Shown here: positions 1 through 38,668 of the stretch, one piece after another
Layout of the letters: every line of letters starts with the position of its first letter
Position numbering within the stretch: position 1 is the first letter of the stretch
Origin: Fusobacterium perfoetens
Lineage (GTDB): Bacteria > Fusobacteriota > Fusobacteriia > Fusobacteriales > Fusobacteriaceae
Direction of reading: 5' to 3'
DNA: 38,668 nt
NCBI RefSeq assembly: GCF_021531475.1
Contig: NZ_JADYTX010000020.1
Coordinates: forward strand, 1 to 38,668
Notes under the pieces: generated by a model
Databases searched by the model: none
What the model saw: the letters and a program-made list of their open reading frames with translations, nothing else
What the model was told of the DNA's origin: nothing
Translations under genes and position numbers: made by a program

Positions 1-80
1 AATAACAGTATATTACATAAAAATTAAAATAGCTTAATAATTAAAAAATTATTATATAAATATTATACGAGGAGAGAAAA

Positions 81-713
81 TTGTTAGAAGAATTAAAAGA
101 GGCAAGTGAATATATTATTAAAAAAATAAAAGAGGAAGACCCACTTATTTTGGAGTTAGAGGAGTTTGCGAGAATCCATAATGTGCCTATCGTTACAAAA
201 GAGGTGGCAAAGTATCTTGAGTTTATGATAAAAACTCACAATGTGAAAAATATATTGGAGGTTGGTACTGCTATTGGGTATTCTGGTATCCTTATGGCTA
301 GACTTATTGAGAAAAATGGTGGGATACTAACTACTATCGAAATTGATGAGGAGAGATATAATCAGGCTAAAGAAAATTTTGCCAAGGCAGGTCTAACTAA
401 TGTAAAAATGATACTTGGGGACGCTACAGAAGAGATTGAAAAGCTAGATGATAACTTTGATTTTATATTTATCGACGCATCAAAGGGGCAGTATAAGAAA
501 TTTTTCGAGGATTCTTATAAAATGCTAAATGATAAGGGGATTGTCTTTATAGATAATATTATGTTTAGAGGGTATCTTTATAAGGAGTACCCAAAGAGAT
601 TTAAGACAATAGTTAGAAAATTAGATGAGTTTATAGACTACCTTTATGAAAATTATGACTTTACATTATTGGACTTTGGAGATGGTGTAGGGTTAATATA
701 CAAGAAATCATAA
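81..713 (+). CDS. SAM-dependent O-methyltransferase (YrrM/TrmR-like)
   Basis: A 210-residue class I methyltransferase. The SAM-binding glycine loop is visible as ILEVGTAIGYSG near residues 58-69, an acidic strand end TTIEIDEE follows, and the DFIFIDASKGQY motif near residues 126-137 is typical of the Methyltransf_3 (catechol O-methyltransferase-like) family. In Gram-positive bacteria this family includes YrrM/TrmR, which methylates 5-hydroxyuridine in the tRNA wobble position. Whether this protein acts on tRNA or on a small molecule cannot be told from sequence. The start is TTG at 81, chosen because GGAGAG lies five bases upstream and the family N-terminus fits. It is single and is followed by an intrinsic terminator. 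Confidence 0.85.
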   Translation: MLEELKEASEYIIKKIKEEDPLILELEEFARIHNVPIVTKEVAKYLEFMIKTHNVKNILEVGTAIGYSGILMARLIEKNGGILTTIEIDEERYNQAKENFAKAGLTNVKMILGDATEEIEKLDDNFDFIFIDASKGQYKKFFEDSYKMLNDKGIVFIDNIMFRGYLYKEYPKRFKTIVRKLDEFIDYLYENYDFTLLDFGDGVGLIYKKS

Positions 714-749
714 TTTTTTAAAAAGATTAAATATGCTTACTTAAAAATA

Positions 750-780
750 AAAAACCTAGATTAATTTCTAGGTTTTTATT
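750..780. terminator. Intrinsic terminator, probably bidirectional
   Basis: An AAACCTAGA / TCTAGGTTT stem with a short loop, A-run before and T-run after. It lies 40 bases behind the O-methyltransferase stop. Confidence 0.8.
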
Positions 781-820
781 TTTTAAAAAAAGTTTATTTT
801 GAATGTCTAAATAAATTCCA

Positions 821-955
821 TTATTTATTTAATTCTTCTTTTCTCTTTCTTATAAGCTCTTCAAACTCTTCCAAATCTTCAAGCGTAGAATAATTATTTA
901 TAAAAGTTCTTGAAGTAGAACGATAAGAACTTTCACTTGACTTTTTCGATATAAT
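821..955 (-). pseudogene. C-terminal remnant of an unknown protein
   Basis: On the minus strand an open frame of about 41 codons without a start codon runs to a TAA at 821-823. Its end reads like a charged helix (STLEDLEEFEELIRKRKEEL). No Shine-Dalgarno sequence or start is present and the frame is closed upstream, so it looks like the tail of a deleted gene. I do not recognise the family. It lies between the terminator and a decayed antisense-RNA gene and may belong to the same lost locus. Confidence 0.3.
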
Positions 956-1024
956 TCAAATACCCAATGAATTTGAACATATTTTAATAAGGACTCTTAA
1001 ATTTTTTAGGAGTTCTTTTTTTAT
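933..1024 (+). ncRNA. Decayed copy of the antisense RNA gene seen at 1833-1936
   Basis: The block starts with the same TTGACTTTTT (-35) as the unit at 1833, keeps the ATAATT of the -10, a CCAATGAATTTGAACAT segment equivalent to CCAAGTAATTCAAACAT of the other copy, and ends in a GGACTC...GAGTTC-type hairpin with a T-run. About ten bases are missing between -35 and -10, leaving a seven-base spacer, so the promoter should be dead. No peptide ORF matching the segment remains next to it. I infer an orphan relic of a type I antitoxin RNA. Confidence 0.45.
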
Positions 1025-1036
1025 TGTTAAAAACAC

Positions 1037-1065
1037 TTGACTACGTATTTAATACGTGTTATAAT
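1037..1065 (+). promoter_or_regulatory. hicAB promoter with palindromic operator in the spacer
   Basis: TTGACT (1037-1042), a 17-bp spacer, and TATAAT (1060-1065). Most of the spacer is a perfect palindrome ACGTATTTAATACGT (1043-1057) centred at 1050. Its position between -35 and -10 is where a HicB-type autorepressor would bind; the binding itself is inferred. Confidence 0.8.
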
Positions 1066-1082
1066 AAATGTGAGGTGGTTGA

Positions 1083-1262
1083 ATGAGCTCAAAAGACCTT
1101 ATGAAACTACTTAAACAGGACGGTTGGTATCTTGATAGAGTTAAGGGAAGTCATTATCAATTTAAACATCCTACTAAAAAGGGATTGGTAACACTTCCAC
1201 ATCCTCGAAAAGATTTACCACAAAAGACTGTTGAAAGTATTTTCAGACAAGCGGGACTATAA
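1083..1262 (+). CDS. hicA: HicA-family mRNA interferase toxin
   Basis: A 59-residue protein with the complete HicA fold signature: N-terminal helix SSKDLMKLLKQDGW, the active-site segment VKGSHYQF with the catalytic histidine at residue 24, then the strand KGLVTLPHPRKDLP and a closing helix. HicA enzymes bind double-stranded-RNA-like folds and cleave mRNA. The ATG at 1083 follows GAGGTGG by four bases. The gene lies directly behind the palindromic promoter and 40 bases ahead of hicB, the usual toxin-first order. Function is a family inference; length and His are normal, so it is probably intact. Confidence 0.9.
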   Translation: MSSKDLMKLLKQDGWYLDRVKGSHYQFKHPTKKGLVTLPHPRKDLPQKTVESIFRQAGL

Positions 1263-1302
1263 AGTCCTGCTTACCTCATATTTTATAAAAGGATGTGATA
1301 AT

Positions 1303-1701
1303 GTGAATATAACTTATCCAGCAATTATAACACACGAAGATGATACTTTTTATATAGGTTTTCCAGACTTTGAAGATGAATATTTTGGAACTTTTGGAGA
1401 AACTTTTGAAGAAGCAATTCAAATGGGAAAGGAATATTTGACTTTGACATTGGAGAGTTTCGAGGAAGAAAAAAAAGAATTTCCAAAACCTAGTTTAATA
1501 TCTGATTTAAAAAATAAGTTAAATAAAAATCAAGAAATAGTTTATATAAGTATGAACTATGAATATGAAAAATCTTTAGTAAAAATATCTTATGTTAAGA
1601 AAACATTAACTATTCCTACATATCTTGATATTTTAGCAAAAAATAAAAATATTAATTTTTCACAAGTTTTACAAGAAGCTTTAAAGAAAAAATTGCTTTA
1701 A
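1303..1701 (+). CDS. hicB: HicB-family antitoxin
   Basis: From GTG 1303 the protein is 132 residues. It opens with NITYPAIITHEDDTFYIGFPDF, the degraded RNase H-like HicB domain (ThHicB type), followed by the typical GETFEEAIQMGKEYL helix. The C-terminal 40 residues (TYLDILAKNKNINFSQVLQEAL) look like the DNA-binding extension used for autorepression of the palindrome at 1043-1057. The frame is open back to 1231, but family alignment and AAAAGGATG just upstream favour GTG 1303. HicB binds and blocks HicA. Confidence 0.85.
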   Translation: MNITYPAIITHEDDTFYIGFPDFEDEYFGTFGETFEEAIQMGKEYLTLTLESFEEEKKEFPKPSLISDLKNKLNKNQEIVYISMNYEYEKSLVKISYVKKTLTIPTYLDILAKNKNINFSQVLQEALKKKLL

Positions 1702-1832
1702 AAAACAGATATTTAATAATTATGATTTTACACTAAAGGGCATACATTGGAGATAGGTTGGTCTAATTTATAAAACTAAATAATTAGAAAAATCCAATAT
1801 TTTTTAGCTGAACTAGTCATAACAAACCCCAC

Positions 1833-1861
1833 TTGACTTTTTTGATGAAATAAGTTATAAT
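1833..1861 (+). promoter_or_regulatory. Promoter of the antisense RNA
   Basis: TTGACT (1833-1838), a 17-bp spacer and TATAAT (1856-1861). No plus-strand ORF follows before the terminator at 1891-1936, so it should drive only a short RNA of about 70 nt. Confidence 0.75.
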
Positions 1862-1867
1862 TTAAGT

Positions 1868-1936
1868 ACCAAGTAATTCAAACATTTAAAAATAAGAACT
1901 TTAGAATTTATTTTTCTGAGTTCTTATTTTTTTTAT
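1868..1936 (+). ncRNA. Candidate type I antitoxin (antisense) RNA
   Basis: Expected transcript from the promoter at 1833-1861 to a perfect 10-bp terminator stem AATAAGAACT / AGTTCTTATT (1891-1900 with 1919-1928) and a T-run. Two regions match opposing small ORFs on the minus strand. Its 5' part CCAAGTAATTCAAACAT (1869-1885) is the complement of the first six codons of the 35-residue ORF (2166-2182), 16 of 17 positions identical and the 17th a G-U pair in RNA. Its 3' part (1908-1936) overlaps the last codons of the 39-residue ORF. Facing transcripts that pair at a start region and share a terminator are the layout of par/Fst-type type I toxin-antitoxin loci. Toxicity and expression are inferred. 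Confidence 0.65.
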
Positions 1937-2027
1937 CTTTATACCACTTATATAATTTATAAGAATATTCAACAGTTTTTCCTATTAAAACAAATATAAG
2001 AAGTCCGTGCCAAATTTTATCACTCAT
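1908..2027 (-). CDS. Small membrane peptide, 39 residues; candidate type I toxin
   Basis: The ATG at 2027 follows AGGAGG by seven bases, an unusually strong Shine-Dalgarno sequence. The peptide has one hydrophobic segment (WHGLLIFVLIG) followed by an aromatic and very basic tail (YKLYKWYKDKKNKN), typical of small membrane toxins that insert with a positive cytoplasmic end. Its last codons overlap the antisense RNA at 1868-1936. It lies 47 bases behind a 35-residue ORF on the same strand, with which it shares an aromatic KLYKWYK / KLIYQLTKW-like stretch; the two may be diverged duplicates. I do not recognise a named family. Confidence 0.6.
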   Translation of the reverse strand: MSDKIWHGLLIFVLIGKTVEYSYKLYKWYKDKKNKNSEK

Positions 2028-2074
2028 TCTTTTACCTCCTCTTTTATTTTTTAGAGGGGAAGGGAGGAAAGGGC

Positions 2075-2182
2075 TTATTGCCCCTTGTACCTCTTTACAA
2101 AGTTTCTAACCCACTTAGTAAGCTGATAAATCAACTTAATGGTTTCCACTAGTGTAAGTATCTTCCCAAGCAATTCAAACAT
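2075..2182 (-). CDS. Small amphipathic peptide, 35 residues; candidate type I toxin
   Basis: The ATG at 2182 follows GGGGAGG (2194-2200 on the minus strand). The peptide is a single amphipathic to hydrophobic helix (LLGKILTLVETIKLIYQL) with a basic, tryptophan-containing end (TKWVRNFVKRYKG). Its first six codons are the exact region that the antisense RNA at 1868 can cover, which would block initiation. A minus-strand promoter lies upstream at 2217-2245. The size and charge also resemble leaderless bacteriocins, but the antisense gene makes a type I toxin the better reading. Not in any family I can name. Confidence 0.6.
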   Translation of the reverse strand: MFELLGKILTLVETIKLIYQLTKWVRNFVKRYKGQ

Positions 2183-2216
2183 ATTTGTTTTATCCTCCCC
2201 TCTTGTATATATCATA

Positions 2217-2245
2217 TACAGTAATATAAATAAAATCAAGAGTTT
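2217..2245 (-). promoter_or_regulatory. Promoter of the small-peptide mRNA
   Basis: Read on the minus strand: TTGATT, a 17-bp spacer, then TATGAT, ending about 17 bases before the GGGGAGG ribosome site of the 35-residue ORF. Coordinates are hand-counted and may be off by a base or two. Confidence 0.55.
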
Positions 2246-2298
2246 TTTAATAAAGTTATTTTTAATTTAAGGTATTTTCTTTTGGGAAGGAAAAAAGA

Positions 2299-2326
2299 AA
2301 AAGCCTAGAAATCAATCTAGGCTTTT
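2299..2326 (-). terminator. Intrinsic terminator behind the 47-residue ORF
   Basis: AAAGCCTAGA / TCTAGGCTTT stem; on the minus strand it is followed by a T-run. It ends the transcript of the ORF at 2352-2495 and keeps it apart from the antisense locus. Confidence 0.75.
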
Positions 2327-2351
2327 ATATATTAATAATATTATAAACTAA

Positions 2352-2495
2352 TTAAGACATACGGTGCATAAAATGGTTGTCCATATTCTTTTTATAAGAA
2401 ATCTCGTCCATATAACGTAGATATTCTTTAGCATAAGGAATTACAACAGTAGGAATTAAAATCAATGCGATAATGATAAATAAAAGTGTCAACAT
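2352..2495 (-). CDS. Small single-span membrane protein, 47 residues
   Basis: The ATG at 2495 follows GGAGAG by six bases. The first 20 residues (MLTLLFIIIALILIPTVVIP) form one strongly hydrophobic span, followed by a charged, Met/His-rich cytoplasmic-type tail ending HFMHRMS. It has its own terminator and lies among other mini-ORFs on the same strand. I cannot assign a family. The real ribosome site, codon pattern and terminator make it a likely expressed gene rather than noise. Confidence 0.55.
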   Translation of the reverse strand: MLTLLFIIIALILIPTVVIPYAKEYLRYMDEISYKKNMDNHFMHRMS

Positions 2496-2637
2496 ACTAT
2501 CACTCTCCTTTATGAAGCAATTTATTTACATATATATTATATATCTTTTTTGTGGTGAAGTCAACTGAAAAATATAATTTTTAGTCAATAGATATTAAGG
2601 GTTAGTCTTTTTAATTTTGAGGGATAAATAAAAAATT

Positions 2638-2853
2638 GGGGCTGTTGCATTTTTTATTAAAAAGAATATAGATTAAAAATTACGGAAATTATGGAGAAAA
2701 ATTAGATTTATAAAGCGACATTGAATGCTAAAAATCACAACTGTTTGAGCGTAGCGAGTTTTGTGATTTTAGTGAGATGAGCTTTAAATAAATCAATTTT
2801 TCGTAATCTGCAGTAATTTTTAATCTTATATCTCTTAAATTTGCAATAGCCCC
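2638..2853. repeat. Dispersed palindromic repeat, copy 1 (216 bp, complete)
   Basis: Begins GGGGCTGTTGCA and ends TGCAATAGCCCC, a 12-bp terminal inverted repeat with one G-U-type mismatch. In the middle, in minus orientation, is the hairpin AAATCACAA / TTGTGATTT around a conserved loop (AACTCGCTACGCTCAAACAG). It is nearly identical to the copy at 37221-37434 over its whole length. It fills most of the 2496-2918 gap and may also act as terminator for the minus-strand genes at 2919-4631. No ORF lies inside, so it would be a non-autonomous element. Confidence 0.75.
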
Positions 2854-2918
2854 GAAATTATAATTTAGCAAGATAGCTTAGCAATATTTTGTATTTAGAC
2901 TAGAAAAAATAAAATATT

Positions 2919-3065
2919 TTAAATTTTTAATATATAATATTTTATAACTAAACCAACAGTTAATAGCCCTGCTAAAGCTCCTAAAATCTTTTGATATTTA
3001 TTTTCACTTCTTAAAACTATAAAGGACATATAAATACCTGCAATGATTAATCCTATTTTTGACAT
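2919..3065 (-). CDS. Small two-span membrane protein, 48 residues
   Basis: The ATG at 3065 follows CGGAGG by five bases and begins only 12 bases behind the ABC-F stop, so the two genes should share an mRNA. Residues 4-18 (IGLIIAGIYMSFIVL) and about 27-45 (ILGALAGLLTVGLVIKYYI) are hydrophobic, separated by a short polar turn (RSENKYQK), giving a hairpin membrane topology. No family recognised. Confidence 0.6.
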   Translation of the reverse strand: MSKIGLIIAGIYMSFIVLRSENKYQKILGALAGLLTVGLVIKYYILKI

Positions 3066-3077
3066 TGTTCCTCCGTA

Positions 3078-4631
3078 TTAAACAATCTTAGTTGTCCAGT
3101 CCTCTACGTTCCAAACCTCTGTCACTACGTCCATATAGAAATCAGGTTCGTGGCTTACAAGGACAACAGTTCCCTTAAACTCTCTAACAGCTTTTTTAAG
3201 CTCCTCTTTTGCGTCAACGTCCAAATGGTTTGTAGGCTCGTCAAGGACTAAAAGGTTTGCCTCTCTGTTCATCAGTTTGCAAAGACGAACTTTTGCATTC
3301 TCTCCCCCAGATAAAACTCTCATTTGGCTAGTGATATGGTCACGTGTCAAACCACATTTAGCAAGGGCAGCACGAGCCTCTTGGTTTGTAAAGTGAGGAA
3401 ACTCGTTCCAAATCTCATCAAGGGCAGTTGTAGTTGTAGCAATCTCCTCTTGTTCAAAATATCCTATCTCCAAAAATTGTCCGTGTTCTACCTCTCCAGA
3501 GAATGGTTTTAATTTTCCAAGGATTGTCTTAAGTAAAGTAGATTTTCCAAGACCGTTAACCCCTTTAATAGCAATCTTTTGGTTACGTTCTATTGTAAAA
3601 TTAAGTGGTTTTGTAAGTGGCTCGTTGTAACCGATAACCAAATCCTTAACAGTGATAACTTCACGGCTAGGAGTACGTGCCTCTTTAAACTCGAAAATTG
3701 GTTTTGGTTTCTCTCTAGCAATCTCGATAATATCCATTCTGTCTAGTTTTCTTTGACGGTCTTTTGCAAGGTTAGTGGTAGCAACACGAGCTTTGTTTCT
3801 GGCAATAAAATCTTTTAAATGCTCGATTTCTTTCTGTTGCTTTTTGTATGCTTGTTCTATCTGTCTTTTCTTAAGTTCGTACATCTCTTGGAATTGATAA
3901 TAATCTCCAGAATATCTTGTTAAAGTTCCCGAGTCCATATGATAGATTACGTTAATAACAGAGTTTAGGAAATCTATATCGTGAGAAACCAAGATAAATG
4001 CGTTTTCGTAATTTTGTAAAAAATTTCTAAGCCAAGCTATATGATTTTCGTCAAGAAAGTTTGTAGGCTCGTCTAGTATCAGTATCATTGGGTTTTCAAG
4101 TAGAACCTTTGCAAGTAAAATCTTTGCCCTTTGTCCCCCTGAAAGCTCAGTAACATCTTTGTCAAGACCGATATCCATTAGCCCTAATCCACTAGCATAT
4201 TCTTCGATTTTTGAATCAAGTGAGTAAAAATCTCCACTGTCCAAAATAGTTTGAATGTCCCCAACTTCTTCCATAAGAGCGTCCATCTCCTCTGGAGAAC
4301 AATCAGCCATTTTGTCATAAAGTGTCATCATTTCTTTTTCTAGCTCGAACATATGGTTAAATGCAGAACGAAGAATGTCCCTTATACTTTTTCCTTTTTC
4401 AAGGGTGCTGTACTGGTCAAGATAACCAGTGGTAATGTGGTTACACCATTCGATTTTTCCAGCATCTGGCATAAGTTTACCAGTTATGATATTTAAGAAA
4501 GTAGATTTTCCCTCTCCGTTTGCCCCTACAAGCCCAACGTGTTCCCCTTTTAAAAGACGGAAAGACACGTCGTCTAAAATCTGTCTTGCACCAAATCCGT
4601 GACTGACATTATTTACATCTAATATACTCAT
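3078..4631 (-). CDS. ABC-F family ATPase
   Basis: 517 residues with two ABC domains and no membrane spans. First domain: Walker A GANGEGKST (36-44), signature LSGGQRAK, Walker B ILILDEPTNFLD. Second domain: Walker A GVNGLGKST, signature LSGGENAK, Walker B LLVLDEPTNHLD. Between them is a basic, helical linker (about residues 240-310) of the kind that reaches into the ribosome in ABC-F proteins. These are soluble translation factors acting at the E-site; some give antibiotic resistance, others rescue stalled ribosomes. The subfamily cannot be fixed by eye. The 48-residue membrane protein follows immediately. Confidence 0.9.
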   Translation of the reverse strand: MSILDVNNVSHGFGARQILDDVSFRLLKGEHVGLVGANGEGKSTFLNIITGKLMPDAGKIEWCNHITTGYLDQYSTLEKGKSIRDILRSAFNHMFELEKEMMTLYDKMADCSPEEMDALMEEVGDIQTILDSGDFYSLDSKIEEYASGLGLMDIGLDKDVTELSGGQRAKILLAKVLLENPMILILDEPTNFLDENHIAWLRNFLQNYENAFILVSHDIDFLNSVINVIYHMDSGTLTRYSGDYYQFQEMYELKKRQIEQAYKKQQKEIEHLKDFIARNKARVATTNLAKDRQRKLDRMDIIEIAREKPKPIFEFKEARTPSREVITVKDLVIGYNEPLTKPLNFTIERNQKIAIKGVNGLGKSTLLKTILGKLKPFSGEVEHGQFLEIGYFEQEEIATTTTALDEIWNEFPHFTNQEARAALAKCGLTRDHITSQMRVLSGGENAKVRLCKLMNREANLLVLDEPTNHLDVDAKEELKKAVREFKGTVVLVSHEPDFYMDVVTEVWNVEDWTTKIV

Positions 4632-4672
4632 TAAAAAAACCTCTCTATTAAAATTTATTTATAAGTTAAACA

Positions 4673-4710
4673 TTAAAAAAACTTTTGTCAAGAGTTACCC
4701 TAACAAAAGT
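4673..4710 (-). terminator. Intrinsic terminator behind the PH-domain gene
   Basis: ACTTTTGT / ACAAAAGT stem (4681-4688 with 4703-4710) followed on the minus strand by seven T. It separates the PH-domain gene from the ABC-F gene. Confidence 0.75.
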
Positions 4711-4769
4711 ATTTAGTTAAAGACTAGTTATTATACCATATTTTTCGGTTAAAATAAAGAGTGAAATAT

Positions 4770-5147
4770 TTAGATAAGTTTGTTAGTTAAATATCTTCCA
4801 ACCTCTCTTATATCCAAACCTTTGATAAATTGAATCTCCACTCCAGAAAGTCCAGATACCCAAAGTTTTAATTCTGATTCTAGGTCAAAAGTCCCTGAAG
4901 TTTCCACTGAAAAAGATGAGATTTTTGAATAAGGGATAGTGTGGAAATCAACTTTTGTCCCCATTAAACCTTGTACATTTATTATTAAAACTCTTTTGTT
5001 TGTGAATATAAGTCTATCTCTTTTGGCGATATATGAAAGTTCTACATATTCCCCTTCCGCTAACATATCTCCAAATTTTCCCATTGCTTTGCTAGGTTCG
5101 ATTTTTTCCCATAAAACAACTGAAATTTTACTTGCCTCTGCTCCCAT
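4770..5147 (-). CDS. Bacterial PH-domain protein (PF08000-type)
   Basis: 125 residues made almost entirely of one bacterial pleckstrin-homology-like fold. After a short N-terminal helix comes GEYVELSYIAKRDRLIFTNKRVLIINVQG, the strand pair in which TNKRVL is characteristic of bPH_1/YvbH-type proteins, then the strand IPYSKISSFSVETSGTFD and a C-terminal helix (IREVGRYLTNKL). No enzymatic residues are evident. The role of these domains is poorly known. The ATG at 5147 follows AGGAGG by six bases. Monocistronic, ended by the terminator at 4673-4710. Confidence 0.8.
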   Translation of the reverse strand: MGAEASKISVVLWEKIEPSKAMGKFGDMLAEGEYVELSYIAKRDRLIFTNKRVLIINVQGLMGTKVDFHTIPYSKISSFSVETSGTFDLESELKLWVSGLSGVEIQFIKGLDIREVGRYLTNKLI

Positions 5148-5237
5148 AATATACCTCCTACTTTGTTTGGTTAATATATTATACTATTTGGGGAGGAAAA
5201 AAACAATGAGAAATATTGATTTGCTAAGTGGAGTGTA

Positions 5238-5266
5238 TTGACAAATATCAACTTTTGGAGTATAAT
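5238..5266 (+). promoter_or_regulatory. Promoter of the abiF leader RNA
   Basis: Consensus TTGACA, 17-bp spacer, TATAAT. The start would be near 5273, some 85 bases ahead of the coding start, leaving a structured leader. Confidence 0.85.
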
Positions 5267-5272
5267 TTTAGT

Positions 5273-5337
5273 ATGATATAGACTTCTTCACACCTCTGAC
5301 TTTTTAGTTATGTGGCCCATGAGGGAGTCGCTTTTTT
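5273..5337 (+). ncRNA. Structured RNA upstream of abiF (abiF-RNA-like), with terminator-like end
   Basis: About 65 nt from the promoter at 5238 to a T-run at 5331-5337. By hand, CCTC (5293-5296) can pair with GAGG (5321-5324) while GACT (5298-5301) can pair with AGTC (5326-5329); the order is that of an H-type pseudoknot, and the last arm abuts the T-run. A conserved RNA upstream of abiF genes is known (abiF RNA motif), and AbiF proteins have been reported to be controlled by such a non-coding RNA. That this is the same class is inferred from position and form. Confidence 0.65.
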
Positions 5338-5356
5338 ATAAGGAGAGATTAGGACT

Positions 5357-6259
5357 GTGAATAATGATGCTGTTATAAAATTTATTAGCTCACAATTAAA
5401 ACCACCTACCACTTTTGAAAAACAGATAGAAAAATTAAAATCTAGAAATTTAACTATAGAAAATGAAGATTATGCTAAAGAAATTCTAAAAAGGGTAAAT
5501 TATTATTACATTACAGGATATTTACATGCTTTTAAAGATTTGAAAACAGATTGTTATATTGAGAATATAACGTTTAATAGAATTTATAAAATAATAAAAT
5601 TTGATATGAGATTAAGAAGTGTTTTTATGTATGCTATGGAAATACTAGAAAGAAATTTAAAAACATCTGTTGCCTATCACTTTTCCCATAACTATCCAGA
5701 AGGAAATATTTCCTACTTTTTTGACAGAGACTTTACCGACAAAATAAAACATGCAAAATTTATAGAATACGTTAAGAAGAATATTGAAAATAATGGGGAT
5801 TTACCTTTTATTCAACATCATAAACAACACTATCAAGGGTATTATCCTATTTGGGTAGCAGTGGAGATATTTACTTTAGGAAATTTAGAAAATTTTTATT
5901 CTTTATTAAATACTCCTGTACAAAAAAAGATAGCTAGAGAATATGATTGCAGTAAGATGCAGATGGAAAACTGGATAGAGGCTATGAGAAGGTTTAGAAA
6001 TATGTTGGCTCACGATACTAGACTTTATAATTCTAAGGTGATATTTACTCCTCTTAAGAAAAAAGAGTGTAATATAACTACTAATAAGATATTTGATTAT
6101 GTATTGGTTATGAAATTTTTAATAATGGATAAAGATGAGTGGGATAATAAGATAGTACCAGATATTAAAAAAGTTTTTGAAGAATTTAAAGAGGATATAG
6201 ATATTAAATGTATTGGTTTTCCAGAAGAATGGGAAGAGATATTAAAAAATAATAAATAA
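5357..6259 (+). CDS. AbiF/Abi_2-family HEPN abortive infection protein
   Basis: 300 residues of the Abi_2 (AbiD/AbiF) family: the N-terminal TTFEKQIEKLKSRNL and ILKRVNYYYITGYLHAFK segments and the central FDMRLRSVFMYAMEILERNLKTSVAYHFS are hallmark stretches. Near the C-terminus RNMLAHD (R214 to H219) gives the R-x4-H ribonuclease motif of HEPN domains, so an RNA-cleaving growth arrest on phage infection is likely. GTG 5357 is preceded by AAGGAGAG with suitable spacing. It sits behind a structured leader RNA with its own promoter, and is followed by a terminator, making a self-contained toxin plus RNA unit. AbiF proteins are proposed relatives of the ancestor of Cas13. Confidence 0.85.
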   Translation: MNNDAVIKFISSQLKPPTTFEKQIEKLKSRNLTIENEDYAKEILKRVNYYYITGYLHAFKDLKTDCYIENITFNRIYKIIKFDMRLRSVFMYAMEILERNLKTSVAYHFSHNYPEGNISYFFDRDFTDKIKHAKFIEYVKKNIENNGDLPFIQHHKQHYQGYYPIWVAVEIFTLGNLENFYSLLNTPVQKKIAREYDCSKMQMENWIEAMRRFRNMLAHDTRLYNSKVIFTPLKKKECNITTNKIFDYVLVMKFLIMDKDEWDNKIVPDIKKVFEEFKEDIDIKCIGFPEEWEEILKNNK

Positions 6260-6269
6260 TTGCATATAT

Positions 6270-6310
6270 AGAGCTATTGCATTTTTATAAGGTTGCAGTA
6301 GCTTTTTTAT
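6270..6310 (+). terminator. Intrinsic terminator behind abiF
   Basis: AGCTATTGCA / TGCAGTAGCT stem with one G-U pair, followed by a T-run. The stem resembles the ends (GGGGCTGTTGCA...) of the dispersed repeat at 2638-2853 and may be a shrunken copy. Confidence 0.8.
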
Positions 6311-6318
6311 TTTTAATT

Positions 6319-6347
6319 TTGTAAGTAGGCAAAAAATATAGTATAAT
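6319..6347 (+). promoter_or_regulatory. Promoter of the hsdRMS operon
   Basis: TTGTAA (6319-6324), a 17-bp spacer and TATAAT (6342-6347), about 80 bases ahead of hsdR. Confidence 0.6.
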
Positions 6348-6433
6348 ATATTTATTAAAAGTTATTAAAAAAATATTAATTTTATATTCTTATATTGCTA
6401 AGGGAATATTTATAAAGGAAACGGGTGGATATT

Positions 6434-9400
6434 ATGAATAGTAACTTTGAATTTTTGAAAAAAGATTGGGAAATCCTATTTAAAATAGGGGAGATGGCTG
6501 AGTATACCCTATATAAAGACCCAAACACTGCACTTATAAAGATGAGACAACTGGGGGAGTATTTAGTCAAGTCAATACTGAAGGTAGAAAAAATCTATGA
6601 TGAAAAGGATTCTAATCAAAAGAAAAAAATCTTACGTTTGAGGGAAGAGGACTTAATCACAGAGAAAGAGGCAAGCATATTAAATGCCCTTAGGGAGATA
6701 GGAAACAAAGCTGTACACAGTGCCTATGATGACAAGACCAAAGCTTTAGAGCTGTTGCCAAAGGTGGTGGAGCTATGCAGTTGGTTTAATGAAGTGTATG
6801 GTAGTGATTATAACTTTAATTCTGAAGAAGTAACTTATCAAAAACCTCTGGAAATAGATTATCAAAAAGCTTATGAAAGTCTAAAGAAAAAATTTGACGA
6901 GGTACAAGCTGAAAAAGAATTTTCACATATTCAGTTTGAGAACCTAAACATAAAGCCAAAAGAAGAGAGAAAGAAAATCTATCAAAAGAGAAAGGAAAAG
7001 GGACCTACAGAGGCGGAAACAAGATTTATAATAGATACACAGCTTAGAGAGGCTGGGTGGGAGGTAGACACTCCAAAATTAAACTATAAGATAAATAAAA
7101 CTTTGCCTGAAAGCAAAAGATATATGGCAATAGCAGAGTGGCCCTGTATAAAAGAGGACGGAGAAAAGGGGTATGTTGATTATGCTCTCTTTTATGAAAA
7201 AACTCTTGTTGGGGTAATCGAGGCAAAAAGATATAGTGTTGATGTAGGTAGTGCCTTGAGAAGAGACGGACTTATATACGCCAAAGGTATTTTAAATGTA
7301 AATGATGATATAAAGTTTTTGAAAAACTCTCCATTTGCTGATGGAAACAAAGTACAATTTATATTCGCCTCTAATGGACGTGGATATAATAAAGAGTGGA
7401 TTGATAAATCTGGTATTTGGTTTTTAAATGCCAAAGGGGAAAAGTTTTCGGTAAAGGCGTTACATAATTTTTATTCTCCAAAAGATTTGATGGAGATAAG
7501 CAAAAAAGATAATGAGAAAGCCAATGAAAAATTAAAAAATGAGAGTATAGATTATCTTACATCAAAAGACGGACTAAACTTGAGATACTATCAACTAGAG
7601 GCAGTACAAAAAGTAGAAAAGGCGTTGATAAATGGGCAACATAAAATTTTACTTACAATGGCAACTGGTACTGGAAAAACTAGAACTGCTCTAGCTATCC
7701 TTTATAGACTTTTGGAAAGTGACAGATATAAAAGAATATTGTTCCTTGTAGATAGAGCCACACTGGGAGAGCAAGCAATGGATACTTTTAGCAATGCCAA
7801 GATAAAACAGCAAAGTACATTGACGAGTATTTATGAGGTATTGGGACTTCAAGATAAAAATCCCAATGATGAAACAAGAGTTCACATTGCCACAGTGCAG
7901 GGCTTAATAAATCGTGTACTTTACTCTGATAATCCTCTATCAGTTGGAAAATATGACTGTATAATAATTGACGAGGCACACAGAGGATATACACTTGACA
8001 GAACTCCCAACGAAGATGAGGCAGAGTTTAGAGATGAGAAAGATTATCAAAGTAAATATCGTTATGTGATAGATTATTTTGATGCTGATAAAATCGCTCT
8101 TACAGCTACACCAGCACTACATACCTATGAGATTTTTGGAGAGCCAGTGTATCAATATTCCTATAGAAAAGCTGTATTAGACGGATATTTGGTGGACTTT
8201 GAGCCAAAGAAAAGAATTTATACTGAGCTTAATACAAAAGGGATAAATTACAAAAAAGGTGACGAGATAAAAGTCTATGACAAAGACAAGGAGATTATAG
8301 AAACAAAAGTCCTTGCTGATGAAATATCTTTTGATATAGAGGATTTTAATAAAAAAGTCATTGTAGAAAGTTTTAACAGAGTGGTATGTCAAGAACTTGT
8401 AAAGGAGATAGACCCTGAGGGAGAGGGGAAAACTCTTATTTTTGCAACAACAGACGAACACGCCGATATGATAGTAAGACTTTTGGAAGAGGAATATGAA
8501 AAAAGTAATAAATATGAAATAAACAGTGATATGATAAAGAAAATAACTGGTTCTGTAAAAGATGTATCAAAGCTAATATCAAAATATAAGAACGAGCAAT
8601 ATCCAACAATAGCAGTGACAGTGGATTTACTTACGACTGGGGTAGACGTTCCAAAGATTGTGAACTTGGTATTCTTACGTAAGGTAAAAAGTAGGATTTT
8701 GTATGAACAGATGATTGGAAGAGCCACAAGAAGATGTGACGAGATAGGGAAAGAGTATTTTACTATCTACGACCCAGTAGGTATTTGTGAGGATTTGGAA
8801 AAATATACAGATATGAAACCAGTGGTAAAAAATATAGATTATCAGATAAAAAATCTTTTTAAAGAGTTGGAAGACTCCAGTGATTATGAGGAAAGAAAAA
8901 AATATTACGCTGATAATATAATAGCAAGATTACAGAGAAAGAGAAAGAAAATAGAGGCAAAGGGAGATGTTGAGTTCAAAAGTTATTCAACCCTTTTGAG
9001 AGGTAGTGAGGTAGAAAATATCAACGAATACTTGGGGATTTTGAAGGATAAACTTGAAACTGGAAATGTTGAGGATATTGAAAAGGAGAAAGATTTCTTG
9101 ATATATCTTGACCAGTTAAAATTTGGAGGTAATAAGCAAGTTGTATCAGAAGTCCAAGACAGAGTGATAAAAACTGTGGAAGATTACGGAGATACAGAAA
9201 ATCCAAGTGATTACCTTGAGGGATTTACAAAATATATAAATGAAAATAAAGATAAAATCCAAGCTCTAAATATCTACTTTACTAATCCAAAACTATTTAC
9301 AAGAAAAGATTTGAAAACTATAAAAATATTGCTAGACGGAGCAGGTTATAAAATATCAAACCTTGAAAAAGCATATAGCAAAAGAGAAAACAAATGTGAG

Positions 9401-9709
9401 ATGACCTTGGATATAATGACATTTATAAACAACGCTATAAAAGGGTCTCCTATAAAAGAGAAATCTGAAAAAGCAAGAGATGTAGAGAATAAAATAAAAG
9501 GTCTTTATAACTGGGATAGTAAACAGCTAAAAATAATAAATACTCTGGTGGAGCTAGCTGAAAAAAATGATTTTATAACCGAAGAGGATTTTAAAGAGGA
9601 AAAAGTAAAACATGATTTAGGTGGAGGTTATAAGAAAATCGACGGAAAATTAGAGGGAATGCTTGAGGAGATACTAAACCTTATAAAAGACGAGATGATA
9701 TTAAACTAA
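6434..9709 (+). CDS. hsdR: Type I restriction enzyme R subunit (EcoEI-like)
   Basis: 1091 residues from ATG 6434. Domains in order: a DUF4145 helical domain (about 1-125) as in EcoEI-type R subunits; a PD-(D/E)xK nuclease domain with D249 in GYVDYALF and E263-x-K265 in GVIEAKR; a superfamily 2 helicase/translocase with Walker A ATGTGKT (410-416) and DEAH (513-516), SAT-like TATPA, and a C-terminal motor part with motif VI QMIGRATRR. It cuts unmodified DNA after ATP-driven translocation in complex with HsdM and HsdS. A GTG three codons upstream (6425) has an equally good ribosome site; ATG 6434 (MNSNFEFL) fits the family better. All catalytic residues appear intact. Confidence 0.92.
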   Translation: MNSNFEFLKKDWEILFKIGEMAEYTLYKDPNTALIKMRQLGEYLVKSILKVEKIYDEKDSNQKKKILRLREEDLITEKEASILNALREIGNKAVHSAYDDKTKALELLPKVVELCSWFNEVYGSDYNFNSEEVTYQKPLEIDYQKAYESLKKKFDEVQAEKEFSHIQFENLNIKPKEERKKIYQKRKEKGPTEAETRFIIDTQLREAGWEVDTPKLNYKINKTLPESKRYMAIAEWPCIKEDGEKGYVDYALFYEKTLVGVIEAKRYSVDVGSALRRDGLIYAKGILNVNDDIKFLKNSPFADGNKVQFIFASNGRGYNKEWIDKSGIWFLNAKGEKFSVKALHNFYSPKDLMEISKKDNEKANEKLKNESIDYLTSKDGLNLRYYQLEAVQKVEKALINGQHKILLTMATGTGKTRTALAILYRLLESDRYKRILFLVDRATLGEQAMDTFSNAKIKQQSTLTSIYEVLGLQDKNPNDETRVHIATVQGLINRVLYSDNPLSVGKYDCIIIDEAHRGYTLDRTPNEDEAEFRDEKDYQSKYRYVIDYFDADKIALTATPALHTYEIFGEPVYQYSYRKAVLDGYLVDFEPKKRIYTELNTKGINYKKGDEIKVYDKDKEIIETKVLADEISFDIEDFNKKVIVESFNRVVCQELVKEIDPEGEGKTLIFATTDEHADMIVRLLEEEYEKSNKYEINSDMIKKITGSVKDVSKLISKYKNEQYPTIAVTVDLLTTGVDVPKIVNLVFLRKVKSRILYEQMIGRATRRCDEIGKEYFTIYDPVGICEDLEKYTDMKPVVKNIDYQIKNLFKELEDSSDYEERKKYYADNIIARLQRKRKKIEAKGDVEFKSYSTLLRGSEVENINEYLGILKDKLETGNVEDIEKEKDFLIYLDQLKFGGNKQVVSEVQDRVIKTVEDYGDTENPSDYLEGFTKYINENKDKIQALNIYFTNPKLFTRKDLKTIKILLDGAGYKISNLEKAYSKRENKCEMTLDIMTFINNAIKGSPIKEKSEKARDVENKIKGLYNWDSKQLKIINTLVELAEKNDFITEEDFKEEKVKHDLGGGYKKIDGKLEGMLEEILNLIKDEMILN

Positions 9710-9725
9710 TAGGAAGAGGGATAAA

Positions 9726-11144
9726 ATGACAAATAATGATATAGTACAAAAACTGTGGAACCTTTGTAATGTATTAAGAGATGATGGGATAACTTATCAC
9801 GAATATGTAACAGAGCTGACATATATACTATTTTTAAAAATGGCAAACGAGCAAGAAAGAGAAGAGGATATTGGAATACCAGAAAGTTATCGTTGGGAAA
9901 ATCTTGTGGCACTTGATGGATTAGAGCTTAGAAATACCTATCAAAAAGCTTTGCTTGACCTAAGTACAAAAGAGGGAGAACTTGGGGTTATCTATAGAAA
10001 TGCCCAAACTAGAATTGAAGAGCCAGCAAATCTTAAGAAAATCTTTACAGAGATTAATAAGCTTGACTGGTACTCTGTGGATAAAGAGGACTTTGGAGAT
10101 TTGTACGAGGGGCTTTTGGAGAAGAACGCCTCTGAGAAAAAATCTGGAGCTGGGCAGTACTTTACCCCTAGAGTTCTTATTGATACTATTGTAAGAATAA
10201 TAAAGCCAAAACTAAAAGAGACTATCTGTGACCCTGCTGCGGGAACTTTTGGTTTTTTAATCGAGGCAAATAAATTCTTAAGAAGAGAGAACAATAATTA
10301 TGATGATTTAAGTATAGATGAATATAACTGGCAAAGAGATAATGTTTTCTCAGGTTGTGAGCTTGTAGCTGATACCCATAGACTTGGTATAATGAATGCA
10401 CTTCTTCACGAGATGAGGGGAAAATTTATCCAAGGGGATACACTTTCGGAAACTGGTAAGCAACTGGGGAAAGTAGATATAATCTTGTCAAATCCCCCTT
10501 TTGGTACTAAAAAAGGTGGAGAGAGAGCCACAAGAGATGACCTTGTAAATAAGACTTCTAATAAGCAACTTAATTTTCTTCAAGTGATATATAACTCCCT
10601 AAAACAAAATGGAAAATCTCGTGCAGGAGTGGTATTGCCTGATAATGTGTTGTTTGAGGGTGGTACTGGTCGTGATATTAGGATAGATTTGTTGAACAAA
10701 TGTAATGTGCATACAATACTTAGACTGCCAACAGGGATATTTTATGCACAAGGGGTTAAGACAAATGTTTTATTCTTTACAAGAGGTGTAAGTGATAGGG
10801 ATAATACTCAAAAGATTTGGTACTATGATATGAGAACTAATATGCCAAACTTTGGTAAGACTACTCCTTTGACAGCTGAGCATTTTCGTGAGTTTGAAGA
10901 AACTTTTGATGATGAGGTGGCAAAATCTAATATTGATAGATGGAGTTTGGTTACATTAGATGAGATTGTAAAGAAAGATTACTCTCTTGATATGGGACTT
11001 CTTAAGGTGGAAGAAAGTCAAGAGGAACTAGCTAACCCTATTGAGAATGGGGAAGAATGTGTTGAGAAATTGGAAGAGGCTCTTGATATGCTAAAGGGGA
11101 TATTGGCTGAGCTTAAATCTTGTGGGGTGACAAAAGATGCCTAA
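9726..11144 (+). CDS. hsdM: Type I restriction-modification DNA methyltransferase subunit
   Basis: 472 residues of the N6-adenine methylase family. The N-terminal helical HsdM_N domain is followed by GAGQYFTPR (141-149, motif X), DPAAGTFGF (169-177, SAM-binding motif I) and NPPFG (256-260, catalytic motif IV). It methylates adenine in the site chosen by HsdS and is also part of the restriction complex. It starts 16 bases behind the hsdR stop with AGGAAGAGGG upstream, and its end overlaps the hsdS start by eight bases, indicating translational coupling. Confidence 0.93.
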   Translation: MTNNDIVQKLWNLCNVLRDDGITYHEYVTELTYILFLKMANEQEREEDIGIPESYRWENLVALDGLELRNTYQKALLDLSTKEGELGVIYRNAQTRIEEPANLKKIFTEINKLDWYSVDKEDFGDLYEGLLEKNASEKKSGAGQYFTPRVLIDTIVRIIKPKLKETICDPAAGTFGFLIEANKFLRRENNNYDDLSIDEYNWQRDNVFSGCELVADTHRLGIMNALLHEMRGKFIQGDTLSETGKQLGKVDIILSNPPFGTKKGGERATRDDLVNKTSNKQLNFLQVIYNSLKQNGKSRAGVVLPDNVLFEGGTGRDIRIDLLNKCNVHTILRLPTGIFYAQGVKTNVLFFTRGVSDRDNTQKIWYYDMRTNMPNFGKTTPLTAEHFREFEETFDDEVAKSNIDRWSLVTLDEIVKKDYSLDMGLLKVEESQEELANPIENGEECVEKLEEALDMLKGILAELKSCGVTKDA

Positions 11145-12657
11145 GAAGAAAGGAAAAGAGGAACAAACTCTTGATGAAAAACTAAAGATGGCAATAGTCC
11201 CAAAGGAAGAAGAACCTTATAAAGTGCCAGATAATTGGGTATGGACAAGACTGGGGAATATAGCTGAAAAAATTTCAAAAGGTACAACTCCAAGAGGTGG
11301 AGGACAAGCTTATACTGACAAAGGTGTAAAGTTTTTAAGAGTTGAAAATATATCAGATGATTACAGGATAGATACTTCAAATATCAAGTATATTACTGAA
11401 GAAATACACAATGGATTTTTAAAAAGGTCTATTTTAGAAGAAAATGATTTATTAATTAGTATAGCTGGTAGTTTGGGAAAAACGGCAATAGTTTTAAAAG
11501 AAAATTTACCTTTGAATACAAATCAAGCCATTGCTTTTGTTAGACTTATAAATAAAGAAAAATATATTTCTAAATATTTTGCTTATTTTTTTAATTCCAA
11601 TATTGTGAAAAAATCACTACTTAGTCAAACAAAAGTAACGGCTATTCCAAATTTAACACTAGAAATTATAAATAATACTAAAATTGCTTTACCACCAATA
11701 GATGAACAAAAAAGAATTGTTAATAAATTAGATTATTTCTTTGAAAAAATCCAAAAGGTTAAGGAGATAATAGAAGAAGTAAAAGAGAAGAATGAGGCAA
11801 GAAAAGAAAGTATATTATCAAAAGCCTTTACTGGAGAACTTACAGAAAAATGGAGAGCTGATAATATTCACAGTGCCAAAGAGTTACTTAGTAAAATCAA
11901 TGATGAAAAGCTATCTAATTGGGAGCAAGAGTGCCAAAAGGCAGAGGCAGAGGGAAGAAAGAAACCTACTAAACCAAAATTAAAATCTATTGATGAAATG
12001 ATAGTGCCAAATGACGAAATCCCTTATGAAATACCAAATAACTGGGTATGGACAAGACTTGGAGATATAGCAGAGATAAATATGGGACAATCTCCAGAGG
12101 GATCAACAGTTTCTCTTAATAAAGAAAATGGAATTGGATTAATTGGAGGTGCTAGTGATATGGGAGAAGTATTTCCATCAATAACTAGATACACGACCAA
12201 GCCAACGAAATTATCAACAAAAGATGATATAATAATATCAGTAAGAGCTACTTTAGGAAAACCCATTTTTTCAGATGGTATTTATTGTTTGGGAAGGGGA
12301 GTTTGTGGGATAAAAAGTAATATTTATTTAAAAGAAATGATAAGAAACTATTTTAATTTAATAGAAGAACAGTTATATAAATTAGGTACAGGTTCAACTT
12401 TTTCACAAATTTCAAGAGAAATTATATCTAATCTAATGATTGCTTTACCACCAATAGAGGAGCAAAAAGAGATAGTTAGAATATTAGATAATATCTTTAC
12501 AAAAGAAAACCTAATAAATGAACTAATCTCCCTAGAAGATAAAATCCAAGCCTTAGAAAAATCAATACTGGATAAAGCTTTTCGTGGAGAGCTTGGGACT
12601 AATTCTAGTGATGATATAGAGGCAATGGAGCTTTTAAAGGAAATCCTACAAAAATAG
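11137..12657 (+). CDS. hsdS: Type I restriction-modification specificity subunit
   Basis: 506 residues with two target-recognition halves, each opening with a near-identical P(D/N)NWVWTRLG(N/D)IAE and closing with IALPPI(D/E)EQK(R/E)IV followed by a coiled-coil spacer helix. The halves recognise the two parts of a bipartite site. The TRDs themselves (KISKGTTPRGGG... and MNMGQSPEGST...-like starts) differ, as expected. The repeated helices allow domain shuffling. The last codons (KEILQK) are duplicated 560 bases downstream, beyond the RelB/RelE pair. Confidence 0.92.
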   Translation: MPKKKGKEEQTLDEKLKMAIVPKEEEPYKVPDNWVWTRLGNIAEKISKGTTPRGGGQAYTDKGVKFLRVENISDDYRIDTSNIKYITEEIHNGFLKRSILEENDLLISIAGSLGKTAIVLKENLPLNTNQAIAFVRLINKEKYISKYFAYFFNSNIVKKSLLSQTKVTAIPNLTLEIINNTKIALPPIDEQKRIVNKLDYFFEKIQKVKEIIEEVKEKNEARKESILSKAFTGELTEKWRADNIHSAKELLSKINDEKLSNWEQECQKAEAEGRKKPTKPKLKSIDEMIVPNDEIPYEIPNNWVWTRLGDIAEINMGQSPEGSTVSLNKENGIGLIGGASDMGEVFPSITRYTTKPTKLSTKDDIIISVRATLGKPIFSDGIYCLGRGVCGIKSNIYLKEMIRNYFNLIEEQLYKLGTGSTFSQISREIISNLMIALPPIEEQKEIVRILDNIFTKENLINELISLEDKIQALEKSILDKAFRGELGTNSSDDIEAMELLKEILQK

Positions 12658-12661
12658 CAAC
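12637..12661 (+). repeat. 25-bp direct repeat, left copy (hsdS 3' end)
   Basis: Starts AAGGAAATCC and ends ATAGCAAC, covering the final codons and stop of hsdS. Identical to 13221-13245. The pair brackets the RelB/RelE module. Confidence 0.9.
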
Positions 12662-12666
12662 ATATA

Positions 12667-12704
12667 TTGACATTTTTTTAAAATTGTATTACAATAGTAT
12701 TACA
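12667..12704 (+). promoter_or_regulatory. relBE-type promoter with direct-repeat operator
   Basis: TTGACA (12667-12672), 17-bp spacer, TACAAT (12690-12695). GTATTACA occurs twice (12686-12693 and 12697-12704), 11 bp apart, one helical turn, overlapping the -10 and start point. This suits binding by a ribbon-helix-helix antitoxin; the binding is inferred. Confidence 0.75.
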
Positions 12705-12723
12705 TAAAAGGAGAGTGAGGAAG

Positions 12724-12954
12724 ATGTCTGTTATATCATTAAGATTGAATGAAAATGAAGAAAAACTTTTAAGAGAAGTTGCAGATTTTGAAGGTATAGG
12801 ATTGTCATCTTATTTAAAAAAAATAATTTTTGAAAGATTAGAAGACGAATACGATTTAAAAATTGCCAATGAGTCTTATAAAAAACATATTGAAAATGGT
12901 TCTAAAACTGTAAAATTTGATGATTTAGTAAAAGAATTGGGAGTTGAACTATAG
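12724..12954 (+). CDS. RelB-like / ribbon-helix-helix antitoxin
   Basis: 76 residues from ATG 12724, preceded by GGAGAGTGAGG. The start MSVISLRLNENEEKLLREVADFEGIGLSSYLKKIIFERLEDE is a ribbon-helix-helix DNA-binding domain of the CopG/DUF6290 kind, and the tail (KHIENGSKTVKFDDLVKELGVEL) is the usual flexible toxin-binding end. It precedes and touches the RelE-type toxin gene, its stop TAG sharing a base with the next start GTG. It should neutralise the toxin and repress the shared promoter. Confidence 0.85.
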   Translation: MSVISLRLNENEEKLLREVADFEGIGLSSYLKKIIFERLEDEYDLKIANESYKKHIENGSKTVKFDDLVKELGVEL

Positions 12955-13217
12955 TGTATAAGGTTGAATTTTCTATTGAGTCAGCTAACTACATAAGAAA
13001 AATGGATAATTCTACTAGAACTACTCTTTTAAAATGGATTAATAAAAATTTGGTAAATTGTGAAGACCCAAGAGTACACGGAAAATCTTTAACTGGAAAT
13101 AAAAAAGGAATTTGGAGATACAGGGTCGGAAATTATAGGGTGCTTTGTGATATTCAAGATGAAGTTCTTACAATATTAGTTTTGGAGATAGGGCATAGAA
13201 GTAAGATATATAAATAA
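12954..13217 (+). CDS. RelE/ParE-superfamily toxin
   Basis: 87 residues: YKVEFSIESANYIRKMDNSTRTTLLKWINKNL, then DPRVHGKSLTGNKKGIWRYRVGNYRVLCDIQDEVLTILVLEIGHRSKIYK. The GIWRYRVGNYRVLCDI strand pair and the GHRSKIY end with basic and tyrosine residues are typical of RelE mRNA interferases acting on the ribosome. The start is GTG in a TAGTG overlap with the antitoxin, so expression depends on translational coupling. Length is normal; it looks intact. Confidence 0.88.
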   Translation: MYKVEFSIESANYIRKMDNSTRTTLLKWINKNLVNCEDPRVHGKSLTGNKKGIWRYRVGNYRVLCDIQDEVLTILVLEIGHRSKIYK

Positions 13218-13220
13218 TTT

Positions 13221-13245
13221 AAGGAAATCCTACAAAAATAGCAAC
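13221..13245 (+). repeat. 25-bp direct repeat, right copy
   Basis: Exact repeat of 12637-12661. Here it has no coding context, so it is a copy of the hsdS end left behind the toxin gene. Confidence 0.9.
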
Positions 13246-13247
13246 TC

Positions 13248-13276
13248 TTTACAAATTATCAAAAAAATGGTATAAT
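13248..13276 (+). promoter_or_regulatory. Promoter of a structured RNA
   Basis: TTTACA (13248-13253), 17-bp spacer, TATAAT (13271-13276). No convincing ORF follows; see the RNA at 13283. Confidence 0.7.
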
Positions 13277-13282
13277 GTAATT

Positions 13283-13445
13283 GATAAAAGAATGTTAAAA
13301 CTCGGTTATTGGAGCATATGGCGAATAACAAACTTACAGGTTGCAGGTCGGCGACCCACTCAGGGGCTTTCACATACTGAGAATAGTGTTGAGGGAAAAC
13401 AACGAAAAAGACACCCACTGTAAAGATATAAAAAAGTCCTGCTTA
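13283..13445 (+). ncRNA. Candidate structured non-coding RNA, about 160 nt
   Basis: Much richer in G and C than its surroundings and preceded by a consensus-like promoter. Hand-folded stems: GTTATT / AATAAC around a GGAGCATATGGC loop; an outer CTTACAG (13333-13339) with CTGTAAAG (13418-13425, one bulge); inside it GGTC-GGC-GACC, CTCAG / CTGAG and GTTG / CAAC. This multi-branched form with conserved-looking loops resembles known large regulatory RNAs; 6S RNA or the raiA motif are the classes I would test first, without being able to assign either. The small frames on both strands here have no ribosome site. Confidence 0.5.
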
Positions 13446-13459
13446 TAAAAAGGATGTTG

Positions 13460-13556
13460 TAATTATTATAGAAACAAACCAATAGGGTCGTAAAATTGTA
13501 TTAAAAAGGTCATAATATTAGCCGTAGTCTTTATGATTATGGCTTTTATTATTTAC
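13460..13556 (+). ncRNA. Leader-only unit 1 (copy of the micropeptide leader)
   Basis: Contains AAACAAACCAATAGGGT followed by GGTCATAATATTAG and a hairpin AGCCGTAGTC...GATTATGGCT (13520-13543) with a T-rich end. The same order is found at 23199-23246 (minus), nearly identical. There is no peptide ORF and only a weak -10-like TATTATA, so it would at most give a short terminated RNA. It directly precedes the promoter of the full unit at 13557. Confidence 0.55.
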
Positions 13557-13585
13557 TTTACAAAGTTGAAAAAAAATGTTATAAT
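13557..13585 (+). promoter_or_regulatory. Promoter of the 31-residue micropeptide mRNA
   Basis: TTTACA (13557-13562), 17-bp spacer, TATAAT (13580-13585). The same TTTACA-N17-TATAAT layout occurs three times in the inverted locus at 23.17-23.42 kb. Confidence 0.8.
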
Positions 13586-13591
13586 TAATTT

Positions 13592-13723
13592 AGTAACAAA
13601 CCCATAAGGGTTCTGATTGTTGTTGAAATATTAAGCTTAGAATAGAGGCTCTCAAAATATTGGGAGCTTTTATTCTGCCCTTAAGCAAGGTGGAAAACAA
13701 CAACAATCAGGAGGAGATGTAAA
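13592..13723 (+). promoter_or_regulatory. Structured leader with a long stem next to the ribosome site
   Basis: The leader starts with a hairpin AACCCATAAGGGTT. CTGATTGTTGTTG (13613-13625) is a perfect 13-base complement of CAACAACAATCAG (13698-13710), which ends right at the GGAGGAG ribosome site. Between the arms is a second hairpin (GGCTCTC...GGGAGC with a T-rich 3' side, enclosed by AGAATA / TATTCT). The related leader on the minus strand at 23035-23163 has the same architecture with completely different arm sequences that still pair, so the stem is under selection. It could hide the ribosome site or set mRNA stability. Confidence 0.7.
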
Positions 13724-13819
13724 ATGATTTACATTCAAGCAATTAACTTTAACGGAGATGCCACGCTACTTTTATTAGTTGCAAGTGTCTTGCTATTGCT
13801 CTACTTACTAAGGAAATAA
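13724..13819 (+). CDS. Hydrophobic micropeptide, 31 residues (candidate small toxin)
   Basis: The ATG at 13724 follows AGGAGGAG by seven bases. The peptide has a short polar start (MIYIQAINFNGDAT) and one membrane span of 15 or so residues (LLLLVASVLLLLYLL) ending RK. It aligns with the 32-residue peptide at 22936-23034 in a shared pattern IQ-x2-N-x-NG-(D/E)-ATL, then a span, then K at the end. Both have the same type of leader and the same terminator. Such a conserved tiny peptide under heavy RNA control is typical of type I toxins, but I cannot name the family. Confidence 0.7.
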   Translation: MIYIQAINFNGDATLLLLVASVLLLLYLLRK

Positions 13820-13836
13820 TCCTCTTTTACTCTCCT

Positions 13837-13862
13837 AACCCCTTTGGGGTCTTTTTTTATTT
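13837..13862 (+). terminator. Intrinsic terminator behind the micropeptide
   Basis: ACCCCTTTGGGGT followed by seven T. The terminator of the related minus-strand peptide (22902-22920) is nearly the same. Confidence 0.85.
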
Positions 13863-13974
13863 TTTGTAAAATTTTTTGACTGGATATGACAGAGGTGGAC
13901 TTGGGTTTTTAAGGATTTTCTTCCTTTATGATAAAATTGGTTATAACCAAAAAACATTTAAAGGAGGTAAAAAT

Positions 13975-14280
13975 ATGGCATTATCAGTAGAAGAGGCAAA
14001 AGTGATTGTTCAGGAATCTCTTGATAAACTAAAAGAATCTATAAAAAGAGAGGTGGGATACACTAAGGAGCTGGCTGATGACAAGTTGACTTTGAAAACT
14101 CTTGAAAAGATGAAAACAGATGGCGAAGAACTTCCTGTTGGTTGCCCTTATGAATCTTTTGATGAGTGGATTACCCAAATCAACAAAGAGATAAAATCTA
14201 GTGAGCAGTCTATTGCAAGAATTGGCAAGGAAAAAGCTGAGATTATGGCTTTTGAATATTATGTCACTAACGGTAAATAG
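13975..14280 (+). CDS. Conserved-looking hypothetical protein, 101 residues
   Basis: From ATG 13975, which follows AAAGGAGG by seven bases (the frame is open further upstream but without a ribosome site). The protein is mostly helical and charged, with a KLKESIKREVGYTKELADDKLTLKTLEKMK coiled-coil-like stretch, a central VGCPYESFDEW turn and a second long helix. No family recognised. It is the first gene of the phage-like part of the island; a 27-residue ORF follows within two bases. Confidence 0.6.
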   Translation: MALSVEEAKVIVQESLDKLKESIKREVGYTKELADDKLTLKTLEKMKTDGEELPVGCPYESFDEWITQINKEIKSSEQSIARIGKEKAEIMAFEYYVTNGK

Positions 14281-14282
14281 AG

Positions 14283-14366
14283 ATGGACAATTTCTATAAG
14301 TATAGGCTAATAGAGATACTTGCCAAAGTCATTGAAAAAATAATAAAAACTATCTTTGGTAGTTGA
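14283..14366 (+). CDS. Possible micropeptide, 27 residues
   Basis: The ATG starts two bases behind the TAG of the 101-residue gene, so it could be translated by coupling; its own ribosome site is weak. The sequence (YRLIEILAKVIEKIIKTIFG in its core) is a clean amphipathic helix with alternating lysines, like a membrane-active peptide. It ends just before an intrinsic terminator. Could also be chance. Confidence 0.35.
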   Translation: MDNFYKYRLIEILAKVIEKIIKTIFGS

Positions 14367-14373
14367 CTTTTTT

Positions 14374-14400
14374 CGGGAGAGGAAACTCTCTCTTTTTTTG
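14374..14400 (+). terminator. Intrinsic terminator
   Basis: GGGAGAG-GAAA-CTCTCTC followed by a run of T; ends the 101-residue gene transcript. Confidence 0.8.
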
Positions 14401-15156
14401 TTTTTTTATAAAAAAATTAAAAAAAATTTCTCTCCTTGTCTCTGGCTGTCTCTGGCTGATTTTGCTTTTTTTGGTTTTTGAGATATCATATATATAGGCA
14501 AAAAATAAAGTTTTTGTCCATTGTGTCCAATAGGTCTATCTGGTATTTTACTATTTTGGTAGTCAGATATTTATAAAAATTTTGAATAGAGTGAAAGGAG
14601 TGTCTTGGGGTATTTCCTCTTTTTAGAGTTTTATTTTAAAATATATTTAGAAAAAATAAATTAATCAATATTTTCATTCTTACTTGGGTTTTAAAAGAAA
14701 GCTAATTGTAGTGTGAATAGATAGATTTTTTTGAGAAAAAGGAAGAATCTAAAGGCTTAAAAGGATAGTTTACCAATTTTATAATTTTAAGTTTGAAAGT
14801 AGAGGAAATCAAATGGCTACCGATAAAGATATTGGATAAGTTTTTTGTGTAGAAGTTTTTATCCGTACGATAGATGTTTTTTTAATAAAAATATATTTAA
14901 AATCGTATGGATATAATATTTTTATTTTGAATTTATTATATTTAATATTGAAATATAAAGAAAAATATTGAGATGTAATATTATAAAAAACACTTGCAAA
15001 ATTTTTAAATACGGCGTATACTATACGTAGCAAGACGGATATAAATTAAAAAACAGGTTTAATACGTATGGTAAAAAAGGTACAAGGATAAAACTTGCAG
15101 GATAATTATTAATAAAAATTATTATAAAGATAAATAATATAGGGAGGTAGGATAAT
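14401..15156. other. Long non-coding stretch ahead of the antirepressor
   Basis: No supported gene in about 750 bases. It holds a short tandem duplication (GTCTCTGGCT twice near 14440-14456), an inverted repeat TATCCGTACGAT / ATCGTATGGATA (14860-14871 with 14902-14913, one mismatch), and several TACGTA-like palindromes towards the right end, together with the antirepressor promoter. The clustering of palindromes suggests an operator region like those between divergent phage repressor genes, but no repressor is seen on the left. Confidence 0.5.
14994..15027 (+). promoter_or_regulatory. Antirepressor promoter with operator palindrome over the -10
   Basis: TTGCAA (14994-14999), 17-bp spacer, TATACT (15017-15022). 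The perfect palindrome CGTATACTATACG (15015-15027) covers the -10, as expected for a repressor site. Confidence 0.65.
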
Positions 15157-15951
15157 ATGGAAAATTTAATTACTGTAAAAAATGTAAAAGGGTATGTTGA
15201 TGAAAAAGGTACGGCGTATCTAAATCTTGAAGATGTGGCTAGAGGACTTGGATTTACAAGAATTGCTAATAGTGGTAATGAAGTAATAAGATGGGAAAGA
15301 GTAAGAAAATATCTTCAAGAATTAAATGTACCCACTAATGGGCACGATATCGTAATAAGTTGCGACGGTCAAGGGAAAGAAAATCTTCCTGAGTTTATCC
15401 CAGAAAATATCTTCTATAAATTATGTATGAAAGCCAATAACGAAACAGCTAGAAAATTCCAAGACTTGGTCTGTGATGAGATACTTCCTACAATTAGAAA
15501 AACAGGTGGGTATATGACAATATCAGAGAGTGACACAGAAATGGACATTATGGCAAAGGCTGTTTTGTTAGCACAAAAGTCTATCGAGATAAAAAATAAG
15601 AAGATAGCAGACCTTGAAACAAAAATAGATAGTGATGCACAAAGGGTATCTTTTGCTGAAACTATTGAAAAATCCAGTGATTGCCTACTTGTGAGAGAGT
15701 TTTCCAAAGTGATAGCTAATGAGGGGATAAACCTTGGAGAGAAAAAGCTATATAGATGGCTTAGGGATAAAGGATTTATCCTTAAAAATTCCACAGAGCC
15801 AACACAGAGAGCTGTAACAATGGGGCTTTTTAAGGTAGCAGAAAGAGTGGTTAAAGCTGTTACAAAGGATATAGTCACAAAAACCACTCGTATAACAGGA
15901 AAGGGACAAATATATTTCTTGGAGCTTTTGAAAAAAGAGTTTTTAGCTTAA
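15157..15951 (+). CDS. Phage antirepressor (BRO-N plus KilAC/ANT domains)
   Basis: 264 residues. The N-terminal BRO-N domain (about 1-115) includes LNLEDVARGLGFTR and the diagnostic ETARKFQDLVCDEILPTIRKTGGY. After a helical linker, the C-terminal half (about 160-264: FAETIEKSSDCLLVREFSKVIANEGINLGEKKLYRWLRDKGFI...) is a KilAC/ANT domain. Such proteins relieve phage repressor control. GGGAGG precedes the ATG by nine bases. It is followed by the primase-helicase, the order found in phages, phage-plasmids and satellites. Confidence 0.88.
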   Translation: MENLITVKNVKGYVDEKGTAYLNLEDVARGLGFTRIANSGNEVIRWERVRKYLQELNVPTNGHDIVISCDGQGKENLPEFIPENIFYKLCMKANNETARKFQDLVCDEILPTIRKTGGYMTISESDTEMDIMAKAVLLAQKSIEIKNKKIADLETKIDSDAQRVSFAETIEKSSDCLLVREFSKVIANEGINLGEKKLYRWLRDKGFILKNSTEPTQRAVTMGLFKVAERVVKAVTKDIVTKTTRITGKGQIYFLELLKKEFLA

Positions 15952-16045
15952 GGGATAGACGATTTAAAATAGGTAGATATAACGATTTAGAAAAGATTTG
16001 ATATTTTGTGGGAGAGAAAAATAATCATTTTAAAAGGGGGAGAAA

Positions 16046-18181
16046 ATGAGCAAATACGACAAGTTTAAACAATACGGCGACGAGCTAAGGTTTGTCTATT
16101 GCCCTATTTGTGGTAAAGAAAAAGACAATCCAGATTTTGCTGTGAATATAAAGACTGGGCAGTATTATTGTCATTCCACTGGTAAAGGTGGGAATATAAA
16201 GGAGATAGAGGATTTTGATATAAATCTTCTAAACATAAAAGATGTGCCTATGCCTAAAAAAGAAATCAAAAATTTTACAGATTTTTTCGTAAGGCAAATC
16301 CAAAATCATCTTGGAAACGACTGGTTGGAATATCTGAAAAGTAGGGGGATTAGTGGGAAATACCTGAATACTTTTTGTCGTAGAGGTCGTTATAACTCTA
16401 TGATGATACCAATCGTAGACGAGAATAGAAAAATCGTAGGTATCAAGTATAGAACCATTGATAAAAAACTTTCATCAGAGGCAGGAAGTCAGACTAATTA
16501 TTTTGTAAACTGGCATAATATAAAGGATTTTAGTTATATTGTGATAGTTGAGGGAGAGATTGACCTTTTAAGTCTTGTTGAGGCTGGGTATTACAACGTG
16601 GTTTCTTTGCCATTTGGGGCTAAAAATATCAAGTGTGTGGCTAATCAAAGGACTTGGCTTGAGAAATTTGAGAAAATTATAATTGCCACTGACAACGACG
16701 AGGCAGGGAAAGAGAGCAAAGAGAGGATAAAAGAGGAGTTAGACCCTATATCGTACAAGCTTTATGAAGTAAACTTAGGAAAATACAAAGATTTTAACGA
16801 GGTGTTGGAGCAAGAGGGAGTGGCAAAAGTTGGGGAGATTTTGGACAGTGCCAGCAGTATATGGGTGGATCCAAGCATTTTCTACGGAGAGAAAGGGAAA
16901 TTTTTGTTTTTTAAGTTTGCCGAATATCTAAAAGTCAAGTATAAGGTAGCCAAGATTGACAACGAACTCTATCAATACAATGGGAAAATCTATGCTAAAG
17001 ATGAGGAGATACAAAGGTTTATGATTAAGGAGATACCTGAGCTTTCGGCAAGGCAACGGAAGGAAACAATGGAGTATCTAAAGTTGATAGCCCCTATAAA
17101 AAACAGAAATGACAGGGGTTTGGTGGCTTTTGGCAACGGTATTTATTCTGTTTTGGAGGACAAGCTCTATCCATTTAGCCCTGATTTTGTGATAACTAAC
17201 GAGATTTTATGGGATTACAATCCTAATTCTTACAGCGAGATTATGGACAAGACCCTAGATAAATTTACTTGCGGTGAGAAAGATACCAGAACTCTTTTGG
17301 AGGAGATGATTGGATATATATTCTTTAATAAGAATGAGTTAGGAAAAGCCTTTGTGATTGTGGGAGATAAATCCAACGGTAAGAGTACTTTCTTAAAAAT
17401 CCTATCCTATCTTCTTGGAAAAAATAATATCAGTGCTTTAAACCTTGAAGATATCACAAATTCGAGGTTTAGGGTATATCAAGTGGCGAACAAGCTCTTA
17501 AACATTGGGGACGATATAGGGAGCGGATATATTCCAGAGAGTGAGAATTTTAGAAAGCTCGTAACTGGGGATATTATAACAGCTGAGCAAAAGGGGAAAG
17601 ACCCAGTGGAGTTTAGTTGTTATGCCAAATTTATCTTTAGTGCCAATGAAATCCCCAAGATAAAAGACCCCACAGGAGCCACTGCCCGTAGGATAATCAT
17701 TATCCCCTTTCGCAACACCTTTACCCAAAAAGATACCGACTACGACCCCTACTTTCTTGACAAAATTAAAAATAAATCTTGTATGGAATATCTGATAAAA
17801 ATTGGAGTTGAGGGATTAAAGAGAGTTTTGTCAAATAAAAAATTTAGCGAAACTAAAAAAACTGATGAGCTTTTGGATAAGTTTAATAAAAATAATAATC
17901 CACTTTTTGAATTTGTGGAATTTCTGGAGAATGACAGCCCTAATCCTATGAAATTTGATTTTATTATCAATAATTATTCCTGCTTAGCTATTTTTGACGG
18001 AAAATTTAACTTGGAACATAAGGAAAATACTCTTGTTGGGTATAAGGAGTGGGCTAGTAAAAATGGATATAAGGGGATTTCTTACAATACTTTTAAAGAT
18101 AATATGTGTAAAAACTTTGGGTTGGATATTAAACAGCTTAGAAAAATTGGGAAACGTCAGAGGTATTTTGTGAAAAAATAA
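16046..18181 (+). CDS. Primase-helicase (zinc-finger/Toprim + D5-type SF3 helicase)
   Basis: 711 residues. The N-terminus carries a CHC2-like zinc site (C19-x2-C22 and C42-H43). A Toprim domain follows with VEGEID (168-173) and the acidic pair ATDNDEAGKE (D216, D218). The C-terminal half is a D5_N plus superfamily 3 helicase with Walker A GDKSNGKST (440-448) and a FSANEIPKIKD sensor region. One protein thus supplies primase and helicase, as in P4-like satellites, phages and phage-plasmids. GGGGGAG precedes the ATG. No integrase, capsid or terminase gene is in the window, so the element is partial or lives by its replication genes. Confidence 0.9.
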   Translation: MSKYDKFKQYGDELRFVYCPICGKEKDNPDFAVNIKTGQYYCHSTGKGGNIKEIEDFDINLLNIKDVPMPKKEIKNFTDFFVRQIQNHLGNDWLEYLKSRGISGKYLNTFCRRGRYNSMMIPIVDENRKIVGIKYRTIDKKLSSEAGSQTNYFVNWHNIKDFSYIVIVEGEIDLLSLVEAGYYNVVSLPFGAKNIKCVANQRTWLEKFEKIIIATDNDEAGKESKERIKEELDPISYKLYEVNLGKYKDFNEVLEQEGVAKVGEILDSASSIWVDPSIFYGEKGKFLFFKFAEYLKVKYKVAKIDNELYQYNGKIYAKDEEIQRFMIKEIPELSARQRKETMEYLKLIAPIKNRNDRGLVAFGNGIYSVLEDKLYPFSPDFVITNEILWDYNPNSYSEIMDKTLDKFTCGEKDTRTLLEEMIGYIFFNKNELGKAFVIVGDKSNGKSTFLKILSYLLGKNNISALNLEDITNSRFRVYQVANKLLNIGDDIGSGYIPESENFRKLVTGDIITAEQKGKDPVEFSCYAKFIFSANEIPKIKDPTGATARRIIIIPFRNTFTQKDTDYDPYFLDKIKNKSCMEYLIKIGVEGLKRVLSNKKFSETKKTDELLDKFNKNNNPLFEFVEFLENDSPNPMKFDFIINNYSCLAIFDGKFNLEHKENTLVGYKEWASKNGYKGISYNTFKDNMCKNFGLDIKQLRKIGKRQRYFVKK

Positions 18182-18657
18182 TTTGTGGCACGGCTTTTGT
18201 GCCAAAGGCACAGGGGATTTTGGTAAATCGAGTCACTTTAAAATATTTAAAGATGATAAGTTGGGATAAAAATGGCACGGTGGAACAGAATTTTCTCTTA
18301 TAGACTGACATATAGAAAAGAAGTAAGGGGGAAAGAGTAGATGAGAAGTGTAGAGGAAGTTGGGATTTAGCTGTGCCACTGTGCCAAATATTATTAATAC
18401 TAGATATTATATTGGCTTATGATGTCACAACTAAGATGATAGGTGGCACAACTTTAGTAATTGCTGTGCCAATGGAGAGATTTTTATATGCTGGGAGTTG
18501 GTTAATAAGAATATATTATATTGGTTTATTGGCGGTAGACATATGGTTTAATTGGTTTATAAAAGGAGATTGTAGGTTGATTTTTGGTGGTAGATTTATA
18601 TATTAAAGCTTTTAATTTAAAAGGTTTATAATATGTTGGTTAAAATAGGGGGGAGAA
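18182..18657. other. Iteron-like GTGCCA region behind the primase-helicase
   Basis: TGTGCC / GGCACA occurs about eight times in both orientations between 18184 and 18472 (for example near 18185, 18199, 18207, 18273, 18373, 18380, 18443 and 18465). The rest is AT-rich. Repeated short sites beside a replication gene are typical of a plasmid-like origin. No supported gene lies here; a 77-codon frame at 18373 lacks a ribosome site and reads through the repeats. Confidence 0.45.
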
Positions 18658-18843
18658 ATGGAATTACCAAAGGGGGCTTGTTTAAGGGAGTTTTATTATA
18701 GGGGGCTTTACTGCGAAACCTCAGAGGAGCTTTTGGACTATATCAAAGATAATAAGTGGTATTTCGACAAGATGCCTCCCAAGGTGCAGGAACAGTTTCG
18801 ATATATTTATAGGGATTTAAAAGAAAAAGAGAATAGAAAATAA
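18658..18843 (+). CDS. Small phage-type protein, 61 residues
   Basis: The ATG follows GGGGGGAG by three bases. Acidic and aromatic (FYYRGLYCETSEELLDYIKDN..., YIYRDLKEKENRK), probably a small all-helical protein. No family recognised; position and composition match the small accessory genes behind phage primases. Confidence 0.6.
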   Translation: MELPKGACLREFYYRGLYCETSEELLDYIKDNKWYFDKMPPKVQEQFRYIYRDLKEKENRK

Positions 18844-19128
18844 GATAATATGGCTATTTGTAAAAAAATTAAAAAGATAATAAGATGATTACCTATTGGA
18901 TAAAAATAGATTTATTATAAAGTATGTCAATTTCACTAAAGATAAGAGGAAAACCACTAAAAATAAATTAAGAATAGCCTATAAATAAGATTATATAGAC
19001 TAAAAAAACTGTCCATTAGATAAAAATAATATAAAAATAGATTTAATAAAGTATTATCAAAAATATTGATAGAGATAAGAGAATAGATAACAAAATTTAC
19101 AATAGATTAAAAAATAGGAGGTACTTAA
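18844..19128. other. AT-rich stretch with an imperfect direct repeat
   Basis: No gene. An ATTGGATAAAAATAGATTTATTATAAAGTAT-type block near 18895 recurs in altered form near 19012 (ATTAGATAAAAATA... with TTTAATAAAGTAT). With the GTGCCA repeats 400 bases upstream this could be the melting region of an origin; that is conjecture. Confidence 0.3.
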
Positions 19129-19389
19129 ATGGATAAGAAATTTAAAGAGGAGTTTTTTAAGAACTATCGTTATCATCTGACTTTAAAACAAATGAGGACA
19201 ATATTTGGGCTATGCTCTGAGATTGCTAAAAAGTTTGGCATTGATAGGGAGGAGGCTAGGGAGGCTTTGAAACTTAACTTCTGTGAACTAAAGCAAATAC
19301 CTTATTTTTCGTGCAGTCCATATGAGTTTGATGCTCTAGGCTATGAAGACGCCAAGGAGTTTATAGATTATCTAAATTCTAAGGTGTAG
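19129..19389 (+). CDS. Hypothetical phage-type protein, 86 residues
   Basis: The ATG follows AGGAGG by seven bases. Helical N-terminal half (FKNYRYHLTLKQMRTIFGLCSEIAKKFGIDREEAREALKLNF), then a Cys/Phe-containing turn (YFSCSPYEFDALGYEDAKEFI). The pattern of one long helical bundle followed by a small domain is common in phage early genes. Function unknown. Confidence 0.6.
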   Translation: MDKKFKEEFFKNYRYHLTLKQMRTIFGLCSEIAKKFGIDREEAREALKLNFCELKQIPYFSCSPYEFDALGYEDAKEFIDYLNSKV

Positions 19390-19401
19390 AGGGTGTATAT
19401 A

Positions 19402-19556
19402 ATTAAAAATTACTTCAGATTACAGAAATTTGATTTAATTAAAACTCACTCCATTAAAATCTCAAAACTCGCTATGCTCAAACAGTTGAGATTTTTAGCA
19501 TTTCGTATCGTTTATTAAATCATAAATTTCTTTCATATTTACGTAATTTTTAATTA
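19402..19556. repeat. Dispersed palindromic repeat, copy 2
   Basis: Flanks ATTAAAAATTACTTCAGATTAC and ACGTAATTTTTAATTATA frame a central hairpin AAATCTCAA / TTGAGATTT around the conserved loop AACTCGCTATGCTCAAACAG. The stem differs from copy 1 (TCACAA) by paired changes. Plus orientation. Confidence 0.7.
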
Positions 19557-19567
19557 TAATATCAATA

Positions 19568-19615
19568 TGTAATGTAAAAAATTACTTCATATTCCAAAAG
19601 TCTGACTTAGTTTAG
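19568..19615. repeat. Truncated dispersed repeat (left end only)
   Basis: ATGTAAAAAATTACTTCATATTCCAAAAGTCTGACTTAG matches, in pieces, the left end of copy 4 at 22722-22768; the hairpin core is missing. It leads directly into the leader of the HTH gene. Confidence 0.5.
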
Positions 19616-19656
19616 AGAGAAAATAAAGAGTTTAATTAAATAAAAGGGGGGGGACT

Positions 19657-19944
19657 ATGGAAAATAACAATAGAAACAGAGATATAGATTTTGATTATCT
19701 GTCAAATGACGATATAGTGGAACTTGCAAAGCCTCGGAATAAGTTGGAGGAGGACATTTTAAAGGACGCTTTGGCAAAACTTGGGGACTATACCACAGCT
19801 AAGAAACTGGCTAATTATATGGAGTTATCAGAAAGGAGTATCCGTCGCTATATTGATGATAGAAAACTTGTAACTTTTACCACTGGCACAAGACGGAAAA
19901 TCTATACAAGAACTATCCTAAATATAATAAACTTAAGCGAATAA
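19657..19944 (+). CDS. Helix-turn-helix protein, 95 residues
   Basis: After an acidic start (IDFDYLSNDDIVELAK) the middle LGDYTTAKKLANYMELSERSIRRYIDDRKLVTFTTGTRRKIYTR is a helix-turn-helix followed by a wing-like basic hairpin, similar to excisionase/MerR-like or Mga-type DNA-binding domains. A run of G (GGGGGGG) serves as ribosome site six bases before the ATG. It is the last gene before the CRISPR array and probably regulates or excises the element. Family uncertain. Confidence 0.65.
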   Translation: MENNNRNRDIDFDYLSNDDIVELAKPRNKLEEDILKDALAKLGDYTTAKKLANYMELSERSIRRYIDDRKLVTFTTGTRRKIYTRTILNIINLSE

Positions 19945-20006
19945 ATAAAATAAGTATAAATAAGAAAAAGAGACTTTACATTATAGAAGTCTCTTTCTTT
20001 TTTTGT

Positions 20007-20554
20007 TTTTTTAACCTTATTTTAACTGGACAATGTTTCTTATGCAAATAAATTTATAACTTTTTCAGAAAGACCTCAGTTTCAATCCTTGTTATTAGTG
20101 GACAATGTTTCTTATAAAAAACAGTTACTGTCCCTAAAACAACACTATTTAAGTTTCAATCCTTATTTTAACTGGACGATGTTTCTTATACAAGATATGG
20201 TTAGCAAGGGAACAATAAAATTAAGTTTCAATCCTTATTTTAACTGGACAATGTTTCTTATTGAATTGAATTACTTTTTAAAAAAACTTGAATTTATAGT
20301 TTCAATCCTTATTTTAACTGGACAATGTTTCTTATAAAAGGAAATGATGCACCTAAAGGCGGTAAAATAGGGGTTTCAATCCTTATTTTAACTGGACAAT
20401 GTTTCTTATTGAAGAAGAAGAAGATATATAATCAATAATGTTTCAATCCTTATTTTAACTGGACAATGTTTCTTATGTTATTCTTCCTCATCTTCCTGCA
20501 GAAATCGATTTAGACAAGTTTCAATCCTTATTTTAACTGGACAATGTTTCTTAT
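20007..20554 (-). CRISPR. CRISPR array, 8 repeats of 37 bp and 7 spacers
   Basis: Repeats at 20007, 20079, 20153, 20225, 20299, 20373, 20440 and 20518, each 37 bp. On the minus strand the repeat begins ATAAGAAACATTGTCC and ends AAGGATTGAAAC; the ATTGAAAC end is typical of the 3' end of type I-B/III repeats, so the array is most likely read on the minus strand with its leader to the right. Spacers are 35, 37, 35, 37, 37, 30 and 41 bp. The repeats at 20007 and 20079 are degenerate and 20153 carries one change, as expected at the leader-distal end. No cas gene lies in the window. Spacer targets are unknown. Confidence 0.93.
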
Positions 20555-20852
20555 AGCATTTTTTCACTTATTCCCTTTTATTTACCTATTCTACGACAGA
20601 AAATACGTCGCGGTTTTCCCTTAAAAAACGGCAATTTTTTCCTACTTTTTTCCCTATTTTATGTGATTTTTTAATGTTCTCCGCGGGTTTAGATAAAGAA
20701 TTTAACAAAAGTTATAAACAAACTTTTTCAATTTCTCATTTTCCGCAACCTATCCATAATTATTTATAACATATTTTTCTAATTTTTTCAACCCTTTTTT
20801 TATAGGAACGACCTTTTTTATAAATCTTTTTCAATTTTTGCCAACTTACTAT
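20555..20852 (-). promoter_or_regulatory. Presumed CRISPR leader
   Basis: About 300 bases of AT-rich DNA without an ORF between the intact array and the decayed one, on the side where the leader is expected from repeat orientation. I could not pick out a clear promoter. The label rests on position. Confidence 0.45.
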
Positions 20853-21175
20853 GGAAAACTAATTCTTTTAACTAGATAATGTTTCTTAATCGTCTTGGAC
20901 ATTTTTGTCCATCACGATAAAATCAACGTTTCAATCCTTGTCATTACTAGATAAGTTTCTTAATCGTCGACATAAGTGTCAATGACCTTTAATTTTAATA
21001 CTTATTTTTACTAGATAATGTTTCTAATTTAGAAATAAAGATTGTTTTAACGGTGGACAAAAAAGTCCACGGTTTTAATCCTTATTCTAACTAGACAATA
21101 TTTTACCTTTTTGACCTGGTAGCGATATTATCTCCCTCAGCCCTTTTTAATACTTATTTTAATTGGAATATATCA
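20853..21175 (-). repeat. Decayed second CRISPR-like array
   Basis: Five diverged copies of the array repeat, near 20853-20890, 20928-20964, 20993-21028, 21072-21108 and 21144-21175, in the same direction as the intact array (for example CTAGATAATGTTTCT against CTGGACAATGTTTCT). The intervals are 37, 28, 43 and about 35 bases. Three intervals contain short perfect hairpins, such as GGAC-ATTTTT-GTCC (20897-20910) and GTGGAC-AAAAAA-GTCCAC (21053-21070). This is a relic, or the intervals serve another purpose. Confidence 0.6.
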
Positions 21176-21348
21176 GTCGTCCACAGCACGATAAGTGAGA
21201 TATGTTTAATAAAAATGTGTAAAGTCGTTCACTGTACGACAAAGAAAATGTTTTATATTTAATAAAAATTAAAGGGGAGAAAAACTCTCCCCTAAAACCT
21301 ACAATATTAAAAAATATTAAAAATCGATATTCTCAAAAACTTACATTA

Positions 21349-22443
21349 TTAATATATAAAGCTCTCAAAAACAACCTTATCGCTCTTAGCCACGGCGTTC
21401 ATATTGTCCAAGAACTTGCTCATAATAAATTCTTTTATCTCATCTTGATTGATACTTCTATAACCAGAGGCGTTTTTATGCCCACCCCCAGAGAACTTGC
21501 TCGCCATACCTAGCTTTTTAGAAAGAGTTGACACGTCCACATCTTTTTTACTTCTAAGGGAGATAGTCCCTTGAGTAGTCACAAAAGCCACAATATCAGC
21601 CTCGTCCTCCTCGAATATCTCGTGACTAAACAGTGATTGATATTTTTGGTCAAAATCGTAGAAAATCTTCACAAAATATTTACCGAAACGATAGTTTAAA
21701 GCTTTCTTTCTGCTTATTTTACAATAATCTTTGTAATCGTCCATATATATTTCGTAGGACATTTCCAAAAGCTCGTTAAGTTTAGAAAGGTCATTCATAT
21801 TTTCGATAATTTTCTTATAAAAATACTTTTTACCAAGGACTTTTTCCATAGCATTTACCCCTAAAGCTCCAAGATATTTTTCGGAATCATCATCTTTGTC
21901 AAGCTTAGTCCAAGTAAATATGTCCCAAAGTTTTACAATCTCTGTAAATTTGTCAAGGTTGGCGTAAAGCTCAGGGAATTTTTCATCAAAAGCAAAGGTA
22001 TCTTTAAAATATTTTAACGACAAAGTAGCCCCAGACTCACTATCACTCCAAGCATAAGAGATGTTTTTTAGCTTAGTTCTCTTAAGCCAAAGGTTTGGGT
22101 CGTTGGTAATGTGGTGGTCTATAAATATTATGTGTGTTTTCTCAAGAAGTGCCTGATTGATGTTTAGGTACTCAGGAGTTGGGTTAGCCCTGTCACATAT
22201 AAAAATCTTGTCCCCAAATTGTAGTGGCACAAGGTTATGTGCAAAATCTATCATCTTTTCAGTTTCGGCACTAGTAGGGTTTGATGAGGATAACACAAGC
22301 CAATAAAACTCTTTATTCTCCAATTTCTCGATAGCTGATTGGATAACCATAGCCGAAGTAAGCCCGTCAGCATCAGAGTGAGTTATGATAATTCTTTTTG
22401 GTAGATGTTTTCTACTTTTTGTTGATATTTTTAAAATTTCCAT
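21349..22443 (-). CDS. DHH-family phosphoesterase
   Basis: 364 residues. The N-terminal DHH domain has THSDADG (H22, D24, D26) and the defining FIDHHITND (DHH at 109-111); the C-terminal DHHA1 domain ends with SGGGHKNASGYR, the substrate-binding GGGH motif. The family includes oligoribonucleases (NrnA/B), cyclic-dinucleotide phosphodiesterases and RecJ-like enzymes. The lack of membrane spans or a GGDEF domain argues for a soluble nuclease or oligonucleotide phosphatase. Metal ligands look complete. It stands alone on the minus strand next to the CRISPR arrays; a link to them would be speculation. Confidence 0.88.
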   Translation of the reverse strand: MEILKISTKSRKHLPKRIIITHSDADGLTSAMVIQSAIEKLENKEFYWLVLSSSNPTSAETEKMIDFAHNLVPLQFGDKIFICDRANPTPEYLNINQALLEKTHIIFIDHHITNDPNLWLKRTKLKNISYAWSDSESGATLSLKYFKDTFAFDEKFPELYANLDKFTEIVKLWDIFTWTKLDKDDDSEKYLGALGVNAMEKVLGKKYFYKKIIENMNDLSKLNELLEMSYEIYMDDYKDYCKISRKKALNYRFGKYFVKIFYDFDQKYQSLFSHEIFEEDEADIVAFVTTQGTISLRSKKDVDVSTLSKKLGMASKFSGGGHKNASGYRSINQDEIKEFIMSKFLDNMNAVAKSDKVVFESFIY

Positions 22444-22551
22444 TTTTTCTCCATTAATCTATAGTAAATAAAGTCTAATTTTTCACGACTTTTCATATTA
22501 TACTACATTTTTAACAAAAAATATAGAGAAATAATAGTAGATATTAATAAA

Positions 22552-22706
22552 ATTAAGAATTACTCCATACTTCTAGAAATTGATTAACTACGGTTTATCT
22601 CATTAAAAGCATAAAACTCGCTACGCTCAAACAGTTATGCTTTTTAGCATTCGATAAATCCTTGTTAATCTAACTTCTTTCAGTAATTTCCGTAATTCTT
22701 AATAAT
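22552..22706. repeat. Dispersed palindromic repeat, copy 3
   Basis: Flanks as in the other copies; central stem AAAGCATAA / TTATGCTTT around AACTCGCTACGCTCAAACAG. The stem sequence differs from copies 1 and 2 yet still pairs. Plus orientation. Confidence 0.7.
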
Positions 22707-22721
22707 AACATCGGTGTGCAA

Positions 22722-22880
22722 TGTAAAAAATTATTCCATATTCCAAAAATCTGACCTAGCTAAGCTCGTTTCACTAAAAACGACAAACTCGCTACGCTCA
22801 GACAGTGTCGTTTTTTAACGTTCAACCTCACTTGCTATCTCTAGATTTTTTCCATAAATTCTATAATTTTTAATAATAAT
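22722..22880. repeat. Dispersed palindromic repeat, copy 4
   Basis: Directly follows copy 3 in the same orientation. Central stem AAAACGACA / TGTCGTTTT around an AACTCGCTACGCTCAGACAG loop; again a different, compensated stem. Confidence 0.7.
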
Positions 22881-22901
22881 ACCAATATATAATGTAAAAA
22901 A

Positions 22902-22920
22902 AGACCCCATAGGGGGTTGG
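22902..22920 (-). terminator. Intrinsic terminator behind the 32-residue micropeptide
   Basis: On the minus strand ACCCCCTATGGGGT followed by seven T; same design as 13837-13862. Confidence 0.8.
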
Positions 22921-22935
22921 AGATTTCAAAAATGC

Positions 22936-23034
22936 CTACTTCTTCATAATGATAAAATAACCTAAAATCAAGACACCAATAACCAAAGTTAAAGTTGCCT
23001 CTCCATTTAAGTTAACATTCTGAATAAAAAACAT
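22936..23034 (-). CDS. Hydrophobic micropeptide, 32 residues (candidate small toxin)
   Basis: The ATG at 23034 follows AGGAGG by six bases. MFFIQNVNLNGEATL, then a span of about 16 residues (TLVIGVLILGYFIIM) and a KK end. It shares the IQ-x2-N-x-NG-(D/E)-ATL pattern and overall design with the 31-residue peptide at 13724-13819, plus the same leader type and terminator, so the two loci are inverted paralogues. Not assigned to a named family; a type I toxin or a small membrane regulator are the options. Confidence 0.7.
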   Translation of the reverse strand: MFFIQNVNLNGEATLTLVIGVLILGYFIIMKK

Positions 23035-23163
23035 ATCAAAACCTCCTAAACATTCAATTTCCACCTTGGTCAAAGGCAGAATAAAAGCCACAATAACTAG
23101 ATTGTGGCTGATATTCTGACCTTGTTACAATTTGAATGTTTAGTACCCTATGGGTTTGTTTCT
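23035..23163 (-). promoter_or_regulatory. Structured leader of the 32-residue micropeptide
   Basis: 5' hairpin ACCCATAGGGT; CTAAACATTCAA (minus strand, 23132-23143) pairs perfectly over 12 bases with TTGAATGTTTAG (23046-23057), which ends at the GGAGG ribosome site. Between them lies a GCCACAAT / ATTGTGGC hairpin with a T-rich side, enclosed by CAGAATA and TATTCTG. Compared with 13592-13723 the long arms have changed together. Confidence 0.7.
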
Positions 23164-23169
23164 AAGATA

Positions 23170-23198
23170 ATTATATCATTTTTTTTCTAATTTGTAAA
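23170..23198 (-). promoter_or_regulatory. Promoter of the 32-residue micropeptide mRNA (unit C)
   Basis: Minus strand TTTACA, 17-bp spacer, TATAAT. Confidence 0.8.
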
Positions 23199-23312
23199 GC
23201 AAAGAATAAAAGCCATAATCCTAAGACTACGGCTAATATTCTGACCTTTTTTGACTAACATATGTAAGAGATTTCTCTAATTTATTATATAATTTTTTAA
23301 TAAACTTGTAAA
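23199..23312 (-). ncRNA. Leader-only unit B with its own promoter
   Basis: Promoter TTTACA-N17-TATAAT at 23284-23312 (minus), then about 75 bases ending in the hairpin AGCCGTAGTC...GATTATGGCT and a T-rich tail, at the door of the next promoter. Nearly identical to leader-only unit 1 at 13505-13556 in the hairpin part; the 5' CCCATAGGG hairpin is missing. It should give a short terminated RNA. Confidence 0.55.
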
Positions 23313-23424
23313 GAATAAAAGCTCCTCAAATATGGGAGCCTCTACTCTAAGCTTAGTAATTCAACGTTTAGTACCCTATGGGTTTCTTATTATTTATTAT
23401 ATAATTTTTCTTATGATTTGTAAA
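23313..23424 (-). ncRNA. Leader-only unit A with its own promoter
   Basis: Promoter TTTACA-N17-TATAAT at 23396-23424 (minus), the AACCCATAGGGT hairpin, CTAAACGTTGAATT, and the hairpin GGCTCCC...GGAGC with a T-rich end. The CTAAACGTTGAATT segment can pair at 13 of 14 positions (one a G-U) with AATTGAATGTTTAG beside the ribosome site of unit C, so this RNA could act in trans on the micropeptide mRNA. The -10 boxes of units A, B and C are spaced 112 and 114 bp. Confidence 0.55.
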
Positions 23425-23460
23425 CTAAATTATAAAGTCCGATAAACCATAAAAACATAT

Positions 23461-23800
23461 TATTTTTTTATTAACCTAAAAAACCTCACCATATAAATTT
23501 TTCCTACATTATTTAGTCAATAAATTTTTTTCTCTATTCTCTCTACCTCTCTTTCTTCTTACTATCTCCTTATATCTTTAACTCTTACATTCCTTTTTAA
23601 AAACTCTTTTCATTTTCTTTACCTTATAATATTTTCTTCAACCTTAAAAAACTTTCTCTTAACCTCATTACTTTTTTACATTTTTTTATTATAAGAATTA
23701 TAACCTTATAAACTGTCTTATTTTCTTTTTCTCCTTTATCTTCTCAACCTCTATATTCCTAACCTATAAAACTCTTTTCATTCCTCTCCCAATTCCCCCA
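23461..23800. other. G-depleted pyrimidine tract
   Basis: In 340 bases of the plus strand I count only three G, with T and C dominating. No ORF or promoter is seen. It lies between the divergent unit A promoter and the YheO-type regulator. A C-containing, G-free plus-strand RNA would be unstructured, as in Rho-utilisation sites. Confidence 0.6.
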
Positions 23801-23844
23801 ATAATGTGGTATAATTAATATAGACAGCAAAATGGGAGGGACAT

Positions 23845-24480
23845 ATGAATAAAAAAGAGGCACTTAATTTTTTAAAAAGATTAGCTGAAGGGATATCTCA
23901 AACATTTGGACAGGATTGTGAAACAGTAATCCACGACTTAAGGACAGAAGACGAAGTGATCGTAGCTATATATAACGGAAACGTAACAGGAAGAAAAATC
24001 GGAGACAAGCTAAACCTTTTAGGAGTCTACGAACTAGAAGAGATGGAGAACGGAAAAGATTTCTATAACTGTCTTTGCAAAACTAACGACGGACGTTTTA
24101 TAAAATCCACAACAGTCCATTTTAAATCTGATGATTTCCACTATGCTTTCGGTATAAATTTTGATTATACAAAGTTTTATGACGTTAGCAAAGTTCTGTC
24201 AGCCTTTATGAAAATCGGTGTAGATGTTACAAAGGTAGTTAATGAAAGTCCTAGTGAGAAACTTTTCGAGGAGATATATGAGGAGGCAGTGGAGCATTTT
24301 GGTAAAAATCCAAAGATGATGAACAAAGAGGAAAGATTAGAGCTTATCACATATATAAAAGACCACGGAGGATTCTCTTTGAAGAAAAGTGTTGTAAATC
24401 TAGCCAAGTATTTAGAGGTAAGTAGATTCACAGTGTACAATTATTTTAAAGAGTTAGGGATCGACCCAAAGGATAAATAG
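23845..24480 (+). CDS. YheO/DauR-type transcriptional regulator (PAS + HTH_22)
   Basis: 211 residues. N-terminal YheO-like PAS domain (about 5-115) with the characteristic FGQDCETVIHDLRT start and YAFGINFDYTKF end; C-terminal HTH_22 domain (about 150-208) with GGFSLKKSVVNLAKYLEVSRFTVYNYFKEL. Relatives such as DauR control amino-acid catabolism; the ligand here is unknown. GGGAGGG precedes the ATG by five bases, and an extended -10 (TGGTATAAT) lies about 25 bases upstream of the ribosome site. It is single; nagA follows with its own promoter. Confidence 0.87.
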   Translation: MNKKEALNFLKRLAEGISQTFGQDCETVIHDLRTEDEVIVAIYNGNVTGRKIGDKLNLLGVYELEEMENGKDFYNCLCKTNDGRFIKSTTVHFKSDDFHYAFGINFDYTKFYDVSKVLSAFMKIGVDVTKVVNESPSEKLFEEIYEEAVEHFGKNPKMMNKEERLELITYIKDHGGFSLKKSVVNLAKYLEVSRFTVYNYFKELGIDPKDK

Positions 24481-24506
24481 AAAATAAAATTCAAGAAATT
24501 ATTATT

Positions 24507-24535
24507 TTGAAAAATAAATACAAATATGGTATAAT
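24507..24535 (+). promoter_or_regulatory. nagA promoter
   Basis: TTGAAA (24507-24512), 17-bp spacer, TATAAT (24530-24535), 39 bases ahead of the ATG. Confidence 0.75.
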
Positions 24536-24573
24536 TATAGTATAACATAAAATATATAAATTAGGAGGCAACA

Positions 24574-25728
24574 ATGGAAACTTTAGTTTTAAAAAATGGA
24601 AAATTAGTTTTAGAAAACAAAATCATTGAAGGTAGCTTATTAGTAGTTGACGGAGTTATTACAAGAATAGTAGAAGATAGATTTGGAGAAGAATTAACAG
24701 GAGACAGAGTAGTTGACCTAGAAGGAAAAACAGTTATTCCAGGATTTGTAGACGTACATATCCACGGTTGTGATGGTGCAGACTTAATGGATTGTTCTGT
24801 TGAATCTTTAAGAAAAATGTCAAAATTTGTTGCAACAAAAGGTGTTACAAACTTCTTACCTACAACACTTACAGCTCCAAAAGATGAACTTAAAAAAGCT
24901 CTAGCTTGTGCAGGAGAATTACAAAATAAAGATATCGAAGGAGCAAATATATTCGGTGTTCATATGGAAGGACCTTACTTTGACGTAGCATTCAAAGGGG
25001 CTCAAGACGACAGATTTATGACAAAAGCAGATACATCAGAATTAGAAGAATACCTAAACGTTAAAAAAGGTGTTTTAAAATTAATGTCATTATCAGCAAG
25101 TGATGATACATACTTAGAACCAATCAGATTCTTAAGAAAAAATGGTGTAATAGTTTCTATCGGTCACTCAAACGGAGTTTACGAAAATGTAAGAAAAGCT
25201 GTTGAAGCAGGATTATCTCACGCAACTCACACTTATAACGGAATGAGAGGAATCACTCACAGAGAACTTGGAATTGCTGGAGGAGTTTTAGTTTCTGACG
25301 AAATCAACGCAGAAATTATATTTGACGGAATCCACGTTCACCCAAAAGCAGTAGAATTAGTAATCAGAGCAAAAGGAACAGACAGAGTAGTTTTAATAAC
25401 TGATGCTATGTCAGCCACAGGACTTGCAGACGGAGACTACAAACTTGGAAAATTAGACGTTTACGTAAAAGATAACCAAGCTAGATTAAAAAGCAATGAC
25501 GCTCTAGCTGGAAGTGTGCTTACAATGGATAAAGCATTTAGAAATGTTATGAACTTAGGATATTCAATATTTGACGCTGTAAAAATGTCAAGTACAAATG
25601 CTTGTGATGAATTTGGTTTAAATGCAGGAAGAATACAACTTGGAAAAAGAGCAGACTTTGCTGTATTAGACGATAATAGAGAAGTTGCAATGACTGTTGT
25701 TAATGGAAAAATCAAATTTGAAAGATAA
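24574..25728 (+). CDS. nagA: N-acetylglucosamine-6-phosphate deacetylase
   Basis: 384 residues of the amidohydrolase superfamily. Metal and active-site residues are visible: HIHG (H62, H64), MEGPY (E132), IGHSN (H198), HTYNGM (H219) and the catalytic aspartate in LITDAMS (D277). It removes acetate from GlcNAc-6-P, feeding GlcN-6-P to glycolysis or wall synthesis. AGGAGG precedes the ATG by seven bases. No nagB lies nearby. It has its own promoter and terminator. Confidence 0.93.
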   Translation: METLVLKNGKLVLENKIIEGSLLVVDGVITRIVEDRFGEELTGDRVVDLEGKTVIPGFVDVHIHGCDGADLMDCSVESLRKMSKFVATKGVTNFLPTTLTAPKDELKKALACAGELQNKDIEGANIFGVHMEGPYFDVAFKGAQDDRFMTKADTSELEEYLNVKKGVLKLMSLSASDDTYLEPIRFLRKNGVIVSIGHSNGVYENVRKAVEAGLSHATHTYNGMRGITHRELGIAGGVLVSDEINAEIIFDGIHVHPKAVELVIRAKGTDRVVLITDAMSATGLADGDYKLGKLDVYVKDNQARLKSNDALAGSVLTMDKAFRNVMNLGYSIFDAVKMSSTNACDEFGLNAGRIQLGKRADFAVLDDNREVAMTVVNGKIKFER

Positions 25729-25745
25729 TTAAACACTAAATTAGA

Positions 25746-25800
25746 AAGTTATTTTTCATTGGATTTCAATGTCTGATGAGAAATAACTTTTATTTTTTTA
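25746..25800 (+). terminator. nagA terminator
   Basis: AAAGTTATTT ... AAATAACTTT stem followed by TATTTTTTT. Confidence 0.8.
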
Positions 25801-25887
25801 AAAAAGTTAAATAAAGGACTTAAAAAAAAATTAAAAATGTGGTAGAATCTACTTATAAAAGAAAAAATTCAAAAAATAGGAGTAAAA

Positions 25888-26766
25888 TTGAAAAATATAA
25901 GTTTGAAAGTAAAAGAAAATGACGAATTAATGAAATTTTTGATAGAAAACTTGCCTGGTAAAAATAGAAATAATATCAAGTCACTTCTAAAAAATGGGCA
26001 AATTCTAGTAAATGGTGTTAGAACATCTCAATTTAATCATAAATTGGTCATAAATGATGAAGTTTTAGTGTCAGCATCTCGTATTACAGAGGAAAACCTA
26101 CAAGGTATCAAGATAGTTTACGAAGATGACGACATTGTTGCTATCGAAAAACCAGAGGGAATGTTATCAATCGCTACTGATAAAGAGAGGGAAAAGACAG
26201 CTTATAATATAGTAAAAGAATATATAAAAGCTAAAAATCCCAACGAAAAACTTTTTATCGTTCATAGACTTGACAGAGGTACTTCTGGAGTTATGATATT
26301 TGCTAAGACTGAGGGAATGCAACAAGTTCTTCAAACTAACTGGCAAAACTTTGTAAAAGAGAGAAAATACGTGGCAGTTGTTGAAGGTAGAGTTGAAAAA
26401 GATAGAGACACTTTGATTTCTTACTTAAAAGAAAATAGTGCAATGGTAACTTTCTCTAGTCTAACAGAGATAGAAGGATCTAAAAAAGCTATCACTCACT
26501 ACGAAGTTTTAAAAAGAAGTAGAGGTTACTCTTTAGTTGAGGCTGATATCGAAACAGGAAGAAAAAATCAAATAAGAGTACATATGCAAAGTATTGGTCA
26601 CAGTATCATAGGTGACAAAAAATATGGAGCAAAAACAAATCCTCTTAGAAGACTTGGACTTCACGCTAGAACAATAGTTTTTAAACACCCTAGAACAAAT
26701 AAAATCTTATCTTTCGAAACAAAGATACCTACAAGATTTTCAGCTATGTTCAAGGTAAGCAAATAA
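25888..26766 (+). CDS. RluA-family pseudouridine synthase
   Basis: 292 residues from TTG 25888, which follows TAGGAG by five bases. N-terminal S4 RNA-binding domain (about 1-70), then the synthase with the HRLDRGTSG motif carrying the catalytic aspartate (D129) and the GRKNQIRVHMQSIGH segment. It isomerises uridine in rRNA or tRNA; RluD-like by layout, target not predictable. A DUF523 gene and then glgB follow with short gaps, so the transcript may run into the glycogen genes. Confidence 0.9.
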   Translation: MKNISLKVKENDELMKFLIENLPGKNRNNIKSLLKNGQILVNGVRTSQFNHKLVINDEVLVSASRITEENLQGIKIVYEDDDIVAIEKPEGMLSIATDKEREKTAYNIVKEYIKAKNPNEKLFIVHRLDRGTSGVMIFAKTEGMQQVLQTNWQNFVKERKYVAVVEGRVEKDRDTLISYLKENSAMVTFSSLTEIEGSKKAITHYEVLKRSRGYSLVEADIETGRKNQIRVHMQSIGHSIIGDKKYGAKTNPLRRLGLHARTIVFKHPRTNKILSFETKIPTRFSAMFKVSK

Positions 26767-26780
26767 ATTAAGGAGAAGTT

Positions 26781-27227
26781 ATGATTGGGATTAGTAGTTG
26801 TTTATGTGGTATAAATTGCAAATACAATGGAAAAAGTAACTTAAATCCTATATTTTTAGAGCTACTTAACAAAGGACTTGCAGTGCCTATCTGTCCAGAA
26901 CAACTTGGGGGATTAACTACTCCGAGAGTTCCTGCAGAAATAAAAAAAGATTTTAAAGGAAATTTGCAAGTTGTTACGAAGAATAGTATAAACGTAACTA
27001 AGGAGTATGAACTTGGTGCAAAAAGAGCTTTAGATATTTTAAAGGCTCTTAACATAACTAAAGTTATCCTTAGAAGAAGAAGTCCCTCTTGTGGATACGG
27101 AGAGATTTATGACGGGACTTTCACAGGGACTGTCATAGAGGGAAATGGTGTTACAGTAGATCTATTCTTAAAAAATGGAATAGAAGTAATAACAGATGAT
27201 GATTACATTAAAAGTTTAGATAAATAG
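26781..27227 (+). CDS. DUF523 protein (TudS-related)
   Basis: 148 residues with the full DUF523 signature: ISSCLCGINCKYNG at the start (C7, C9, C13), the PICPEQLGGL motif (C38) and RRRSPSCGYG (C104). Related TudS proteins hold a [4Fe-4S] cluster through three cysteines and remove sulfur from thiouracil. Whether this one does is an inference from the conserved cysteines. The ATG follows AAGGAG by six bases and lies 14 bases behind the pseudouridine synthase; glgB starts 20 bases after its stop. Confidence 0.85.
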   Translation: MIGISSCLCGINCKYNGKSNLNPIFLELLNKGLAVPICPEQLGGLTTPRVPAEIKKDFKGNLQVVTKNSINVTKEYELGAKRALDILKALNITKVILRRRSPSCGYGEIYDGTFTGTVIEGNGVTVDLFLKNGIEVITDDDYIKSLDK

Positions 27228-27247
27228 TAATCGAACAGAGGTGAGCT

Positions 27248-29275
27248 ATGATTTTTGAGAGTATTAAAGAATTTGGGGAAGAGATGCGTTTGTTCCATTC
27301 AGAGGTAAATCATAGACTATATTATAGTTTAGGTTGCCACTTGAAAAAAGAGAAAGGGAAATGGGGAGCGGAGTTTAAAGTCTGGGCTCCTAACGCAAAA
27401 GATGTTTCAGTTGTAGGGAATTTTAATGATTGGGACGGCTCAAAACATAGAATGTTTTTCAACGGTTATCACGGTGTTTGGAGTATATTTATTCCAAATA
27501 TCAAAGAGGGAGATATTTATAAATATGAGATTACCTCACAAGATGGTAGAGTATTTTTAAAATCAGACCCTTTTGCTTTCTATTCAGAATTAAGACCGGG
27601 AACTGCCTCGATAGTAAAAGATGTTACAAGACCATATAATTGGGAAGATGATGATTGGCTAGAAAAAAGATCTAATTGGAATCCATTTGAGAGTCCAATG
27701 AATATCTACGAAATTCACTTAGGTTCTTGGAGAAGAAAACCAGAATCAGAGATTGTGAAGATTGATAAGCCAGACTTAGAAAAAACTCAAGAGGAATTAA
27801 AAGCTGAGAGCGGATTTTTAGATTACAGAGAGATCTGTGATAAGTTATTACCATATATTCTTGAAATGGGGTATACTCACGTTGAGATAATGCCTCTTTC
27901 AGAACACCCATTAGATGGTTCTTGGGGATATCAAGCTGTTGGTTATTATTCAATGACTAGCAGATATGGAGATCCAGAAGGTTTTAAATATTTGGTAAAT
28001 GAATTTCACAAGGCTGGAATAGGAGTTATACTTGATTGGGTTCCAGGGCATTTCTGTAAAGATGCACACGGACTTTTAAAGTTTGACGGAACACCACTTT
28101 ACGAATATCCAGATGAATGGAGAAGTGAGAACAAAGGTTGGGGAACAGCTAATTTTAACTTAGCTAGTCCAGAGGTCAGAAGTTTTTTAATATCAAATGC
28201 AGTATTTTTATTTGATATTTATCATATAGACGGAATAAGAGCAGACGCAGTTTCAAATATTATCTATTTGGAGTACGGACAACCAGAAGTGAGAGGTTTA
28301 AAAAATAAATACGGTGGAGATGAAGACTTAGATGCCATAGAGTTTTTAAGACTTCTTAACGAAATTATATTTTCAGAGTTTAAAAATCCACTTATGATAG
28401 CAGAGGAGGCAACAGCTTGGCCACTTGTTACAAGACCAGCTTATGTAGGAGGTCTTGGATTTAACTACAAGTGGAATATGGGTTGGATGAACGATATGCT
28501 AAAGTATATGGAGATGGATCCAATATATAGACAGTATCATCACAACTTGGTAACATTCTCCTTGATGTATTGTTTCTCTGAAAACTATATTTTATCACTG
28601 TCTCACGACGAGGTAGTACACGGTAAAAAATCTTTACTAGACAAGATGTTTGGTAGATACGAGGATAAATTTGCAAGTCTTAGAATGTTTCTAGGATATA
28701 TGTACGGTCACCCAGGAAAGAAACTTAACTTTATGGGAACAGAGATTGGGCAATTTATGGAATGGAGATTCTATGAAGAGCTTGAATGGAAGATGCTTAA
28801 ATATCCAATGCACGATAGTATAAAAACTTACGTTAGAGATTTGAATAAACTTTATAAAAAAGAAAAATCTCTATGGGAACAAGACACAACTTATGATGGA
28901 TTTGAATGGGTAGATCACAGCAACTATCAAGAGAGCGTTATATCTTTTGTAAGAAAGAGTAAAGACGAAAAAGATTTCTTGCTATTTGTATGCAACTTTA
29001 CTCCAGTGGCACATTTTAACTATTTAGTAGGAAGTAGGGACCTTGTGGATTACGAGGAGATATTCAACAGTGACAGAGATATTTACTCTGGAACAAATAT
29101 CCTAAATAGTGGAGTAATCAAGCCAAAATTACAAAATATAAACGGAATACCTTATTCATTGGAACTTAACATTCCACCATTATCTACAATAATATTAAAA
29201 CCAAAATTTAAAGAAGAAGAAAAAGAACTAAAAGAAAAATCTAAAATAATAAAAAATATAGATATAAACAAATAA
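27248..29275 (+). CDS. glgB: 1,4-alpha-glucan branching enzyme
   Basis: 675 residues. CBM48 domain near the N-terminus (FKVWAPNAKDVSVVGNFNDWDG, about 43-64), then a GH13 barrel with DGIRADAV carrying the nucleophile D333, the acid in IAEEAT (386-388) and the transition-state aspartate in LSHDEVVHG (D454). It adds alpha-1,6 branches to glycogen. First of four consecutive glycogen genes; glgC follows after a short gap. The C-terminal 20 residues are lysine- and glutamate-rich. Confidence 0.94.
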   Translation: MIFESIKEFGEEMRLFHSEVNHRLYYSLGCHLKKEKGKWGAEFKVWAPNAKDVSVVGNFNDWDGSKHRMFFNGYHGVWSIFIPNIKEGDIYKYEITSQDGRVFLKSDPFAFYSELRPGTASIVKDVTRPYNWEDDDWLEKRSNWNPFESPMNIYEIHLGSWRRKPESEIVKIDKPDLEKTQEELKAESGFLDYREICDKLLPYILEMGYTHVEIMPLSEHPLDGSWGYQAVGYYSMTSRYGDPEGFKYLVNEFHKAGIGVILDWVPGHFCKDAHGLLKFDGTPLYEYPDEWRSENKGWGTANFNLASPEVRSFLISNAVFLFDIYHIDGIRADAVSNIIYLEYGQPEVRGLKNKYGGDEDLDAIEFLRLLNEIIFSEFKNPLMIAEEATAWPLVTRPAYVGGLGFNYKWNMGWMNDMLKYMEMDPIYRQYHHNLVTFSLMYCFSENYILSLSHDEVVHGKKSLLDKMFGRYEDKFASLRMFLGYMYGHPGKKLNFMGTEIGQFMEWRFYEELEWKMLKYPMHDSIKTYVRDLNKLYKKEKSLWEQDTTYDGFEWVDHSNYQESVISFVRKSKDEKDFLLFVCNFTPVAHFNYLVGSRDLVDYEEIFNSDRDIYSGTNILNSGVIKPKLQNINGIPYSLELNIPPLSTIILKPKFKEEEKELKEKSKIIKNIDINK

Positions 29276-29294
29276 ATAGGAGGGTGTGACAATT

Positions 29295-30434
29295 ATGAAA
29301 AAAGAAATGATAGCTATGATATTAGCAGGAGGTCAAGGTAGTAGACTAAAACTTCTTACTAAAAATATCGCAAAACCAGCAGTTCCATTTGGTGGAAAAT
29401 ATAGAATTATAGATTTCCCTTTAAGTAACTGTACTAACTCAGGGATTGATACAGTTGGAATCTTAGTTCAATACAAACCAAAAGCATTAAATAACTATAT
29501 AGGGATAGGAAGTTCTTGGGATTTAAACAGAAACTTTGGAGGAGTTAGTATACTTCCACCATATATGCAAGAAGACGGTGGTTGGTGGTACAAAGGTACA
29601 GCTAACTCAATCTATCAAAATATAGATTTTATAGATGATTATGACCCAGAATATGTTTTAATCCTTTCAGGAGACCATATTTATAAAATGGATTATAACA
29701 AAATGTTAGAATATCACAAATCAAGAAACGCTGACGCAACAATAGCTGTTCTTAACGTTTCTTTAGAAGAAGCTAGCAGATTCGGTATAATGAACGTTAA
29801 AAATGAAGATGAAATATACGAATTTGAAGAAAAACCAGCTAAACCAAAAAGTACATTAGCATCAATGGGAATTTATATCTTTAATTGGAAAACATTAAGA
29901 CAAGCATTGATTGAAGACGAAGCAAACGACAAATCTTCAAATGACTTTGGTAAAGATATTATACCAAAATTATTAGGAGAAGGAAGAAAACTTATAGCTT
30001 ATCCATTTGAAGGATACTGGAAAGACGTTGGAACAGTTGAAAGTCTATGGGAAGCTAATATGGACTTATTAGGTGAAAAACCAAAATTTGATATCTTTGA
30101 TAAAAACTGGAGAATTTACTCTAAATCAACTAACAAACCAAGCCAAGTTATAGGAAGTAACGCAGTTATAGAAAACTCTCTAATAACTGAAGGTTGTGTA
30201 ATCAACGGTACAGTTGAAAACTCAATCCTATTCCAAGGAGTAGTAGTTGAAGAAGGAGCAGTAATAAAAGATTCAGTTGTTATGTGTGACAGTGTAGTTA
30301 AAAAAGGTTCTTTAGTAAACAGAGCTATTTGCGGAAGACACGTTGTTGTTGAAGAGGGTAAAAAAGTTTCTGGTAGCGAAGAGATAGCTTTAATTGCAGA
30401 AGACGGAATAGTAAACGAAGATGTTACAAAATAA
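29295..30434 (+). CDS. glgC: Glucose-1-phosphate adenylyltransferase
   Basis: 379 residues from ATG 29295, which follows AGGAGG by ten bases (a GTG at 29286 lies too close to that site). [38 protein letters not shown] is the nucleotidyltransferase P-loop and substrate pocket; the C-terminal part (about 280-360) is a left-handed beta-helix with repeated V-x-I-x-N/D hexapeptides. It makes ADP-glucose for glycogen. It is paired with the non-catalytic partner GlgD right behind it. Confidence 0.94.
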
Positions 30435-30455
30435 TTTTGGGGAGAGTGAAGAAAG

Positions 30456-31565
30456 ATGTTAAATAATTGCTTTGGAATATTAAGTGCAACAGAAAGTAGA
30501 GATAGTTTAAGAAGACTTGCAGCTCACAGAGCGGTAGCTTCTATACCTATCGGAGGAAAATATAGAGTAGTTGACTTTGCTTTATCAAATATGGTAAACT
30601 CTGGAATAAAACTTGTTGGTATCTTAACTCAAACAGACAGTAGATCTTTAAGAGACCATATTGGTGGAGGTTCAGCTTGGGACTTAAACAGAAGAAATAA
30701 AGGTTTATATATGTTCCACGACAAAAGAAACCAAGCAGTAAGCTATGACTTACAAATATTAAAAGACAATAGAGAATTTTTAGCAAGAGTAAAAGAGGAA
30801 TATGTAGTATTCTCATCTACTTATTTAATTGCTAACGTTGATATAGAAGCAGCAGTAAGACAACATATAGAATCTGGTGCAGTTGTAACTATCGTTTACA
30901 AACACACTGATGAAGCTGATAAAAAATACCTAGATTGCGGAGAATTACAAATAAATATGAACGGAGAAATCTTAGGTGTTGAAAAAAATAGTGGAAAATC
31001 AAAAGACGCTAACATCTCTATGGAAATATTTATAATGAAAAAATCTTACTTAGAATCATTAATAGACAAAGTTGCTTACGCAGATTATGCTAGAACTTTA
31101 AAATCTGTTGTATATGAAAACTTAGGTAAGATAGATATAAAAGGTTACGAACATAAAGGATATTTAGGTTGTGTAAACTCACTTCTTACTTACTACAACA
31201 CTAATATGGAAATGTTAAACGTAGATATTACAAGAGAGTTATTCTTTGAAGGACGTGCTATTTATAGTAAATCTAAAGACTCAGTTCCTACAAAATACTC
31301 GAAAGGATCTAAAGTTGTTGACTCATTAATAGCTAACGGTTGTGAAATCAAAGGTTCTGTAAAAGGAAGCGTAATTTCAAGATCTGTTGTTATTGAAGAG
31401 GGAGCAGAAGTAGAAAACTGTATTTTATTACAAAACTGTGTAATTAAAAGCGGTTGCAAAATTAAAAATGTAATAATGGATAAAAATGTTGTATTAGCTG
31501 AAGGAACAGAATTAAGAGGAAGTAATATATATCCATTAATAATTGAAAAAGAAGTTTTAAAATAG
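30456..31565 (+). CDS. glgD: GlgD, regulatory partner of ADP-glucose pyrophosphorylase
   Basis: 369 residues, homologous to GlgC throughout but lacking the GGxG loop: the start reads GILSATESRDSLRRLAAHRAVASIPIGGKYRVVDFALSN. The SIPIGGKYR segment and C-terminal beta-helix are kept. In other bacteria GlgD forms a mixed complex with GlgC and raises its activity. Ribosome site GGGGAGAG upstream; 21 bases behind glgC. Confidence 0.92.
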   Translation: MLNNCFGILSATESRDSLRRLAAHRAVASIPIGGKYRVVDFALSNMVNSGIKLVGILTQTDSRSLRDHIGGGSAWDLNRRNKGLYMFHDKRNQAVSYDLQILKDNREFLARVKEEYVVFSSTYLIANVDIEAAVRQHIESGAVVTIVYKHTDEADKKYLDCGELQINMNGEILGVEKNSGKSKDANISMEIFIMKKSYLESLIDKVAYADYARTLKSVVYENLGKIDIKGYEHKGYLGCVNSLLTYYNTNMEMLNVDITRELFFEGRAIYSKSKDSVPTKYSKGSKVVDSLIANGCEIKGSVKGSVISRSVVIEEGAEVENCILLQNCVIKSGCKIKNVIMDKNVVLAEGTELRGSNIYPLIIEKEVLK

Positions 31566-31587
31566 TAAAATATTTGGAGGTGGAGCA

Positions 31588-33018
31588 ATGAAAGTTTTAT
31601 TTGCAGCATCTGAGGCAGCTCCTTTTATAAAAACTGGTGGACTTGCAGATGTAGCTTACGCGTTACCAAAAGCTTTGAAAAAAATAGCTGTTGATGTAAG
31701 AGTAGTTCTTCCTAAATATGGAAAAATATCTGAAGAGTTCAAAAATAAAATGAAAAAAATAGCAGAGTTCAGAGTACCAGTTGGTTGGAGAAACCAATAT
31801 TGTGGACTTGAATCTTTAGAATATGATGGAGTTACTTTTTATTTCCTAGACAATGAATATTATTTTAAGAGAGAAGAACCTTATGGACACTTTGATGATG
31901 GAGAGATATTCACTTTTTTCTCAAGAGCTATCCTTGAAAGTATAAAATATATGGAAGACTTCAAACCAGATGTTATCCACTGTAACGACTGGCATACAGG
32001 AGTTGTACCATTATTCTTAAAAACTCACTATGCTTATGATGTGAGATATCAAGGAATAAAAACTGTATATACTATCCACAACTTAAAATATCAAGGAGTT
32101 TTCTCTAAATCAATCTTAGGAGAACTATTAAGTCTTGATGATTCTTACTTTGCAGAAGATAAGATTAAATTCTTTGACGGAGTTTCATTTATGAAAGCTG
32201 GTATAATGTATTCTGACGAAGTAAATACAGTAAGTAACTCTTACGCTGACGAAATAAGAACTCCATACTTTGGTGAAAACCTAGATGGACTTTTAAATGG
32301 AATTAGCTATAAATTATCAGGAATAGTTAATGGAATAGACTATGACGAACACAACCCATTGACAGATAAAAATATATTCAAACAATATGACAAAGAAACT
32401 TTAGATTATAAAGTTGTCAACAAATTAAAACTACAAGAGGAATTAGGTTTACCAGTTGATGAAAATATCCCTATGATAGGATTAGTTTCAAGACTTGTAT
32501 CTCAAAAAGGACTTGACCTTATAAGAGCCGTTATAGATGATATTTTAAGACTTAATGTACAATTTGTAGTAATAGGTACAGGGGATAAAGCTTACGAAGA
32601 TATGTTTAGATACTATACTTACAAATATAAAGATAAAATGTTTGGATTTATAGGATTTGACAATAAACTAGCTAAAGAAGTATATGCTGGAGCAGATATG
32701 TTCTTGATGCCATCACAATTTGAACCTTGTGGAATAGGACAACTTATAGCTTTAAGATACGGTACACTTCCTATCGTTAGAGAAACTGGTGGACTTAAAG
32801 ACACAGTTACTCCTTACAACGAATATGATGGTACAGGAAATGGATTCTCTTTCACAAACTACAATGCTCACGATATGTTACACGTTATCGAAAATGCAGT
32901 AGAGTTATACAAAAACAAAGAAGTATGGAGAAAACTACAATTAAACGCTATGAATTCAGAAATAAGCTGGAAAGAATCTGCTTTGAAATACAAAGAATTG
33001 TATAACAAATTGGGATAA
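31588..33018 (+). CDS. glgA: Glycogen synthase (ADP-glucose)
   Basis: 476 residues of GT5 type. The ADP-glucose-binding KTGGLADV is at residues 15-22, the N-terminal domain continues with HCNDWHTG, and the C-terminal GT-B half has LVSRLVSQKGLDL and FEPCGIGQL...RETGGLKDTV. It extends alpha-1,4 glucan chains. GGAGGTGG precedes the ATG by five bases. Last gene of the glgBCDA series; glgP follows after a promoter and terminator. Confidence 0.94.
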   Translation: MKVLFAASEAAPFIKTGGLADVAYALPKALKKIAVDVRVVLPKYGKISEEFKNKMKKIAEFRVPVGWRNQYCGLESLEYDGVTFYFLDNEYYFKREEPYGHFDDGEIFTFFSRAILESIKYMEDFKPDVIHCNDWHTGVVPLFLKTHYAYDVRYQGIKTVYTIHNLKYQGVFSKSILGELLSLDDSYFAEDKIKFFDGVSFMKAGIMYSDEVNTVSNSYADEIRTPYFGENLDGLLNGISYKLSGIVNGIDYDEHNPLTDKNIFKQYDKETLDYKVVNKLKLQEELGLPVDENIPMIGLVSRLVSQKGLDLIRAVIDDILRLNVQFVVIGTGDKAYEDMFRYYTYKYKDKMFGFIGFDNKLAKEVYAGADMFLMPSQFEPCGIGQLIALRYGTLPIVRETGGLKDTVTPYNEYDGTGNGFSFTNYNAHDMLHVIENAVELYKNKEVWRKLQLNAMNSEISWKESALKYKELYNKLG

Positions 33019-33073
33019 AAGTAGTTACTTTTCAGACAAAAATTGACCAAAAGATTTATTCATAAAAATATGG

Positions 33074-33121
33074 TTGAAATTTTTTCAATTAGTTTGTATA
33101 ATTTCTATGTCGGTAGAAATT
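33074..33121 (+). promoter_or_regulatory. glgP promoter with inverted repeat over the start point
   Basis: TTGAAA (33074-33079), 17-bp spacer, TATAAT (33097-33102). AATTTCTA-TGTCGG-TAGAAATT (33100-33121) is a perfect inverted repeat overlapping the -10 and start point, a likely repressor site. Confidence 0.7.
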
Positions 33122-33150
33122 AGGAAAAAAATAAACAAGTCAAAAATTTG

Positions 33151-33186
33151 GTTTCCCTGTTCACTATGGCAGGGAAACTTTTTTAT
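33151..33186 (+). terminator. Intrinsic terminator in the glgP leader (attenuator candidate)
   Basis: GTTTCCCTG / CAGGGAAAC, a perfect 9-bp stem, followed by TTTTTT. It ends the glgA transcript but lies downstream of the glgP promoter and only about 25 bases before the glgP start, so it must be overcome for glgP expression. Confidence 0.8.
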
Positions 33187-33207
33187 AAGAAAAAATGGGA
33201 GGAAAGT

Positions 33208-35658
33208 ATGATATTAGCGAAAACAAAAGAAGAGATAAAAAACGATTATCTTAAAAGATTGACTTTTACTTTTGCTGAGGATATTTCACAAGCTACTTTG
33301 GAGCATAAGTATTTTGCACTTGGAAAACTAATAAAAGACTACTTAACAGAAAAATGGGCAGAAACTAATAAAATTTACAGAGAGCGTAAAGTAAAACAAA
33401 CTTATTATTTTTCAATGGAGTTTTTAATAGGAAGACTTCTTGAAACAAACTTAATAAATCTTGGAATAAGAGATTTATGTGAAGAAGCATTAAAAGAATT
33501 AGGAATTAACTTCAATGAGTTAGTTTCTTATGAAGAAGATGCTGGACTTGGAAACGGAGGTCTAGGAAGACTTGCTGCTTGTTTCATAGATTCAATGGCA
33601 TCTCTATCACTACCAGCTCATGGAAATGGAATCCGTTTTAAACACGGATTATTCAAACAAAAAATAGAAAACGGTTACCAAGTAGAACAACTTGATGACT
33701 GGTTAAAAAAAGATTTCGTTTGGGAAATCAAAAGAGCAGATAAAAGTGTAGATGTACGTTTTGGGGGAAATGTTTACTTAAAAGAAGTTAATGGAAAATT
33801 AGTTCCAGTATATGAAAACCCTGAAATTATTCGTGCAGTACCTTATGACGTGCCAGTTCCTGGATATCAAACAATGAACGTAAACACTCTAAGACTTTGG
33901 AGTGCTGATATGCCAGAAAAACCTATAAATCTTTCTACATTACAAAGAGGAGAATACTTATCTTACTTAGAACAAAGATATTCTGTAGAAGAAATCTCTC
34001 AAGTACTATATCCAGATGATACAAGTCTTGAAGGAAAAAGATTAAGACTTAAACAAGAATACTTCTTTACAAGTGCTGGTATCCAAAGTATTGTAAGAAG
34101 TTTCTTAAAACTTGGAGAACCAATAACTGAACTTCACAACTATGTAGCAATCCACATCAATGACACTCACCCAGCTGTTGCAGTTGCAGAGCTTATGAGA
34201 ATATTACTTGATGACTATGAATTAGATTGGGATACAGCTTGGAGAATTACAGTAAAAACTTGTGCTTACACTAACCATACAATAATGGCTGAAGCATTAG
34301 AAAAATGGGACGTAAATGTATTTAAAAAATTACTTCCAAGAATCTATATGATAATAGAAGAAATCAACAGAAGATTCTGTCAAGAAGTTGCTGATAGATA
34401 TTACAATGATTGGGGAAAAGTAAATAATATGTCAATCATTCAATACAACAACATCAAAATGGCAAATCTTGCAATAGTAGGATCTCACTCTATAAACGGG
34501 GTTGCTTGGTTACATACTGAGATATTAAAAAATAGAGAATTAAAAGATTTCTACGAAATGTATCCAGACAGATTTAACAACAAAACAAACGGTATCACTC
34601 ACAGAAGATGGCTTGTAAAAGCTAACCGTCCATTAACAGATCTATTTATCGAATTATACGGTGGATCTGAAGATTGGTTAAAAGATACATCTTCTATGAA
34701 AAAATTATTAGAATACAAAGACGACAAAAAAATCTTAAAAAGATTAGCTCAAATAAAAGCTGACAAAAAACTAGAAATGGCTAAATTCGTAAAAGAACAA
34801 TATGGAATAACTATAGATCCAAAATCTATATTTGACGTTCAAGTAAAAAGACTTCACGCTTACAAGCGTCAACTTTTAAACTTATTCCACATTATGTATC
34901 TATATAATGAATTAAAAGCTAATCCAAACCTTGATATAGTTCCAAGAACATTCTTCTTTGGAGCTAAAGCAGCACCAGGATATTCTCTAGCTAAACAAGT
35001 TATAAAACTTATCAACACAGTAGCTGAAAAAATCAACAATGATAAATCTATCAAAGGAAAAATCAAAGTTGTATTCTTAGAAAACTATGGTGTAAGTTTA
35101 GCAGAAAAAATAATCCCTGCTGGAGATGTAAGTGAACAAATATCTACTGCATCTAAAGAAGCATCAGGTACAGGAAATATGAAATTTATGATGAATGGTG
35201 CTATAACTCTTGCTACTCTTGACGGAGCAAATGTTGAAATAGACCAAGCTGTTGGTAGAGATAATATAGTTGTATTTGGTTTAACATCTCAAGAAGTAAT
35301 GCACTACAACGCTTTCGGTGGATACAATATGAGAGATGTATTTGATAACGATCCAAGACTTCAAAAAATTATCGACCAAATTACAAATGGATACTATGGA
35401 GTTAATTCATCAGAATTTTCTATGATCCTTGATGATCTATTCAATAAAAATGACGAATTCTTCGTTCTTAAAGACTTTGACGCTTATGTTAAAGCTCAAG
35501 AAAAAATTGATAGATTATACAGAGATCAAGAAAAATGGCAACAAATGTGCTTAATAAATATCGCTAACTCTGGAATATTCTCATCAGATAATACAATCAG
35601 AAGATATGCTGACGAAATCTGGAACATTAAATCTTGCGATATACCTGAAGTGAAATAA
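33208..35658 (+). CDS. glgP: Glycogen phosphorylase
   Basis: 816 residues from ATG 33208, preceded by GGGAGG; the longer open frame reaching 33148 would translate the terminator hairpin and is rejected. GT35 hallmarks: EDAGLGNGGLGRLAACF, HINDTHPAVAV, and the pyridoxal-phosphate site EASGTGNMKFMMNGA with the lysine of GNMKF. It releases glucose-1-phosphate from glycogen, the opposite of the operon upstream, which fits its separate promoter and attenuator-like leader. Confidence 0.94.
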   Translation: MILAKTKEEIKNDYLKRLTFTFAEDISQATLEHKYFALGKLIKDYLTEKWAETNKIYRERKVKQTYYFSMEFLIGRLLETNLINLGIRDLCEEALKELGINFNELVSYEEDAGLGNGGLGRLAACFIDSMASLSLPAHGNGIRFKHGLFKQKIENGYQVEQLDDWLKKDFVWEIKRADKSVDVRFGGNVYLKEVNGKLVPVYENPEIIRAVPYDVPVPGYQTMNVNTLRLWSADMPEKPINLSTLQRGEYLSYLEQRYSVEEISQVLYPDDTSLEGKRLRLKQEYFFTSAGIQSIVRSFLKLGEPITELHNYVAIHINDTHPAVAVAELMRILLDDYELDWDTAWRITVKTCAYTNHTIMAEALEKWDVNVFKKLLPRIYMIIEEINRRFCQEVADRYYNDWGKVNNMSIIQYNNIKMANLAIVGSHSINGVAWLHTEILKNRELKDFYEMYPDRFNNKTNGITHRRWLVKANRPLTDLFIELYGGSEDWLKDTSSMKKLLEYKDDKKILKRLAQIKADKKLEMAKFVKEQYGITIDPKSIFDVQVKRLHAYKRQLLNLFHIMYLYNELKANPNLDIVPRTFFFGAKAAPGYSLAKQVIKLINTVAEKINNDKSIKGKIKVVFLENYGVSLAEKIIPAGDVSEQISTASKEASGTGNMKFMMNGAITLATLDGANVEIDQAVGRDNIVVFGLTSQEVMHYNAFGGYNMRDVFDNDPRLQKIIDQITNGYYGVNSSEFSMILDDLFNKNDEFFVLKDFDAYVKAQEKIDRLYRDQEKWQQMCLINIANSGIFSSDNTIRRYADEIWNIKSCDIPEVK

Positions 35659-35671
35659 TTAAATAACTTTA

Positions 35672-35718
35672 ATAAAAAAAGGCTGTGCAATTAATTTTGT
35701 ACAGTCTTTTCTTTTACT
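35672..35718 (+). terminator. glgP terminator
   Basis: AAAAGGCTGTGCA ... TGTACAGTCTTTT stem followed by CTTTT. Confidence 0.7.
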
Positions 35719-35735
35719 TAAAAATAAAGTTCATT

Positions 35736-35855
35736 GGATTTCGTGGGAATTTACCAAAAAAGAAGATGCGATTTCGTGAGAAATATGCTATAATTTAGAT
35801 AGGATTTCGTGAGAAATAAAGGGTAAAAGATAGTAGGATTTCGTGATTTTGGAGG
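35736..35855 (+). promoter_or_regulatory. Four regularly spaced GATTTCGTGAGAAAT motifs over a promoter
   Basis: GATTTCGTG starts units at 35736, 35769, 35802 and 35836, i.e. 33, 33 and 34 bp apart, about three helical turns. The best copies (35769, 35802) are palindromes ATTTC-GTGA-GAAAT. An extended -10 TGCTATAAT (35786-35794) lies between the second and third unit, and GGAGG follows the fourth, six bases before the next ATG. Same-face cooperative operators are the simplest reading; in RNA the motif would be a hairpin with a GNRA loop. Confidence 0.6.
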
Positions 35856-35860
35856 TTTAA

Positions 35861-37210
35861 ATGCTAAAAAGAAAATTATATAGTTCTTTGCTTGATTGGA
35901 AAGATAGATATAAAGGGACAAAAGCTCTTCTTATAGATGGAGCTAGAAGAATTGGAAAAAGTTTCTTGTGTGAAGAGTTTGGAAAAAATGAATATAAAAG
36001 TTATATCCTCGTAGATTTTGGAAATATATCCAAAGAGATTATTGATGTATTTGAAAATGAAAGTACAAATCTAGATTTATTTTTTATGAAACTATCAGCT
36101 TTTTATGGAGTAAGATTGTATGAAAGAGAGAGTTTAATAATTTTTGACGAAGTTCAACAGTTTCCAAGAGCAAGACAGCTTATAAAATATTTGGTTAAAG
36201 ATGGAAGATACGACTATATAGAAACAGGCTCTTTACTTTCTTTAAAAAGAAATATAGAAAATATAATACTTCCATCAGAAGAAAAACACATTGAGATGTA
36301 TCCTCTTGATTTTGAAGAATTTTTATGGGCTTTGGGAGATACAACAACAATTCCAATATTAAAAGAATTTTTTGATAAAAAACTTCCATTAGGGCAAGCT
36401 CTCCATAGAAAGATTATGAATGATTTTAGACAATATATTTTAGTTGGTGGAATGCCACAAGCTGTTAATATGTATTTAGAAACAAAAAATTTTGCAGATG
36501 TAGACGATATAAAAAGAGATATTTTAAATCTGTATAGAAATGATATTGGAAAATTTGCAAAGGGATATGAAAATAAAGTTATGTCTATCTTCGATGAAAT
36601 ACCAAGTCAACTTTCTAAAAAAGAAAAAAAATATAAATTAAGTGCTGTATCAAAAGAAGCTAGATATAGAGAGTACGAAGATTCTTTTATGTGGCTAAAT
36701 GATGCAATGATAACTAATACTTGTTATAATTCCACTGACCCAAATATTGGGCTTAACTTAAATAGTGATTTTTCCACAAGAAAATGTTATATGATGGACA
36801 CTGGACTTTTGGTTACTCAGACTTTTATGGACAGCGATTATACAGAAAACGAGCTTTATAAGGCAGTTCTTTTTAATAAATTAAATATTAACGAGGGAAT
36901 GCTTATGGAAAATGTTGTGGCTCAAACTTTAAGGACAAATGGTCATAAACTATTTTTCTACTCTAAAACTGACAGAGAGAATAAAGAAAATAATATGGAG
37001 TTAGATTTTCTGATAAAAGATAGAGAAAATTTAAAAAAGATAGCTGTCATAGAGGTAAAATCATCATCTTATAAAAAACATTCATCATTGGATAAATTTA
37101 GAACTAGATACAAAGATAGAATTGGAAATTCATATATTCTTTATCAAAAAGATTTAATGATAAAAGATGGGGTTATACATTTGCCAATCTATATGAGTAT
37201 ATTTCTTTAA
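35861..37210 (+). CDS. AAA ATPase with DUF4143 domain
   Basis: 449 residues. P-loop DGARRIGKSFL (Walker A 27-34) and Walker B LIIFDEVQQF (D96, E97) in an archaeal-type AAA_14 domain, followed by DUF4143 (about 220-430) with a PD-(D/E)xK-like strand IAVIEVKSSS. These proteins are widespread and often single; substrate and partners are unknown. The ATG follows TTGGAGG by six bases. It lies behind four operator-like repeats, indicating tight control. Confidence 0.85.
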   Translation: MLKRKLYSSLLDWKDRYKGTKALLIDGARRIGKSFLCEEFGKNEYKSYILVDFGNISKEIIDVFENESTNLDLFFMKLSAFYGVRLYERESLIIFDEVQQFPRARQLIKYLVKDGRYDYIETGSLLSLKRNIENIILPSEEKHIEMYPLDFEEFLWALGDTTTIPILKEFFDKKLPLGQALHRKIMNDFRQYILVGGMPQAVNMYLETKNFADVDDIKRDILNLYRNDIGKFAKGYENKVMSIFDEIPSQLSKKEKKYKLSAVSKEARYREYEDSFMWLNDAMITNTCYNSTDPNIGLNLNSDFSTRKCYMMDTGLLVTQTFMDSDYTENELYKAVLFNKLNINEGMLMENVVAQTLRTNGHKLFFYSKTDRENKENNMELDFLIKDRENLKKIAVIEVKSSSYKKHSSLDKFRTRYKDRIGNSYILYQKDLMIKDGVIHLPIYMSIFL

Positions 37211-37220
37211 ATATAAAAAA

Positions 37221-37434
37221 GAGGCTGTTGCAAATTTAGGAAATATAAGATTAAAAATTACTACAGATTACGAAAAATTGATTTATTAAAAGCTCATCTC
37301 ATTAAAATCACAAAACTCACTTCGTTCAAACAGTTGTGATTTTTAGCATTCGATGTCGCTTTATAAATCTAATTTTTCTCCATAATTTCCGTAATTTTTA
37401 ATCCATATTTTTAATAAAAATGTGTACTGCACCC
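37221..37434. repeat. Dispersed palindromic repeat, copy 5
   Basis: Plus orientation. GAGGCTGTTGCA at the left end, central stem AAATCACAA / TTGTGATTT around AACTCACTTCGTTCAAACAG. Over about 200 bases it is nearly identical to the reverse complement of copy 1 (2638-2853), 34 kb away, implying recent movement or exchange. The right end is altered (TGTGTACTGCACCC). Confidence 0.75.
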
Positions 37435-37444
37435 AAAATTTTTA

Positions 37445-38566
37445 TTATGCTCTAATTCTTTTAAACAAGAAACAGCTAGTTATAAAAGTAAGCAGATCTG
37501 ATGCTGGTAGAACCAACCATATTCCAGCCTCACCCCAAAGTGGAGGAAGTATCACAACAGCCACCAACACAAAAACCACACTTCTAAGTATTGACAACAT
37601 ATTAGAAAGTTTTGTACTTCCCTTTGCTTGAAGATAAGCTATATTTACAAAGTTAGCTCCCAAGAAAACCAAAGCACTAGAAAATAATATTATCCCCTTA
37701 CAAGACATCTCAATAAGTGGAGGGTCGTTAGTAAACATCTTTATTAACCACTCTCCTAAAAGAAATACACAGCCTAAAAGGAAAGATGATATACAAAGTG
37801 CTGATAGATGTCCAATCTTAAATATTTGTTTAACCCTTTGTATCTCTTTTATTCCATAGTTAAAACTTGCAATCGGTTGTAATGCTTGTCCAAATCCAGA
37901 GAACACCATTCTAAACATATAGCAGATATAAGTTACAATAGAATAAGAGGAAACTCCCAAAGGACCACTGTAAGCCATAAAAGTTTTGTTAAGAAGTGTA
38001 TTTGTTACAGCAGCGGCAAACTCAATAGTAAATGATGGGAAACCAACTGTTACTATTTTTATAAAGAAAGGTAATCTTAATTTCTCAAATCTAAATTTTA
38101 TCTTAGTGCCAGAACGGAAAAAATATGTAACCAAGATTATAAAAGATACCACTTGCCCAATTCCAGTTGCTAAGGCTCCGCCAAATAATCCCATATCAAA
38201 GATAACTATAAAAAGCCAATCTAAAAATATATTTGTCACAGCTCCAGAAACCATAGAGATAAAAGCATAAGTGGGAGCTTTATCATTTCTTACCACAGCA
38301 TTAAGACTATTCGATAACATAAGAAAAATAAGAGCTGCCGTACAAGTATAAAGATATTCTTTTACAAGGGGAAGAAGTTCCTCGTTAGATCCCATTAAAA
38401 TCATCAAACTATCATTAAATCCAAATACGAGAAGTGCTAGAAAAATATAAGCCACAACATTTAATGTAATCAGATGAGAGAAACAAGTATTTTTTAGTCT
38501 TAAATTTTTTGCGTGAAGTGACATAACAGTTGCTCCACCCATACCGAATAAAAAACTTAATGCCAC
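37445..38566 (-). pseudogene. MATE-family exporter with damaged 5' end
   Basis: 373 residues of a MATE transporter, starting in the second membrane span (ALSFLFGMGGATVMSLHAKN); a full protein has about 440-460. Membrane segments alternate to the end (LVLPASDLLTFITSCFLFKRIRA). Upstream on the minus strand, VDNIYVSFMGIIS (38590-38628), the first-span motif of MATE proteins, is in a different frame and followed by a stop, and YPIINLG is in the main frame just before the internal GTG. A small deletion and frameshift has therefore split off the N-terminus. The gene may still be translated from GTG 38566, but a functional pump is unlikely. The sequence beyond the window edge is unknown. Confidence 0.75.
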
Positions 38567-38668
38567 ACCGAGATTTATTATTGGGTATCTGATATGATAC
38601 CCATAAAGGACACATATATATTATCAACAAATTAAAAAATATAAGAAAGTTGGTAATGTATGTCTAAT

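Follow-up and report, generated by a model that had tools for sequence, protein, structure and literature searches.

Arrays and genes at the locus

The stretch of Fusobacterium perfoetens DNA analyzed here (the window, 38,668 nucleotides) makes up the entire contig C20; the genome measures 2.02 Mb and is assembled in 92 contigs. Within the window are a defence island (5357-12657), which comprises an AbiD-type gene and a type I restriction-modification set, and a satellite-like element (13876-19944) with a BRO-N/KilAC antirepressor gene, a D5/Toprim primase-like gene and a weak HTH match. The satellite-like element stops just short of a CRISPR array, beyond which lie an AT-rich stretch and a block of five eroded repeats that run in the same direction as the array (Table 1). 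A DHH-family gene of the contig has an 82% relative in a Fusobacterium MAG, whose own contig stops inside the gene.

Table 1. Array, putative leader, decayed block and palindrome-bearing antirepressor gene in the window
Feature	Position	Strand	Basis or remark
BRO-N + KilAC antirepressor gene of the satellite-like element	15157-15951	+	Same kind of palindrome, GTACCCACTAATGGGCAC, at 15328-15345
Array of eight 37-bp repeats and 7 ordinary spacers	20007-20554	- (crRNA sense)	Degenerate end at low coordinates
AT-rich, leader-like sequence separating the intact array from the decayed block	20555-20852	-	Putative leader, from position and composition
Decayed repeat, 26/37 positions kept	20853-20889	-	Repeat scan
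Interval i3, piece of an AntA antirepressor gene including palindrome TCGTCTTGGACATTTTTGTCCATCACGA	20890-20927	-	39-nt exact match to the genome's own C17 gene (44 nt in the C23 copy)
Decayed repeat, 26/37, indel relative to consensus	20928-20964	-	Repeat scan and comparison of copies
Interval i4, BRO-N-type antirepressor palindrome (by similarity)	20965-20991	-	C23 copy identical to the L278 loop at 17/18 positions; one pair broken in window copy
Decayed repeat, 30/37	20992-21028	-	Repeat scan
Interval i5, AntA-type palindrome (by similarity), GTGGACAAAAAAGTCCAC at 21053-21070	21029-21071	-	DNA-level similarity above 138 + 150 controls
Decayed repeat, 29/37	21072-21108	-	Repeat scan
Interval i6, radC piece with palindrome at 21116-21140	21109-21143	-	C23 copy exact over 31 nt; two changes in window copy
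Final partial decayed repeat, 25/37	21144-21165	-	Repeat scan

Both the orderly array and the five eroded repeats had been named in a preliminary description of this DNA, and both are present. The 37-mers of the intact array start at 20007, 20079, 20153, 20225, 20299, 20373, 20440 and 20518; five of the eight share one sequence, a sixth departs from it at 1 position, and the pair at the low-coordinate end carry 4 mismatches apiece. Near-identical direct repeats at regular spacing, the marks of a CRISPR array, thus characterize 20007-20554. We assign the crRNA sense to the minus strand because the repeat ends in ...GGATTGAAAC-3' there, because the degenerate repeats lie at the low-coordinate end, and because sister repeats on another contig, C23, match the Rfam family CRISPR-DR7 in the same sense, just below its gathering score.

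The decayed repeats have kept their spacing and direction but only 25 to 30 of 37 positions, and scores of 25 to 26 are near chance: the same scan gave a stray 25 at 4731 on the other strand and one 25 in C23, and a score of 26 also occurs at 20785, inside the leader-like stretch. We nevertheless take the decayed copies to be real because of their spacing and because a second block, 98% identical, exists on C23. That contig has two more arrays with a related repeat, one of which is adjoined by a longer decayed block of eight intervals, here called i1 to i8 (L010 11140-11800). The two blocks have units i3 to i6 in common, with 5 differences over 252 bases, one of them in i4 and two in i6, and these leave hairpins spoiled in the window that are intact in C23. 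Interval lengths in the decayed blocks range from 27 to 43 nt. No copy of the block was found in 120 relatives, with five candidates scored per genome. An identical 19-nt repeat remnant occurs at L010 10155-10180, beyond the C23 leader, and at 21150-21168 in the window, at the end of the block, which hints at a rearrangement of the intact array relative to the block. The intergenic sequence that adjoins the C23 block (L010 11830-12420) contains many GGCACAG/CTGTGCC motifs.

The preliminary description had noted the absence of cas genes from the window, and the orphan status extends well beyond it. A single Cas1 gene is present in the genome, and Cas2, Csn2 and a Cas9 PI domain beside it identify its locus as type II-A; this locus (Cas9 end, Cas1, Cas2, Csn2; L011 62-3180) is cut by a contig edge. 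Family searches of the whole genome gave no match to RAMP or Cas5 genes, the two class 1 families covered. Because neither was found and the sole Cas1 is type II-A, the arrays of both contigs look orphaned. A CARF/Csm6-like gene near the C23 arrays (L010 5387-6532) has been kept, although no type III RAMP was found. No Rfam family reaches the gathering threshold in the window, and in the C23 region the only family at E<=1 is CRISPR-DR7 (RF01320), which recognizes the decayed repeats weakly (E 0.09-0.78); as a source of the hairpins described below, a described structured RNA family was therefore set aside, since only CRISPR repeats were matched in either region. Promoter-like sites are at chance level in both, with 5 against 4.0 in shuffles for the window and 9 against 14.3 for C23.

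Hairpins in the intervals of the decayed block

The intervals of the decayed block had been said to hold short perfect hairpins, and GGAC-ATTTTT-GTCC, GACA-TAAG-TGTC and GTGGAC-AAAAAA-GTCCAC are all there. Compared with the C23 block, the window hairpins of i4 and i6 are partly broken. A further GTCGT/ACGAC hairpin at 21224-21240 also exists, but it is weak (-5.6 kcal/mol), lies outside the repeat units and is probably due to chance.

By eye, every C23 interval holds a hairpin. Against dinucleotide shuffles, four of the eight reach p<=0.01, three lie at 0.017-0.033 and i1 is not significant (p=0.25), with a mean z of -3.5; in the window, two of the four intervals reach p<=0.01. The 19 intact spacers of C20 and C23 have a mean z near 0, none of them reaches p<=0.01, and the two sets of z scores are distinct (Mann-Whitney p=3e-6). 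The view that palindromes are abnormal for spacers is borne out by a comparison with 150 ordinary spacers (these 19 plus 131 from arrays of relatives; among the 131, z is below -3 in 2 and E<=-8.7 kcal/mol in 4): that energy is reached by 7/8 C23 intervals and 4/150 ordinary spacers (Fisher p=6e-9). With dinucleotide shuffles and relatives' spacers as controls, we reject chance as the source of the hairpins. Decay of the repeats was likewise considered as a source of hairpin intervals; in a same-genus array with variable repeats, none of 24 intervals falls below -5.9 kcal/mol, and variation of the repeats is thus not enough to produce hairpins.

Intervals match antirepressor genes and radC

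Three intervals match resident genes exactly. In their C23 copies, i2 is identical over 44 nt to a gene at C10:23018-23061 and i3 over 44 nt to a gene at C17:43346-43394, and the two matches sit at the same place in AntA-domain antirepressor genes, which are the only two AntA matches in the genome search; the C10 copy has an open frame of just 103 codons. The third, i6, matches the genome's own radC. Four viral contigs, which represent two distinct genes, contain the 20-nt core of i7, always within a BRO-N-type antirepressor gene and in different reading frames. The matches of i2, i3 and i7 take in gene sequence on either side of the palindrome.

Every interval was scored against 101 distinct antirepressor loops, a set from which the genome's own AntA genes were excluded. 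At the DNA level no control, among 138 spacers and 150 hairpins, reaches the score of i1, i3, i4, i5 or i7. The score of i2 is equalled by 3/138 spacers and 2/150 hairpins, that of i8 by 26/138 and 21/150, and that of i6, which is at chance, by 75/138 and 62/150. In the protein comparison, none of the 138 controls does as well as i1, i3 or i7 and a single one does as well as i2, while the numbers that do are 129 for i4, 17 for i5, 17 for i6 and 114 for i8. An assignment can thus be proposed for seven of the eight intervals, that of i2 and i6 from exact matches to own genes instead of the loop test, and that of i4 and i5, more tentatively, from DNA similarity alone. By exact match, i2, i3 and i6 are what CRISPR intervals are expected to be, unrelated fragments of foreign or self DNA, and i1, i4, i5 and i7 appear to be so by similarity.

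A protospacer search of a phage collection, which the preliminary description had proposed for the seven intact-array spacers, gave no match, nor did one with the spacers of array 2 of C23. The window block has no match among named phages; the C23 block has weak ones at E up to 10 (best listed E 0.2) and, among plasmids at the same cutoff, a best listed match of E 0.01, 41 bases at 85% to Vagococcus lutrae plasmids over i6. When viral contigs were scanned for exact patterns, i7 was found, and the other five intervals scanned (i5, i8, i4, i1 and i3) gave nothing. No PAM was established.

A palindrome in the hypervariable loop of antirepressor genes

The matched palindrome lies in the hypervariable loop of phage antirepressor genes of both the AntA (L096, L097, L173-L252) and BRO-N (L267-L317) types. 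We measured its strength as folding of 36-nt windows against synonymous-codon shuffles. The AntA sample comprised 93 loci (80 from viral contigs, 11 from relatives and 2 own), of which 90 were parsed into 46 clusters. Directly after a conserved D-F/Y motif the mean z is -2.2 and -2.0, with 54% of clusters below -2; elsewhere in the domain z is near 0, except in overlapping neighbours (-0.7 and -1.0). For BRO-N, mean z at the loop is -2.1 and -1.8 over 14 clusters, from a first parser that passed 16/52 loci. The palindrome in AntA and BRO-N genes is therefore stronger than the encoded protein requires. A hairpin occurs at the loop in five named phages, of Lactococcus, Staphylococcus, Enterococcus, Escherichia and Listeria, the last being weak; in the AntA gene of Listeria phage A118 another stretch is equally stable.

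The arms vary and pair. In the AntA Q/E-K class (28 clusters), pairing exceeds all 500 partner shuffles at positions 2, 3, 4, 7, 8, 9 and 10, and in BRO-N (a looser parser; 44 loci, 36 non-redundant) it exceeds all shuffles at positions 2 to 6. These shuffles ignore relatedness. Centring of the BRO-N rows used CAC..GTG, a choice that favours positions 1-2, and some rows were mis-centred. The BRO-N centre, CACAAGTG, is read in three frames (e.g., ATSG or HTSV, PQV, and HKCG), and among 21 rows with a centre score of 5 or 6 it is oriented as CAAG in 12 and CTTG in 4; AntA loops are A-rich in 35/46 clusters and T-rich in 7/46. The occurrence of the centre either way round speaks for double-stranded DNA no less than for RNA.

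The loop also changes as a unit. Where the flanks of two AntA genes are 90-95% identical, loop identity averages 0.44 (128 pairs, representing few independent clusters); where the flanks exceed 95%, the loops are the same (0.97); and alignments of close relatives show the whole palindrome segment replaced as a block. A repressor operator was considered and rejected: 12-mers of the site recur in 3/46 loci, against 2/46 for a control region, and a rough scan of 10 genes, in which counts include shifted registers of the site itself, revealed no clear second palindrome site nearby.

The gene matched by i6 stands apart. radC is not an antirepressor gene, and comparison with its relatives suggests that the palindrome it carries (C15:25510-25534) is recent and its own: the palindrome is absent from the eight other radC genes displayed out of the 15 relatives with a radC match, and the three closest relatives have the same protein length at this place, with no indel. 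Near-identical palindromes (CTGANNGCGATAWTATCGCNNTCAG) stand in radC and, at C15:33894-33918, between genes.

Origin of the decayed block

We consider it probable that the decayed block is what remains of a genuine CRISPR array that has lost its effector, that its spacers are mostly antirepressor palindromes, and that its hairpins are passengers. A former class 1 system, with the repeat class ending ATTGAAAC, would have captured palindrome pieces, by Cas1-Cas2 to judge from their length and the repeats; most would come from one type of site, the palindrome in the hypervariable loop of AntA/BRO-N genes, and one spacer (i6) from the cell's own radC, at a similar palindrome. Hairpins would be visible only because whole palindromes were captured. 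The system would then have lost its effector, after which the block would have decayed. Today it is probably inert or close to it; self-matching spacers would be harmless, as no matching effector is found in the genome. Support for this reading comes from interval lengths and repeat direction, from matches to antirepressor palindromes and radC that are exact or exceed the controls, from the conservation of the palindrome in antirepressor genes, and from the failure to find Cas5, RAMP or a cognate Cas1. The preliminary description offered a choice between an array recycled for a structured RNA and intervals that were never spacers. Our results do not bear out the choice in that form: the intervals look like spacers, being spacer-length gene fragments that match mobile-element genes, and recycling for a structured or antisense RNA is not needed to explain the hairpins, which are inherited from the targets since the palindromes are already present in the genes matched.

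Several observations count against the remnant-array reading. The repeats keep only 25 to 30 of 37 positions, yet i2, i3 and i6 match resident genes without a difference, whereas ordinary decay would be expected to strike repeats and spacers alike; either the repeats were already divergent at capture or the spacers have been maintained, and if maintained, the block would be an antisense or crRNA-like regulator of antirepressors. In addition, i8 does not rise above controls, i4 and i5 do not stand out at the protein level, five of the six exact-pattern scans were empty and yielded no viral source, this reading gives no reason for the focus on one site, and radC falls outside the antirepressors.

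We regard as unlikely, though worth weighing, that the block is a recycled regulatory RNA, transcribed so as to pair with antirepressor and radC transcripts and damp prophage induction, with selection keeping spacers exact while repeats drift. The three perfectly identical spacers beside heavily drifted repeats speak for it, as does the presence of the block in two copies, of which, as far as this can be assessed, the one on C23 has kept its identity to radC and the one on C20 has not. Orientation is partly favourable: i2, i3, i6 and i7 clearly share one sense, so that a plus-strand transcript from the window would run antisense to the genes they match, and i5 leans the same way, but i4 leans opposite and i1 and i8 are ties. 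Promoter-like sites no commoner than in shuffles, no matched RNA family except CRISPR repeats and the broken hairpins of the window copy all argue against it. A more elaborate variant, which we think rather unlikely, is that the antirepressor palindrome is a swappable, allele-specific cassette acting as nucleic acid, whose alleles are recognized by RNAs of a CRISPR-derived array that checks prophages and satellites; if so, selection of this kind would have left its mark in spacers that stay perfectly identical while the repeats drift. The swapping of AntA loops as cassettes between close relatives, and the several alleles within the block, could also suit a silent store of donor copies for switching the hypervariable loop, but shared flanks are short, the store is on other contigs than the genes and includes radC, and loop swaps are seen in phages elsewhere, which makes such a store hardly credible.

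It is improbable that the intervals were never spacers but small mobile palindromes that entered the array, the antirepressor genes and radC. The radC palindrome, with its absence from the displayed relatives without an indel and its near-identical copy at C15:33894, would fit such mobility, and so would the replacement of the AntA segment as a block between genes with about 90% identical flanks. Yet gene flanks in the matches of i2, i3 and i7 indicate that gene fragments were copied and not bare palindromes, and neither a terminal signature nor a target duplication is seen. Selection against autoimmunity, in which self-matching spacers were tolerated only if they folded on themselves into poor crRNA, would explain why all three exact matches are to own genes and why all three intervals have strong hairpins. 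We judge it very unlikely: a genome is rich in other hairpins (terminators and RNA genes), yet 7/8 intervals lead, by exact match or by similarity above controls, to two antirepressor families or radC, and i1, i4, i5, i7 and i8 have no full-length match elsewhere in the genome.

In the parts of the literature that were accessible, including PMC6755750, PMC6591296 and PMC11172241, we found no description of the antirepressor palindrome or of such an array. The AntA/BRO-N palindrome looks like an undescribed, covarying, cassette-swapped element in widespread phage lysis-lysogeny regulators.

Comparison with known systems

The c4 antisense RNA that controls the P1 antirepressor is phage encoded and acts near the ribosome binding site. 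The block would resemble it in silencing antirepressor synthesis by base pairing; here, however, the match falls within the coding sequence, and the array occupies a different part of the genome. Integron attC and loxP-like sites are structure-guided or palindromic DNA sites, and like them the antirepressor palindrome has arms that vary and pair, with a short centre in both orientations; unlike them, it occurs once per gene, with no linked recombinase and no conserved arm sequence. Phage-carried mini-CRISPR arrays target competing phages. The arrays described here share with them spacers against related mobile elements and a position near prophage or satellite genes, but they lie in chromosomal contigs without a shown phage boundary.

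In architecture there is a likeness to orphan or degenerate CRISPR arrays (the 3' ATTGAAAC class; Rfam RF01320, CRISPR-DR7), with 37-bp direct repeats, spacer-sized intervals, a leader side and a degenerate end, and no cognate effector found. Spacers normally sample many sites of many invaders; the block differs in that most of its intervals derive from a single type of palindromic site and not from protospacers scattered over many places. That most spacers derive from one palindromic site in one class of phage gene implies that capture or retention was directed there, presumably at the palindrome itself, and directed capture or retention at one site would be a new rule for CRISPR memory.
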